This document shows, piece by piece, positions 1 to 36,336 of a stretch of DNA of 36,336 bases. Below the pieces are notes generated by a model. The model had not been told where the DNA came from and ran no database searches. It was given only the letters and a program-made list of their open reading frames with translations. This DNA is from Caulobacteraceae bacterium (lineage in GTDB: Bacteria > Pseudomonadota > Alphaproteobacteria > Caulobacterales > Caulobacteraceae): contig JAQGIW010000004.1 in NCBI GenBank assembly GCA_028290905.1, forward strand, positions 1-36,336, given 5' to 3'. Position numbers and translations under genes: made by a program. Numbering within the stretch: the stretch's first letter is position 1; each line of letters begins with the position of its first letter.

Positions 1-274
1 TCGCCGCCGCGGTCTCATGCGCGGAGAAGTTGAACGTCGACTGCAGGTTCCCGAACGCCGAGAGCGGCGTGAGGTCGAAGGTGAAGACCGTCGGCGCCGT
101 GGACGGGGTCGAGGTCAGATTCCCCAGGGAATCTTCCGAGAAATTCGGCACGCCGCCCGTGCTGCTGGGCACCGGGTTGAAAACGGCGAACTCCACAGCG
201 CTTGCCGGCGCGGCTGCGGCGAGCCCCCCTGCCAGACCAAGGACCGCAACGGCGGCCAGGACACTTTGCTTCAT
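1..274 (-). CDS. Exported protein, N-terminal part (partial)
   Basis: The reverse strand opens with an ATG at 274-272 and stays open to the window edge for 91 codons. The first 26 residues form a Sec signal peptide: MKQ, then a run of Leu/Ala/Val/Gly ending in APASA, with likely cleavage before VEF. The mature part is rich in Ser, Thr, Pro and Phe and lacks Cys and a charged core, like surface proteins of the PEP-CTERM or PEPxxWA-CTERM type in related bacteria. The sorting signal would be off the left edge, so that class is only a guess. A weak ribosome site (TAGGGG) precedes the ATG. The gene reads away from everything else shown here. Confidence 0.6.
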   Translation of the reverse strand, partial: MKQSVLAAVAVLGLAGGLAAAAPASAVEFAVFNPVPSSTGGVPNFSEDSLGNLTSTPSTAPTVFTFDLTPLSAFGNLQSTFNFSAHETAAA

Positions 275-736
275 GGACTTAACCCCTACTAGGTTGGCGA
301 ACCGTCAGATGGCTCGCGGGTGACAGACGGAGGGTAAATGCCCTACTTTGGGCGGCGTTCCCTAAAGACGTTCCTGTTCCTGCTTTTTATTTGTCCGACT
401 GGGCCGCAAATGCGGCGGTCGGGTTAAGCTTAGCAATGCGACTCCAGCGCTGCCAGGGCGAAATCTGGTAACACCTAGTGAGGGTTAACCCACAATTTGG
501 GCGACATGGTGGCGCCTTCCCCGATGAAGGCGCCGTGAGGTCTTCATTATCACGAACAATGGCGAACGTTCGGTCGGAGGCACGATATTGCAAAGTAAAG
601 GTTGTTCTGTACTTCGCAGGAGCGGTGGAGCGACGGCAGCGTTCCGCGGGTCAGTGCTCACGCTTGTCTATGGTTCCGCTTGCAAATCAACACACCGCCG
701 GCGACCGGCTTGCGCCGCCCCAAACCCGATGGGGTG
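275..736. other. Intergenic region, no convincing gene
   Basis: This 462-base gap separates the exported protein from the acetyltransferase. Short open frames exist on both strands but none has coding-like codon use or a ribosome site. Two symmetrical sequences are visible. A 10-bp perfect palindrome, GGGTTAACCC, lies at 482-491. A hairpin with 8-bp arms, GGCGCCTT (511-518) and AAGGCGCC (527-534), has an 8-base loop. The hairpin has no T-run on either side, so it is not a clear terminator. The promoter of the exported protein should lie near 275-400. The stretch 370-400 is T-rich. Confidence 0.5.
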
Positions 737-1327
737 TCAGGCTGAAACGTCCGCGGACGATATGCCGTACGCCTCCAGCTTGGCCGCGACTTCGGCGACG
801 ATATGGCTGAGGATCACGATATCGTAGCCGACCCCCGCCTGGTCACGGACGTGTTCGCGCAGGATGGCTTCCGGCCGAAACCCCAGCCCCTCGAACACGG
901 CGATCGCGCCGGGCTGGTCGGTGGTCATCCGGGCGAAGATCTTCTCGGCGCCCCCCGCCACGGCCATGCGGAACGTCTCCTGGACCATGGCGGCGCCAAG
1001 CCCCAGGCCGCGCTGGTCCGAGGCGATCACCGTGCGCAACTCGGCCACGTGGGCCGACCAGGACAGGGGATCCCGTACGACGGTTCCGCATCCCACCACC
1101 TCGCCTGACTTCCAGGCAAGCAGGGTTTCGAACTGGCCGGCCTCGATCTCGCGCAGCCAGGCCGCCACCACCCTGGGCTGGCGGATGTCCCTGCGCAGGA
1201 ACAGCAGTTCGTGCGGGTCGAGCCGCCGGGCGAACGCCAGAACGGCCTGTTCGTCCGCGGGGCCCATTCTCCGCAACGCGATCTCCTCGCCGCCGATGCG
1301 CACCGTCCCGGGAGGCTGCGCCGTCAT
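737..1327 (-). CDS. GNAT family N-acetyltransferase
   Basis: The protein has 196 residues and is a probable acetyl-CoA-dependent N-acetyltransferase with unknown acceptor. The acetyl-CoA loop is visible as DQRGLGLGAA near residues 102-111, after the beta strand ELRTVIAS. It is followed by the C-terminal GNAT signature AIAVFEGLGF. I place the start at the ATG at 1327, whose ATGA overlaps the stop of the upstream phaC, rather than at an earlier ATG inside phaC. It is the last gene of a three-gene operon with the PHA synthase genes, so it may act on granule metabolism or on a synthase protein, but the only support for that is position. The fold assignment is firm. Confidence 0.85.
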   Translation of the reverse strand: MTAQPPGTVRIGGEEIALRRMGPADEQAVLAFARRLDPHELLFLRRDIRQPRVVAAWLREIEAGQFETLLAWKSGEVVGCGTVVRDPLSWSAHVAELRTVIASDQRGLGLGAAMVQETFRMAVAGGAEKIFARMTTDQPGAIAVFEGLGFRPEAILREHVRDQAGVGYDIVILSHIVAEVAAKLEAYGISSADVSA

Positions 1328-2397
1328 ATCGACCTCGGGGCGAGCCACTGGTCCAGCTTGGGCCACATCCGCTTGATCGCGCTGGGACCGGCGACCAGGC
1401 TGACGTGTCCGCCCTTCAGGACGACCTCTTCCTTGTCGGTCGAGCCGACCCGTTCAACAAGTTCCCGGGCCACCGCGTAGGGAACGATATGATCATGCTC
1501 GGCCACGGCGTGCAGGAAGGGGGCTTTGATCTCGCCCACGTCGACCCGCCGGCCGCCGACCTTCAGCGTGCCGTGATAGAGCCCGTTATCGATCACGATG
1601 TCCTTCATCGTCTGGCGGAAATATTCGCCCGCCAACGGCAAGGTGTCGGCTGACCATTTGTCGAGTGCGCGCTTGGTCTTGACGAATTCGTCGTTCCAGA
1701 GATTGTCCCAGAGTTGCAACGTCGCTGTGACGCGGCTGACCGGCCGCAGCATGTCGACCGAGGCCACGAACATTTCCGGAGGGAAGTAGCCCAGGGTGTC
1801 GACTACCTGGTCCACATCGAAATACCGCGGATCCGCCCACTGGTTCCAGGCGCCGAACTGGCTGAAATTGAAGGGGGTGGTGAAGCACGCCAGATTGCGA
1901 ATCGGACCGGGAGAATGCAGGGCGGCGTAGATCACCGAGAGCACGCCACCCATACAATAACCGACAAGGGAAACCTGGTCTTCGTCGGTCTCATCCTGGA
2001 TAATCCGGATGGAGTCCGGTATGAATCCCAACACGTAGTCCTCCAGGCGGAGGGTTCTCTCGCCGGCTGTCGGGGCGGTCCAATCCAGTAGATAGATGTC
2101 GTGGCCGCGCTTCAGCATGAACTCGATGAGGCTCTGGTCCGGAAGCAGGTCGAATACATAGGCCGGATTGCTGGTCGCCATCACAAACAGGATCGGCGTC
2201 CGATAGACCTCCGTGGCCAAGGCGTCGTAGCGATACAGGTTCATCGTGCCGCGTTTCTCGATCAAGGTTCGTTTCGAGACGCCGCCGGCCTTGCCGACCG
2301 AGGTCAGATATTCCCAACCCTTGACGTTGCGCTGGATCGCCCGCGCCACCTCCTGGCGCAGGCGATCGATCTGGAGCGCTTCTGGTGTGGCGTTCAT
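1324..2397 (-). CDS. phaC: Class III poly(R)-hydroxyalkanoate synthase, PhaC subunit
   Basis: The 357-residue protein polymerises (R)-3-hydroxyacyl-CoA into polyhydroxyalkanoate at the granule surface. Length and motifs fit the short class III enzymes (about 355 residues) rather than the class I enzymes of about 580. The modified lipase box GYCMGG puts the nucleophile at Cys148. Asp302 (in EHDHIVP) and His331 (in KGGHVS) complete the triad, at almost the same positions known for the Allochromatium enzyme. The start at 2397 overlaps the stop of the upstream gene by four bases (ATGA), and its own stop overlaps the acetyltransferase start the same way. Class III PhaC needs a PhaE partner; the candidate is the short protein just upstream. 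Confidence 0.93.
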   Translation of the reverse strand: MNATPEALQIDRLRQEVARAIQRNVKGWEYLTSVGKAGGVSKRTLIEKRGTMNLYRYDALATEVYRTPILFVMATSNPAYVFDLLPDQSLIEFMLKRGHDIYLLDWTAPTAGERTLRLEDYVLGFIPDSIRIIQDETDEDQVSLVGYCMGGVLSVIYAALHSPGPIRNLACFTTPFNFSQFGAWNQWADPRYFDVDQVVDTLGYFPPEMFVASVDMLRPVSRVTATLQLWDNLWNDEFVKTKRALDKWSADTLPLAGEYFRQTMKDIVIDNGLYHGTLKVGGRRVDVGEIKAPFLHAVAEHDHIVPYAVARELVERVGSTDKEEVVLKGGHVSLVAGPSAIKRMWPKLDQWLAPRSI

Positions 2398-2756
2398 GAC
2401 GAGCCTCCCTCGCCTGGAGGCTTCCGGGTTCGGGACGGTCGCGCCGCCTTGCGCGCCGCCGGCGTTTCGGAGGGCGCCGGGGCCTTCAAGGCGTCGAGTT
2501 TGCGCTCGATGCTGTTGAGCTGCTCGGCCAGCCGCGCCACGTCGGCGCGACTTGGCATATTCAGAGCCACGAGCGCCTTGTCGACCGCCTCATTGAAGGC
2601 CGCCTGCATCTGCAGGTTCAGCGCCATCGCGCGGTTCACCTCCCGGCTGAACGACTCCTGGCCGGTCACCTTGGTCAAGGTTTCGTTAGCCTTGGTGTCC
2701 CACTGCTGGAGTAGCGAACGCCAGATCGCGAAGAAGTCGCCGGCGTCTTTGGCCAC
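2394..2756 (-). CDS. Short PhaE/phasin-like PHA synthase partner
   Basis: The 120-residue protein is encoded directly upstream of phaC and overlaps it by four bases. I choose the GTG at 2756 because a perfect GGGAGGA lies five bases before it; a frame continuing up to 2798 has no such site. Residues 5-60 are helical with aromatic positions (FFAIW, QQWD), and NMPSRADVARLAEQLNSIE forms a short coiled coil like the C-terminal end of PhaE and the PhaR partner of Bacillus synthases. The tail (about 90-120) is Ala/Pro/Lys/Arg rich, as in DNA-binding phasins such as PhaF and PhaM. True PhaE is about three times longer, so this is a minimal form. It is probably needed for PhaC activity and granule surface binding (inference). 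Confidence 0.75.
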   Translation of the reverse strand: MAKDAGDFFAIWRSLLQQWDTKANETLTKVTGQESFSREVNRAMALNLQMQAAFNEAVDKALVALNMPSRADVARLAEQLNSIERKLDALKAPAPSETPAARKAARPSRTRKPPGEGGSS

Positions 2757-2772
2757 GTCTATCCTCCCGCGT

Positions 2773-2797
2773 TGACCCGCGACATTGTCGCGCGTCA
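2773..2797. promoter_or_regulatory. Perfect-core palindrome, candidate operator of the PHA operon
   Basis: CGCGACA and TGTCGCG are inverted around a single T at 2785. The symmetry extends outward through TGAC/GTCA with one mismatch, giving 11 of 12 matching pairs over 25 bases. It lies 17-41 bases before the GTG of the PhaE-like gene, in the divergent region shared with the hydrolase gene. This size and position suit a repressor operator (for example a PhaR-type granule sensor), but no regulator gene is adjacent and none can be assigned. Confidence 0.5.
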
Positions 2798-2959
2798 CGG
2801 GCCCGCCTCGTCAACGTACGGCGCGACTGCCTCTCGCGCCAGCGGTGATTGTCCGATCCTGGTTGCTTTCCCACGGAATTCCCCCACGTTGGTCATGATC
2901 GGTCGACCCATCTCGCTCCGGAGGCCATTCCGTTCCGGAAGACGAAAGAGGCTGCGCAA

Positions 2960-3757
2960 TTGCTGACGACGACAAGCAGGGCGCCGAGGGCGCCATCCGC
3001 CGCGCTCGCGTTGGTGGAGTTGGGCCGGGCTTCCCTCGAGACGTCGAGCCTGCTCCTGGCCGCGCCGTTCATGGCCGACGCGCCGCGGGGCGACGGTCAC
3101 GATGTCGTCGTGCTCCCGGGCTTCGCCTTCAGCGACGTGTCCACCTTCCTGCTGCGGGCGTATCTGCGGTCGCTCGGCTACCGCGCCCACGATTGGGATC
3201 TCGGCCGCAACCTCGGGCTCCGCACCCTGGCGCGCGGGGCAGCGGCCCTGGCGAGCCGGATCGACCAGCTTAGCGACGGGGGACGCCGGCGGGTCTCGCT
3301 TGTCGGTCACAGCCTGGGCGGCGTGATCGCCAGACAGTATGCGCTCGAATATCCCGGCCACGTGCGCCAGGTGATCTGCCTGGGGAGCCCGTTCGTCGGC
3401 GATCCGCGCGCGGTCAATCCGCTTGTTCTTCGCCTGCACAACAGCATTGCGGGCGAGCCACCGCCTGTCCGTCGTCCGCCGCCGAGGCTGACGGTCCCCT
3501 TCACCGCCATCTTCAGCCGGAGCGACGGGATCGTCGCGCCGAGCGACTGTACCGATGCCGACGGGGAGGAGGCCGAGAACATCGAGGTCTTCAGCTCGCA
3601 CTGCGGCCTCGTGAGCCATCCGGCGGTGTTCTACGCCGTGGCCGACCGCCTGGCCCTGCCGGTCGGCCAATGGCGCCCGTTCCAGGCCCACGGTTGGCGA
3701 AAGGCGTTCTTTGGGCCCTCGCGCCCCACCGTCGACGATGTAGCCGAGGCGGCCTGA
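2960..3757 (+). CDS. Alpha/beta hydrolase, lipase-like (PGAP1/DUF676 type)
   Basis: The 265-residue product is an alpha/beta-hydrolase. The oxyanion strand VVVLPGF (49-55) is followed by the nucleophile elbow GHSLGG with Ser118. Asp189 (SRSDG) and His214 (SSHCG) are the likely remaining triad residues. This layout matches triacylglycerol-lipase and PGAP1-like esterases. The frame is open upstream to about 2849, but I place the start at TTG 2960, which has AAAGAGG eight bases before it; the upstream extension looks non-coding. It is transcribed away from the PHA operon, so a role in polymer or lipid turnover is possible but not shown. There is no clear signal peptide from this start. It converges with the transporter gene downstream. 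Confidence 0.8.
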   Translation: MLTTTSRAPRAPSAALALVELGRASLETSSLLLAAPFMADAPRGDGHDVVVLPGFAFSDVSTFLLRAYLRSLGYRAHDWDLGRNLGLRTLARGAAALASRIDQLSDGGRRRVSLVGHSLGGVIARQYALEYPGHVRQVICLGSPFVGDPRAVNPLVLRLHNSIAGEPPPVRRPPPRLTVPFTAIFSRSDGIVAPSDCTDADGEEAENIEVFSSHCGLVSHPAVFYAVADRLALPVGQWRPFQAHGWRKAFFGPSRPTVDDVAEAA

Positions 3758-3799
3758 CGCGGCTGCTCGCCCTGCGGGGGGGCCACGACGCCCGCTAGC

Positions 3800-5338
3800 C
3801 TAGTGCTCGGCCGTGATCGGCGGGCCGGTGGCGACGATCCCGATAGGGCGCAGGAACAGGATCAGCGGCATGATCGCCACCGCGACCAGGAACAGCAGAT
3901 AGTAGAGGTCGACATAGGCGACCATCGAGGCCTGCCGCGTCACCTCCTCGTTCATCGTCATCATCCCGGACTGGGTCGCCAGGCCGAACGGCGCGGCCAT
4001 GTCCGGAGCGTGGGCGATCGGGTTCTCTGGACTCAGCCCCTCGACCAGCCGGCTGTGCACGGTCTGCACCAGGCGCGTGTAGGCCGCCTGCAGCAGTGAA
4101 ATGCCGGCGCTGTTGCCCACGCTGCGCAGGAGCGCGAAAAAGCCGGTCGCGTCGGCGCGCAGGGTCGGACTCAATGTGCCGAAGGCGAGGACCGTCACCG
4201 GCGTGAACACCATGCCCGTGCCCAGGCCCTGGACGAAGCCGGTGGTGGCGACGTTGCGCCAATCCATGTCGAGGGCGAAATGGCTCATGGCCCAGAAGGA
4301 CAGGGCGTACACCCCCAGCCCGGTGATGATCAGCGCCCGGGCGTCCACGCGATTGATGATCCGCCCCACCACGAACATCGAGACGATGCTGCCCAGGCCC
4401 CGTGGCGCCAGGACCACGCCCGTGGTCAGCACCGGATAGCCCATCAGGGTCTCCAGCATCGGCGGCAGGATCGCCATCACCGGAAACACCAGCACGCCGA
4501 GCGAGAGGTTGACCAGGGTCGCGGTGACGAAGTTTCGGTCGCCGAGCAGCGCCACGGGCAGGAACGAGGGCTGTTTCGTCAGGGTGTGGATCACGAACAT
4601 CCACAGGGCGCACGCGGCCGTCACGCCTTCGGCGACGGTCTCGCCCGAGGCGAACCAGTCGTTCTGCTGCCCGCGGTCCAGCATCAGCTGAAAGGCGGCC
4701 AGGGCCACCGCCAGCAACAGGAAGCCCAGCCATTCGAGGGGCCGGCTGTGGGAAGGCTGGTTGCGCGGCAGGAAGGCCACGACCCCGGCCACGCACAGCA
4801 TCCCGATCGGCAGGTTGATGTAGAACACCCATCGCCAGCTGAAGTCGTCGGTCAGCCAGCCGCCGATGACCGGCCCCAGGATCGGGCCCACGGTCACGCC
4901 CATGCCCCAGATCGCCATCGCCTGGCCCCGCTCCCTCACCGGATAGGTATCGAGCATCACCGCCTGGGACAGCGGCATCATACCGGCACCGAACATCCCC
5001 TGCAGCACCCGGAACAGTACGATCTGCCCCAGGTTCTGGGCGGCGCCGCACATCGCCGAGGCGACCGTGAAGCCTACGATGGCGATCAGGAACATGCGCT
5101 TGACGCCCAGTCGTCCGGCGAACCAGCCCGTCACCGGCGTCATGATCGCCGCGGCGATGATGTAGCTGGTCAGCACCCAGTTGATCTGTTCGGCGGAGGC
5201 CGACATCGACCCGGCCATGTGCGGCAGGGCGACGTTGGCGATCGTCGAGTCGAGCATGGTCATGATCGCCGCCAGCATCACCGTCAGGGTGATCATGGTG
5301 CGATTGACGGGGTCGGGCTCGGGACCTTTTTCGCTCAC
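3800..5338 (-). CDS. DHA2-family MFS multidrug efflux transporter (EmrB/QacA type)
   Basis: The 512-residue inner-membrane protein has about 14 hydrophobic segments. It carries the family landmarks in order: DSTIANVALP in helix 1 (about 30-39), the motif A loop GRLGVKR (about 75-81), RVLQG (motif B) and GPILGPVIGG (motif C, the antiporter signature, near 152-161). Proteins of this family exchange protons for drugs, dyes or siderophores. EmrB-type pumps usually sit beside a HlyD/EmrA adaptor; none is present here, so it may act alone or with an adaptor encoded elsewhere. The start is GTG at 5338 with a poor ribosome site. It is divergent from the broken SDR gene, with only 74 bases between, so the two probably share a control region. 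Confidence 0.88.
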   Translation of the reverse strand: MSEKGPEPDPVNRTMITLTVMLAAIMTMLDSTIANVALPHMAGSMSASAEQINWVLTSYIIAAAIMTPVTGWFAGRLGVKRMFLIAIVGFTVASAMCGAAQNLGQIVLFRVLQGMFGAGMMPLSQAVMLDTYPVRERGQAMAIWGMGVTVGPILGPVIGGWLTDDFSWRWVFYINLPIGMLCVAGVVAFLPRNQPSHSRPLEWLGFLLLAVALAAFQLMLDRGQQNDWFASGETVAEGVTAACALWMFVIHTLTKQPSFLPVALLGDRNFVTATLVNLSLGVLVFPVMAILPPMLETLMGYPVLTTGVVLAPRGLGSIVSMFVVGRIINRVDARALIITGLGVYALSFWAMSHFALDMDWRNVATTGFVQGLGTGMVFTPVTVLAFGTLSPTLRADATGFFALLRSVGNSAGISLLQAAYTRLVQTVHSRLVEGLSPENPIAHAPDMAAPFGLATQSGMMTMNEEVTRQASMVAYVDLYYLLFLVAVAIMPLILFLRPIGIVATGPPITAEH

Positions 5339-5412
5339 GTCCCAGGGCGAATAACGGATTTCCCCGAGGTGAACCTATGCATTGATGGCGGGGAAGCATC
5401 GTCGGAGGAATC

Positions 5413-6100
5413 ATGTCCAAGACCATCGTCGTCGTCGGATTCGGGCCGGGCATTTCGACCGCGGTCGCCGAGAAGTTCGGGGCGGAGGGCTTCTCCGTCG
5501 CGCTGGTCGCGCGAAACGAGGAACGTCTCGCCAAGGGTGTCCGGGCGCTGAAGGCGAAAGGCGTCGCCGCGGCCGCGTTCCCGGCCGACGCGGGAAACCC
5601 TGCCGCCATTCGCGCAGCCATCGGAAAGGCGCGCGCCGAACTCGGTCCCGTCACCGTCCTCCAGTGGAACGCCTACGGCGGCGTCGAGGCGGGAGATCTC
5701 CTCGACACCGACCCGGCCGCGGTGCGGGCCATCTTCGATGTCGCCGTGGTCGGGCTCCTCGCGGCCGTCCAGGAAGCCCTTCCCGATCTGAAGAGCACGA
5801 AGGAGGGCGCCGTTCTGGTCACCAACGGCGCGTTCGGCGAGCTGGCCCCACAGATGGACGCGCTCGCCGTCAGCCTGAAGACGATGGGCGTCGCGCTCCA
5901 ATGCCGCGAAACACAAGCTGGTTGGATTGCTCGCGCAGCGGTTGAAGGGCGAAGGCGTCTATGTGGGCGAGGTGATGGTCGCCGGCATGATCAAGGGCGC
6001 CCCGTGGTCCAGCGGTGACGGCATCGAGGGTTCGACCGTCGCGAACAGGTTCTGGGAGCTCTACCAGGCGCGCGGCGAGGTCAGCGCCCGGGTCTCGTGA
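5413..6100 (+). pseudogene. Short-chain dehydrogenase/reductase, frameshifted
   Basis: An ideal ribosome site (GGAGG) precedes the ATG at 5413. The N-terminal half is a Rossmann domain with GFGPGIS in place of the usual TGxxxGIG, and NAYG as the NNAG equivalent. At about 5899-5900 the frame breaks: in the starting frame translation becomes arginine-rich and stops at 6018, while one base along it reads NAAKHKLVGLLAQRL and continues as good coding sequence to a TGA at 6098. The rejoined protein would be about 228 residues, normal for an SDR. One extra base near the run CTCCAAT explains it. It is either a real pseudogene or a sequencing error. No Tyr-x-x-x-Lys pair is visible in the usual place. 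Confidence 0.75.
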
Positions 6101-6108
6101 TGTAAGGC

Positions 6109-6330
6109 TCAGTCTGCGGGCTCGAGCGTCTCCATCCGGACCCAATCATTGAGCTCGACGTTCCAGACGGCCAGCTCGATATGGCCGTACGCGCCGCCGC
6201 TGACGAGGCTCACCGCGCTGGCCCTCAGGGCCGGCAGCGCCTCGGAAGACGCCTCATAGGGAGCCGTCCCGCGCGTCGCGTCGGGCCAGCATCTCATCCT
6301 GAACTGGCCAGCGTACCCGGCGGGCATCAT
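6109..6330 (-). CDS. Small conserved-looking protein of unknown function
   Basis: This 73-codon frame has coding-like codon choice and a GGAGG about eleven bases before the paired ATG ATG start. The protein has no signal peptide or membrane segment. The C-terminal half (GHIELAVWNVELNDWVRMETL) reads like an amphipathic strand-helix element, and the middle is Ala/Ser/Leu rich. I do not recognise a family with confidence. It lies in the same direction as, and just downstream of, the flavin oxidoreductase gene (66-base gap), so the two could be co-transcribed. The opposite strand here is the end of the broken SDR, which does not overlap. Confidence 0.5.
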   Translation of the reverse strand: MMPAGYAGQFRMRCWPDATRGTAPYEASSEALPALRASAVSLVSGGAYGHIELAVWNVELNDWVRMETLEPAD

Positions 6331-6396
6331 GAGTCTGTGGTCCTCCGCGGGGCATCTCCGCGCGCTGCAGGTCGCGCCGGAGGCGGTACCGACGCC

Positions 6397-7614
6397 CTAT
6401 TCCGCCGCGTCTGCCTTCTTGTTCAGGCCCATCGCCTCCATGATTTCCGGGGCGATGTTGTCAGCGCCCTTGGCTTCGATGTGCTGCGCGACGCGCGAGC
6501 CGACCGCCGCGAACAGCTCGCCGACGAAGGTTGGGCGGTTGTCGCGCGCCCAGCCCAGCGACTGCTCGCGGTTGGTGTTCGAGCCCTGGAAGCGCGGGAA
6601 GACGTAGCGGGCCGCCAGTTCGTAGGACTTCTTCTTGGCGTCCCATTCGGCCCAGTTGTGGTCCAGCATCAGGTAGGCGCCGAAGCCGCCCGACTGCTGC
6701 TCCAGCCGCTCGATCTGGGCGATGGCGTCGTCGGGCGTTCCGATCACCGCCAGGCCGGTGGCGATCATCGCGTCGACCGGATCGGCGCTGGTGTCGACGG
6801 CCAGCGGCAGGGCCGCCACGTCGGTGAAATAGTAGAGCCAGTCCCTCAGCCCGAAGGCGACCTCGGCGCGGGCCTGCTCGCGGGTCTCGGCGATGTGCAT
6901 CGGCCCGACCAGCCGCCAGCCGGCCCGGTCAATGGTCTGGCCGTTCTCCCGCGCGGTCTGCGCGGCGATGGCCCAGTTGGAGGCCAGGGCGTTGAACCCG
7001 CCGGCCGAGGTCGCGCCGATCGACAGCAGCCCCAGCCCGTGCCGGCCCGCGGCGGTGGCGCCGGTGGGCGAGACCTGGCTGGCCACCGCCATCTCGATCG
7101 ATGGCCGCGAATAGGGGCTCATCTGCAGATGGGCCTCGCACAGCTCGAACCAGTCGGACTTGTGGGTGACGGTCTCGCCGCGCAGCAGGCGCACGATGCA
7201 CGCCAGCGCCTCGTCCATGCGGTCGCGCTGCTTCGCCACGGGAATCCCCATCATGAAGGCGTCAGAGGGCAGGGCGCCGGGGCCCACGCCGAACATGACG
7301 CGGCCCCGCGTGATGTGGTCCAGCTGGTTCATCCGATCGGCGAGGATCAGCGGGTGATGGTAGGGCAGGGACGAGACCCCGGTGCCCAGGCGGATGTGCC
7401 GGGTGCGCTCGGCCGCCGTGGCGATGAAGATCTCGGGGCTGGCGATCAGCTCGTAGCCGGCCGAATGGTGCTCGCCGATCCAGGCCTCGTCATAGCCCAG
7501 CTTGTCCATCCACTGGACCAGCTCGAGGTCGCGCTCGATGGCGAGGGTCGGGCTCTCGCTCAACGGATGGAAGGGCGCGATGAACGCGCCGAAGCGCAGC
7601 TTGGGTCCGAACAT
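6397..7614 (-). CDS. LLM-class flavin-dependent oxidoreductase (luciferase-like monooxygenase)
   Basis: The 405-residue protein belongs to the bacterial luciferase superfamily, which uses reduced FMN and oxygen supplied with help of a separate reductase. The TIM-barrel signatures are visible: FGAFIAPFHP at the first strand (8-17), DEAWIGEHHS (about 42-51), then GTGVSSLPYHHP and GRVMFGVGPGALPSDAFMMG. The closest annotated relatives in memory are limonene 1,2-monooxygenase-like enzymes, so a terpenoid or long-chain substrate is plausible but not proven. GAGGAA lies about seven bases before the ATG at 7614. A LysR gene is divergent, with a T-N11-A box 16-38 bases upstream of the start codon, so control by that regulator is likely. 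Confidence 0.88.
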   Translation of the reverse strand: MFGPKLRFGAFIAPFHPLSESPTLAIERDLELVQWMDKLGYDEAWIGEHHSAGYELIASPEIFIATAAERTRHIRLGTGVSSLPYHHPLILADRMNQLDHITRGRVMFGVGPGALPSDAFMMGIPVAKQRDRMDEALACIVRLLRGETVTHKSDWFELCEAHLQMSPYSRPSIEMAVASQVSPTGATAAGRHGLGLLSIGATSAGGFNALASNWAIAAQTARENGQTIDRAGWRLVGPMHIAETREQARAEVAFGLRDWLYYFTDVAALPLAVDTSADPVDAMIATGLAVIGTPDDAIAQIERLEQQSGGFGAYLMLDHNWAEWDAKKKSYELAARYVFPRFQGSNTNREQSLGWARDNRPTFVGELFAAVGSRVAQHIEAKGADNIAPEIMEAMGLNKKADAAE

Positions 7615-7964
7615 GGGGTTTCCTCTTGGCCTGATGGCGCTTCCCTATCAGGTCACGCAGCCTTCGCCACTGGCAAGAGTCGCCGGGACGGACGGCAGCC
7701 CATGCGCCTCGGGCCGGTGATCGCGGGTCCTGCTGTCCGAAGACAATCGCTGAGTCAAGGCGCAGCGGATCGAAGAGTCCGGCAACCAAGGCATCTGAGC
7801 GGAAGTCGAACAGGCAAGCCCGCCGGGACGCACGACCTGCACTCGACCGGGCGGCTGGACCTCACCGGAACCGAGAAGGGACCCATATACTTGCTTCGCC
7901 CGCATGATGCTGATGGATGGCCGCCGGGCAATTTCGGCTTGGCCAGCATCGTCCCGGTGAGCCC
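7615..7964. other. Divergent control region between flavin oxidoreductase and LysR gene
   Basis: This 350-base gap should hold the promoters for both divergent genes. The clearest element is the inverted repeat at 7630-7652, given separately. No other gene is supported. An in-frame ATG at 7917 could start the LysR gene sixteen codons earlier, which would shorten the gap. Confidence 0.5.
7630..7652. promoter_or_regulatory. Candidate LysR-type operator (T-N11-A inverted repeat)
   Basis: CCTGAT (7630-7635) and ATCAGG (7647-7652) are perfect inverted arms with exactly 11 bases between, so the inner T and A form the T-N11-A core known for LysR-type regulators. It lies beside the start of the flavin oxidoreductase and on the side of the divergent gap facing away from the LysR gene. 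Being so near the start codon it could act as a repression site or an auxiliary site. Confidence 0.55.
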
Positions 7965-8978
7965 ATGCGCAAGATCAAGGCCGAGAACGTCTTTCCGGAA
8001 TTTGTTCCGGTGTCCGCCGCCGAACCCGAGGCCGGATACGCACCGGCTTCAGGGGTGCGGACCCGTCGACCGGCGCTCGAAGCCCTACGCGTATTCGAGG
8101 CGGCGGCGCGGCATGCAAGTTTCACCAAGGCGGCGGCGGAGCTCTGTGTCTCGCAAGCTGCGGTGAGCCAACGGATCCTGGCTTTGGAAGCCGATCTCGA
8201 CGTTCAGCTGTTCCGGCGCCTGACACGCAAGATCGAGCTCACCTCGGATGGCGAGCGTCTGGCCCGGGGTGTCCGCGAAGGGTTGGCGCGGATCGCTGGC
8301 GCCGTGAGCGATCTGGACCAGCGATCCGACGTTGGGCCGCTCGCAGTCAGCATGCTCCCCTCCTTTGCGTCCCGCTGGCTGGTGCGGCGGCTGCCGCGGT
8401 TCCAATATGCGCACCCGAACATCGAGGTGCTGGTGATGGCCGACGAGCACCCGGTCGATCTTCTGTCCGACGGCGCCGCCGACGTTGCGATCCGCTTCGG
8501 CCTTGGTCACTACCCCGGCCTCGCCACCTCGCCGCTGGCCCCCGACGGTGTCGGCCCAGTATGCACGCCGTTGCTGGTGGCTCGGTACGGGGTGATCGAG
8601 ACGATCGACGACATGCTCGATATGCCCTTGCTTCACGACTCGTCGGCCGACCGCGACGCCAGTGGCACGGGCTGGAAAAGCTGGCTCGCCCATGTCGGCG
8701 CGCCAAGCGACGATCCGCGGTTGATGATCGGACCTCGTTTTTCCCAGGCCCATCTCGCGATCGAGGGCGCTCTGCTCGGTCACGGTGTTACGCTGGCGCG
8801 CACAAGCCTGGCCGGCGACGATCTGGCGGCGGGGCGGCTGGTTCGCGTGCTTCCGCAGATCGCGCCGAGCAGATTCAAATATTTTCTCGTGTGCCGGCCC
8901 GAAGCCGCACGGCAAGGGAAGGTCATCAAATTTCGCGAATGGATGAAGGCCGAAATGAAGGCGACCAAACATCCCTGA
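7965..8978 (+). CDS. LysR-family transcriptional regulator, GcvA-like
   Basis: The product is 337 residues from the ATG at 7965; an ATG at 7917 is in frame and possible. The winged helix-turn-helix is seen in ALEALRVFEAAARHASFTKAAAELCVSQAAVSQRI and lies unusually far in, about 35 residues from the start, so a shorter start at a GTG near 8055 cannot be excluded. The C-terminal periplasmic-binding-like domain begins with GPLAVSMLPSFASRWLVRRL, and GAADVAIRFGLGHYPGL is typical of the GcvA subgroup (also AmpR, TrpI and dehalogenase or beta-lactamase regulators). The divergent flavin oxidoreductase gene is the obvious target. A GC hairpin with a GAAA loop at 9124-9139 may end the transcript. Confidence 0.9.
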   Translation: MRKIKAENVFPEFVPVSAAEPEAGYAPASGVRTRRPALEALRVFEAAARHASFTKAAAELCVSQAAVSQRILALEADLDVQLFRRLTRKIELTSDGERLARGVREGLARIAGAVSDLDQRSDVGPLAVSMLPSFASRWLVRRLPRFQYAHPNIEVLVMADEHPVDLLSDGAADVAIRFGLGHYPGLATSPLAPDGVGPVCTPLLVARYGVIETIDDMLDMPLLHDSSADRDASGTGWKSWLAHVGAPSDDPRLMIGPRFSQAHLAIEGALLGHGVTLARTSLAGDDLAAGRLVRVLPQIAPSRFKYFLVCRPEAARQGKVIKFREWMKAEMKATKHP

Positions 8979-9123
8979 CCGCGGCCGTTTGATCGGCTAA
9001 GGTATGTTCCAATCTCTGGCCAGGCGAGAACAGCAGTGTATTGATGGAAATACGGTAGCGGATAAAGCATTGAAGTCTGGCTCTCAGCCATTCGGCCGTC
9101 CGTTCCCATCCTGACGCCTCACG

Positions 9124-9139
9124 GCGCGCGAAAGCGCGC
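9124..9139 (+). terminator. GAAA-loop hairpin downstream of the LysR gene
   Basis: GCGCGC arms (9124-9129 and 9134-9139) close a GAAA tetraloop. It lies 145 bases past the LysR stop. No T-run follows, so it may be a Rho-region structure or an RNA stabiliser rather than a classical terminator. Confidence 0.35.
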
Positions 9140-9345
9140 AATCGCCCTGTGCTCCTTGCTGCGTGTGATCATACTGCTCGAGAGCGACGGGCATCTTATA
9201 TAAGGGCGCGTCGCTCAGGTCACCTCAAGAGAACTCAGGCGCTGCTCAAGGATCAGAGCCCGCGACGCCGATAGGCTCGCCACACGATGAACATCCAATC
9301 GAAAGGCGGATCCGCCCCTCCCCCCTCCCTAGGGCGTGTCCGTCT

Positions 9346-9413
9346 CCGATGCCTCCCATCGGCCGCCTTCGCGGCCGGCCCGTTTAGTCCCTCGGGCCGG
9401 CCGCCCCCTTTTT
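9346..9413 (+). terminator. Chain of three overlapping hairpins ending in an intrinsic terminator
   Basis: Three stems overlap in sequence. Hairpin 1: CCGATG/CATCGG, 9346-9351 with 9357-9362. Hairpin 2: CGGCCGC/GCGGCCG, 9360-9366 with 9371-9377. Hairpin 3: a 12-bp stem GCGGCCGGCCCG/CGGGCCGGCCGC, 9371-9382 with 9393-9404. The third is followed by four Cs and five Ts (9409-9413), a good plus-strand intrinsic terminator. Stems 1/2 and 2/3 cannot form together, as in attenuators. Confidence 0.55.
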
Positions 9414-9485
9414 CAGGGGACACGATCAAAAGTGAGAACGTGATGAACTCAAGCGCAGCGGACCGCCCGGCTCCGACAGTCGGAC

Positions 9486-9542
9486 GTGGGCTTCATCGGT
9501 CTGGGCCGCATGGGCTCGGCGAAGACGGACAAGCTGGCCGCG
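9486..9542 (+). pseudogene. Remnant of a 6-phosphogluconate/hydroxyisobutyrate dehydrogenase N-terminus
   Basis: From GTG 9486 the frame reads VGFIGLGRMGSA, the GxGxxG dinucleotide-binding start typical of decarboxylating 6-phosphogluconate dehydrogenases and other beta-hydroxyacid dehydrogenases. It then loses all family resemblance and stops at 9674. Only about 15-20 residues are recognisable. It is not a piece of the intact family member at 14170, whose matching segment differs (MIGLGAMGAP). It looks like debris left by a deletion. Confidence 0.45.
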
Positions 9543-9880
9543 CTCCGATCCCGCGCCGATTGCGCGCACGGAGGGCGGTGCCCCGGCGTCATGTTTCGCC
9601 GGTCAACTCGGCAAGCGCGGCTGTCAGTCGACAAGCTTCATAAGTCTGATATTCGCATACATAATATTAGGTAATCCGACGCATTATCGTGCCTAATGGC
9701 AGAATAATATGTTGGTTTCCAAGGGATATATCGGAATGTTTGAGAATTAGCCATCGTAGCCATTGATCTGTTGATCGGACCGACTATATCGGGCTGGTCA
9801 ATCGATCAGGGCCCCGCCACGGGTTGCCTTGGCGAGCCTGAAACCGGGCTCAGATTTCACCTAAAGGAGATTCCAGCGGC

Positions 9881-10207
9881 ATGAAACATGCTCGTATTCG
9901 TTTGTTTACCGTCGCCTTAGGCCCGGTGACGGCGTTTGCCGCCGCCGCGCACGCGACCGAAAACGCCGGCGTCAACTGGACCCGCTTCTACGTCGGCGTG
10001 AATCTCGGTTGGAGCGGGTCGACCAATCGGCAAAAGGTCGCGACGTCCGACCACCGCGGGTCGTTGGTCGATCCCAGCGGCCCAACTCAGGCCGTGATGT
10101 TTCCCAGTTCCTCGAAGGGCGGAGGCTCGGGCGTCGCCGGCGGCGTCTCTCGGCGGTACCTGGCAGGCGCTGAATCTACGGCACACTCAAGAGGATTTTC
10201 TTCATGA
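9881..10207 (+). pseudogene. Truncated outer-membrane beta-barrel protein
   Basis: The 108-residue frame has AAAGGAG upstream, a signal peptide (MKHARIRLFTVALGPVTAF, cleavage near AHA-TE) and then VNWTRFYVGVNLGW, the first strand of opacity/Omp25-type porin-fold proteins (W-x-x-FYVGxNxGW). It loses the pattern after GGGSGVAGG, where normal members continue with GxQAGYNW and more strands for about 200 residues. The end is low in hydrophobics and looks out of frame. Its TGA overlaps the catalase ATG at 10204 (ATGA), so even as a remnant its translation could feed ribosomes to the catalase gene. Whether the short protein is made and exported is unknown. Confidence 0.55.
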
Positions 10208-11718
10208 TACTCAGAACACCATTGACGGCCCTGGCTGTCCTCGCGATCTCCGCCACCGGCGCGATCGCACAATCGACGACGATGACGCGCGATACCGGCG
10301 CGCCCGCCGGCGACAATCAGAATTCCAAGACCGCCGGGCCGGACGGGCCGGTTCTGCTCGAGGACATGTATCTCATCGAGAAGCTGGCTCGCTTCGACCG
10401 AGAACGCATTCCCGAACGGGTGGTCCATGCGCGCGGCACCGGCGCCCAAGGCGTATTCGTCACCACCGGCGATCTTTCCAAATACACCAAGGCTTCGCTC
10501 TTCGCCGCCCCGGGCAAGCAGACGCCGGTCTTCGTGCGGTTTTCGACCGTCATGAACTTCAGGGGTTCCCCTGAGGCGGCGCGTGACCCGCGGGGTTTCG
10601 CTGTCAAATTCTACACCGACCAGGGAAACTGGGATATCGTCGGTATCAATGAGCCGATCTTCTTCATTAGAGACGCTATAAAGTTTCCCGATTTCGTGCA
10701 CGCCAACAAGCCGTCGCCCGTGACCAACGTCCAGGACCCGAACCGGGCGTTCGACTTCTTCTCGCATGTGCCGGAATCGACCTACATGCTCACCATGCTC
10801 TACACCGACTCCATCGGCATGCCGAAGAGCTACCGCACGATGGATGGCTTTGGCGTCCACGCCTTCAGGCTCGTGGACAGCAACGGCCAGGCAGTGTTCG
10901 CCAAGTTCCATTGGAAGGCGCAAGAGGGTGTCCACGGCATGACGGCTGAAGAGGTCAAAGTAGCCGACACAGCTTACGCCACCAGGGACCTCTACGACAA
11001 CATCCGCGCGGGTAACTTTCCGAAATGGGATCTCTACGTCCAGATCCTGACCTCGGCCGAAGTCTCGAAGCTCAGCTATGACGGATTCGACGATACCAAG
11101 ACATGGAACGGCGTTCCCGAGGTCAAGGTCGGCACCATGACGCTGAACAAGGTTCCGGACAATTTCTTCCAGACCACGGAACAATCGGCCTTCTGCCCGT
11201 GCGAGCTGGTGCCGGGTATCGAGCCGTCACCCGACAAGATGCTGCAGGGGCGTCTGTTCGCCTATGCCGACACGCAGCGCTACCGGGTTGGCCCGAACTA
11301 CATGGAGCTGCCCGTCAATCGACCCTTGGCCTCGGTCAGCAACAACAATATCGACGGCGCGATGCAATTCGAACCGCGGCAGGGCGACGTGAACTACGAG
11401 CCGACCTCGGCCCCGGGGCCCGTCGAGCAAAACGACTTCCGCTACAGCCAATATCCGGTCGGCGGCGCCACCGAACAGAAGAAGATCGACAAGGAAGACA
11501 ACTTCCGCGAGGCCGGCGAGTTCTACCGCGGTCTGAGCAAGCATGAGCAGGATGACCTGATCAAGAACCTTGCCGGGGATATCGGTCAGGTGACCGACGT
11601 CCGGACCAGGCAGACCATGGTGAGCTATTTCTATCGCGCTGACGCCGACTATGGCGCGCGCCTCGCCAAGCTGGTCCATGTCGACATATCGGCCGTGATG
11701 GGCCGCGCCGGCGGCTAA
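10204..11718 (+). CDS. Exported monofunctional heme catalase (KatB-like)
   Basis: The 504-residue protein has a 22-residue signal peptide ending AIA-Q, so it acts in the periplasm, breaking down hydrogen peroxide. The catalase core aligns without gaps to human numbering: His75 in ERVVHARG, Ser114 in RFSTV, and the proximal heme Tyr in GRLFAYADT. The distal-Asn segment, normally VGNN, reads VGINEP, so Ile replaces the catalytic Asn148. DAIKFPDFVH resembles the KatB clade. CPC stands in the loop before the PGI-x-x-SPDKMLQGR heme segment, which I do not expect in most catalases. A GAGG precedes the ATG by eight bases. The ankyrin gene downstream repeats the Pseudomonas katB-ankB order. Confidence 0.92.
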   Translation: MILRTPLTALAVLAISATGAIAQSTTMTRDTGAPAGDNQNSKTAGPDGPVLLEDMYLIEKLARFDRERIPERVVHARGTGAQGVFVTTGDLSKYTKASLFAAPGKQTPVFVRFSTVMNFRGSPEAARDPRGFAVKFYTDQGNWDIVGINEPIFFIRDAIKFPDFVHANKPSPVTNVQDPNRAFDFFSHVPESTYMLTMLYTDSIGMPKSYRTMDGFGVHAFRLVDSNGQAVFAKFHWKAQEGVHGMTAEEVKVADTAYATRDLYDNIRAGNFPKWDLYVQILTSAEVSKLSYDGFDDTKTWNGVPEVKVGTMTLNKVPDNFFQTTEQSAFCPCELVPGIEPSPDKMLQGRLFAYADTQRYRVGPNYMELPVNRPLASVSNNNIDGAMQFEPRQGDVNYEPTSAPGPVEQNDFRYSQYPVGGATEQKKIDKEDNFREAGEFYRGLSKHEQDDLIKNLAGDIGQVTDVRTRQTMVSYFYRADADYGARLAKLVHVDISAVMGRAGG

Positions 11719-11726
11719 GGTGTGTT

Positions 11727-11749
11727 GCGATCTGATAGAATCAGATCGC
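11727..11749 (+). terminator. Strong hairpin after the catalase gene
   Basis: GCGATCTGAT (11727-11736) pairs perfectly with ATCAGATCGC (11740-11749) over an AGA loop, starting nine bases after the catalase stop. The T-rich tract (TTCTTTGTTTT) begins about eight bases later, so termination may be partial, or the stem may protect the catalase message. Confidence 0.5.
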
Positions 11750-11771
11750 CGCTCCAGTTCTTTGTTTTGAC

Positions 11772-11820
11772 CCGCGTTTTGATCCGAAAACCGGTTCCCG
11801 CTTTTCGGAACACGCTCTAG
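11772..11820. repeat. Alphaproteobacterial REP-like palindromic repeat
   Basis: The unit has arms CCGAAAA (11784-11790) and TTTTCGG (11802-11808) around an ACCGGT core, followed by ACACGCTCTAG. Dispersed copies of this CCGAAAACCGGTTCCC-type sequence are, from memory, common between genes in Rhizobiales and Caulobacterales. Only one copy is in the window. Confidence 0.55.
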
Positions 11821-11886
11821 TTCGAGACCTTGGTTGCGGCGCCGGCGCAAGTCGGCGCCCAAAACCCGAAGATGGACCACCCAGCC

Positions 11887-12489
11887 ATGCCCCTGTTCAA
11901 AGCCCTCGGCGCCGTGGCGATCGCCTGCGCGTTGATCTCAGGCGCCGCGACCCGCGCCGCCGAATCCATTCCCAGCCACTACAAGGACCTCTACTTCGAC
12001 GCCGCGCGAGCCGGCCGCGCCGATCTGCTCGGAGGGATGATCAAGGACGGCTTCCCCGTCGATGAGCGCGACGGTCATGGCTATACCGCTCTGATCCTGG
12101 CCGCCTACGATGGTCACCTCGACACCGTGCAGTTTCTCCTCGCCAGGGGCGCGGATCCCTGCGCGGTCGACCAGAAGGGCGACAACGCGCTGATGGGCGT
12201 CGCCTTCAAGGGCGAGACCCTGATCGCCGAGGCGCTGGTGTCCCGCTGCGACGTCAACACGACCAATAGGTCTGGCCAGACGGCGGCGATGATGGCGGTG
12301 CTTTTCGGTCATCAGGACATCGTGCGGCTCCTCGCCGCCCATGGCGCCAAGCTCGGCATGCGAGACGCTTTGGGCAACTCAGCCGGCAGCCTGGCCCATC
12401 AACAGGGCAACGTGGAGATGGAGGCGCTGATCGCGCAGCTCGATCCACGCGATCAGACGCAAGCCGCTGCGATGGGAACGTCGAAATGA
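11887..12489 (+). CDS. Exported ankyrin-repeat protein (AnkB-like)
   Basis: From the ATG at 11887 the protein is 200 residues; in-frame ATGs at 11872 and earlier are also possible. It starts with a signal peptide (MPLFKALGAVAIACALISGAATRAA). Four ankyrin units follow: DLYFDAARAGRADLLGGMIKDG, DGHGYTALILAAYDGHLDTVQFLLARGAD, a diverged third (KGDNALMGVAFKGE) and SGQTAAMMAVLFGHQDIVRLLAAHGA. In Pseudomonas aeruginosa the periplasmic ankyrin protein AnkB is encoded after katB and is needed for full catalase activity and peroxide resistance, so this protein probably supports the catalase. A hairpin and a REP-like repeat separate the two genes by about 170 bases, so expression may be uncoupled. Confidence 0.85.
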   Translation: MPLFKALGAVAIACALISGAATRAAESIPSHYKDLYFDAARAGRADLLGGMIKDGFPVDERDGHGYTALILAAYDGHLDTVQFLLARGADPCAVDQKGDNALMGVAFKGETLIAEALVSRCDVNTTNRSGQTAAMMAVLFGHQDIVRLLAAHGAKLGMRDALGNSAGSLAHQQGNVEMEALIAQLDPRDQTQAAAMGTSK

Positions 12490-12847
12490 GCCGGGCGCCC
12501 GGGGCGGCGTGAGTCGGCGTTCAGTGGCTGAGACCGGGGCCGTCGCTCGTGACCCAGGCCGGGTCCGGACCGGACAGCGGACCACGTATCCGTCTGCAAG
12601 CATAGGTGGCCCGTCCAGGCGCCCTGGTTCCGCAGACGGCGGCCAGGGTGCGGCGGCGCGCAGGCGGGAACTTGACGGTAAAGTAAGAACGGCGCGTGGA
12701 AGGCCGCTGCGGCGGCGCGGACGGAGGAGGCCCGTAAGTCCGACGCCTGCGTCGCGTGACGACGCCGCCCGCGCTTGCGCCGCCTCTCGTGCGCGGTAAG
12801 CTCTGCTCGATCTCGGAGAACAACGGCGAACCCCTGAGGGACGGCGG
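12490..12847. other. Intergenic region upstream of the oxygenase operon
   Basis: No gene is supported in these 358 GC-rich bases. A palindrome CGGGCGCCCG lies at 12492-12501 just after the ankyrin stop. The promoter of the four-gene oxygenase operon must lie here; a TTGACG at about 12672 is a possible -35 but I see no matching -10. The 32-bp promoter element found before the acyl-CoA dehydrogenase and SDR genes is not present. Confidence 0.5.
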
Positions 12848-14173
12848 ATGTTGACCAGCGCGCAGAACGACATGCTGACCCGCACCGGGCCGGGGACGGC
12901 GATGGGCGCCTTGTTCCGACGCTTCTGGATGCCCGTGCTGCTCTCGCGCGAGCTGGCCGAGGCCGACGGACCGCCCGTGCGGGTGAGCGTGCTGGGGGAG
13001 GAGCTGGTCGCCTTCCGCGATAGCACCGGCTCTGCGGGCCTGGTGGAGGCGCGGTGTCCCCACCGCGGGGCCAACCTGTTCTTCGGACGCAACGAAGAGG
13101 GTGGGATCCGCTGCGCCTACCACGGCTGGAAGTTCGACGTGCGCGGCCGGTGCCTCGAGATCCCGACGATGGCCAGCGATGCGCCGACCTACGGGCCCCT
13201 GCGCGCGCGAGCCCAGATCGCCGCCTATCCGACGCGCGAGTGGGGGGACTTCATCTGGGCCTACCTCGGCCCGGTCGAGGCGATGCCGCCTCTGCCGGAC
13301 ATGGAGTTCGCCCTGGTGGGGGCCGCGCACCGCTATGTGTCCAAGAAGCTGCAGGAGTGCAACTGGGCGCAGTCGGCGGAAGGCGCGGTGGATACGGCGC
13401 ACTTCTCGTTTCTGCACGCGCCGATCGGCGCGGACGCGATCGCGAAGCTGCCGCCCGCCTACGCCGAGCAGGTCCGGTGGATGAAGGCCGATGGCGCGCC
13501 GCGCTATACGGTGGTCGAGCACGACGGCGGGCTCATCCTGGCCGGCGGGCGCCATGCCGACGAGGGCGAGACCTACTGGCGCATCGCCCAGTATCTGATG
13601 CCAAACCACAGTCTCGCGCCCGGCGGCGCGGCAGGCCAGACCTGTCACGGCCAGACCTGGGTTCCGATCGACGATACGAGCTGCTGGGTGTTCACCTACA
13701 GCTGGAACCCCGACCGACCCCTGGGCGAGGCCGAGCGCGCGGCCTTCGCCGGCGGCGGCGCCATCCACTCCGAAGTCGACGAGCACTACGCGCCGCTGCG
13801 CCGGCGGGCCAACGACTATCTGATCGATCGCGCCGCGCAGAAGCATGAGAACTTCACCGGCATCAAGGGCATCTCCGAACAGGACGCCGCCATTCAGGAC
13901 AGCCAGGGGCTCATCCACGACCGCACCCGCGAGATGCTGGGGCCGACCGACCTTGGCGTCTCACGGTTGCGCGTCCTGATGCTCGAGGCCGCCCGCGATC
14001 TGGCGGCCGGCAAGGCGCCGGAAGCCGCGATGAACCCGTCGGCCTACCGCGTCCGCTCGGGCTTGATTGTCGCGCCGAGCGCGCTGGCGTTCGATGAGGT
14101 GATGACGCGCCGCTTCGGCCACCCCAAGGGCCGGTTCGATCTGGCGCCCGAACACCAGGCCGCGGCGGAGTGA
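12848..14173 (+). CDS. Rieske non-heme iron oxygenase, alpha subunit (phthalate-dioxygenase-like)
   Basis: The 441-residue enzyme is a ring-hydroxylating or demethylating oxygenase. The Rieske cluster ligands are Cys70-x-His72 (RCPHRGA) and Cys89-x-x-His92 (CAYHGWKF). The mononuclear iron site follows as Asn172, Glu178, Asp182, His185 and His190 in ECNWAQSAEGAVDTAHFSFLH, where Asp182 bridges the subunits. Length and the early GALFRRFWMPV segment resemble the phthalate 4,5-dioxygenase/vanillate demethylase branch, which has only alpha subunits. GAGG lies nine bases before the ATG. No reductase or ferredoxin gene is in the operon, so electrons must come from a partner encoded elsewhere. It is the first gene of a four-gene operon; the substrate is unknown. 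Confidence 0.92.
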   Translation: MLTSAQNDMLTRTGPGTAMGALFRRFWMPVLLSRELAEADGPPVRVSVLGEELVAFRDSTGSAGLVEARCPHRGANLFFGRNEEGGIRCAYHGWKFDVRGRCLEIPTMASDAPTYGPLRARAQIAAYPTREWGDFIWAYLGPVEAMPPLPDMEFALVGAAHRYVSKKLQECNWAQSAEGAVDTAHFSFLHAPIGADAIAKLPPAYAEQVRWMKADGAPRYTVVEHDGGLILAGGRHADEGETYWRIAQYLMPNHSLAPGGAAGQTCHGQTWVPIDDTSCWVFTYSWNPDRPLGEAERAAFAGGGAIHSEVDEHYAPLRRRANDYLIDRAAQKHENFTGIKGISEQDAAIQDSQGLIHDRTREMLGPTDLGVSRLRVLMLEAARDLAAGKAPEAAMNPSAYRVRSGLIVAPSALAFDEVMTRRFGHPKGRFDLAPEHQAAAE

Positions 14174-15081
14174 CCGAAGCCGGGACAGTCCTCGGCATGA
14201 TCGGTCTGGGCGCCATGGGCGCGCCGATCGGCCGGCGGCTGATGGCGGCCGGCTACGTGCTGGCGGTCTTCGACGTCGAGCCCGCCGCCGAGCCGGCTTG
14301 GCGGGCCGAGGGCGCGCGGTTCGCCGCCTCGCCGGAGGAGGTGGCGGGCAGGGCCCGTATTGTGCTGCTCTCCCTGCCCGGGCCGGCGGAGGTCGAGGTG
14401 GTGGTGACAGGGCCGGGCGGGCTGCTGGCGGCGGCGCGGCCCGGCGACGTGATCGTCGATCTTTCCACCAACGCCTACGCCACCGTGCGGGCGATGAGCG
14501 AGGCGGCGGCCAGGGCGGGCGTCCATTTTGTCGACGCGCCGGTATCGGGCGGGGTGGCCGGGGCGGTGAAGGGCCGGCTGGCGGTGATGGCCGGCGGCGA
14601 TGCGGCGGTCATCGCCAGGATCGAGCCGATCCTGGGGGCCTTCGCGGCCCGCGTGTTCCATGCCGGGCCGGCGGGGATGGGGACGATGGCCAAGCTGGTC
14701 AACAACCAGATTTTCCTGACAGCGGCCACGGCGGTGCAGGAAGGATTCGTGCTGGCCGCCAAGGCCGGCTTCGACTCCGGCCAACTGCTGGAGATCCTCA
14801 AGGCCAGTTCGGCGGGCGGCTATGTGGGCATGGCGCCGCTGTTCCTGAACCGCGCCTTCGACGAGGTGATCTTCCGACTGGGGCTGGCGCACAAGGACCT
14901 GAGCCTGGCCCTGAAGTCCGCCGAGGATCTGGGCGTGCCCATGCCGCAGACGAAGGCCGCGCTCGCCACCTACCAGGACGCCATCGACCAGGGTCTGGGC
15001 GACAAGGTGTTCTACGCCACCCTGCAAGCCCTGGAGGCGAACGCGGGAACCCAGGTGGCCAAGCCCGGGCCGGCGCCGTGA
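14170..15081 (+). CDS. NAD(P)-dependent beta-hydroxyacid dehydrogenase (3-hydroxyisobutyrate dehydrogenase family)
   Basis: The 303-residue protein starts at GTG 14170, overlapping the oxygenase stop as GTGA. It has the nucleotide-binding GLGAMG (12-17), the substrate signature DAPVSGG (122-128) and the catalytic lysine Lys175 in GMGTMAKLVNN. The family oxidises 3-hydroxyisobutyrate, tartronate semialdehyde-type and related beta-hydroxy acids, and some members reduce aldehydes or imines. Within this operon it probably oxidises a hydroxy acid made by the oxygenase or the P450 (inference). Its own stop overlaps the P450 start. I see no missing key residue. Confidence 0.92.
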   Translation: MTEAGTVLGMIGLGAMGAPIGRRLMAAGYVLAVFDVEPAAEPAWRAEGARFAASPEEVAGRARIVLLSLPGPAEVEVVVTGPGGLLAAARPGDVIVDLSTNAYATVRAMSEAAARAGVHFVDAPVSGGVAGAVKGRLAVMAGGDAAVIARIEPILGAFAARVFHAGPAGMGTMAKLVNNQIFLTAATAVQEGFVLAAKAGFDSGQLLEILKASSAGGYVGMAPLFLNRAFDEVIFRLGLAHKDLSLALKSAEDLGVPMPQTKAALATYQDAIDQGLGDKVFYATLQALEANAGTQVAKPGPAP

Positions 15082-16337
15082 GCCCAGACTATATGCATGT
15101 GGGCGCCGTCGATCTTTCCGACAGCCGCAGCTTCGCCAAGGGTTTTCCGCACCCCTATTTCACCTGGCTGCGCGAGCACGCGCCGGTGTTCTGGCACGAG
15201 CCGACGGCGGTGACGCCGGAGGGCGAAGGGTTCTGGGTGGTGACCCGCCACGCGGACGTGCTGGCGGTGCAGACGCAGCCGCAGCTGTTCTCGTCCGAGA
15301 CGGGCGGGGGCCTGCGGGCCGGCGGCGGCACCGCGATCAACGACGACGTCAACGCCGGCCGGGCGCTCAACGCCACCGACGATCCCAAGCACGCCATGCT
15401 GCGCGGCGTGGTGATGAAGGGCTTCACCCTGCACGCCGTCGCCGCGCTGGAGGCCGACATCCGCCGCCGGGTCGACCTGCTGATCGACGCCTTCCCCGAG
15501 GACGAGCCGTTCGACTTCGTCGCCGCCTTCGCCCGCGAGGTTCCCCTGCAGGCGATCTGCATGGTCCTGGGCGTGCCGCAGGAGGACCGCCTGCGGCTGT
15601 GCGAGTGGGTGGACGCGGGGCTCTCCACCGCCTCGCCCTCGATCCTCGACGGCGAATACGCCAGGCGGATCGCCGACTATGGCCTCGGCCTCATCGGCAA
15701 AAAGCGCGCCGAACCGAAGGACGACATCCTGTCGGTGATCGTCCACGCCCGGCCCGACGAGGCGGGCGGGCGGCCGCTGAACGAGGGCGAGCTGCGCAGC
15801 TTCTTCCTGCTGCTGTTCGCCGCCGGGGCGGAGACCACCCGCAGCGCCATCGCCGGCGGCATGAAGGCGCTGATCGAGAACCCCGGGCAGATGGCCTTGC
15901 TGGGCGCAGAGCCGGCCCGCCTGAAGACGGCGATCGAGGAGTTCGTGCGCTGGACCACGCCCTCGATCTACAAGCGCCGCACCGCCTCATCCGACACCGA
16001 GCTGGCGGGCCAGCCCATCCGCGCCGGCCAGAAGGTGACCTTCTGGGAGATGTCGGCCAATCGCGACGAGCGGGCGTTCGAGCGGCCGTTCGCCTTCGAC
16101 ATCACCCGCTCGCCCAACCCGCACCTGGGCTTCGGCTACGGCGTGCACGTGTGCCTGGGATCGATGCTGGCGCGCCTGGAGATGCGCGTCGCCTACGAGG
16201 CCCTGCTGCGGCGCGTGGACGGCTTCGCCCTGGCAGGACCCGAGGACTGGATGCCGTCGAACCGGCTGCTGGGCATCCGCCGCCTGCCGATCACCATCAC
16301 CCGCAAGGACCGACCCCCCAAGGAGCAACGCCCATGA
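15078..16337 (+). CDS. Cytochrome P450
   Basis: The 419-residue monooxygenase starts at GTG 15078, overlapping the previous stop by four bases; an ATG at 15093 is the alternative. The I-helix oxygen-activation motif is AGAETT (Glu252, Thr253), the ExxR pair is Glu288 and Arg291 (EFVR), and the heme loop is FGYGVHVCLG with the thiolate Cys359. It is soluble, without a membrane anchor. The AGAETT form and overall pattern resemble bacterial CYP families acting on terpenes, linalool or steroid side chains (CYP111, CYP125, CYP142 and relatives). No ferredoxin or ferredoxin reductase gene is nearby. It probably hydroxylates the same substrate family as the neighbouring Rieske enzyme. Confidence 0.93.
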   Translation: MSPDYMHVGAVDLSDSRSFAKGFPHPYFTWLREHAPVFWHEPTAVTPEGEGFWVVTRHADVLAVQTQPQLFSSETGGGLRAGGGTAINDDVNAGRALNATDDPKHAMLRGVVMKGFTLHAVAALEADIRRRVDLLIDAFPEDEPFDFVAAFAREVPLQAICMVLGVPQEDRLRLCEWVDAGLSTASPSILDGEYARRIADYGLGLIGKKRAEPKDDILSVIVHARPDEAGGRPLNEGELRSFFLLLFAAGAETTRSAIAGGMKALIENPGQMALLGAEPARLKTAIEEFVRWTTPSIYKRRTASSDTELAGQPIRAGQKVTFWEMSANRDERAFERPFAFDITRSPNPHLGFGYGVHVCLGSMLARLEMRVAYEALLRRVDGFALAGPEDWMPSNRLLGIRRLPITITRKDRPPKEQRP

Positions 16338-16693
16338 CCGACCTCGCCGACCGCATGCAGAAGGGCCGCGCCGTGGCCGCCAAGCTGTTCGCCGGCGCGA
16401 CCTCCCGCGCCGCGTCGATGCCAGCCAAGTTCCAGGAATACACCTTCGGCCATCTGTTCGGCGAGGTGTGGCAGGACGAGACCCTGTCCCTGGCCGAACG
16501 CGAACTGGTCACCTGCACGACCCTGGTGGCGCTGAACCGCATCGCCGAGCAGCACCTGCATTTCGTGGGGGCCAGGAACGCCGGTGTGCCGCGCGAGAAG
16601 ATCGAGGCGATGATCGCCCATGTCGCCCACTACGCCGGCTGGCCCTGCGCCGCCTCCGCGTTCGGGGTGCTCAACGAGGTTTGGCCAGCCTGA
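16334..16693 (+). CDS. Carboxymuconolactone decarboxylase family protein
   Basis: The 119-residue all-helical protein starts at ATG 16334, which overlaps the P450 stop (ATGA) and has AAGGAG eight bases upstream. The CMD core is visible: LSLAERELVTCTTLVALNRI, then EQHLHFVGARNAGVPREKIEAMIAH. It lacks the CxxC of AhpD-type peroxidases, so it is closer to gamma-carboxymuconolactone decarboxylase. In the beta-ketoadipate pathway that enzyme removes CO2 from a lactone. The rest of that pathway is not in the window, so the true substrate here is open; a lactone or beta-keto acid from the same operon is the natural guess. Confidence 0.88.
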   Translation: MTDLADRMQKGRAVAAKLFAGATSRAASMPAKFQEYTFGHLFGEVWQDETLSLAERELVTCTTLVALNRIAEQHLHFVGARNAGVPREKIEAMIAHVAHYAGWPCAASAFGVLNEVWPA

Positions 16694-16795
16694 AGGCTCG
16701 GGACGCCGCTTTTTCCGGATGTGTGCGGCGAATGCGCCGCCGGCTACAAGGGATTCGCGCTGAGCTGAGCGGCGCCCACCCGAGGACACCAGGGC

Positions 16796-17218
16796 ATGAA
16801 CCATACCCCCCATCCGCAGATCGCCGCGCGCAAGGCGCACGGGGTCCATACCGTCAGGCGCGAACTCACGGGGTTCAACGGCTGGCTCGCGCTCAAGATC
16901 ACCAACAGCGTGGGGACGATGTGGTGCGCCTATGCCTTTGCCATCCTGGCCCTGATCAGCCTGCCTGACGCGATCAAGGCCGGCACGGCCGCCCTCATCG
17001 CCTGGATCGCCCAGACCTTCCTGCAGCTCGTCCTGCTGTCGATCATCATGGTCGGCCAAAAGGTCGCCGCGGCCGCCTCGGACAAGCAGGCCTACCAGAC
17101 TTACAAGGACGCCGAGGCCCTGCTGGAGATCAGCAACGACATGCAGAAGCTCCTGAAGGCCAACACCGACCTGACGCAGGAGATCCACAAAGCCCTGGGC
17201 GCAAAGGTCGGCGGGTGA
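16796..17218 (+). CDS. Two-helix membrane protein of unknown function
   Basis: The 140-residue protein has a polar N-terminus, two hydrophobic helices (about 42-60 and 64-85, with MWCAYAFAILALISL and FLQLVLLSIIMVGQ) and a C-terminal amphipathic helix with heptad spacing (KDAEALLEISNDMQKLLKAN). The core NSVGTMWCAYAFA and VGQKVAAAASDKQA read like a conserved small membrane family I have seen as uncharacterised in many bacteria, but I cannot give a reliable family name. It starts 102 bases after the oxygenase operon and could be co-transcribed. It has no enzyme motif. Confidence 0.75.
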   Translation: MNHTPHPQIAARKAHGVHTVRRELTGFNGWLALKITNSVGTMWCAYAFAILALISLPDAIKAGTAALIAWIAQTFLQLVLLSIIMVGQKVAAAASDKQAYQTYKDAEALLEISNDMQKLLKANTDLTQEIHKALGAKVGG

Positions 17219-17318
17219 ATCGTAGACCCAGCCGGTTGCCGGGCGGAATTCTCAGGTCGCGCTGCGGCGACTGAATGGCGCGCCGGGCTATGGTGCATCG
17301 ACAAGAGCGAGGATTCGA

Positions 17319-17846
17319 ATGGATAAGCTGCCGTCCCGAATCCTGATTTGGCTGCTGGTGGTCGCCGCGCTGATCGTCGTCGGCATGTCGGCCTATTTCG
17401 CTGGTGGCGTGACCGAACACGCTGCGCGCACCCGCGACGCCGCCGCGGCCGCACAGCGATACGGCGTCGTGGAAAGCAAGCTGCGCAGCGCGCAATCGGC
17501 CAACCAACTGCTGCTCGCCGATCTCTGGATCTACCGGGCCGCGGCGGAACTGGACGAGCGCAACTTCGGTTTGGCCAACAAGGCGGTGGCCAAGAGCGTC
17601 GCCGCCCTGAACGGCGTCAAGCCCACGGAGGCCGGGATCGAGGCGGCGCCGCTCGCCGCCGTGCGGGCCGAGGCGGCCCGGGTGAACATCGCCGTGGCGA
17701 CAGACCTGGCCGCACAGCGCGCACAGCTGTTGCGGTTGGCCGCCGACATCGACGCCCTGGTCGAGGCCTCGGCGGCGATGACGGGCGCGCCGACGATAAG
17801 GCCAGGGACAGGCGCGACGCCGCCGTCGCCAAACCCGCAGCGCTGA
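17319..17846 (+). CDS. Single-pass membrane-anchored helical protein, unknown function
   Basis: The start at ATG 17319 has GAGGA five bases before it. The 175-residue product has one N-terminal membrane helix (ILIWLLVVAALIVVGMSAYFAGG, about 8-30), an Ala/Leu-rich helical domain (30-150), probably periplasmic, and a Pro/Thr/Gly tail. No Cys or catalytic motif is seen. The helical repeats around SAQSANQLLLADLW and KAVAKSVAALNGV suggest a coiled bundle. I do not recognise a family. It converges with the DUF2784 gene downstream. Confidence 0.65.
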   Translation: MDKLPSRILIWLLVVAALIVVGMSAYFAGGVTEHAARTRDAAAAAQRYGVVESKLRSAQSANQLLLADLWIYRAAAELDERNFGLANKAVAKSVAALNGVKPTEAGIEAAPLAAVRAEAARVNIAVATDLAAQRAQLLRLAADIDALVEASAAMTGAPTIRPGTGATPPSPNPQR

Positions 17847-17913
17847 CCACATGGAGCTCGCCGCCCTCACGCGCTCCCCAAAGAAGAAAGCATTGCGCGA
17901 GCAAAGTGACGGC

Positions 17914-18321
17914 TCAGTAAGCACGTGGAGAAAGCCGGCGCTCCGGCGGCACGATCCACCACAGCGCCAGCGCATAGACCCACACCACCACATAGAGCGC
18001 GGTGAAAACCCACAGGGGAAGGGGCCAGAAGATCATCCGGTTCACGAAGCCGATGATCAGGGGCGTGGGCCGTGTGTCCGCGCCATTCAGCGCGCCCTGG
18101 AGAATCGTCAGGAAGCAGGCTCGCCCGGCCAGGGCCTGCAGCGCCACCACGGCCAGAAGGCCGAGATGAACCAGGCGCCACCAGCGCACGCGGACGAGTC
18201 CCCATCCGAGGTAGCCGCCCAGCGGGATGGCGATGAGCCCGAACAGATTGAAAGCGATCACGGCCAGATGCGCGATCAGAACGGCGGTGGCGAGGATAGG
18301 GCCGACCGAGGGGTTCAACAC
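17914..18321 (-). CDS. DUF2784 family integral membrane protein
   Basis: The 135-residue product has four hydrophobic helices. The DUF2784 pattern is visible: an N-terminal helix (ATAVLIAHLAVIAFNLFGL), then WWRLVHLGLLAVVALQALAGRACFLTILQ, where ACFLT matches the CPLT motif of the family, and a final WVFTALYVVVWVYAL helix. The family has no known function. The start is GTG 18321, which overlaps the end of the upstream proline-rich frame by seven bases. Codon use is normal for the region. Confidence 0.8.
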   Translation of the reverse strand: MLNPSVGPILATAVLIAHLAVIAFNLFGLIAIPLGGYLGWGLVRVRWWRLVHLGLLAVVALQALAGRACFLTILQGALNGADTRPTPLIIGFVNRMIFWPLPLWVFTALYVVVWVYALALWWIVPPERRLSPRAY

Positions 18322-18551
18322 TGCAGTTCCGGCGGCGCGTTTGGCCCGACAGGCTCTGGCGCGTCCGGAAATTCAGGAGGCGAAGGCCCAGGGGAGCCGG
18401 GCTCCGGCGGCTCGCCCGGCGAGGGGGGTATCTCCAGCGGGGCTGGTCCGATGGGGTCATCCGGCGCGGGCGGTCTCTCCAATGGCGCGGGCCGAGCGCC
18501 AGCGTTCCTGAAGTCCGCCAAGGTCATCGGGCTGATCACTGTTCGGGTCAT
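18315..18551 (-). CDS. Small proline-rich protein, unknown function
   Basis: This 78-codon frame starts at ATG 18551 and ends overlapping the DUF2784 GTG start. After an ordinary N-terminus (MTRTVISPMTLADFRNAGAR) residues 23-76 are about 40 percent proline with many Glu and Asp (PPAPDD, PSPGEPPEPG, PPEFPDAPEP). The frame is open, co-directional and coupled with the next gene, which favours a real gene. GC-rich low-complexity DNA can give such frames by chance and the ribosome site is weak, so I keep confidence modest. Confidence 0.4.
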   Translation of the reverse strand: MTRTVISPMTLADFRNAGARPAPLERPPAPDDPIGPAPLEIPPSPGEPPEPGSPGPSPPEFPDAPEPVGPNAPPELQC

Positions 18552-18595
18552 CGCCGCTCAACTCTATTACGCGTTCGGCAGCGCCGCCTCCCACC

Positions 18596-19849
18596 TCAAT
18601 TCTTCGGCACGTCCCGGAACGGGCGGTCGTTGTCCGTCCGCGGCTCCTTCGGCATGCCCAGCACCCGTTCGGCGATGATGTTGCGCTGGATCTCGTCGGT
18701 GCCGCCGGCGATCGACACCGCCGGCACGGAGACCAGGATTTCGGCGATCACGCCGTCCATCGGCCCGTCCTCGCCGGTCAGCATGGCGTCGGCGCCCGAG
18801 ATCAGCGTGTGGACATGGGCCGCGGCGCGCGCCACGTGGCTGGCGGCCAGCTTGCCGAGGGAGCCTTCCGGGCCGGGCGGCTTGCCTGCGGCCTGCGCGG
18901 TCCGGGCCCGCCGCGACGTGAATTCCGCGCTTTTCGCCAGGACCAGCAGCTTCGCGATCTCCTGACGCGCCACAGGGTCGTTGATCGCCCCGGTCGCCTT
19001 GGCCCGCTCGACGATCAGGTCCACCCGGCCGGCGCGCTGCGGATACCACTTGTAGGGCTCCATGGCCGTGGCGATCTCGGCCCGCTCCTCCTCGTAGATC
19101 CGCCCCTTGCGGTCCGAGGCCTGGACCCGGACGTTGAAGCCGTCGGCGCCCCGGCGCTCGTGCATCAGGGTCGTCGTCGCCACCGCCCAGCCGTCGCCGA
19201 CCTTGGCGACGAGGTGCTCGGGCGGGACCTCGGCGTCGGTGAAGAACACCTGGTTGAACGAGGCGTGGCCGTTCATCTGCCGGAGCGGGCGCACCTCGAC
19301 CCCCGGCTGGTCGATCTGCAGGATGAAGTACGACAGCCCCAGGTGCTTGGGGACGTTCGGATCGGTGCGCGCCAGCAGCATGCCCCAGTCGGCGTGGTGG
19401 GCGCTGGTGGTCCACACCTTCTGGCCGTTGATCACCCAGCGGCCGTCCTTGAACTCGGCCCGGGTCGAGGCGCCGGCCAGGTCCGAACCGCTACCCGGCT
19501 CGCTGAACAACTGGCACCAGTTGTCCTCGCCGGTCAGGCTGCGGCGCAGAAACTTCGCCTTGTGGAAATCGTCGCCGTGCGCCAGCAGCGTCGCCGCCGC
19601 CAAGCTCCGCACGCCGGACCGGGCCACGCCCACCGCGCCGATCCGCCGCGTCTCCTCGGCGACCACCGCCTCCAGCGCCGCCGGCAGCTCGCGGCCGAAC
19701 CAGGCATTGGGCCAGCCCGGCACGCCCCAGCCGGAGTCGATCAGCCGGTTACGCCATTCCACCAGGCCCAGCTCCGGGTCCCAGTTCGCCTCCAGCCAGG
19801 CGCGCACCTGGGCGCGGACGGAGGCTTCGGTCGCATCGCTCTTCGTCAT
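18596..19849 (-). CDS. Acyl-CoA dehydrogenase, catalytic subunit of a probable heteromeric pair
   Basis: The 417-residue flavoprotein desaturates an acyl-CoA at C2-C3. The substrate/FAD segment WCQLFSEPGSGSDLAG (111-126), the NGQKVWTTSA strand (141-150) and the C-terminal GGTDEIQRN are visible. The catalytic base is probably Glu231 in LMHERRG, the position used by isovaleryl- and long-chain-type enzymes; the medium-chain position near GGTDE has Gly. The start is taken at ATG 19849, eleven bases after the upstream stop, although the frame is open further. It follows a second, degenerate acyl-CoA dehydrogenase gene, as in the alpha2beta2 ChsE-type enzymes (FadE26-FadE27, FadE28-FadE29) of steroid catabolism. 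Confidence 0.9.
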   Translation of the reverse strand: MTKSDATEASVRAQVRAWLEANWDPELGLVEWRNRLIDSGWGVPGWPNAWFGRELPAALEAVVAEETRRIGAVGVARSGVRSLAAATLLAHGDDFHKAKFLRRSLTGEDNWCQLFSEPGSGSDLAGASTRAEFKDGRWVINGQKVWTTSAHHADWGMLLARTDPNVPKHLGLSYFILQIDQPGVEVRPLRQMNGHASFNQVFFTDAEVPPEHLVAKVGDGWAVATTTLMHERRGADGFNVRVQASDRKGRIYEEERAEIATAMEPYKWYPQRAGRVDLIVERAKATGAINDPVARQEIAKLLVLAKSAEFTSRRARTAQAAGKPPGPEGSLGKLAASHVARAAAHVHTLISGADAMLTGEDGPMDGVIAEILVSVPAVSIAGGTDEIQRNIIAERVLGMPKEPRTDNDRPFRDVPKN

Positions 19850-19860
19850 CACATCACCGC

Positions 19861-20991
19861 TCACAGGCCCATCCCCCGCAGCATCAGCTCGCGGTGCCAC
19901 TCCGGCCCGCCCAGGAACACCTCGGAACTCTTGGCGCGCTTGAACCAGAGGTGAGTGTCGTTGTCACAGGTGAAGCCGATGCAGCCATGGATCTGGATGT
20001 TGTCGATCGCCGCGCGGAGGTAGGCCTCCGAGGCGCCGGCCTTGGCCAGGGAGGCGAGTGCGGGCCAGTCGGCGTCCTCCTCGGCGGCAGCGGAGGCGGC
20101 GGCGTAGGCGGCCGACTTGGCGAGCTGCACTTCGAGCAGCATGTCAGCCTGCTTGTGCTTCATCGACTGGAACGAGGCGATCGGGCGGCCGAACTGGACG
20201 CGCAGGTTGGCGTAGTCGAGCGCCGACTCCCGCAGCCGCTCGGCGCCGCCCACCATCTCGTTGGCCAGGCACATCGCCGCCTGCGCCAGGGTCCTGGCCA
20301 ACGGCCCCGCGCCGCCACCTTCCTCTCCCAGCAACTCCGACTCCACCGACCGGAACTCCAGGCGCGCCTGTTTGCGGGTCGGGTCGAGCACCTTGAGCGC
20401 GCGCCGCGTGAGGCCGGGCGCGTCGCCCGCCACGGTGAACAGCGACAGCCCCTCGTCCCCCGCCGTGCCCGGGCGTCGGGCCGCGACGACGATCAGGTCG
20501 GCGGTGTGGCCGTCGAGGACGAAGCTCTTCACCCCGTCCAGCCGATACCCGCCGCCCACGGGCGTCGCCGTCGCTTCGATCCCCGAGCTGTCCCAGCGCC
20601 CGTTCGGTTCGGTGAACGCCAGGGTCGCGATCGTCTCGCCGAGCGCGATCGGCGGCAGCAGGGCGGTCTTCTGCACCTCGCTCGCCGCATTCATGATCGC
20701 CGTCGCCGCCAGCACGGTCGAGGAGAAATAGGGCGCGCAGAGCAGAGCCCGGCCCATCTCCTCCAGCACGATGCCGAGCTCGACGAAGCCGAAGCCCTGG
20801 CCGCCAAAGGATTCCGGGATGTGGACGCCGGTGAGGCCAAGCTGGTCGTTCAGCGCCCGCCAGCCCTCCCGGTCCCACCCCGCCTCGGTCTCCATCCACC
20901 GCCGCACGGCTGCGGGCGGCGATTTCTCCTGCAGGAACCGTCGCAGCACCGACCGGAACTCGTCCTGTTCAGGGGTGAAGCTGAACTGCAT
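19861..20991 (-). CDS. Acyl-CoA dehydrogenase, degenerate partner subunit
   Basis: The 376-residue protein has the acyl-CoA dehydrogenase fold: N-terminal helices (FSFTPEQDEFRSVLRRFL), AFTEPNGRWD in place of the usual TEPxAGSD, and a C-terminal helix with IHGCIGFTCDNDTHLWFKRAK. The catalytic Glu is absent at both known places: the QERL-type position reads AQAAM and the YEGT-type position reads FLGG. TEPxxGSD is also lost. That fits the non-catalytic half of a heterotetramer with the gene just downstream. The start is ATG 20991 with GGAG six bases upstream. A conserved promoter element at 21031-21062 lies 40 bases before it. Confidence 0.88.
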   Translation of the reverse strand: MQFSFTPEQDEFRSVLRRFLQEKSPPAAVRRWMETEAGWDREGWRALNDQLGLTGVHIPESFGGQGFGFVELGIVLEEMGRALLCAPYFSSTVLAATAIMNAASEVQKTALLPPIALGETIATLAFTEPNGRWDSSGIEATATPVGGGYRLDGVKSFVLDGHTADLIVVAARRPGTAGDEGLSLFTVAGDAPGLTRRALKVLDPTRKQARLEFRSVESELLGEEGGGAGPLARTLAQAAMCLANEMVGGAERLRESALDYANLRVQFGRPIASFQSMKHKQADMLLEVQLAKSAAYAAASAAAEEDADWPALASLAKAGASEAYLRAAIDNIQIHGCIGFTCDNDTHLWFKRAKSSEVFLGGPEWHRELMLRGMGL

Positions 20992-21030
20992 GGCGTCTCC
21001 TCTCCGCGGCTCGGGCCCGCGCGACTTTGC

Positions 21031-21062
21031 CAGCACCCTAGACAAGTCCGCGGCGTTGTCAG
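21031..21062 (-). promoter_or_regulatory. Shared promoter/operator element, copy 1
   Basis: On the minus strand it reads as a -35 CTGACA (21062-21057), 16 bases, then a -10-like TAGGGT (21040-21035). It matches the element at 26267-26298 at 27 of 32 positions, including spacer bases that a plain promoter would not conserve. The spacer carries an imperfect inverted pair GACAAC/CTTGTC, suggesting a repressor site over the promoter. Confidence 0.65.
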
Positions 21063-21090
21063 GCGCCGATGTGGGCCGGCGATGTGCAGG

Positions 21091-21954
21091 TCAGCGTCGC
21101 TTCGCCTCGGCGGCCTTCGCGACGAGGATGCGGTCGCGGGCGTTGAGATAGTCGTAGATCGCGTCGACCTCGGCGTCGGTGAAGTGGCTGAAGTTGGCCT
21201 GGGCCGTCTGGGTCATCAGCGCCATGTTTCCCTCGCCGATGGCGTCACCCTTCTGGATGAGGGCGTGGAACTGCGCGCGGCTGTAGTAGCCGCGGACGGT
21301 CATGTCCGGACCGACGTCCCTGATCCCGCCAAGGTCAGTCCCGTGGCAGCGTCCGCAGGCGATCGCGGCCAGATGCCGTCCGGCCGCGAAGGGCGCGCCG
21401 GCGTCGACCGGCGGACGGGCGGCGGCGACCTTCTCCGTCTCGGTCTGGAGCGCGCCGACCACAAGCGCCGCGCGCAGCAGGAGACCGGGACGGGGCTTGG
21501 GCAGCTCAATCCCCTGCGGGGGAAGGGCGCGCAGGCGGGCGGTGATCGCGGCGATCTCGTCGTCGGTGAAGGCGCTATAGGCGTGCGCCGGCATCACCAG
21601 CTCGCTCGTTCCATCCGGGCGCAGCCCCGCGCGGAGAGCCCGGTCGATATCGGCGTCGGAAAGCGCCTTGGGCTGCAGGGTCAGGTTGGGCGTGTAGACT
21701 TCAGTTCCGAACACGCGCAGCGGCCCGCCGATCAGATCCGTCCCGTGGCACCCCGAGCAGGCCGAGATCGCGATCAGCCGCGCGCCACGGGCTTCCGCCT
21801 CGGGGGTCCGTTCGACCACGATCCGGCTGGGGGGCAAGGCGTGGCGAGCCACCAGGATCGCCTGGGAACGGGACTTGATCAGTTGGCAGCCGCCGGCAAT
21901 CGCGGCGAGGGCGACAACGGCGCCGAGAGCGGGAAGCCACTTCGATCTGGACAT
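21091..21954 (-). CDS. Exported diheme cytochrome c
   Basis: The 287-residue protein begins with a signal-anchor (WLPALGAVVALAAIAGG, about 6-22). It has two c-type heme sites: CSGCH (66-70) with a likely axial Met121 in ELVMPAH, and CGRCH (200-204) with a candidate Met near 244. It has two repeated domains of about 100 residues, each ending in an F(T/S)D-x-E helix, as in gluconate or alcohol dehydrogenase cytochrome subunits. It probably passes electrons in the periplasm, but no matching dehydrogenase gene is adjacent. The ATG at 21954 is preferred because it gives a proper signal peptide; the frame is open for 24 codons upstream. Confidence 0.88.
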   Translation of the reverse strand: MSRSKWLPALGAVVALAAIAGGCQLIKSRSQAILVARHALPPSRIVVERTPEAEARGARLIAISACSGCHGTDLIGGPLRVFGTEVYTPNLTLQPKALSDADIDRALRAGLRPDGTSELVMPAHAYSAFTDDEIAAITARLRALPPQGIELPKPRPGLLLRAALVVGALQTETEKVAAARPPVDAGAPFAAGRHLAAIACGRCHGTDLGGIRDVGPDMTVRGYYSRAQFHALIQKGDAIGEGNMALMTQTAQANFSHFTDAEVDAIYDYLNARDRILVAKAAEAKRR

Positions 21955-22098
21955 GGAACTTTGCGGCAACCCTTGCGCCGCGTGGATGGCCCCGGCGGCC
22001 CGCCTCTGAGCATTATCCACCGGCAAAGGCGAGAGGCGCGAGCGCTCTATTTCAAGCCTTCGACCAGGACGCTACACTCCGTGTTCCTCCGGGTTCCG

Positions 22099-22270
22099 AT
22101 GCCCCCGTCCCGTCGCGTCCTCGCGGGTTTATCGCTGTGCGTGCTGGCGACAGCGAGCGCCGCCTTTGGGGCAGCTCGATCCGATGGCGACGTTCGCATC
22201 AACCCGATCCAGGTGATCGGCGCCCATAACAGCTACCATGCCGGGCTGACGCCGGGCGTCGCCGGGCCAC
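22099..22270 (+). pseudogene. Remnant of a Ca-dependent phosphoinositide-specific phospholipase C
   Basis: From ATG 22099 the frame gives a signal peptide (RRVLAGLSLCVLATASAAFGA) followed by RINPIQVIGAHNSYHAGLTPGV, the start of the bacterial Ca-dependent PI-PLC domain with the catalytic His in GAHNSYH. After TPGVA the match ends abruptly: the frame continues with Gly/Arg-rich filler into the next small gene. Normal members are about 350-400 residues, so over 80 percent is missing. A deletion seems to have joined this start to the region before 22378. Confidence 0.6.
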
Positions 22271-22377
22271 GCCCCGGTGCGCTGCAACCCGGCGAGCGCG
22301 CCGAAAGGGTGGGGGGACGCCAGCTTGGCGAGAGACGACTTGGTCCCTCTCAGCCCGAAAGCTGGTACGGTCGGGGA

Positions 22378-22572
22378 ATGACGGATTCAGAAAGACCGCT
22401 GCGCGACCAGCTCGACGAAGCCATCGATCGGATTCGTCGCGAACTGGAGATCCTCGAATCTCCATCGAGCATCGGCGGCGGCGCGGATAGCCGCAGCGTC
22501 GTCGCGGACCTCAGAAAAGAACTGCGGGAGCTCGAGGAGGCGCGGGCCAATGTAGGGCCCCACGAGGTCTGA
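22378..22572 (+). CDS. Small coiled-coil protein of unknown function
   Basis: The 64-residue product starts at ATG 22378. Two charged helices with Leu/Ile heptads, LDEAIDRIRRELEILE and VVADLRKELRELEEARANV, flank a Ser/Gly loop (SPSSIGGGADSR), suggesting a helical hairpin. Composition and codon use are coding-like. The only ribosome-like bases (CGGGGA) touch the ATG, which is poor. It is in frame with the phospholipase remnant upstream, but I read it as its own gene. It converges with the peroxidase gene (16-base gap). Confidence 0.55.
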   Translation: MTDSERPLRDQLDEAIDRIRRELEILESPSSIGGGADSRSVVADLRKELRELEEARANVGPHEV

Positions 22573-22588
22573 AGCCGAGCGCCCAGGC

Positions 22589-24088
22589 TTACGGCGCCTT
22601 CGCCGGGATATACCCGTCGGTCAGCGTCTTCAGGAAGGCGACGATGTCATCCTCCTGCGCCTCGGTCAGGCCGAGGTTGCCCAGTTCGGTCTTGTCCAGG
22701 TTCTGCGTGGTCTCCGGCGCAGGCCAGCACGTCGTCCCCTCGCCCGGATCGTGGGGCTGGCAGCGCCGCAAGGTGTCGCGCGTGTTGTAGAAGTGCACGA
22801 TCATCTTCAGGCTGGTGAAATAGCCGTTGTGCCCATAGGCCTTCACGAAGGTCGGATAGGGCCGCATGTCCACATTGCGCAGGGTCGGCACCTGGACGCG
22901 GCCGGAATTGCCCGGCGCCAGGGGGAGCCACCGCGCGTCCACCGCCGAGGGATGGCTCAGCTCCGGCCCGTTGGCGAGGAAGGTGCCGACGCCGCCGTCG
23001 ACGTATGAGGCCCCGGCCGGATTGGCCACATAGCCCCGGGGGTCGGGTCGGCTCTCCCGGTAGTAGGGAAGCCTCGGATTGGCCGGCGATCCGATATTGA
23101 TCGCCGTGAAGTCGGTGAACAGCGGGTCCTCGCCAGGCCCGCCGTCGCGGTGACAATTGTTGCACAGGCCCTTGCCGCGGAAGAGGTCGTAGCCCGCCTT
23201 CTCCTGCGCCGTGAACTTCGCGTTCCCCGCCTGCACGGCGTCGAACTTCGAGGTGAACGGGGTCTCCGCGGCGGACGCCTCGAAGCCCGCCATGGATTGC
23301 GCCATCTGATCGAAGGTGGCGCTGACAAGACCGCGGTCGCGGGGGCTGAGGTGCACCGGCAAGGGGTCGGCGGCGGTGGGTGGCCCCGGCCGGTTGCAGA
23401 CCCGCTCCACGTTGCCGGGCCAGCTGACCGCGAACGCCTGCCGGCCCCACACCTGTTCGAAAAGGGCGCGATAGGGCCGCCGCGAGGCGCGATAGACCGC
23501 GCAGGCAGTGTCGGGAAGGCCCATCTCCACGGGGTTGACGGGGGGCCCCTGCGCCTGCTCGGCGGCGGGATTGCCGAGGCGCCGGCCGGTGGCGCGCATG
23601 TCCCAGAAATTGCCACCGACCAGGTCCCCTCGGGCGGTGTTGTAGTGGAGCACGGGCGACAGCGCCGCGTAGGCGTGCGACTGCGGCTTGCGATTGCTGA
23701 ACCGCGTGCGCACCGACCCGGGATAGGCGGCGGTGGTCGCATTCAATTCCGAAACCGGACCGGCGAACCCGGCCTCGGGCATGTGGCAGAAAGCACAGGC
23801 CTCGTTGCGGTTCACCGACAGCTGCTTGTCGTACATCATCGCCTTGCCGAGCAGCTCGACCTGCTGGGTGAGGTTGCTTGGCGGCGCCGCGAGCCTGGCC
23901 AGCGTCTTCGCCTCGATCCGGTCGATCTCGGCCTCGACCTGGGCGAGCTCCTGCTGCCCGCGCGGTGAGAGTCCCGGGACGTTTTGCTCTGCAGTGCTTT
24001 GACTCGCGTGCGGCGCACAGGCGACCGCGCCCAGGCTGGCGGCGGCCACGATCGCTGTGATGGGCAAGAGCGAGCGTGGTATCCCCAC
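22589..24088 (-). CDS. Diheme cytochrome c peroxidase/MauG-family protein
   Basis: The protein is about 499 residues. It has an N-terminal export signal (LLPITAIVAAASLGAVACAPH) with a possible lipid-attachment Cys about 24 residues in, then CAFCH (about 98-102) and CNNCH (about 309-313), the two heme sites of the bacterial cytochrome c peroxidase fold. At about 500 residues it is longer than the 330-residue peroxidases; an insert lies between the heme sites (about 130-290). It could reduce peroxide or oxidise a partner. I prefer the GTG at 24088 (GGAGG six bases before) to an ATG at 24094 that touches the ribosome site. TATAGT near 24115 may be a -10 box. The diheme cytochrome at 21091 is a possible electron donor. 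Confidence 0.85.
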   Translation of the reverse strand: MGIPRSLLPITAIVAAASLGAVACAPHASQSTAEQNVPGLSPRGQQELAQVEAEIDRIEAKTLARLAAPPSNLTQQVELLGKAMMYDKQLSVNRNEACAFCHMPEAGFAGPVSELNATTAAYPGSVRTRFSNRKPQSHAYAALSPVLHYNTARGDLVGGNFWDMRATGRRLGNPAAEQAQGPPVNPVEMGLPDTACAVYRASRRPYRALFEQVWGRQAFAVSWPGNVERVCNRPGPPTAADPLPVHLSPRDRGLVSATFDQMAQSMAGFEASAAETPFTSKFDAVQAGNAKFTAQEKAGYDLFRGKGLCNNCHRDGGPGEDPLFTDFTAINIGSPANPRLPYYRESRPDPRGYVANPAGASYVDGGVGTFLANGPELSHPSAVDARWLPLAPGNSGRVQVPTLRNVDMRPYPTFVKAYGHNGYFTSLKMIVHFYNTRDTLRRCQPHDPGEGTTCWPAPETTQNLDKTELGNLGLTEAQEDDIVAFLKTLTDGYIPAKAP

Positions 24089-24127
24089 CCCCATCCTCCG
24101 CTGAAGCGCGCGGCTACTATAGCGCCC

Positions 24128-25291
24128 CTAGAGCGTGCGCGCGATGAGCAGCTTCATGATCTCGTTGGCGCCGCCATAGATCCGCTGGACCCGGGCGTCG
24201 CGGTACATCCGCGCGATCGGATATTCCAGCATGTAGCCGGCTCCGCCGTGCAGCTGCAGGCACTCGTCGATGATCCGGCACTGGGTGTCGGTGACCCAGT
24301 ACTTGGCCATCGAGGCGGTGGCCGCGTCCAGCTCGCCCTTCAGGTGGCGCTCGATGCAATGGTCGACGAACACCCGCGCGATGGTCGCCTCGGTCTTGCA
24401 CTCCGCCAGCTTGAACTGGGTGTTCTGGAAATCGAGGATCGTCTTGCCGAACGCCTTGCGCTGCCGGGCGAAGGCGATGGTTTCGGTGAGGGCGCGTTCG
24501 GTGGCGGCTATGCCCTGGATGGCGATCATCAGCCGCTCCTGCGGCAGCTTGGCCATCAGCTGATGCAGGCCGGCCCCCTCGGATTCGCCGAGCAGGTTGT
24601 CGGCCGGGACCCGGACGTCCTCGAAGAACAGTTCGGAAGTGTCCGCGGCCTCCAGGCCGATCTTGTCGAGGTTGCGGCCGCGCATGAAGCCCGGGCAGTC
24701 GTCGGTCTCGACGAAGACGAGCGAGATCGCGTCGGATCCCGTTCCTTCGCCGGTCTTCACCACCACGGCGATCAGGTTCGCCGTCTGGCCGTTGGTGATG
24801 TAGGTCTTCTGGCCGTTGATCACATAGTGGTCGCCGTCGCGGCGGGCGCGGGTGCTGATGCCCCGCAGGTCCGACCCGGCCCCGGGCTCCGTCATCGCGA
24901 TGGCCGAGATCAGCTCGCCGGTCACCATGCGCGGGAGCCAGCGCGCCTTCTGCTCTTCCGTGCCGAAGCTGACGATGTAGGGGGCGACGATGGCGTTGTG
25001 CAGCGGCGCGCCGAAGGCGTCGAGGCCGCGGTGGTACTGCTCCTCGATCAGGGCCGCCTCGAACCGGAAGTCCAGCCCGGCCCCGCCGAACTCTTCCGGG
25101 ATGGTGAGCCCCAGCAGCCCCGCCTCCGCGGCGTCCTTCCACAGCTGCCGCGGGATCACCCCATCCTCGCGCCACCGCTCCAGGGCCTCGGGCGGTGCGT
25201 GGGTGTCGAAGAAGCGCCGCAGGGTGTCCTCGAACAGCCGCAGGCTCTCGTCGTCGAAGACGGCGGGGCGGGGGGCGAGGGTGGCTGTCAT
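24128..25291 (-). CDS. Acyl-CoA dehydrogenase
   Basis: The 387-residue enzyme has all standard landmarks: TIPEEFGGAG (63-72), the FAD/substrate loop AMTEPGAGSDL (132-142), NGQKTYITNG (159-168) and the C-terminal LQLHGGAGYMLEYPIARMYRDARVQRIYGGANEI. The base is Glu252 in LPQERLMIA, the isovaleryl/long-chain-type position; the medium-chain position is Gly. It should be a homotetramer acting on medium to long or branched acyl-CoA. I choose ATG 25291, with AAGG seven bases before and its ATGA overlapping the stop of a coding-like fragment. An ATG two codons earlier is possible. It probably forms one transcript with the SDR gene upstream. Confidence 0.92.
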   Translation of the reverse strand: MTATLAPRPAVFDDESLRLFEDTLRRFFDTHAPPEALERWREDGVIPRQLWKDAAEAGLLGLTIPEEFGGAGLDFRFEAALIEEQYHRGLDAFGAPLHNAIVAPYIVSFGTEEQKARWLPRMVTGELISAIAMTEPGAGSDLRGISTRARRDGDHYVINGQKTYITNGQTANLIAVVVKTGEGTGSDAISLVFVETDDCPGFMRGRNLDKIGLEAADTSELFFEDVRVPADNLLGESEGAGLHQLMAKLPQERLMIAIQGIAATERALTETIAFARQRKAFGKTILDFQNTQFKLAECKTEATIARVFVDHCIERHLKGELDAATASMAKYWVTDTQCRIIDECLQLHGGAGYMLEYPIARMYRDARVQRIYGGANEIMKLLIARTL

Positions 25292-25402
25292 CGGCATGCC
25301 TTCAGGAACGAGGGTTCGGGGTCGAGGATCATGGTGTTGGCCTTGTCGGCGGCCGTGGTGAGAACGGGGGCGTTGAGCCCGAAAAGGCCCTCGTTGGCAA
25401 TA
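25288..25402 (-). pseudogene. C-terminal fragment of a lost gene between SDR and acyl-CoA dehydrogenase
   Basis: Directly after the SDR stop, a different reading frame runs about 38 codons with strongly coding-like codon choice (DIANEGLFGLNAP, then TTAADKANTM, ILDPEPSFLKACR). It ends in a TGA that overlaps the acyl-CoA dehydrogenase ATG as ATGA. No start codon in this frame lies in the gap. It looks like the tail of a gene once coupled to the dehydrogenase. I do not recognise the family. Confidence 0.4.
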
Positions 25403-26230
25403 TCACCGCCGGCCCCGGGCCAGCATGGCGGGAGATTGCGAGAGGTCGATCCAGCCGCCGAGCCGGCCGGCGGTCATGCCGCCGTCGACGACGATGTCGA
25501 CACCGTTGAGCCAGCCGCAGTCGCCGATGGCGACGAAGGCGATGACCTTGGCGATGTCGTCGGGCGTGGCCGACCGGCCGATGTGGCTGTTCATCCAGGC
25601 GACCTGCTCGGCGCCGATCTGGGCGGTAAAGTTCTCGGTGAGCCGCGTGTCGACGCCGCCGGGACTCACCGCGTTGACCCTGACGCCGTGGGCCCTCGCC
25701 GCGCCGACGGCGCGGTAGCTCCAGGCCACCACGCATTGCTTGGAAAAGGTGTAGGGATCCTTTTCCCAAAGGCCGCCGTTCTCGCGGCACCACGCCAGGC
25801 CGGCGGCGAAGTCGGCGGTGTCGAGCAACTGATCGATCACTGCGGCCCGGCGTTGCCAGTTCTGCGCGGCGGTCGAGGCGACGTTGACGACGCTGCCGCC
25901 CCGCGACATGCGCGGCAGCAGGCGCTCGGTCAGGTGGCGAAGGCCCAGGAAATTGACCGCGATCACCGGCTCGGCCGGCCGGGGGCCGGGGATGCCGGCG
26001 ACGTTGACCAGCACGTCCCACCGTCCGGGAAGACCCTCGAGCGCGGCGTCTATGGCGGCCGGATCGGAGAGGTCGCAGCGCACGAACGCGCAAGCGCCGT
26101 CTCCCGGCTCCGCGACATCGAGGATCGTGACCTCAGCGCCTGAAGCCGCCAACCTCGCCGCGGTGGCCGCCCCGATCCCCGTTGCGCCCCCGGTGAGCAG
26201 CACCTTCGCGCGTCGCGATGAATCGGCCAT
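25403..26230 (-). CDS. SDR family oxidoreductase, 3-alpha-hydroxysteroid dehydrogenase-like
   Basis: The 275-residue protein has TGGATGIG (cofactor loop, near 13-20), NVAG, NVAS (catalytic Ser) and YTFSK with the catalytic Tyr and Lys. The pattern around VDGGM near the end and the long loop before YTFSK resemble 3-alpha-hydroxysteroid dehydrogenase/carbonyl reductase of Comamonas and related NAD-dependent alcohol dehydrogenases, so a cyclic alcohol or steroid-like substrate is plausible. ATG 26230 is chosen because GGAAG lies just upstream; the frame is open for 14 more codons. The conserved promoter element (26267-26298) is 37 bases before it. It appears to lead a transcript ending in the acyl-CoA dehydrogenase at 24128. 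Confidence 0.88.
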   Translation of the reverse strand: MADSSRRAKVLLTGGATGIGAATAARLAASGAEVTILDVAEPGDGACAFVRCDLSDPAAIDAALEGLPGRWDVLVNVAGIPGPRPAEPVIAVNFLGLRHLTERLLPRMSRGGSVVNVASTAAQNWQRRAAVIDQLLDTADFAAGLAWCRENGGLWEKDPYTFSKQCVVAWSYRAVGAARAHGVRVNAVSPGGVDTRLTENFTAQIGAEQVAWMNSHIGRSATPDDIAKVIAFVAIGDCGWLNGVDIVVDGGMTAGRLGGWIDLSQSPAMLARGRR

Positions 26231-26266
26231 GCGTCTTCCACCCTGAGGCGCTCCTGTGGGCGCCGC

Positions 26267-26298
26267 CGGCACCCTAGACGAGCCGGCGGTGTTGTCAG
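26267..26298 (-). promoter_or_regulatory. Shared promoter/operator element, copy 2
   Basis: On the minus strand CTGACA (26298-26293), 16 bases, then TAGGGT (26276-26271), lying 37 bases before the SDR start. It matches the element at 21031-21062 at 27 of 32 positions with the same spacing and nearly the same distance to the start codon. The inverted pair is GACAAC/CTCGTC. Its -35 overlaps the stop codon of the upstream gene. Confidence 0.65.
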
Positions 26299-26639
26299 CC
26301 GTCCATCGGGGCCGGCGGCTGGACCGTCACATTGAGCGCGCGCTCCACCGCCGCGTGGAAGTTTGGTGTCGACCACTCGACCATCGGGTCGGCCTGGCGG
26401 GCGATGGCCCGGGCGTCTTCCAGTGAAATTCCGGTCACCACGAAACAGACGAACCAGACTCCGTCGACCAGCAGATAGCGCGCGGTCCTCGTCTCCTTGT
26501 CGTACTGTTCCAGACGATGTTTCCGGCCGGGCTGGAGCATCGGCCGCACGCCCTCGCCGCGCGGCACGCTGGCGAGAAAGCGCTCGATCCCCTCGGCATC
26601 CTCCAGGAGCGCCGTGGCCCGCAAAACCTCGATGCCCAT
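26295..26639 (-). CDS. Small protein of unknown function
   Basis: The 114-residue product starts at ATG 26639 with GGGAG upstream. It has no signal peptide or membrane helix. The middle (HRLEQYDKETRTARYLLVDGVWFVCFVVTGISLEDARAIARQAD) alternates strands and helices, like a small alpha/beta fold. I recognise no family. It lies just ahead of the SDR gene, in the same direction, but the SDR has its own promoter element, so co-regulation is uncertain. A palindrome AGGCTAGCCT (26665-26674) lies 26 bases upstream and may be its control site. Confidence 0.6.
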   Translation of the reverse strand: MGIEVLRATALLEDAEGIERFLASVPRGEGVRPMLQPGRKHRLEQYDKETRTARYLLVDGVWFVCFVVTGISLEDARAIARQADPMVEWSTPNFHAAVERALNVTVQPPAPMDG

Positions 26640-26827
26640 GCACAGCGCTCCCGACGGCCCGAAGAGGCTAGCCTAGCCGCGGCGCGTCCGCCCCGGAAGC
26701 CGGAAAGTCAGCACCGAGTCACAGCCTCAAGGTCTGGCCGCCACCGCCAGGGGGGCGCCGCACAGCCGGCCGACGGGGTTCTTCGGGGGGCCGTTGGGCG
26801 GGGGGTCGACATTCAGGCTTGTCCTCC

Positions 26828-27352
26828 TCAGGCGGCGCTTCCGCTCCGGCTGGCCTCGAACAGGAACCATGTGCGTCGCTCGGCCTCGTCGATCCAGACC
26901 TCGACGAGGCTGGCCGTGGCGACATCGCGGTAGCGGTCGCACAGGTCGTGCAACTCGCGCATGTGAGCTGTCAGCGTGAGAGAGTCGGTCTTCAGCGCGG
27001 CGAGCATGTCTTGGGCGCTGACGTAGTCCGCGTCATTGTCCTGGATCCGCTGCCGTCGGCCTATGTCGCCCACAGACCGCAATGTCGTTCCGCCGATCTT
27101 GCGGACGCGCTCGGCGATAGTGTCTGTTGTCGCGAAGATCTGGCCGGCCTGATCGTCGAGGAGGAGATGATAATCTCTGAAGTGCGGCCCCGATACATGC
27201 CAATGAAAGTTCTTGGTCTTGACGTAGAGCGCGAACATGTCGGCGAGCAGAACGTTGAGCGCCTGCGACAGGGCCCCGATCGCCTGCGCATCGAAATCGG
27301 TGGGCGTAGCGAGCGCGGCGGTCATGCCGTGGGTTCGACTTTGAGCGGTCAT
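26828..27352 (-). CDS. dps: Dps family ferroxidase/DNA-protection protein
   Basis: The 174-residue protein belongs to the Dps dodecamers, which oxidise Fe(II) with peroxide, store iron and shield DNA in starvation. The inter-subunit ferroxidase residues are His50 (FHWHV), His62 and Asp66 (DYHLLLDDQ), then Asp77 and Glu81 (DTIAER), each one position before the E. coli Dps numbering. A short N-terminal tail with few basic residues suggests weak DNA binding. The start at 27352 has a poor ribosome site; ATG 27325 is the alternative. The 188 bases downstream (26640-26827) hold a GGAGG followed by a 34-codon frame that I do not call. Confidence 0.93.
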   Translation of the reverse strand: MTAQSRTHGMTAALATPTDFDAQAIGALSQALNVLLADMFALYVKTKNFHWHVSGPHFRDYHLLLDDQAGQIFATTDTIAERVRKIGGTTLRSVGDIGRRQRIQDNDADYVSAQDMLAALKTDSLTLTAHMRELHDLCDRYRDVATASLVEVWIDEAERRTWFLFEASRSGSAA

Positions 27353-27485
27353 GGCTGGGGTCTCTCAAGGTGGGACGGTTTTCGCCGTCCGCGGCGCTGA
27401 AGGTGTCAGCCTAGGCGCGCATCCGCGGGGAGTCCCTGGAAGGTTCCTGAGATGTGATGAGAAGGCCTGGAGCCGGCATCTGAAG

Positions 27486-27790
27486 CTATGCTCGGCGCTG
27501 CATCTCCATGAGGCGGGGCATTGGCGCTATGTTGTGATTGAGATGGGCCATGATCCACAGTGAGCCACCGATTACCGGGGGAACGATCAACACGCCAAAA
27601 GCCAGGGCCAGGGCCAGGGCGTTGTTGGTGTTGTCCGGGGCCGGTGGTCAGGTGGAGGATGAAGACCAGATGCACGCCCATCTGCGCCACCGCCAGGGCC
27701 ACCAGCGCGGTGGGAACGGCTGGCCCATAGATCAGTCCGCTGAAGCAGAAGTAGAAGGACGCCGCCGCCAGGCCAATGCGTCGTGGATCT
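27486..27790 (-). pseudogene. cyoD: Cytochrome o ubiquinol oxidase subunit IV (cyoD) remnant, frameshifted
   Basis: The reverse strand reads RIGLAAASFYFCF, then TALVALAVAQMGVHLVFILHLTTGP, the core of CyoD. At the GGCCCCGG run (about 27635-27642) one extra base shifts the frame, and the sequence resumes as DNTNNALALALAFGVLIV and IGGSLWIMAHLNHN, the known end of CyoD, stopping at 27486. The 5' end is missing: the fragment abuts the stop codon of the dehydrogenase gene, with no start of its own. A threefold CCAGGG tandem lies at 27602-27619. No other cyo gene is in the window, so this is a stranded piece. Confidence 0.75.
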
Positions 27791-27793
27791 CGC

Positions 27794-28723
27794 TCACTGG
27801 AACTTCTCCATAAGGGCTTTCAACCTGTCTGCGCCGCGTTGGAGCGCCTGCCGCTCGTCCTCGGACATTTCCGGTTCGAGTATCTGGATCGCCCCTTCCC
27901 GGCCGACAACGGTCGGCAATGAGAGCGTGACGCCGTATCGCGGATTGAAGGAACCGACTGGAATGACTGCGTGCTCGTCGCGTAACGCCATTTCCGCGAT
28001 GCGCGCCGAAACCATGCCGATGCCGTGCTGGCTTGCGCCGATGCCCTCGATGATCGCTATGTTGGCGAAGCGCACGTCGTGCTCGACCTGACGGCGAAAG
28101 TCGTCCCAGCTCTGCGCGGATTGTGTCAGCAGCTCGCGTATCGGAGTTCCCCCAATCCGGGCCGAAGACCAGAGGAACACTTCGGAAGTGCCATGCTCGC
28201 CCAAGATCAGCGCATCGACGGATTCCGGGCTGACGCCCAGGCGACGGGCCAAGTGGAACCGGAACCGCAGGCTGTCCAGATACGTGCCCGTACTCAGAAC
28301 GCGCTCGTGTCCCAGCAAGCGGACCATGTCGGCCAGCGGATCAGGCGGATCCGTGACCACAAGCACCAGCGCCTCAGGCGCCACCGCGTGGAGGCGGGGC
28401 ACGATATCCTTGTAGACATCGACGTTGGTGTCGAGCAACCGCAGCCGGCCCGCCGGATCGTTGCGGTTTGTGGCCCCGCCGGTCTTTTCGTTCACGCCGG
28501 CAGTGATCATCACCACCGACGCACCATCGAGATCGGCGTAATCGCCGTCCCGCACCTCGGTGCCGGGAAACAGCACGGCGCCGTATTGGACGTCGGTGAC
28601 CAGCCCGTGCGCCTTCTTCCGATCCCGGTTGAGAACGATGACTTCGCGCGCAAAGCGCCGCACGATAACGGCGGTAAGGCAAGCCGACCCGACCGCGCCC
28701 GCGCCAACGATTCCGATTTTCAT
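27794..28723 (-). CDS. Lactate/malate dehydrogenase family protein with altered specificity residues
   Basis: The 309-residue protein has the NAD-binding GAGAVG (7-12) and the catalytic set Asp150/Arg153 (LDSLRFR) and His177 (GEHGTS), so it should oxidise or reduce a 2-hydroxy acid with NAD. The specificity loop, AGxNQKPG in lactate and AGxPRKPG in malate dehydrogenases, is AGVNEKTGGATNR here: the residue-102 position is Glu79, and the loop is two residues longer. VTDPPDPL replaces VTNPVD, so the substrate-contacting Asn140 is Asp125. The true substrate is therefore unclear. The ATG at 28723 is the first codon of a normal family N-terminus. It ends directly against the cyoD remnant. Confidence 0.88.
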   Translation of the reverse strand: MKIGIVGAGAVGSACLTAVIVRRFAREVIVLNRDRKKAHGLVTDVQYGAVLFPGTEVRDGDYADLDGASVVMITAGVNEKTGGATNRNDPAGRLRLLDTNVDVYKDIVPRLHAVAPEALVLVVTDPPDPLADMVRLLGHERVLSTGTYLDSLRFRFHLARRLGVSPESVDALILGEHGTSEVFLWSSARIGGTPIRELLTQSAQSWDDFRRQVEHDVRFANIAIIEGIGASQHGIGMVSARIAEMALRDEHAVIPVGSFNPRYGVTLSLPTVVGREGAIQILEPEMSEDERQALQRGADRLKALMEKFQ

Positions 28724-28799
28724 GCTGTACCTCGCTTATTTAAACGGTAGAATTCCGGATCAATCTCCTCTTTGGGCCTTTCCTGGATTGTCCCATGCT

Positions 28800-29879
28800 T
28801 CATTTCAGTTCGAAATACTCAAGCGTACCCTCCCCCTCGCGAGTGGGTTGTCCGGATATTCTGAGTTTCATCGGGCTCGCAAAACGTGAATACCAAGGTT
28901 TCTTGGACATGATCGCCGCCGCCATCTTGATCGCGGGCGACCGGATCGAGAGAAGATCGATGGACGTCAGAAGGCGATCGGAAATCCTGAATTCGGCCCG
29001 CGTCCCGTCGATGGCAGCGAAGGAGACACGCGAGCCTATAGGGCGCTCGTGCTTAGGATCGGGATGGGGAACGGGCGGCCCTTCCGAGACCGATAGGTCA
29101 AAGCCATGGGCGCCGACCACCATCCGCTGGGCGTCACCGACGAAGAAGAGCGGAATGCTGCTCCCGCCCACAGCGGCCTTTCCATGGATTTCGGCGGCGA
29201 TGACAGTGTAGGGGCCGCATCGGCCGCGGCCCCACCACCAGTTGTCAAAGAGGTCGGCCGGGGAGACATTCCCCCAGTTGTGATCGTGGTAGCCGCTGCC
29301 CGTGACCTCGCGGGTCATGCCGTCCACGCTCACCGTCCCGGCGACGGCGCCCTCCGGCACGGCCACGAGCCAAGCGAAGAACCTGTCGCGCGAAATGAGA
29401 TGGCCTGTCGCAGGGCGGTAGGAAGCGACCCTGCGACGCAGCAGGAGATTGCAGCCGACGCTGCCCGTTTCGTCGGCGTCAACGCGGATCGAATAGGTTC
29501 GCAGGTCGCCCTCGAAATGGTGAGGGCCGATCCGAACGTCTGCCTGCTGAGCCGAGAAGACGCCCGGATCATCAAAGCTGCGCATGATGCGCCGGGTGGG
29601 CTGTCCGGGCTCCGTCAGCTCGATGTTCACGGCTCGCCTGCGCGTTCCGTAAGGCCAGTTGTCGCCGAACCAGACCACAAGCACGGTCCCGTCTTCGAGC
29701 AGGCCGTCGAAGTACCACCACTCGAAATGTTCCGAGGATCGTGGCGTGCGCCGCCCGTCCTCCCGGACCCAGATCTCATTGGCGAGGCCGAGGGCTTCGA
29801 AGTCCTCCGGTTCCGCCGCCAGGCGAAGCTCGGTTGTCCGCGGGGCGCCCGCCAGATGTAGCGCAGTCGCACTAGCCAT
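28800..29879 (-). CDS. CrtC/AttH-like lipocalin-fold protein (carotenoid 1,2-hydratase-like)
   Basis: The 359-residue product shows the tandem beta-barrel signature of the CrtC/AttH group: SSEHFEWWYFDGLLEDG, VVWFGDNWPYG, then GSGYHDHNWGN and WWWGRGRCGPYTVIAAE. CrtC hydrates carotenoid ends; many relatives in non-pigmented bacteria have other roles, perhaps on isoprenoid or steroid-like lipids. I choose ATG 29879, with GAGG five bases before; the frame is open 22 codons further up but that part looks non-coding. There is no signal peptide. No carotenoid gene is nearby, so the substrate is not known. Confidence 0.82.
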   Translation of the reverse strand: MASATALHLAGAPRTTELRLAAEPEDFEALGLANEIWVREDGRRTPRSSEHFEWWYFDGLLEDGTVLVVWFGDNWPYGTRRRAVNIELTEPGQPTRRIMRSFDDPGVFSAQQADVRIGPHHFEGDLRTYSIRVDADETGSVGCNLLLRRRVASYRPATGHLISRDRFFAWLVAVPEGAVAGTVSVDGMTREVTGSGYHDHNWGNVSPADLFDNWWWGRGRCGPYTVIAAEIHGKAAVGGSSIPLFFVGDAQRMVVGAHGFDLSVSEGPPVPHPDPKHERPIGSRVSFAAIDGTRAEFRISDRLLTSIDLLSIRSPAIKMAAAIMSKKPWYSRFASPMKLRISGQPTREGEGTLEYFELK

Positions 29880-29941
29880 GACGTCCTCGCGCATGCCGCT
29901 GTTCGTCGCCTGAGGTGTCCACGGGTCGGCTCTCCCTTCTT

Positions 29942-31402
29942 TCAAGACGCGGGTGTCGATTGGGGGTGCGTCCCGGCGTCGGCCCGCATCGCCGCGGGCT
30001 CGCTCCAGCCGCCGCCGAGCGCGCGGACCAGGTTGACGCTCGCCTGCAGCCGGCGGGTGGCGATCGCCAGTTCCGTGATCTGGGCTTGCAGTTCGATGGT
30101 CTGGGCGGTGACCACATCGAGATAGGTGACCGCGCCCGCCCGATACTGCGTCATCGCCAAGGACTCGGTGTGCTCCGCGGCGACGACCCCGGCCGCCTGC
30201 TCACTCATCTCGTCGGCCAGCTTGTTGCAGAGCGCGAGGTTGTCCTCGACTTGCTGGAACGCCGCCAGCACCGTCGACCGGTAGCTGGCGCCGGCCTCGT
30301 CGAACTGGTCGCGCGCGGCCCGGACCTGCGCCCTGCGCAGGCCTCCGTCGAACAGCGTCATGGCGAGGGCCGGCCCAACGGTCCACCAACCGTTCGCGAG
30401 GTTCAGCAGGTTGTTCCCACCGGCGTTCTCGAACCCGCCGGTCGCGTCGAGGCTGATGCTGGGATAGAACGCCGCCCGCGCCACGCCGATCGTGGCGTTG
30501 GCTCCAGCGACGCGCCGTTCCGCGGCCGCGATGTCCGGCCGCCGCTGCAGGATCAGCGACGGGGCGGCCACCGGAACCTTGGGAGGCTCGGGCAACTGGC
30601 CCACCGGAGGGATCGAGAAGCTCGAAGCCGGGGCGCCCACCAGCGCAGCGATCGCGTGTTCGTAGAGCGCGCGCTGGGCGGCGACATCGACCTCCTGGGC
30701 CCGGGCGGTCCGCAGCTGGGTCTGGGCGCGACCGACGTCGAGACCCGCGACGGCGCCCCCCGAATGGAGTGTCTCCGTCAGCCGCAGCGCAATGGTGTAG
30801 GCCTTCGTCGTGTCGGCCAGCAGCTGGGCCGTGGCGTCGAGACCCCGCAGGCTGAGGTAGGCGTCGGCCAGTTGCGCCTCGAGGCTCAGGCGGATCGAGG
30901 CCGCGTCCGCCGCGCTGGCCTGGGCCTGGTCCCTGCCGGCGGCGACCATGTTCCGCACCCGGCCCCACAGGTCGATCTCGTAGGAGGCGTTGCCGGTCAG
31001 GAGGTTGTTGGCATAGTAGTTCTTGCCGCTCGGTATCCGCAGCGGCCGGTTTGCGGACTGACGATTGGCGGTCGCCGTGCCCGCGATGTCCACCTCCGGA
31101 AATAGGCCGGCGCGCGCCTCGGCGGCATAGGCCTGCGCTTCGTCATAACGCGCCAGCGCCAGGGCGAGGTCTGGATTGGAGCTGTCGATCCGTTGCTCGA
31201 GTCCGTCGAGGGTCTTGTCGCCATACACGGTCCACCAATCGCCGCGCGGCGCGGTGTCCGCGGGGCTCGCCGGCGTCCAGGGACCGACTTCCTTGTAGGC
31301 GGTTGGCAGCGTCAGCGATGGCGGGGCGTAGCGCGGCGCCAGCGAGCATCCCGCGAGCGCCATCGCGGTGGCGGCGCAGGCGCCGAGCTTAGCGCGTCGC
31401 AT
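29942..31402 (-). CDS. RND efflux outer-membrane factor, NodT/TolC-family lipoprotein
   Basis: The 486-residue protein has a lipoprotein signal (LAGC, Cys19) and the two-repeat TolC fold, with long helices such as [24 protein letters not shown] and [19 protein letters not shown]. It forms the outer-membrane channel of the tripartite pump encoded just upstream. GGGAG lies eight bases before the ATG, and its start overlaps the adaptor gene by 14 bases. It is the last gene of the pump operon. It resembles the OprM/NodT subgroup that is usually paired with HAE1-type pumps. Confidence 0.93.
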
Positions 31403-32579
31403 GGCCGCCGCTCCCAGATGCGACGCGCGGGTTTGCGATCCGGACCTGGTCCCCGGCCCGCAGGGAATCGGGCGGATTGTCGATCACCCGATCGGCGGGC
31501 GTCAGGCCCGAGGCGACCTGGACCGTCGGGCCCAGGTCCCGCCCTACGGTGATGGTTTTCATCGCGACGCGGCCGTTGGACCCGATCACAGCTACGGACA
31601 TGCCGGTGTCGCGGAACATCAGCGCGGTGGCTGGCACCTGGATGGCGCCGCTCTGGGGTGGCAGGCTGAAGCGGACCCGGGCGTAGTCGCCGGGCTTGAG
31701 CGCTCGATCCGAGTTGTCGATCTGCAGCTGGACCAGCAACGTTCCGCTCAAGGGTGTGATGGCCTCGGCGCTGGCGGCGAGATTGGCCACGAAGGTTTGA
31801 CCGGGGTGTTCGGGGACGGAGAAGGTGGCCGTCATCCCCGGCTTGATATCGGCGGAATAGCTCTGCGGGACCCGCACGTAGATGCGTAGCCGGCTCTCGT
31901 CGGCGACCGTGAAGAGTGGCGTGGCGGTCGGCGTTCCGGCAGTGATGAGGTCGCCGATGTCGGTCGCCCGTGTGGTGACCACGCCGTCGAAGGGGGCGGT
32001 GACGCGCTTGAACGATTCCAGCGCCTCGAGCCGCGCGACATTGGCGCGTGAGGCCGCCGTCATGGCCGCCTTCGCCGCCAGGTCGCCGTTCTTGGTGTCC
32101 GCGTCCTGCTGCGACACCGCGTCCTGCGCCAGCAGGCCGGCCCAGCGAACGGCGGTGGTCTTCGACAGATGCTCGTTGGCGACGGCGGTGCCCAGATCCG
32201 CCTTGCCCTGGGCGAGCTGCTGGTCGAGGTCGGGCGTGTCGATCTCGGCCAGGACCTGACCGGCCTTCACCGGGGCGCCGATGTCGACGTACCAGCGCTT
32301 GAGATAGCCGCTGACCCGCGCATAGATCGGCGCGGTGTTCAGCGCCTGGACGTCGGCGGGCAATACCAGCCCTTGCTCCCGCGCGGCGCCCTTCAGGTTG
32401 ATCACGCTGACGGTCGGGATCGCCGCGGCGTCGGTCCAGCCTTTCACCTGCTGGTCCGCGCTGACCCGGGACACGACACCGATGACGGCGATGCCGATCG
32501 CAACACATAGGGCCACGACACCGACGGTCTTCAGGCGTCGGGGCAGGGTGTGCCGCAGCGGATCAGGTTCCTCAGGCAT
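31389..32579 (-). CDS. RND efflux periplasmic adaptor (membrane fusion protein)
   Basis: The 396-residue adaptor has one N-terminal membrane helix ([19 protein letters not shown], about 20-38), a split lipoyl domain ([28 protein letters not shown], and [21 protein letters not shown]), a helical hairpin between, and a beta-barrel plus membrane-proximal domain ending in TPADRVI. I use the ATG at 32579, inside the last codons of the pump gene (8-base overlap) with GGAG six bases before; a further 22 codons upstream are open but belong to the pump gene. It links the inner-membrane pump to the NodT channel. Confidence 0.93.
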
Positions 32580-35500
32580 AGGCCTCTCCCGTCCTCGGCC
32601 CAGGATCGATCGGCGAGCCCGCCGGCTGGCTGGCCGTGCGGCCATGCACGAGGCTGAACACGACGGGGACGAACATCAGGGTGGCGCAGGTCGCGAAGGC
32701 CAGGCCGCCGATCACGGCTCGGCCCAGAGGCGCGTTCTGCTCGCCGCCTTCTCCCAGCCCCAGCGCCATCGGCATCATGCCGATGATCATGGCCAGCGCG
32801 GTCATCAGCACCGGGCGGCAGCGCGTGAAGCCGGCCTCGACGGCCGCCAGGGCTGCATCGCCGGTGGCGACCAGGCGCTCCCGTGCGAAGCTGACCACGA
32901 GAATGGAGTTCGCCGTGGCGACGCCCAAACACATGATGGCGCCAGTCAGGGCCGGAACCGACAGCGTGGTGTGGGTCGCGAACAGCATCCAGACAATGCC
33001 CGCCAACGCCGCGGGCAGCGCGGTGATGATCACGAACGGGTCCAGCCACGACTGGAAGTTCACCACGATCAGCATGTAGATCAGGACGATCGCGCCCAGC
33101 ATGCCGAAGAAGAGGCCCGAGAACGCGGTGTTCATCGTGGCGATCTGGCCGCGCAGGGTGACGATGGATCCCCGTGGAGCATGGCTCGCGGTCTGGGCGA
33201 TCAGGGACTGAACGTCATGCGCGACCCCGCCAAGGTCGCGGTCCTGGGTGGTCGCATAGAGATCGATCACCGGCTGGATATCATAGTGGCTGACCACCGC
33301 GCTGGACTGATCCCGGCTGATTTTGCCCAGCCCCCCCAGCACCTGCGCACGGGCGTTCGCCATGGCGCCGGTCACCGGAATGTTGGCCAGCTCCGGCAGG
33401 GTGTTGACCTGATACTCCGGCGTCTGGGCGACGACCGGGTAGGAGACTCCGTTCTTCGGATTCAGCCAGAAGACTGGCGCGGTCTGCGAGCTGCCCGCCA
33501 GCGAGGTGGTCACGCTGTCGGTCACGTCTTTCTCGGTCAGTCCGTATTGGGCCATGCGCGCACGATCGACGTCGACACGCAGCTCCGGATTGTCGGTCGA
33601 CTGCTGCATACGGGCGTCCGCGATACCGCGGATGGTCCGCATGCGCCGCAGCAGCTCGAGCGCGTAGGCCTGGTTGGCCCGCTTGTCCGGTCCGCTGATC
33701 TGGAGATCGAGCGGGGCCGGCGTGCCGAAGTTCAGGATCTGGCTGATGATGTCCGGTGGCGGGAACGAGAACGTCGCTCCGGGGAAGCTGACCGGCAGCG
33801 TCGTGCGGAGCTTGCGCACATAGTCGGCCGTGGGATGGTGTTTGGGGTTGAGGCTGACGAAGATGTCGCCGTCCTGGTACCCGATCAATCCGGAGTTGTT
33901 GTAGATCACGTTGACCGCGCTGATCGGCATGCCGATGTTGTCGACGATCGAGAGCAATTCTCCGGGGGGAATAGTCTGGCGAATCTGGCGTTCGATGTCG
34001 CCGAACATGGCCGACGAGTCCTCGATCCGCGTTCCCACCGGGGGTCGAACGTGGATGGTCATCTGTCCGGAATCCACCGACGGGAAGAAGTTGGAGCCGA
34101 GGAGCGGCGCGAGTCCGAATGAGGCGACAACAACCCCGATGAAGCCGATCAGGAAAGTCCGTCTGTGCGCGAGGGCCAGGGCCAGGAGGTTGCGGTAGCC
34201 TTCGCGGAACTGTTCGAAGCGATCGGTGAACCCGCGCTGGAAGCGGGCGAGCGGGTTGCGCGGCGCCCGTGGACCCTCTGACCCGCCCGCGGCGTCCGGG
34301 TGACCCGCTTCCCGGTGCGGCTTCAGCAGATACGTGGCCATCGTCGGGACGAGGGTCCGCGAGAGGATGAACGAGGCGATCATGGCGAACACCACCGCCT
34401 CGGCCATCGGAACGAACAGGAACCCGGCGACCCCTTTGAGCGCGAACATCGGCACGAAGACGATGCAGATGGAGAGCGTGCTGACGAAGGCGGGCGTAGC
34501 GATCTGCGCGGCGCCGTCGAGGATGGCGGGCTTGAGGTCCTTGCCTTGTTCCAGGTGCCAGTCGATGTTCTCGATGGTCACCGTCCCGTCGTCCACCAGT
34601 ATCCCGACGGCCAGGGCCAAGCCGCCCAAGGTCATGATGTTCAGCGTCTGACCGGCCATCGACAGGCCTGCCAGCGCACTGAGGATCGCCAGCGGAATCG
34701 AGATCGCGATGATCACGGTGGAACGCCAGCTGCCCAGGAACAACAGGATCATGAGGCTGGTCAGGGCCGCGGCGATGAGGCCCTCCCTGACGACGCCCGC
34801 AATCGCCCCCCTCACAAACAGGGACTGGTCGTTGAGCGGGACGATCCGGAACCCTTTCGGCAGGGACTGCTCCAGCCTGGGCAGGACGTTCTTGACGCCC
34901 TGGACAACGGCGAGGGTCGAGGCGGAGCCGCTCTTCAGGATGGTGGTAAGCACGGCGCGGGCCCCGTCGACATGCACGATGCTCTGCTGGGGCGGCGCGC
35001 CATCGAGCACGTGTCCGACGTCGCGGATGAAGATCGTCGCGCCGTCCACCGTCTCGATCGGCAGGTCGTTCAGCTCGTCTATCGTTTCGGGCGAGTCGTT
35101 GAGCCTGATGGTGTATTGCAGCGAGCCGACCTTGGCTGTGCCGGCCGGAATGATCTGGTCCTGGGCGGCGATCGCCGTCTCGACACTCTGCGCCGACAGC
35201 CCCTTGGCCTGCAGCGCCCTGGGGTCGAGATCGATCTCGACCTCGCGGACCTTGCCGCCGTAAGGATAGGGGATAGCCGCGCCGGCGACCGCGCTGAGCG
35301 CGGGCCGGATGAAGTTCATCGTCCGATCCAGCACCTGCTGTTCCGAAAGGCCGCCGCCGGAGGTCGCCAGCTGCAGGATGGGCACGGTCGAGGCGTTGTA
35401 GTCCACGATGAGCGGCGGCGTGACGCCCGGGGGCATCTGCCTGAGCACGGTCTGGGAAACGGCCGTGACCTGCGCCGTCGCGGTGCGGATGTCGACGCCG

Positions 35501-35796
35501 GGCTGGAAGTAGATCTTGACGATGCCCATCCCCTGCAGCGACTGGCTCTCGATATGTTCGATGTCGTTGACCGTCAGCGGCAGGACCCGCTCGTAGGGGG
35601 TGATGATCCGACCCGCCATGTCGTCGGGCGAGAGCCCGGTGTAACTCCAGGCCACGCCAATCACGGGAACACCGATGTTCGGAAAGATGTCCGTGGCCGT
35701 GGTCAGCGCCGCCAACGGGCCGATGATCAGGATGAAGAGCGCCAGGACGATGAAGGTGTAAGGTCGCTGCAGCGCCACCCGGACCAGCCACATCAT
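32572..35796 (-). CDS. RND efflux pump, inner-membrane HAE1-type transporter
   Basis: The 1074-residue permease has helix 1 at the N-terminus (PYTFIVLALFILIIGPLAAL), two large periplasmic loops and 12 expected helices. The proton-relay aspartates are Asp402-Asp403 in GILVDDGTV, as in AcrB/MexB. A GGS-rich, hydrophilic linker near 500-530 (HPDAAGGSEGPRAPRN) sits in the central cytoplasmic loop. It exports drugs, dyes, aromatics or bile-like compounds; the substrate is not readable from sequence. It leads a three-gene operon with adaptor and channel, all overlapping. No TetR or MarR regulator is adjacent, so control lies elsewhere. Two ATGs begin it (35796 and 35793). Confidence 0.94.
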   Translation of the reverse strand: MMWLVRVALQRPYTFIVLALFILIIGPLAALTTATDIFPNIGVPVIGVAWSYTGLSPDDMAGRIITPYERVLPLTVNDIEHIESQSLQGMGIVKIYFQPGVDIRTATAQVTAVSQTVLRQMPPGVTPPLIVDYNASTVPILQLATSGGGLSEQQVLDRTMNFIRPALSAVAGAAIPYPYGGKVREVEIDLDPRALQAKGLSAQSVETAIAAQDQIIPAGTAKVGSLQYTIRLNDSPETIDELNDLPIETVDGATIFIRDVGHVLDGAPPQQSIVHVDGARAVLTTILKSGSASTLAVVQGVKNVLPRLEQSLPKGFRIVPLNDQSLFVRGAIAGVVREGLIAAALTSLMILLFLGSWRSTVIIAISIPLAILSALAGLSMAGQTLNIMTLGGLALAVGILVDDGTVTIENIDWHLEQGKDLKPAILDGAAQIATPAFVSTLSICIVFVPMFALKGVAGFLFVPMAEAVVFAMIASFILSRTLVPTMATYLLKPHREAGHPDAAGGSEGPRAPRNPLARFQRGFTDRFEQFREGYRNLLALALAHRRTFLIGFIGVVVASFGLAPLLGSNFFPSVDSGQMTIHVRPPVGTRIEDSSAMFGDIERQIRQTIPPGELLSIVDNIGMPISAVNVIYNNSGLIGYQDGDIFVSLNPKHHPTADYVRKLRTTLPVSFPGATFSFPPPDIISQILNFGTPAPLDLQISGPDKRANQAYALELLRRMRTIRGIADARMQQSTDNPELRVDVDRARMAQYGLTEKDVTDSVTTSLAGSSQTAPVFWLNPKNGVSYPVVAQTPEYQVNTLPELANIPVTGAMANARAQVLGGLGKISRDQSSAVVSHYDIQPVIDLYATTQDRDLGGVAHDVQSLIAQTASHAPRGSIVTLRGQIATMNTAFSGLFFGMLGAIVLIYMLIVVNFQSWLDPFVIITALPAALAGIVWMLFATHTTLSVPALTGAIMCLGVATANSILVVSFARERLVATGDAALAAVEAGFTRCRPVLMTALAMIIGMMPMALGLGEGGEQNAPLGRAVIGGLAFATCATLMFVPVVFSLVHGRTASQPAGSPIDPGPRTGEAYA

Positions 35797-35881
35797 GTCA
35801 GTCCAGCTCCCCAGTCTGGCGCCGTCGCTTCATCGACGCGAACAGCCGGAGTCTGGGGGAACGCCGGGCGAAGTCCTTGGG

Positions 35882-36336
35882 CTAGGTCTGAGAGCTCGTG
35901 AGAACCTCTGAGCGATGGTCGACGACCCGCGTTGGCGGCGCCATGAACTCCGGTCCCACGGGGTCGGTGATCGTCGAGCGCAGGATTCGCTCGACCTCGG
36001 CGATCGCGTCCGGACCGAGCCGCCAGCCGGCGACCTCATCGACGGGTTTGAGCTGGTCGGGCTTGCGCGCGCCCCAGAGGGCCGTGCTGATCCCTCGATC
36101 CAGCACCCAGCGGATGGCCAGCTGGATCACCCGCTTGCCGAAGCTTTGCTGGGCGAGCCGATCGAGCTGTCCGACCGCCGAGAGATACTGCGCATAGCGC
36201 GGCGGCCGGAATTTCGGGTCGGTGCGACGCAGGTCGTCGCCCTCGAATCGAGTGTCGGGCCGCATTTTGCCGGAGAGGAGACCGCGGCAGAGGGCGCCAT
36301 AACCAAGGGTCGCGATGCCGTTGCGCCGGCAGTAAG
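35882..36336 (-). CDS. Aldo/keto reductase, C-terminal part (partial)
   Basis: The frame enters from the right edge and ends at a TAG at 35884-35882, giving about 151 residues. It reads YCRRNGIATLGYGALCRGLLSG, the strand before the cofactor loop, then RVIQLAIRWVLDRGISTALWGARKPDQL, typical of the seventh and eighth strands and the NADP-binding segment of aldo/keto reductases, and ends with a helix (AIAEVERIL). The active-site Tyr/Lys/His are in the missing N-terminal part. It precedes the efflux operon by 85 bases in the same direction, but no link in function is shown. Confidence 0.88.
   Translation of the reverse strand, partial: YCRRNGIATLGYGALCRGLLSGKMRPDTRFEGDDLRRTDPKFRPPRYAQYLSAVGQLDRLAQQSFGKRVIQLAIRWVLDRGISTALWGARKPDQLKPVDEVAGWRLGPDAIAEVERILRSTITDPVGPEFMAPPTRVVDHRSEVLTSSQT

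Follow-up and report, generated by a model that had tools for sequence, protein, structure and literature searches.

The window analysed here is the whole stretch of 36,336 nucleotides that makes up positions 1 to 36,336 of contig JAQGIW010000004.1 from a Caulobacteraceae bacterium. Two catabolic units lie on its minus strand, one consisting of the acyl-CoA dehydrogenase genes acadB and acadC and the other of an SDR gene followed by a third acyl-CoA dehydrogenase gene, acadA (Table 1). Between the units, on the same strand, are a gene resembling MauG/di-haem cytochrome c peroxidases (22589–24094, −) and a cytochrome gene. Each unit is preceded by one copy of a 53-base block.

Table 1. Positions of the genes, block copies and putative promoter elements in the window
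Feature	Position	Strand	Remarks
acadC, acyl-CoA dehydrogenase partner	18596..19900	−	Pfam and PDB matches; adjoins acadB in orthologous loci
acadB, acyl-CoA dehydrogenase; opens the unit behind copy 1	19861..20991	−	Pfam and PDB matches
Block copy 1 (53 bases)	21029..21081	−	37 bases before the acadB ATG
TAGGGT, copy 1	21035..21040	−	putative −10 box, 16 bases from CTGACA; from sequence
CTGACA, copy 1	21057..21062	−	putative −35 box; from sequence
CGCCGGCCC, copy 1	21073..21081	−	invariant upstream nine; non-coding, nine bases past the cytochrome stop (21091–21093)
acadA, acyl-CoA dehydrogenase; follows the SDR gene in the unit behind copy 2	24128..25291	−	
SDR, coniferyl-alcohol/3-alpha-hydroxysteroid dehydrogenase-like, first gene behind copy 2	25403..26230	−	NCBIfam and PDB matches
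Block copy 2 (53 bases)	26265..26317	−	34 bases before the SDR ATG
TAGGGT, copy 2	26271..26276	−	putative −10 box; from sequence
CTGACA, copy 2	26293..26298	−	putative −35 box; its TGA is the stop of the upstream ORF (26295–26297)
CGCCGGCCC, copy 2	26309..26317	−	invariant upstream nine; lies in the 3′-terminal part of the 114-aa ORF and contributes to its PPAP codons
114-aa ORF	26295..26639	−	runs at its 3′ end into copy 2; two genus mates have orthologues

The two catabolic units and their relatives

With a score of 260.7 the SDR exceeds the coniferyl-alcohol dehydrogenase cutoff of NCBIfam (242), and it has a 3-alpha-hydroxysteroid dehydrogenase among its better PDB matches. In the PDB acadB is closest to a general acyl-CoA dehydrogenase, with Tcur3481 and 4x28_D ranking lower, whereas acadC is closest to Tcur3483 and then to 4x28_A. 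4x28 is ChsE4-ChsE5, and Tcur3481/3483 act on steroid side chains. The adjacent acadB and acadC may accordingly form a heteromeric acyl-CoA dehydrogenase of the steroid type. The true start of acadC is probably an in-frame ATG near 19849.

Among 397 other genomes of the order protein searches matched acadB in one, at 44% (E 1e-80), and among 384 others of the class in 24 (E 1e-75), the best 13 at 65–73%; the SDR turned up in two of 117 other relatives, both of the same genus, at 82% (E 1e-60), and in seven of 384 others of the class (E 1e-70). These counts rest on the best first-look candidates per genome (four in the order, five for acadB and six for the SDR in the class), so that weaker or hidden relatives may be missed. 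As acadB lacks a close match in the order genomes searched but has orthologues of 65–73% in other families of the class, the acadBC pair was probably acquired. In all 14 loci returned (for 14 of the 24 genomes; 59–73%) acadC adjoins acadB. acadA, present in 20 of 22 genomes, is too widespread to inform on a link between the units.

Some further genes were observed in passing. The same genome holds a second set of two acadC-like genes and one acadB-like gene (33–41% identity; locus L106, G000:C280, 646–4259), where the pattern scan described below gave no copy of the element. A gene resembling carboxymuconolactone decarboxylases adjoins acadBC in 3 of the 14 loci, and the window itself carries a fusion-like ORF with a carboxymuconolactone decarboxylase domain at its end (15599–16693, +). 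Homologues of this hydrolase-decarboxylase lie beside acadBC in L094, L095 and L099, and one lies near one of the seven SDR regions (L120).

A 53-base block before both units

The initial annotation described a 32-base element at 21031–21062 (CTGACAACGCCGCGGACTTGTCTAGGGTGCTG) and 26267–26298 (CTGACAACACCGCCGGCTCGTCTAGGGTGCCG), with 27 of 32 positions identical, one orientation and 16 bases between CTGACA and TAGGGT, all of which is borne out when the sequence is re-read. Its extent was drawn too short, the match itself being real: without gaps the two copies agree at 43 of 53 positions. The ungapped score of 33 compares with maxima of 17 in 1500 pairs of dinucleotide shuffles and of 18 in 1476 random pairs of 150-base segments from the window, so that the same sequence stands at near-equal distance before both units beyond chance. 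Both CTGACA and TAGGGT are fully conserved (6/6 each), the spacer agrees at 12/16 positions, the upstream part at 14/19 and the last six bases at 5/6. Identities cluster at CTGACAAC (8/8) and GTCTAGGGTGC (11/11), and the first nine bases of the block, CGCCGGCCC, are identical in the two copies (9/9). The edges of the block are sharp. Between the two leaders (37 and 34 bases, from block to start codon) the similarity score was equalled by 33% of 2000 shuffles, and between the upstream 60-mers by 45% of 2000; since the flanks are no more alike than shuffles, the block is a discrete element and not a piece of a long duplication.

Within the window there is no third copy, the next best score with a matrix of the 32-base sites being 11.2 against 45.6 and 44.0, which upholds the earlier statement that none precedes the oxygenase, RND or cytochrome genes. 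Across the genome (5.23 Mb scanned, 96% complete, so that a third copy could be missing) the core pattern of 24 fixed positions, allowing up to three mismatches, was found only at our two sites and the reversed control gave none; the block is thus confined to the two units at this stringency, and the motif was not found before housekeeping genes, which had been named beforehand as the result that would speak against a shared regulon. Taken by halves the pattern is less distinctive. The −35/spacer half has 29 genome sites including our two, against 22 for controls (up to three mismatches), and the −10 half has 14 including our two, against three (up to two mismatches), an excess that tells against uniqueness. 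Eleven of the 12 other −10-half sites fall within an ORF of at least 120 aa, including two (L071 and L077) with middling third-position G+C and uncertain coding status, and the remaining one (L070) lies outside and has no CTGACA at the right place. Such cover is weak proof of coding, as ORFs of at least 120 aa also cover our own two sites.

The block pattern was absent, at up to three mismatches, from all 248 other family genomes scanned, which were drawn from a larger group. Upstream of 23 orthologues (14 of acadB and nine of the SDR, 600 bases each) the best score was 2.4, against 69.7 and 68.1 for our two copies and a maximum of 20.2 in a background of 2034 blocks, some of them overlapping. 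Conservation before these 23 orthologues would have lent support to a common control region and is not strictly required by it. An exact pattern of 18 fixed positions and one two-way position, run against the genome_contigs collection (84,980 species, from which the genome that holds the window, and genomes very close to it, may be missing), returned one stretch, in Burkholderia (L032). By eye its surroundings are unlike ours apart from the pattern and we put it down to chance. Plasmid matches to an 81-base query (18 records, 13 of them Streptomyces, with several of those shown falling in IS3 transposase genes) were also set aside, none covering 80% of the query.

Putative promoter layout and possible regulation

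With CTGACA as the putative −35 box and TAGGGT as the putative −10 box, the block would span −53 to −1 and transcription would start at the next base, an extent that suits a shared promoter. Stretches resembling ribosome-binding sites (GGAG, GGAAG) can be read by eye between the block and each ATG. The fit to consensus is loose. TAGGGT agrees with TATAAT at 3/6 positions, and a consensus scan for sigma-70-like promoters found none at the block where 0.5 were expected. The consensus given in PMC8144410 for promoters of the principal sigma factor (RpoD) of Caulobacter is TTGaCgS and GCtANAWC, and according to PMC4287350 93% of the RpoD motifs in a mapped Caulobacter set have their 5′ base 34–37 bases before the start. 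When these motifs are aligned with CTGACAA and TCTAGGGT the spacing between the two is 13 bases in both cases, and the putative start, which falls 34 bases past the first base of the upstream box, fits the range of PMC4287350; the block, however, matches the motifs of PMC8144410 at only 4/7 and 4/8 positions, and this consensus is a yardstick only that may not be the host's.

A housekeeping or general promoter is argued against by there being only two copies in the genome. Consistent with this, the box pair itself (CTGACA-like to TAGGGT, 16 bases apart, up to one mismatch) is not clearly enriched genome-wide, with 20 sites against 15 for controls, and the stricter form TTGACA-N15–19-CTAGGGT gave none in the genome and one in the control. 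The reading towards which we lean, with rather modest confidence, is that the two blocks are copies of one promoter region (−53 to −1), copied within the lineage and driving acadB–acadC and SDR–acadA as a small lineage-specific regulon. Copy 1 would drive the acyl-CoA dehydrogenase pair and copy 2 the SDR–acyl-CoA dehydrogenase unit, and a regulator may act on the block.

As to that regulator, the initial annotation had proposed a promoter overlapped by a repressor site that makes the two units one regulon. Of this proposal the promoter and the regulon are favoured by the promoter-sized block, its two genome copies and the gene co-occurrence described below; the repressor palindrome is not. 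The arms of the claimed inverted repeat, GACAAC with CTTGTC or CTCGTC, are present, but the 20-base dyad pairs at 8/10 positions in copy 1 and 6/10 in copy 2, and the 6/10 shared by both is no better than chance, being reached in 34% of 2000 column shuffles (9% for copy 1 and 98% for copy 2). We therefore think it unlikely that a TetR-like repressor dimer sits on GACAA-N10-TTGTC between the boxes and blocks RNA polymerase until a catabolic intermediate acts as inducer. The 8/10 dyad of copy 1 and a spacer conserved at 12/16 positions, above what a plain promoter needs, would suit such an operator, and a parallel can be drawn to the bile-salt cluster of Caenibius tardaugens, for which PMC12882949 proposes a TetR gene with palindromes as possible operators. 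Against this, the dyad decays to 6/10 in copy 2 with no compensating change, recent copying would give the same conservation of the spacer, and a Pfam scan found no TetR gene among the 39 distinct ORFs of the window. The only regulator among these 39 is of LysR type (7917–8978, +), and nothing ties it to the sites. It lies about 1.2 kb before a catalase gene (10204–11718, +), an arrangement that recalls OxyR and its target, and the catalase gene is directly followed by one for an ankyrin-repeat protein (11830–12489, +).

Less probable still is that an activator, with the invariant CGCCGGCCC (−53 to −45) as its site, aids polymerase at a weak core promoter. Activators often bind at about this position, the nine bases are identical between the copies and the core fits the consensus weakly, but the 114-aa gene uses the nine bases of copy 2 as codons, so that constraint or descent explains their identity, and a G+C-only string of this kind would be expected often in G+C-rich DNA. 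That the block is a neutral duplicated fragment with no role in transcription we regard as improbable, since both copies lie on the same strand, each in front of a catabolic unit and 34–37 bases from its ATG, and their identities cluster on CTGACAAC and GTCTAGGGTGC, even if two copies only, sharp edges and an overlap with a coding tail would be natural for such a fragment.

Compared with known arrangements, the putative two-unit regulon resembles an ordinary two-operon catabolic regulon, in which a shared promoter/operator controls both operons, in that one control region recurs in front of two transcription units that encode related enzymes; it differs in that no palindrome stands above chance and the element is absent from the relatives searched. 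Reused or ‘mobile’ promoters of prokaryotes were reportedly described by Matus-Garcia, Nijveen and van Passel in 2012, a work cited by PMC9208149 and PMC8049555, and the likeness there is a short promoter-like sequence that recurs before unrelated genes in one genome. Here, in contrast, a single pair of copies, 81% alike, shares one strand at a distance of 5.2 kb, and no spreading family was seen; with two copies in the genome, a mobile promoter or repeat family of many near-identical copies was rejected.

Probable descent of the copies and the link between the units

Copy 2 overlaps the end of the 114-aa ORF, the TGA within its CTGACA being the stop codon. Two genus mates have orthologues of the ORF (77% and 65%), and in one genome of the order there is a match at 34%. 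Read from the DNA, the C-terminal tails of the genus mates are TFPPAG and TFPASN, compared with TVQPPAPMDG here, so that the first nine bases of the block in copy 2 are partly old codons. The two copies most likely share descent, one promoter having been copied locally within the lineage. The simplest order, judged from the one coding tail, is that copy 2 came first and a copy was then set before acadBC; the segment would have come from the 3′-terminal part of the 114-aa gene that precedes the SDR, and would have landed where the cytochrome gene ends, ahead of the probably acquired pair. The copy would have been kept because both units serve one catabolic route.

Gene content is consistent with such a route. 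acadB is present in five of the seven SDR-bearing class genomes (G643, G678, G815, G891 and G908), against 24 of 384 overall; the hypergeometric probability of this co-occurrence is 1.2e-5, a value that ignores relatedness and assumes, in line with the handles and tallies, that two draws of 385 genomes are identical. The genus mate G070 carries its SDR orthologue at the end of a same-strand run, after two acyl-CoA dehydrogenase genes and then two enoyl-CoA hydratase genes, but this acyl-CoA dehydrogenase pair is only 36–40% like acadB and acadC. Outside the family none of the 14 acadBC regions and nine further regions inspected has the SDR and acadBC side by side. That the SDR, acadBC and the decarboxylase-like neighbours all belong to one route is plausible.

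Taken a step further, the copying may have been a transplantation, in which a copy of a 53-base segment, with a resident gene's coding tail in it, was placed 5.2 kb away, just before the newly acquired acyl-CoA dehydrogenase pair, and wired the imports into an existing catabolic response in one step. We put this forward tentatively, as a possible but doubtful course of events. If it is true, the locus would be a small and datable example of acquired catabolic genes obtaining a host promoter by the copying of a neighbouring one and not by the evolution of a new one; its interest would lie mainly in its being a recent rewiring event, ordinary in kind. If the two-unit regulon is real, it would offer two testable promoters and a set of genes, the SDR and three acyl-CoA dehydrogenases, whose predicted joint response would help in naming the substrate.
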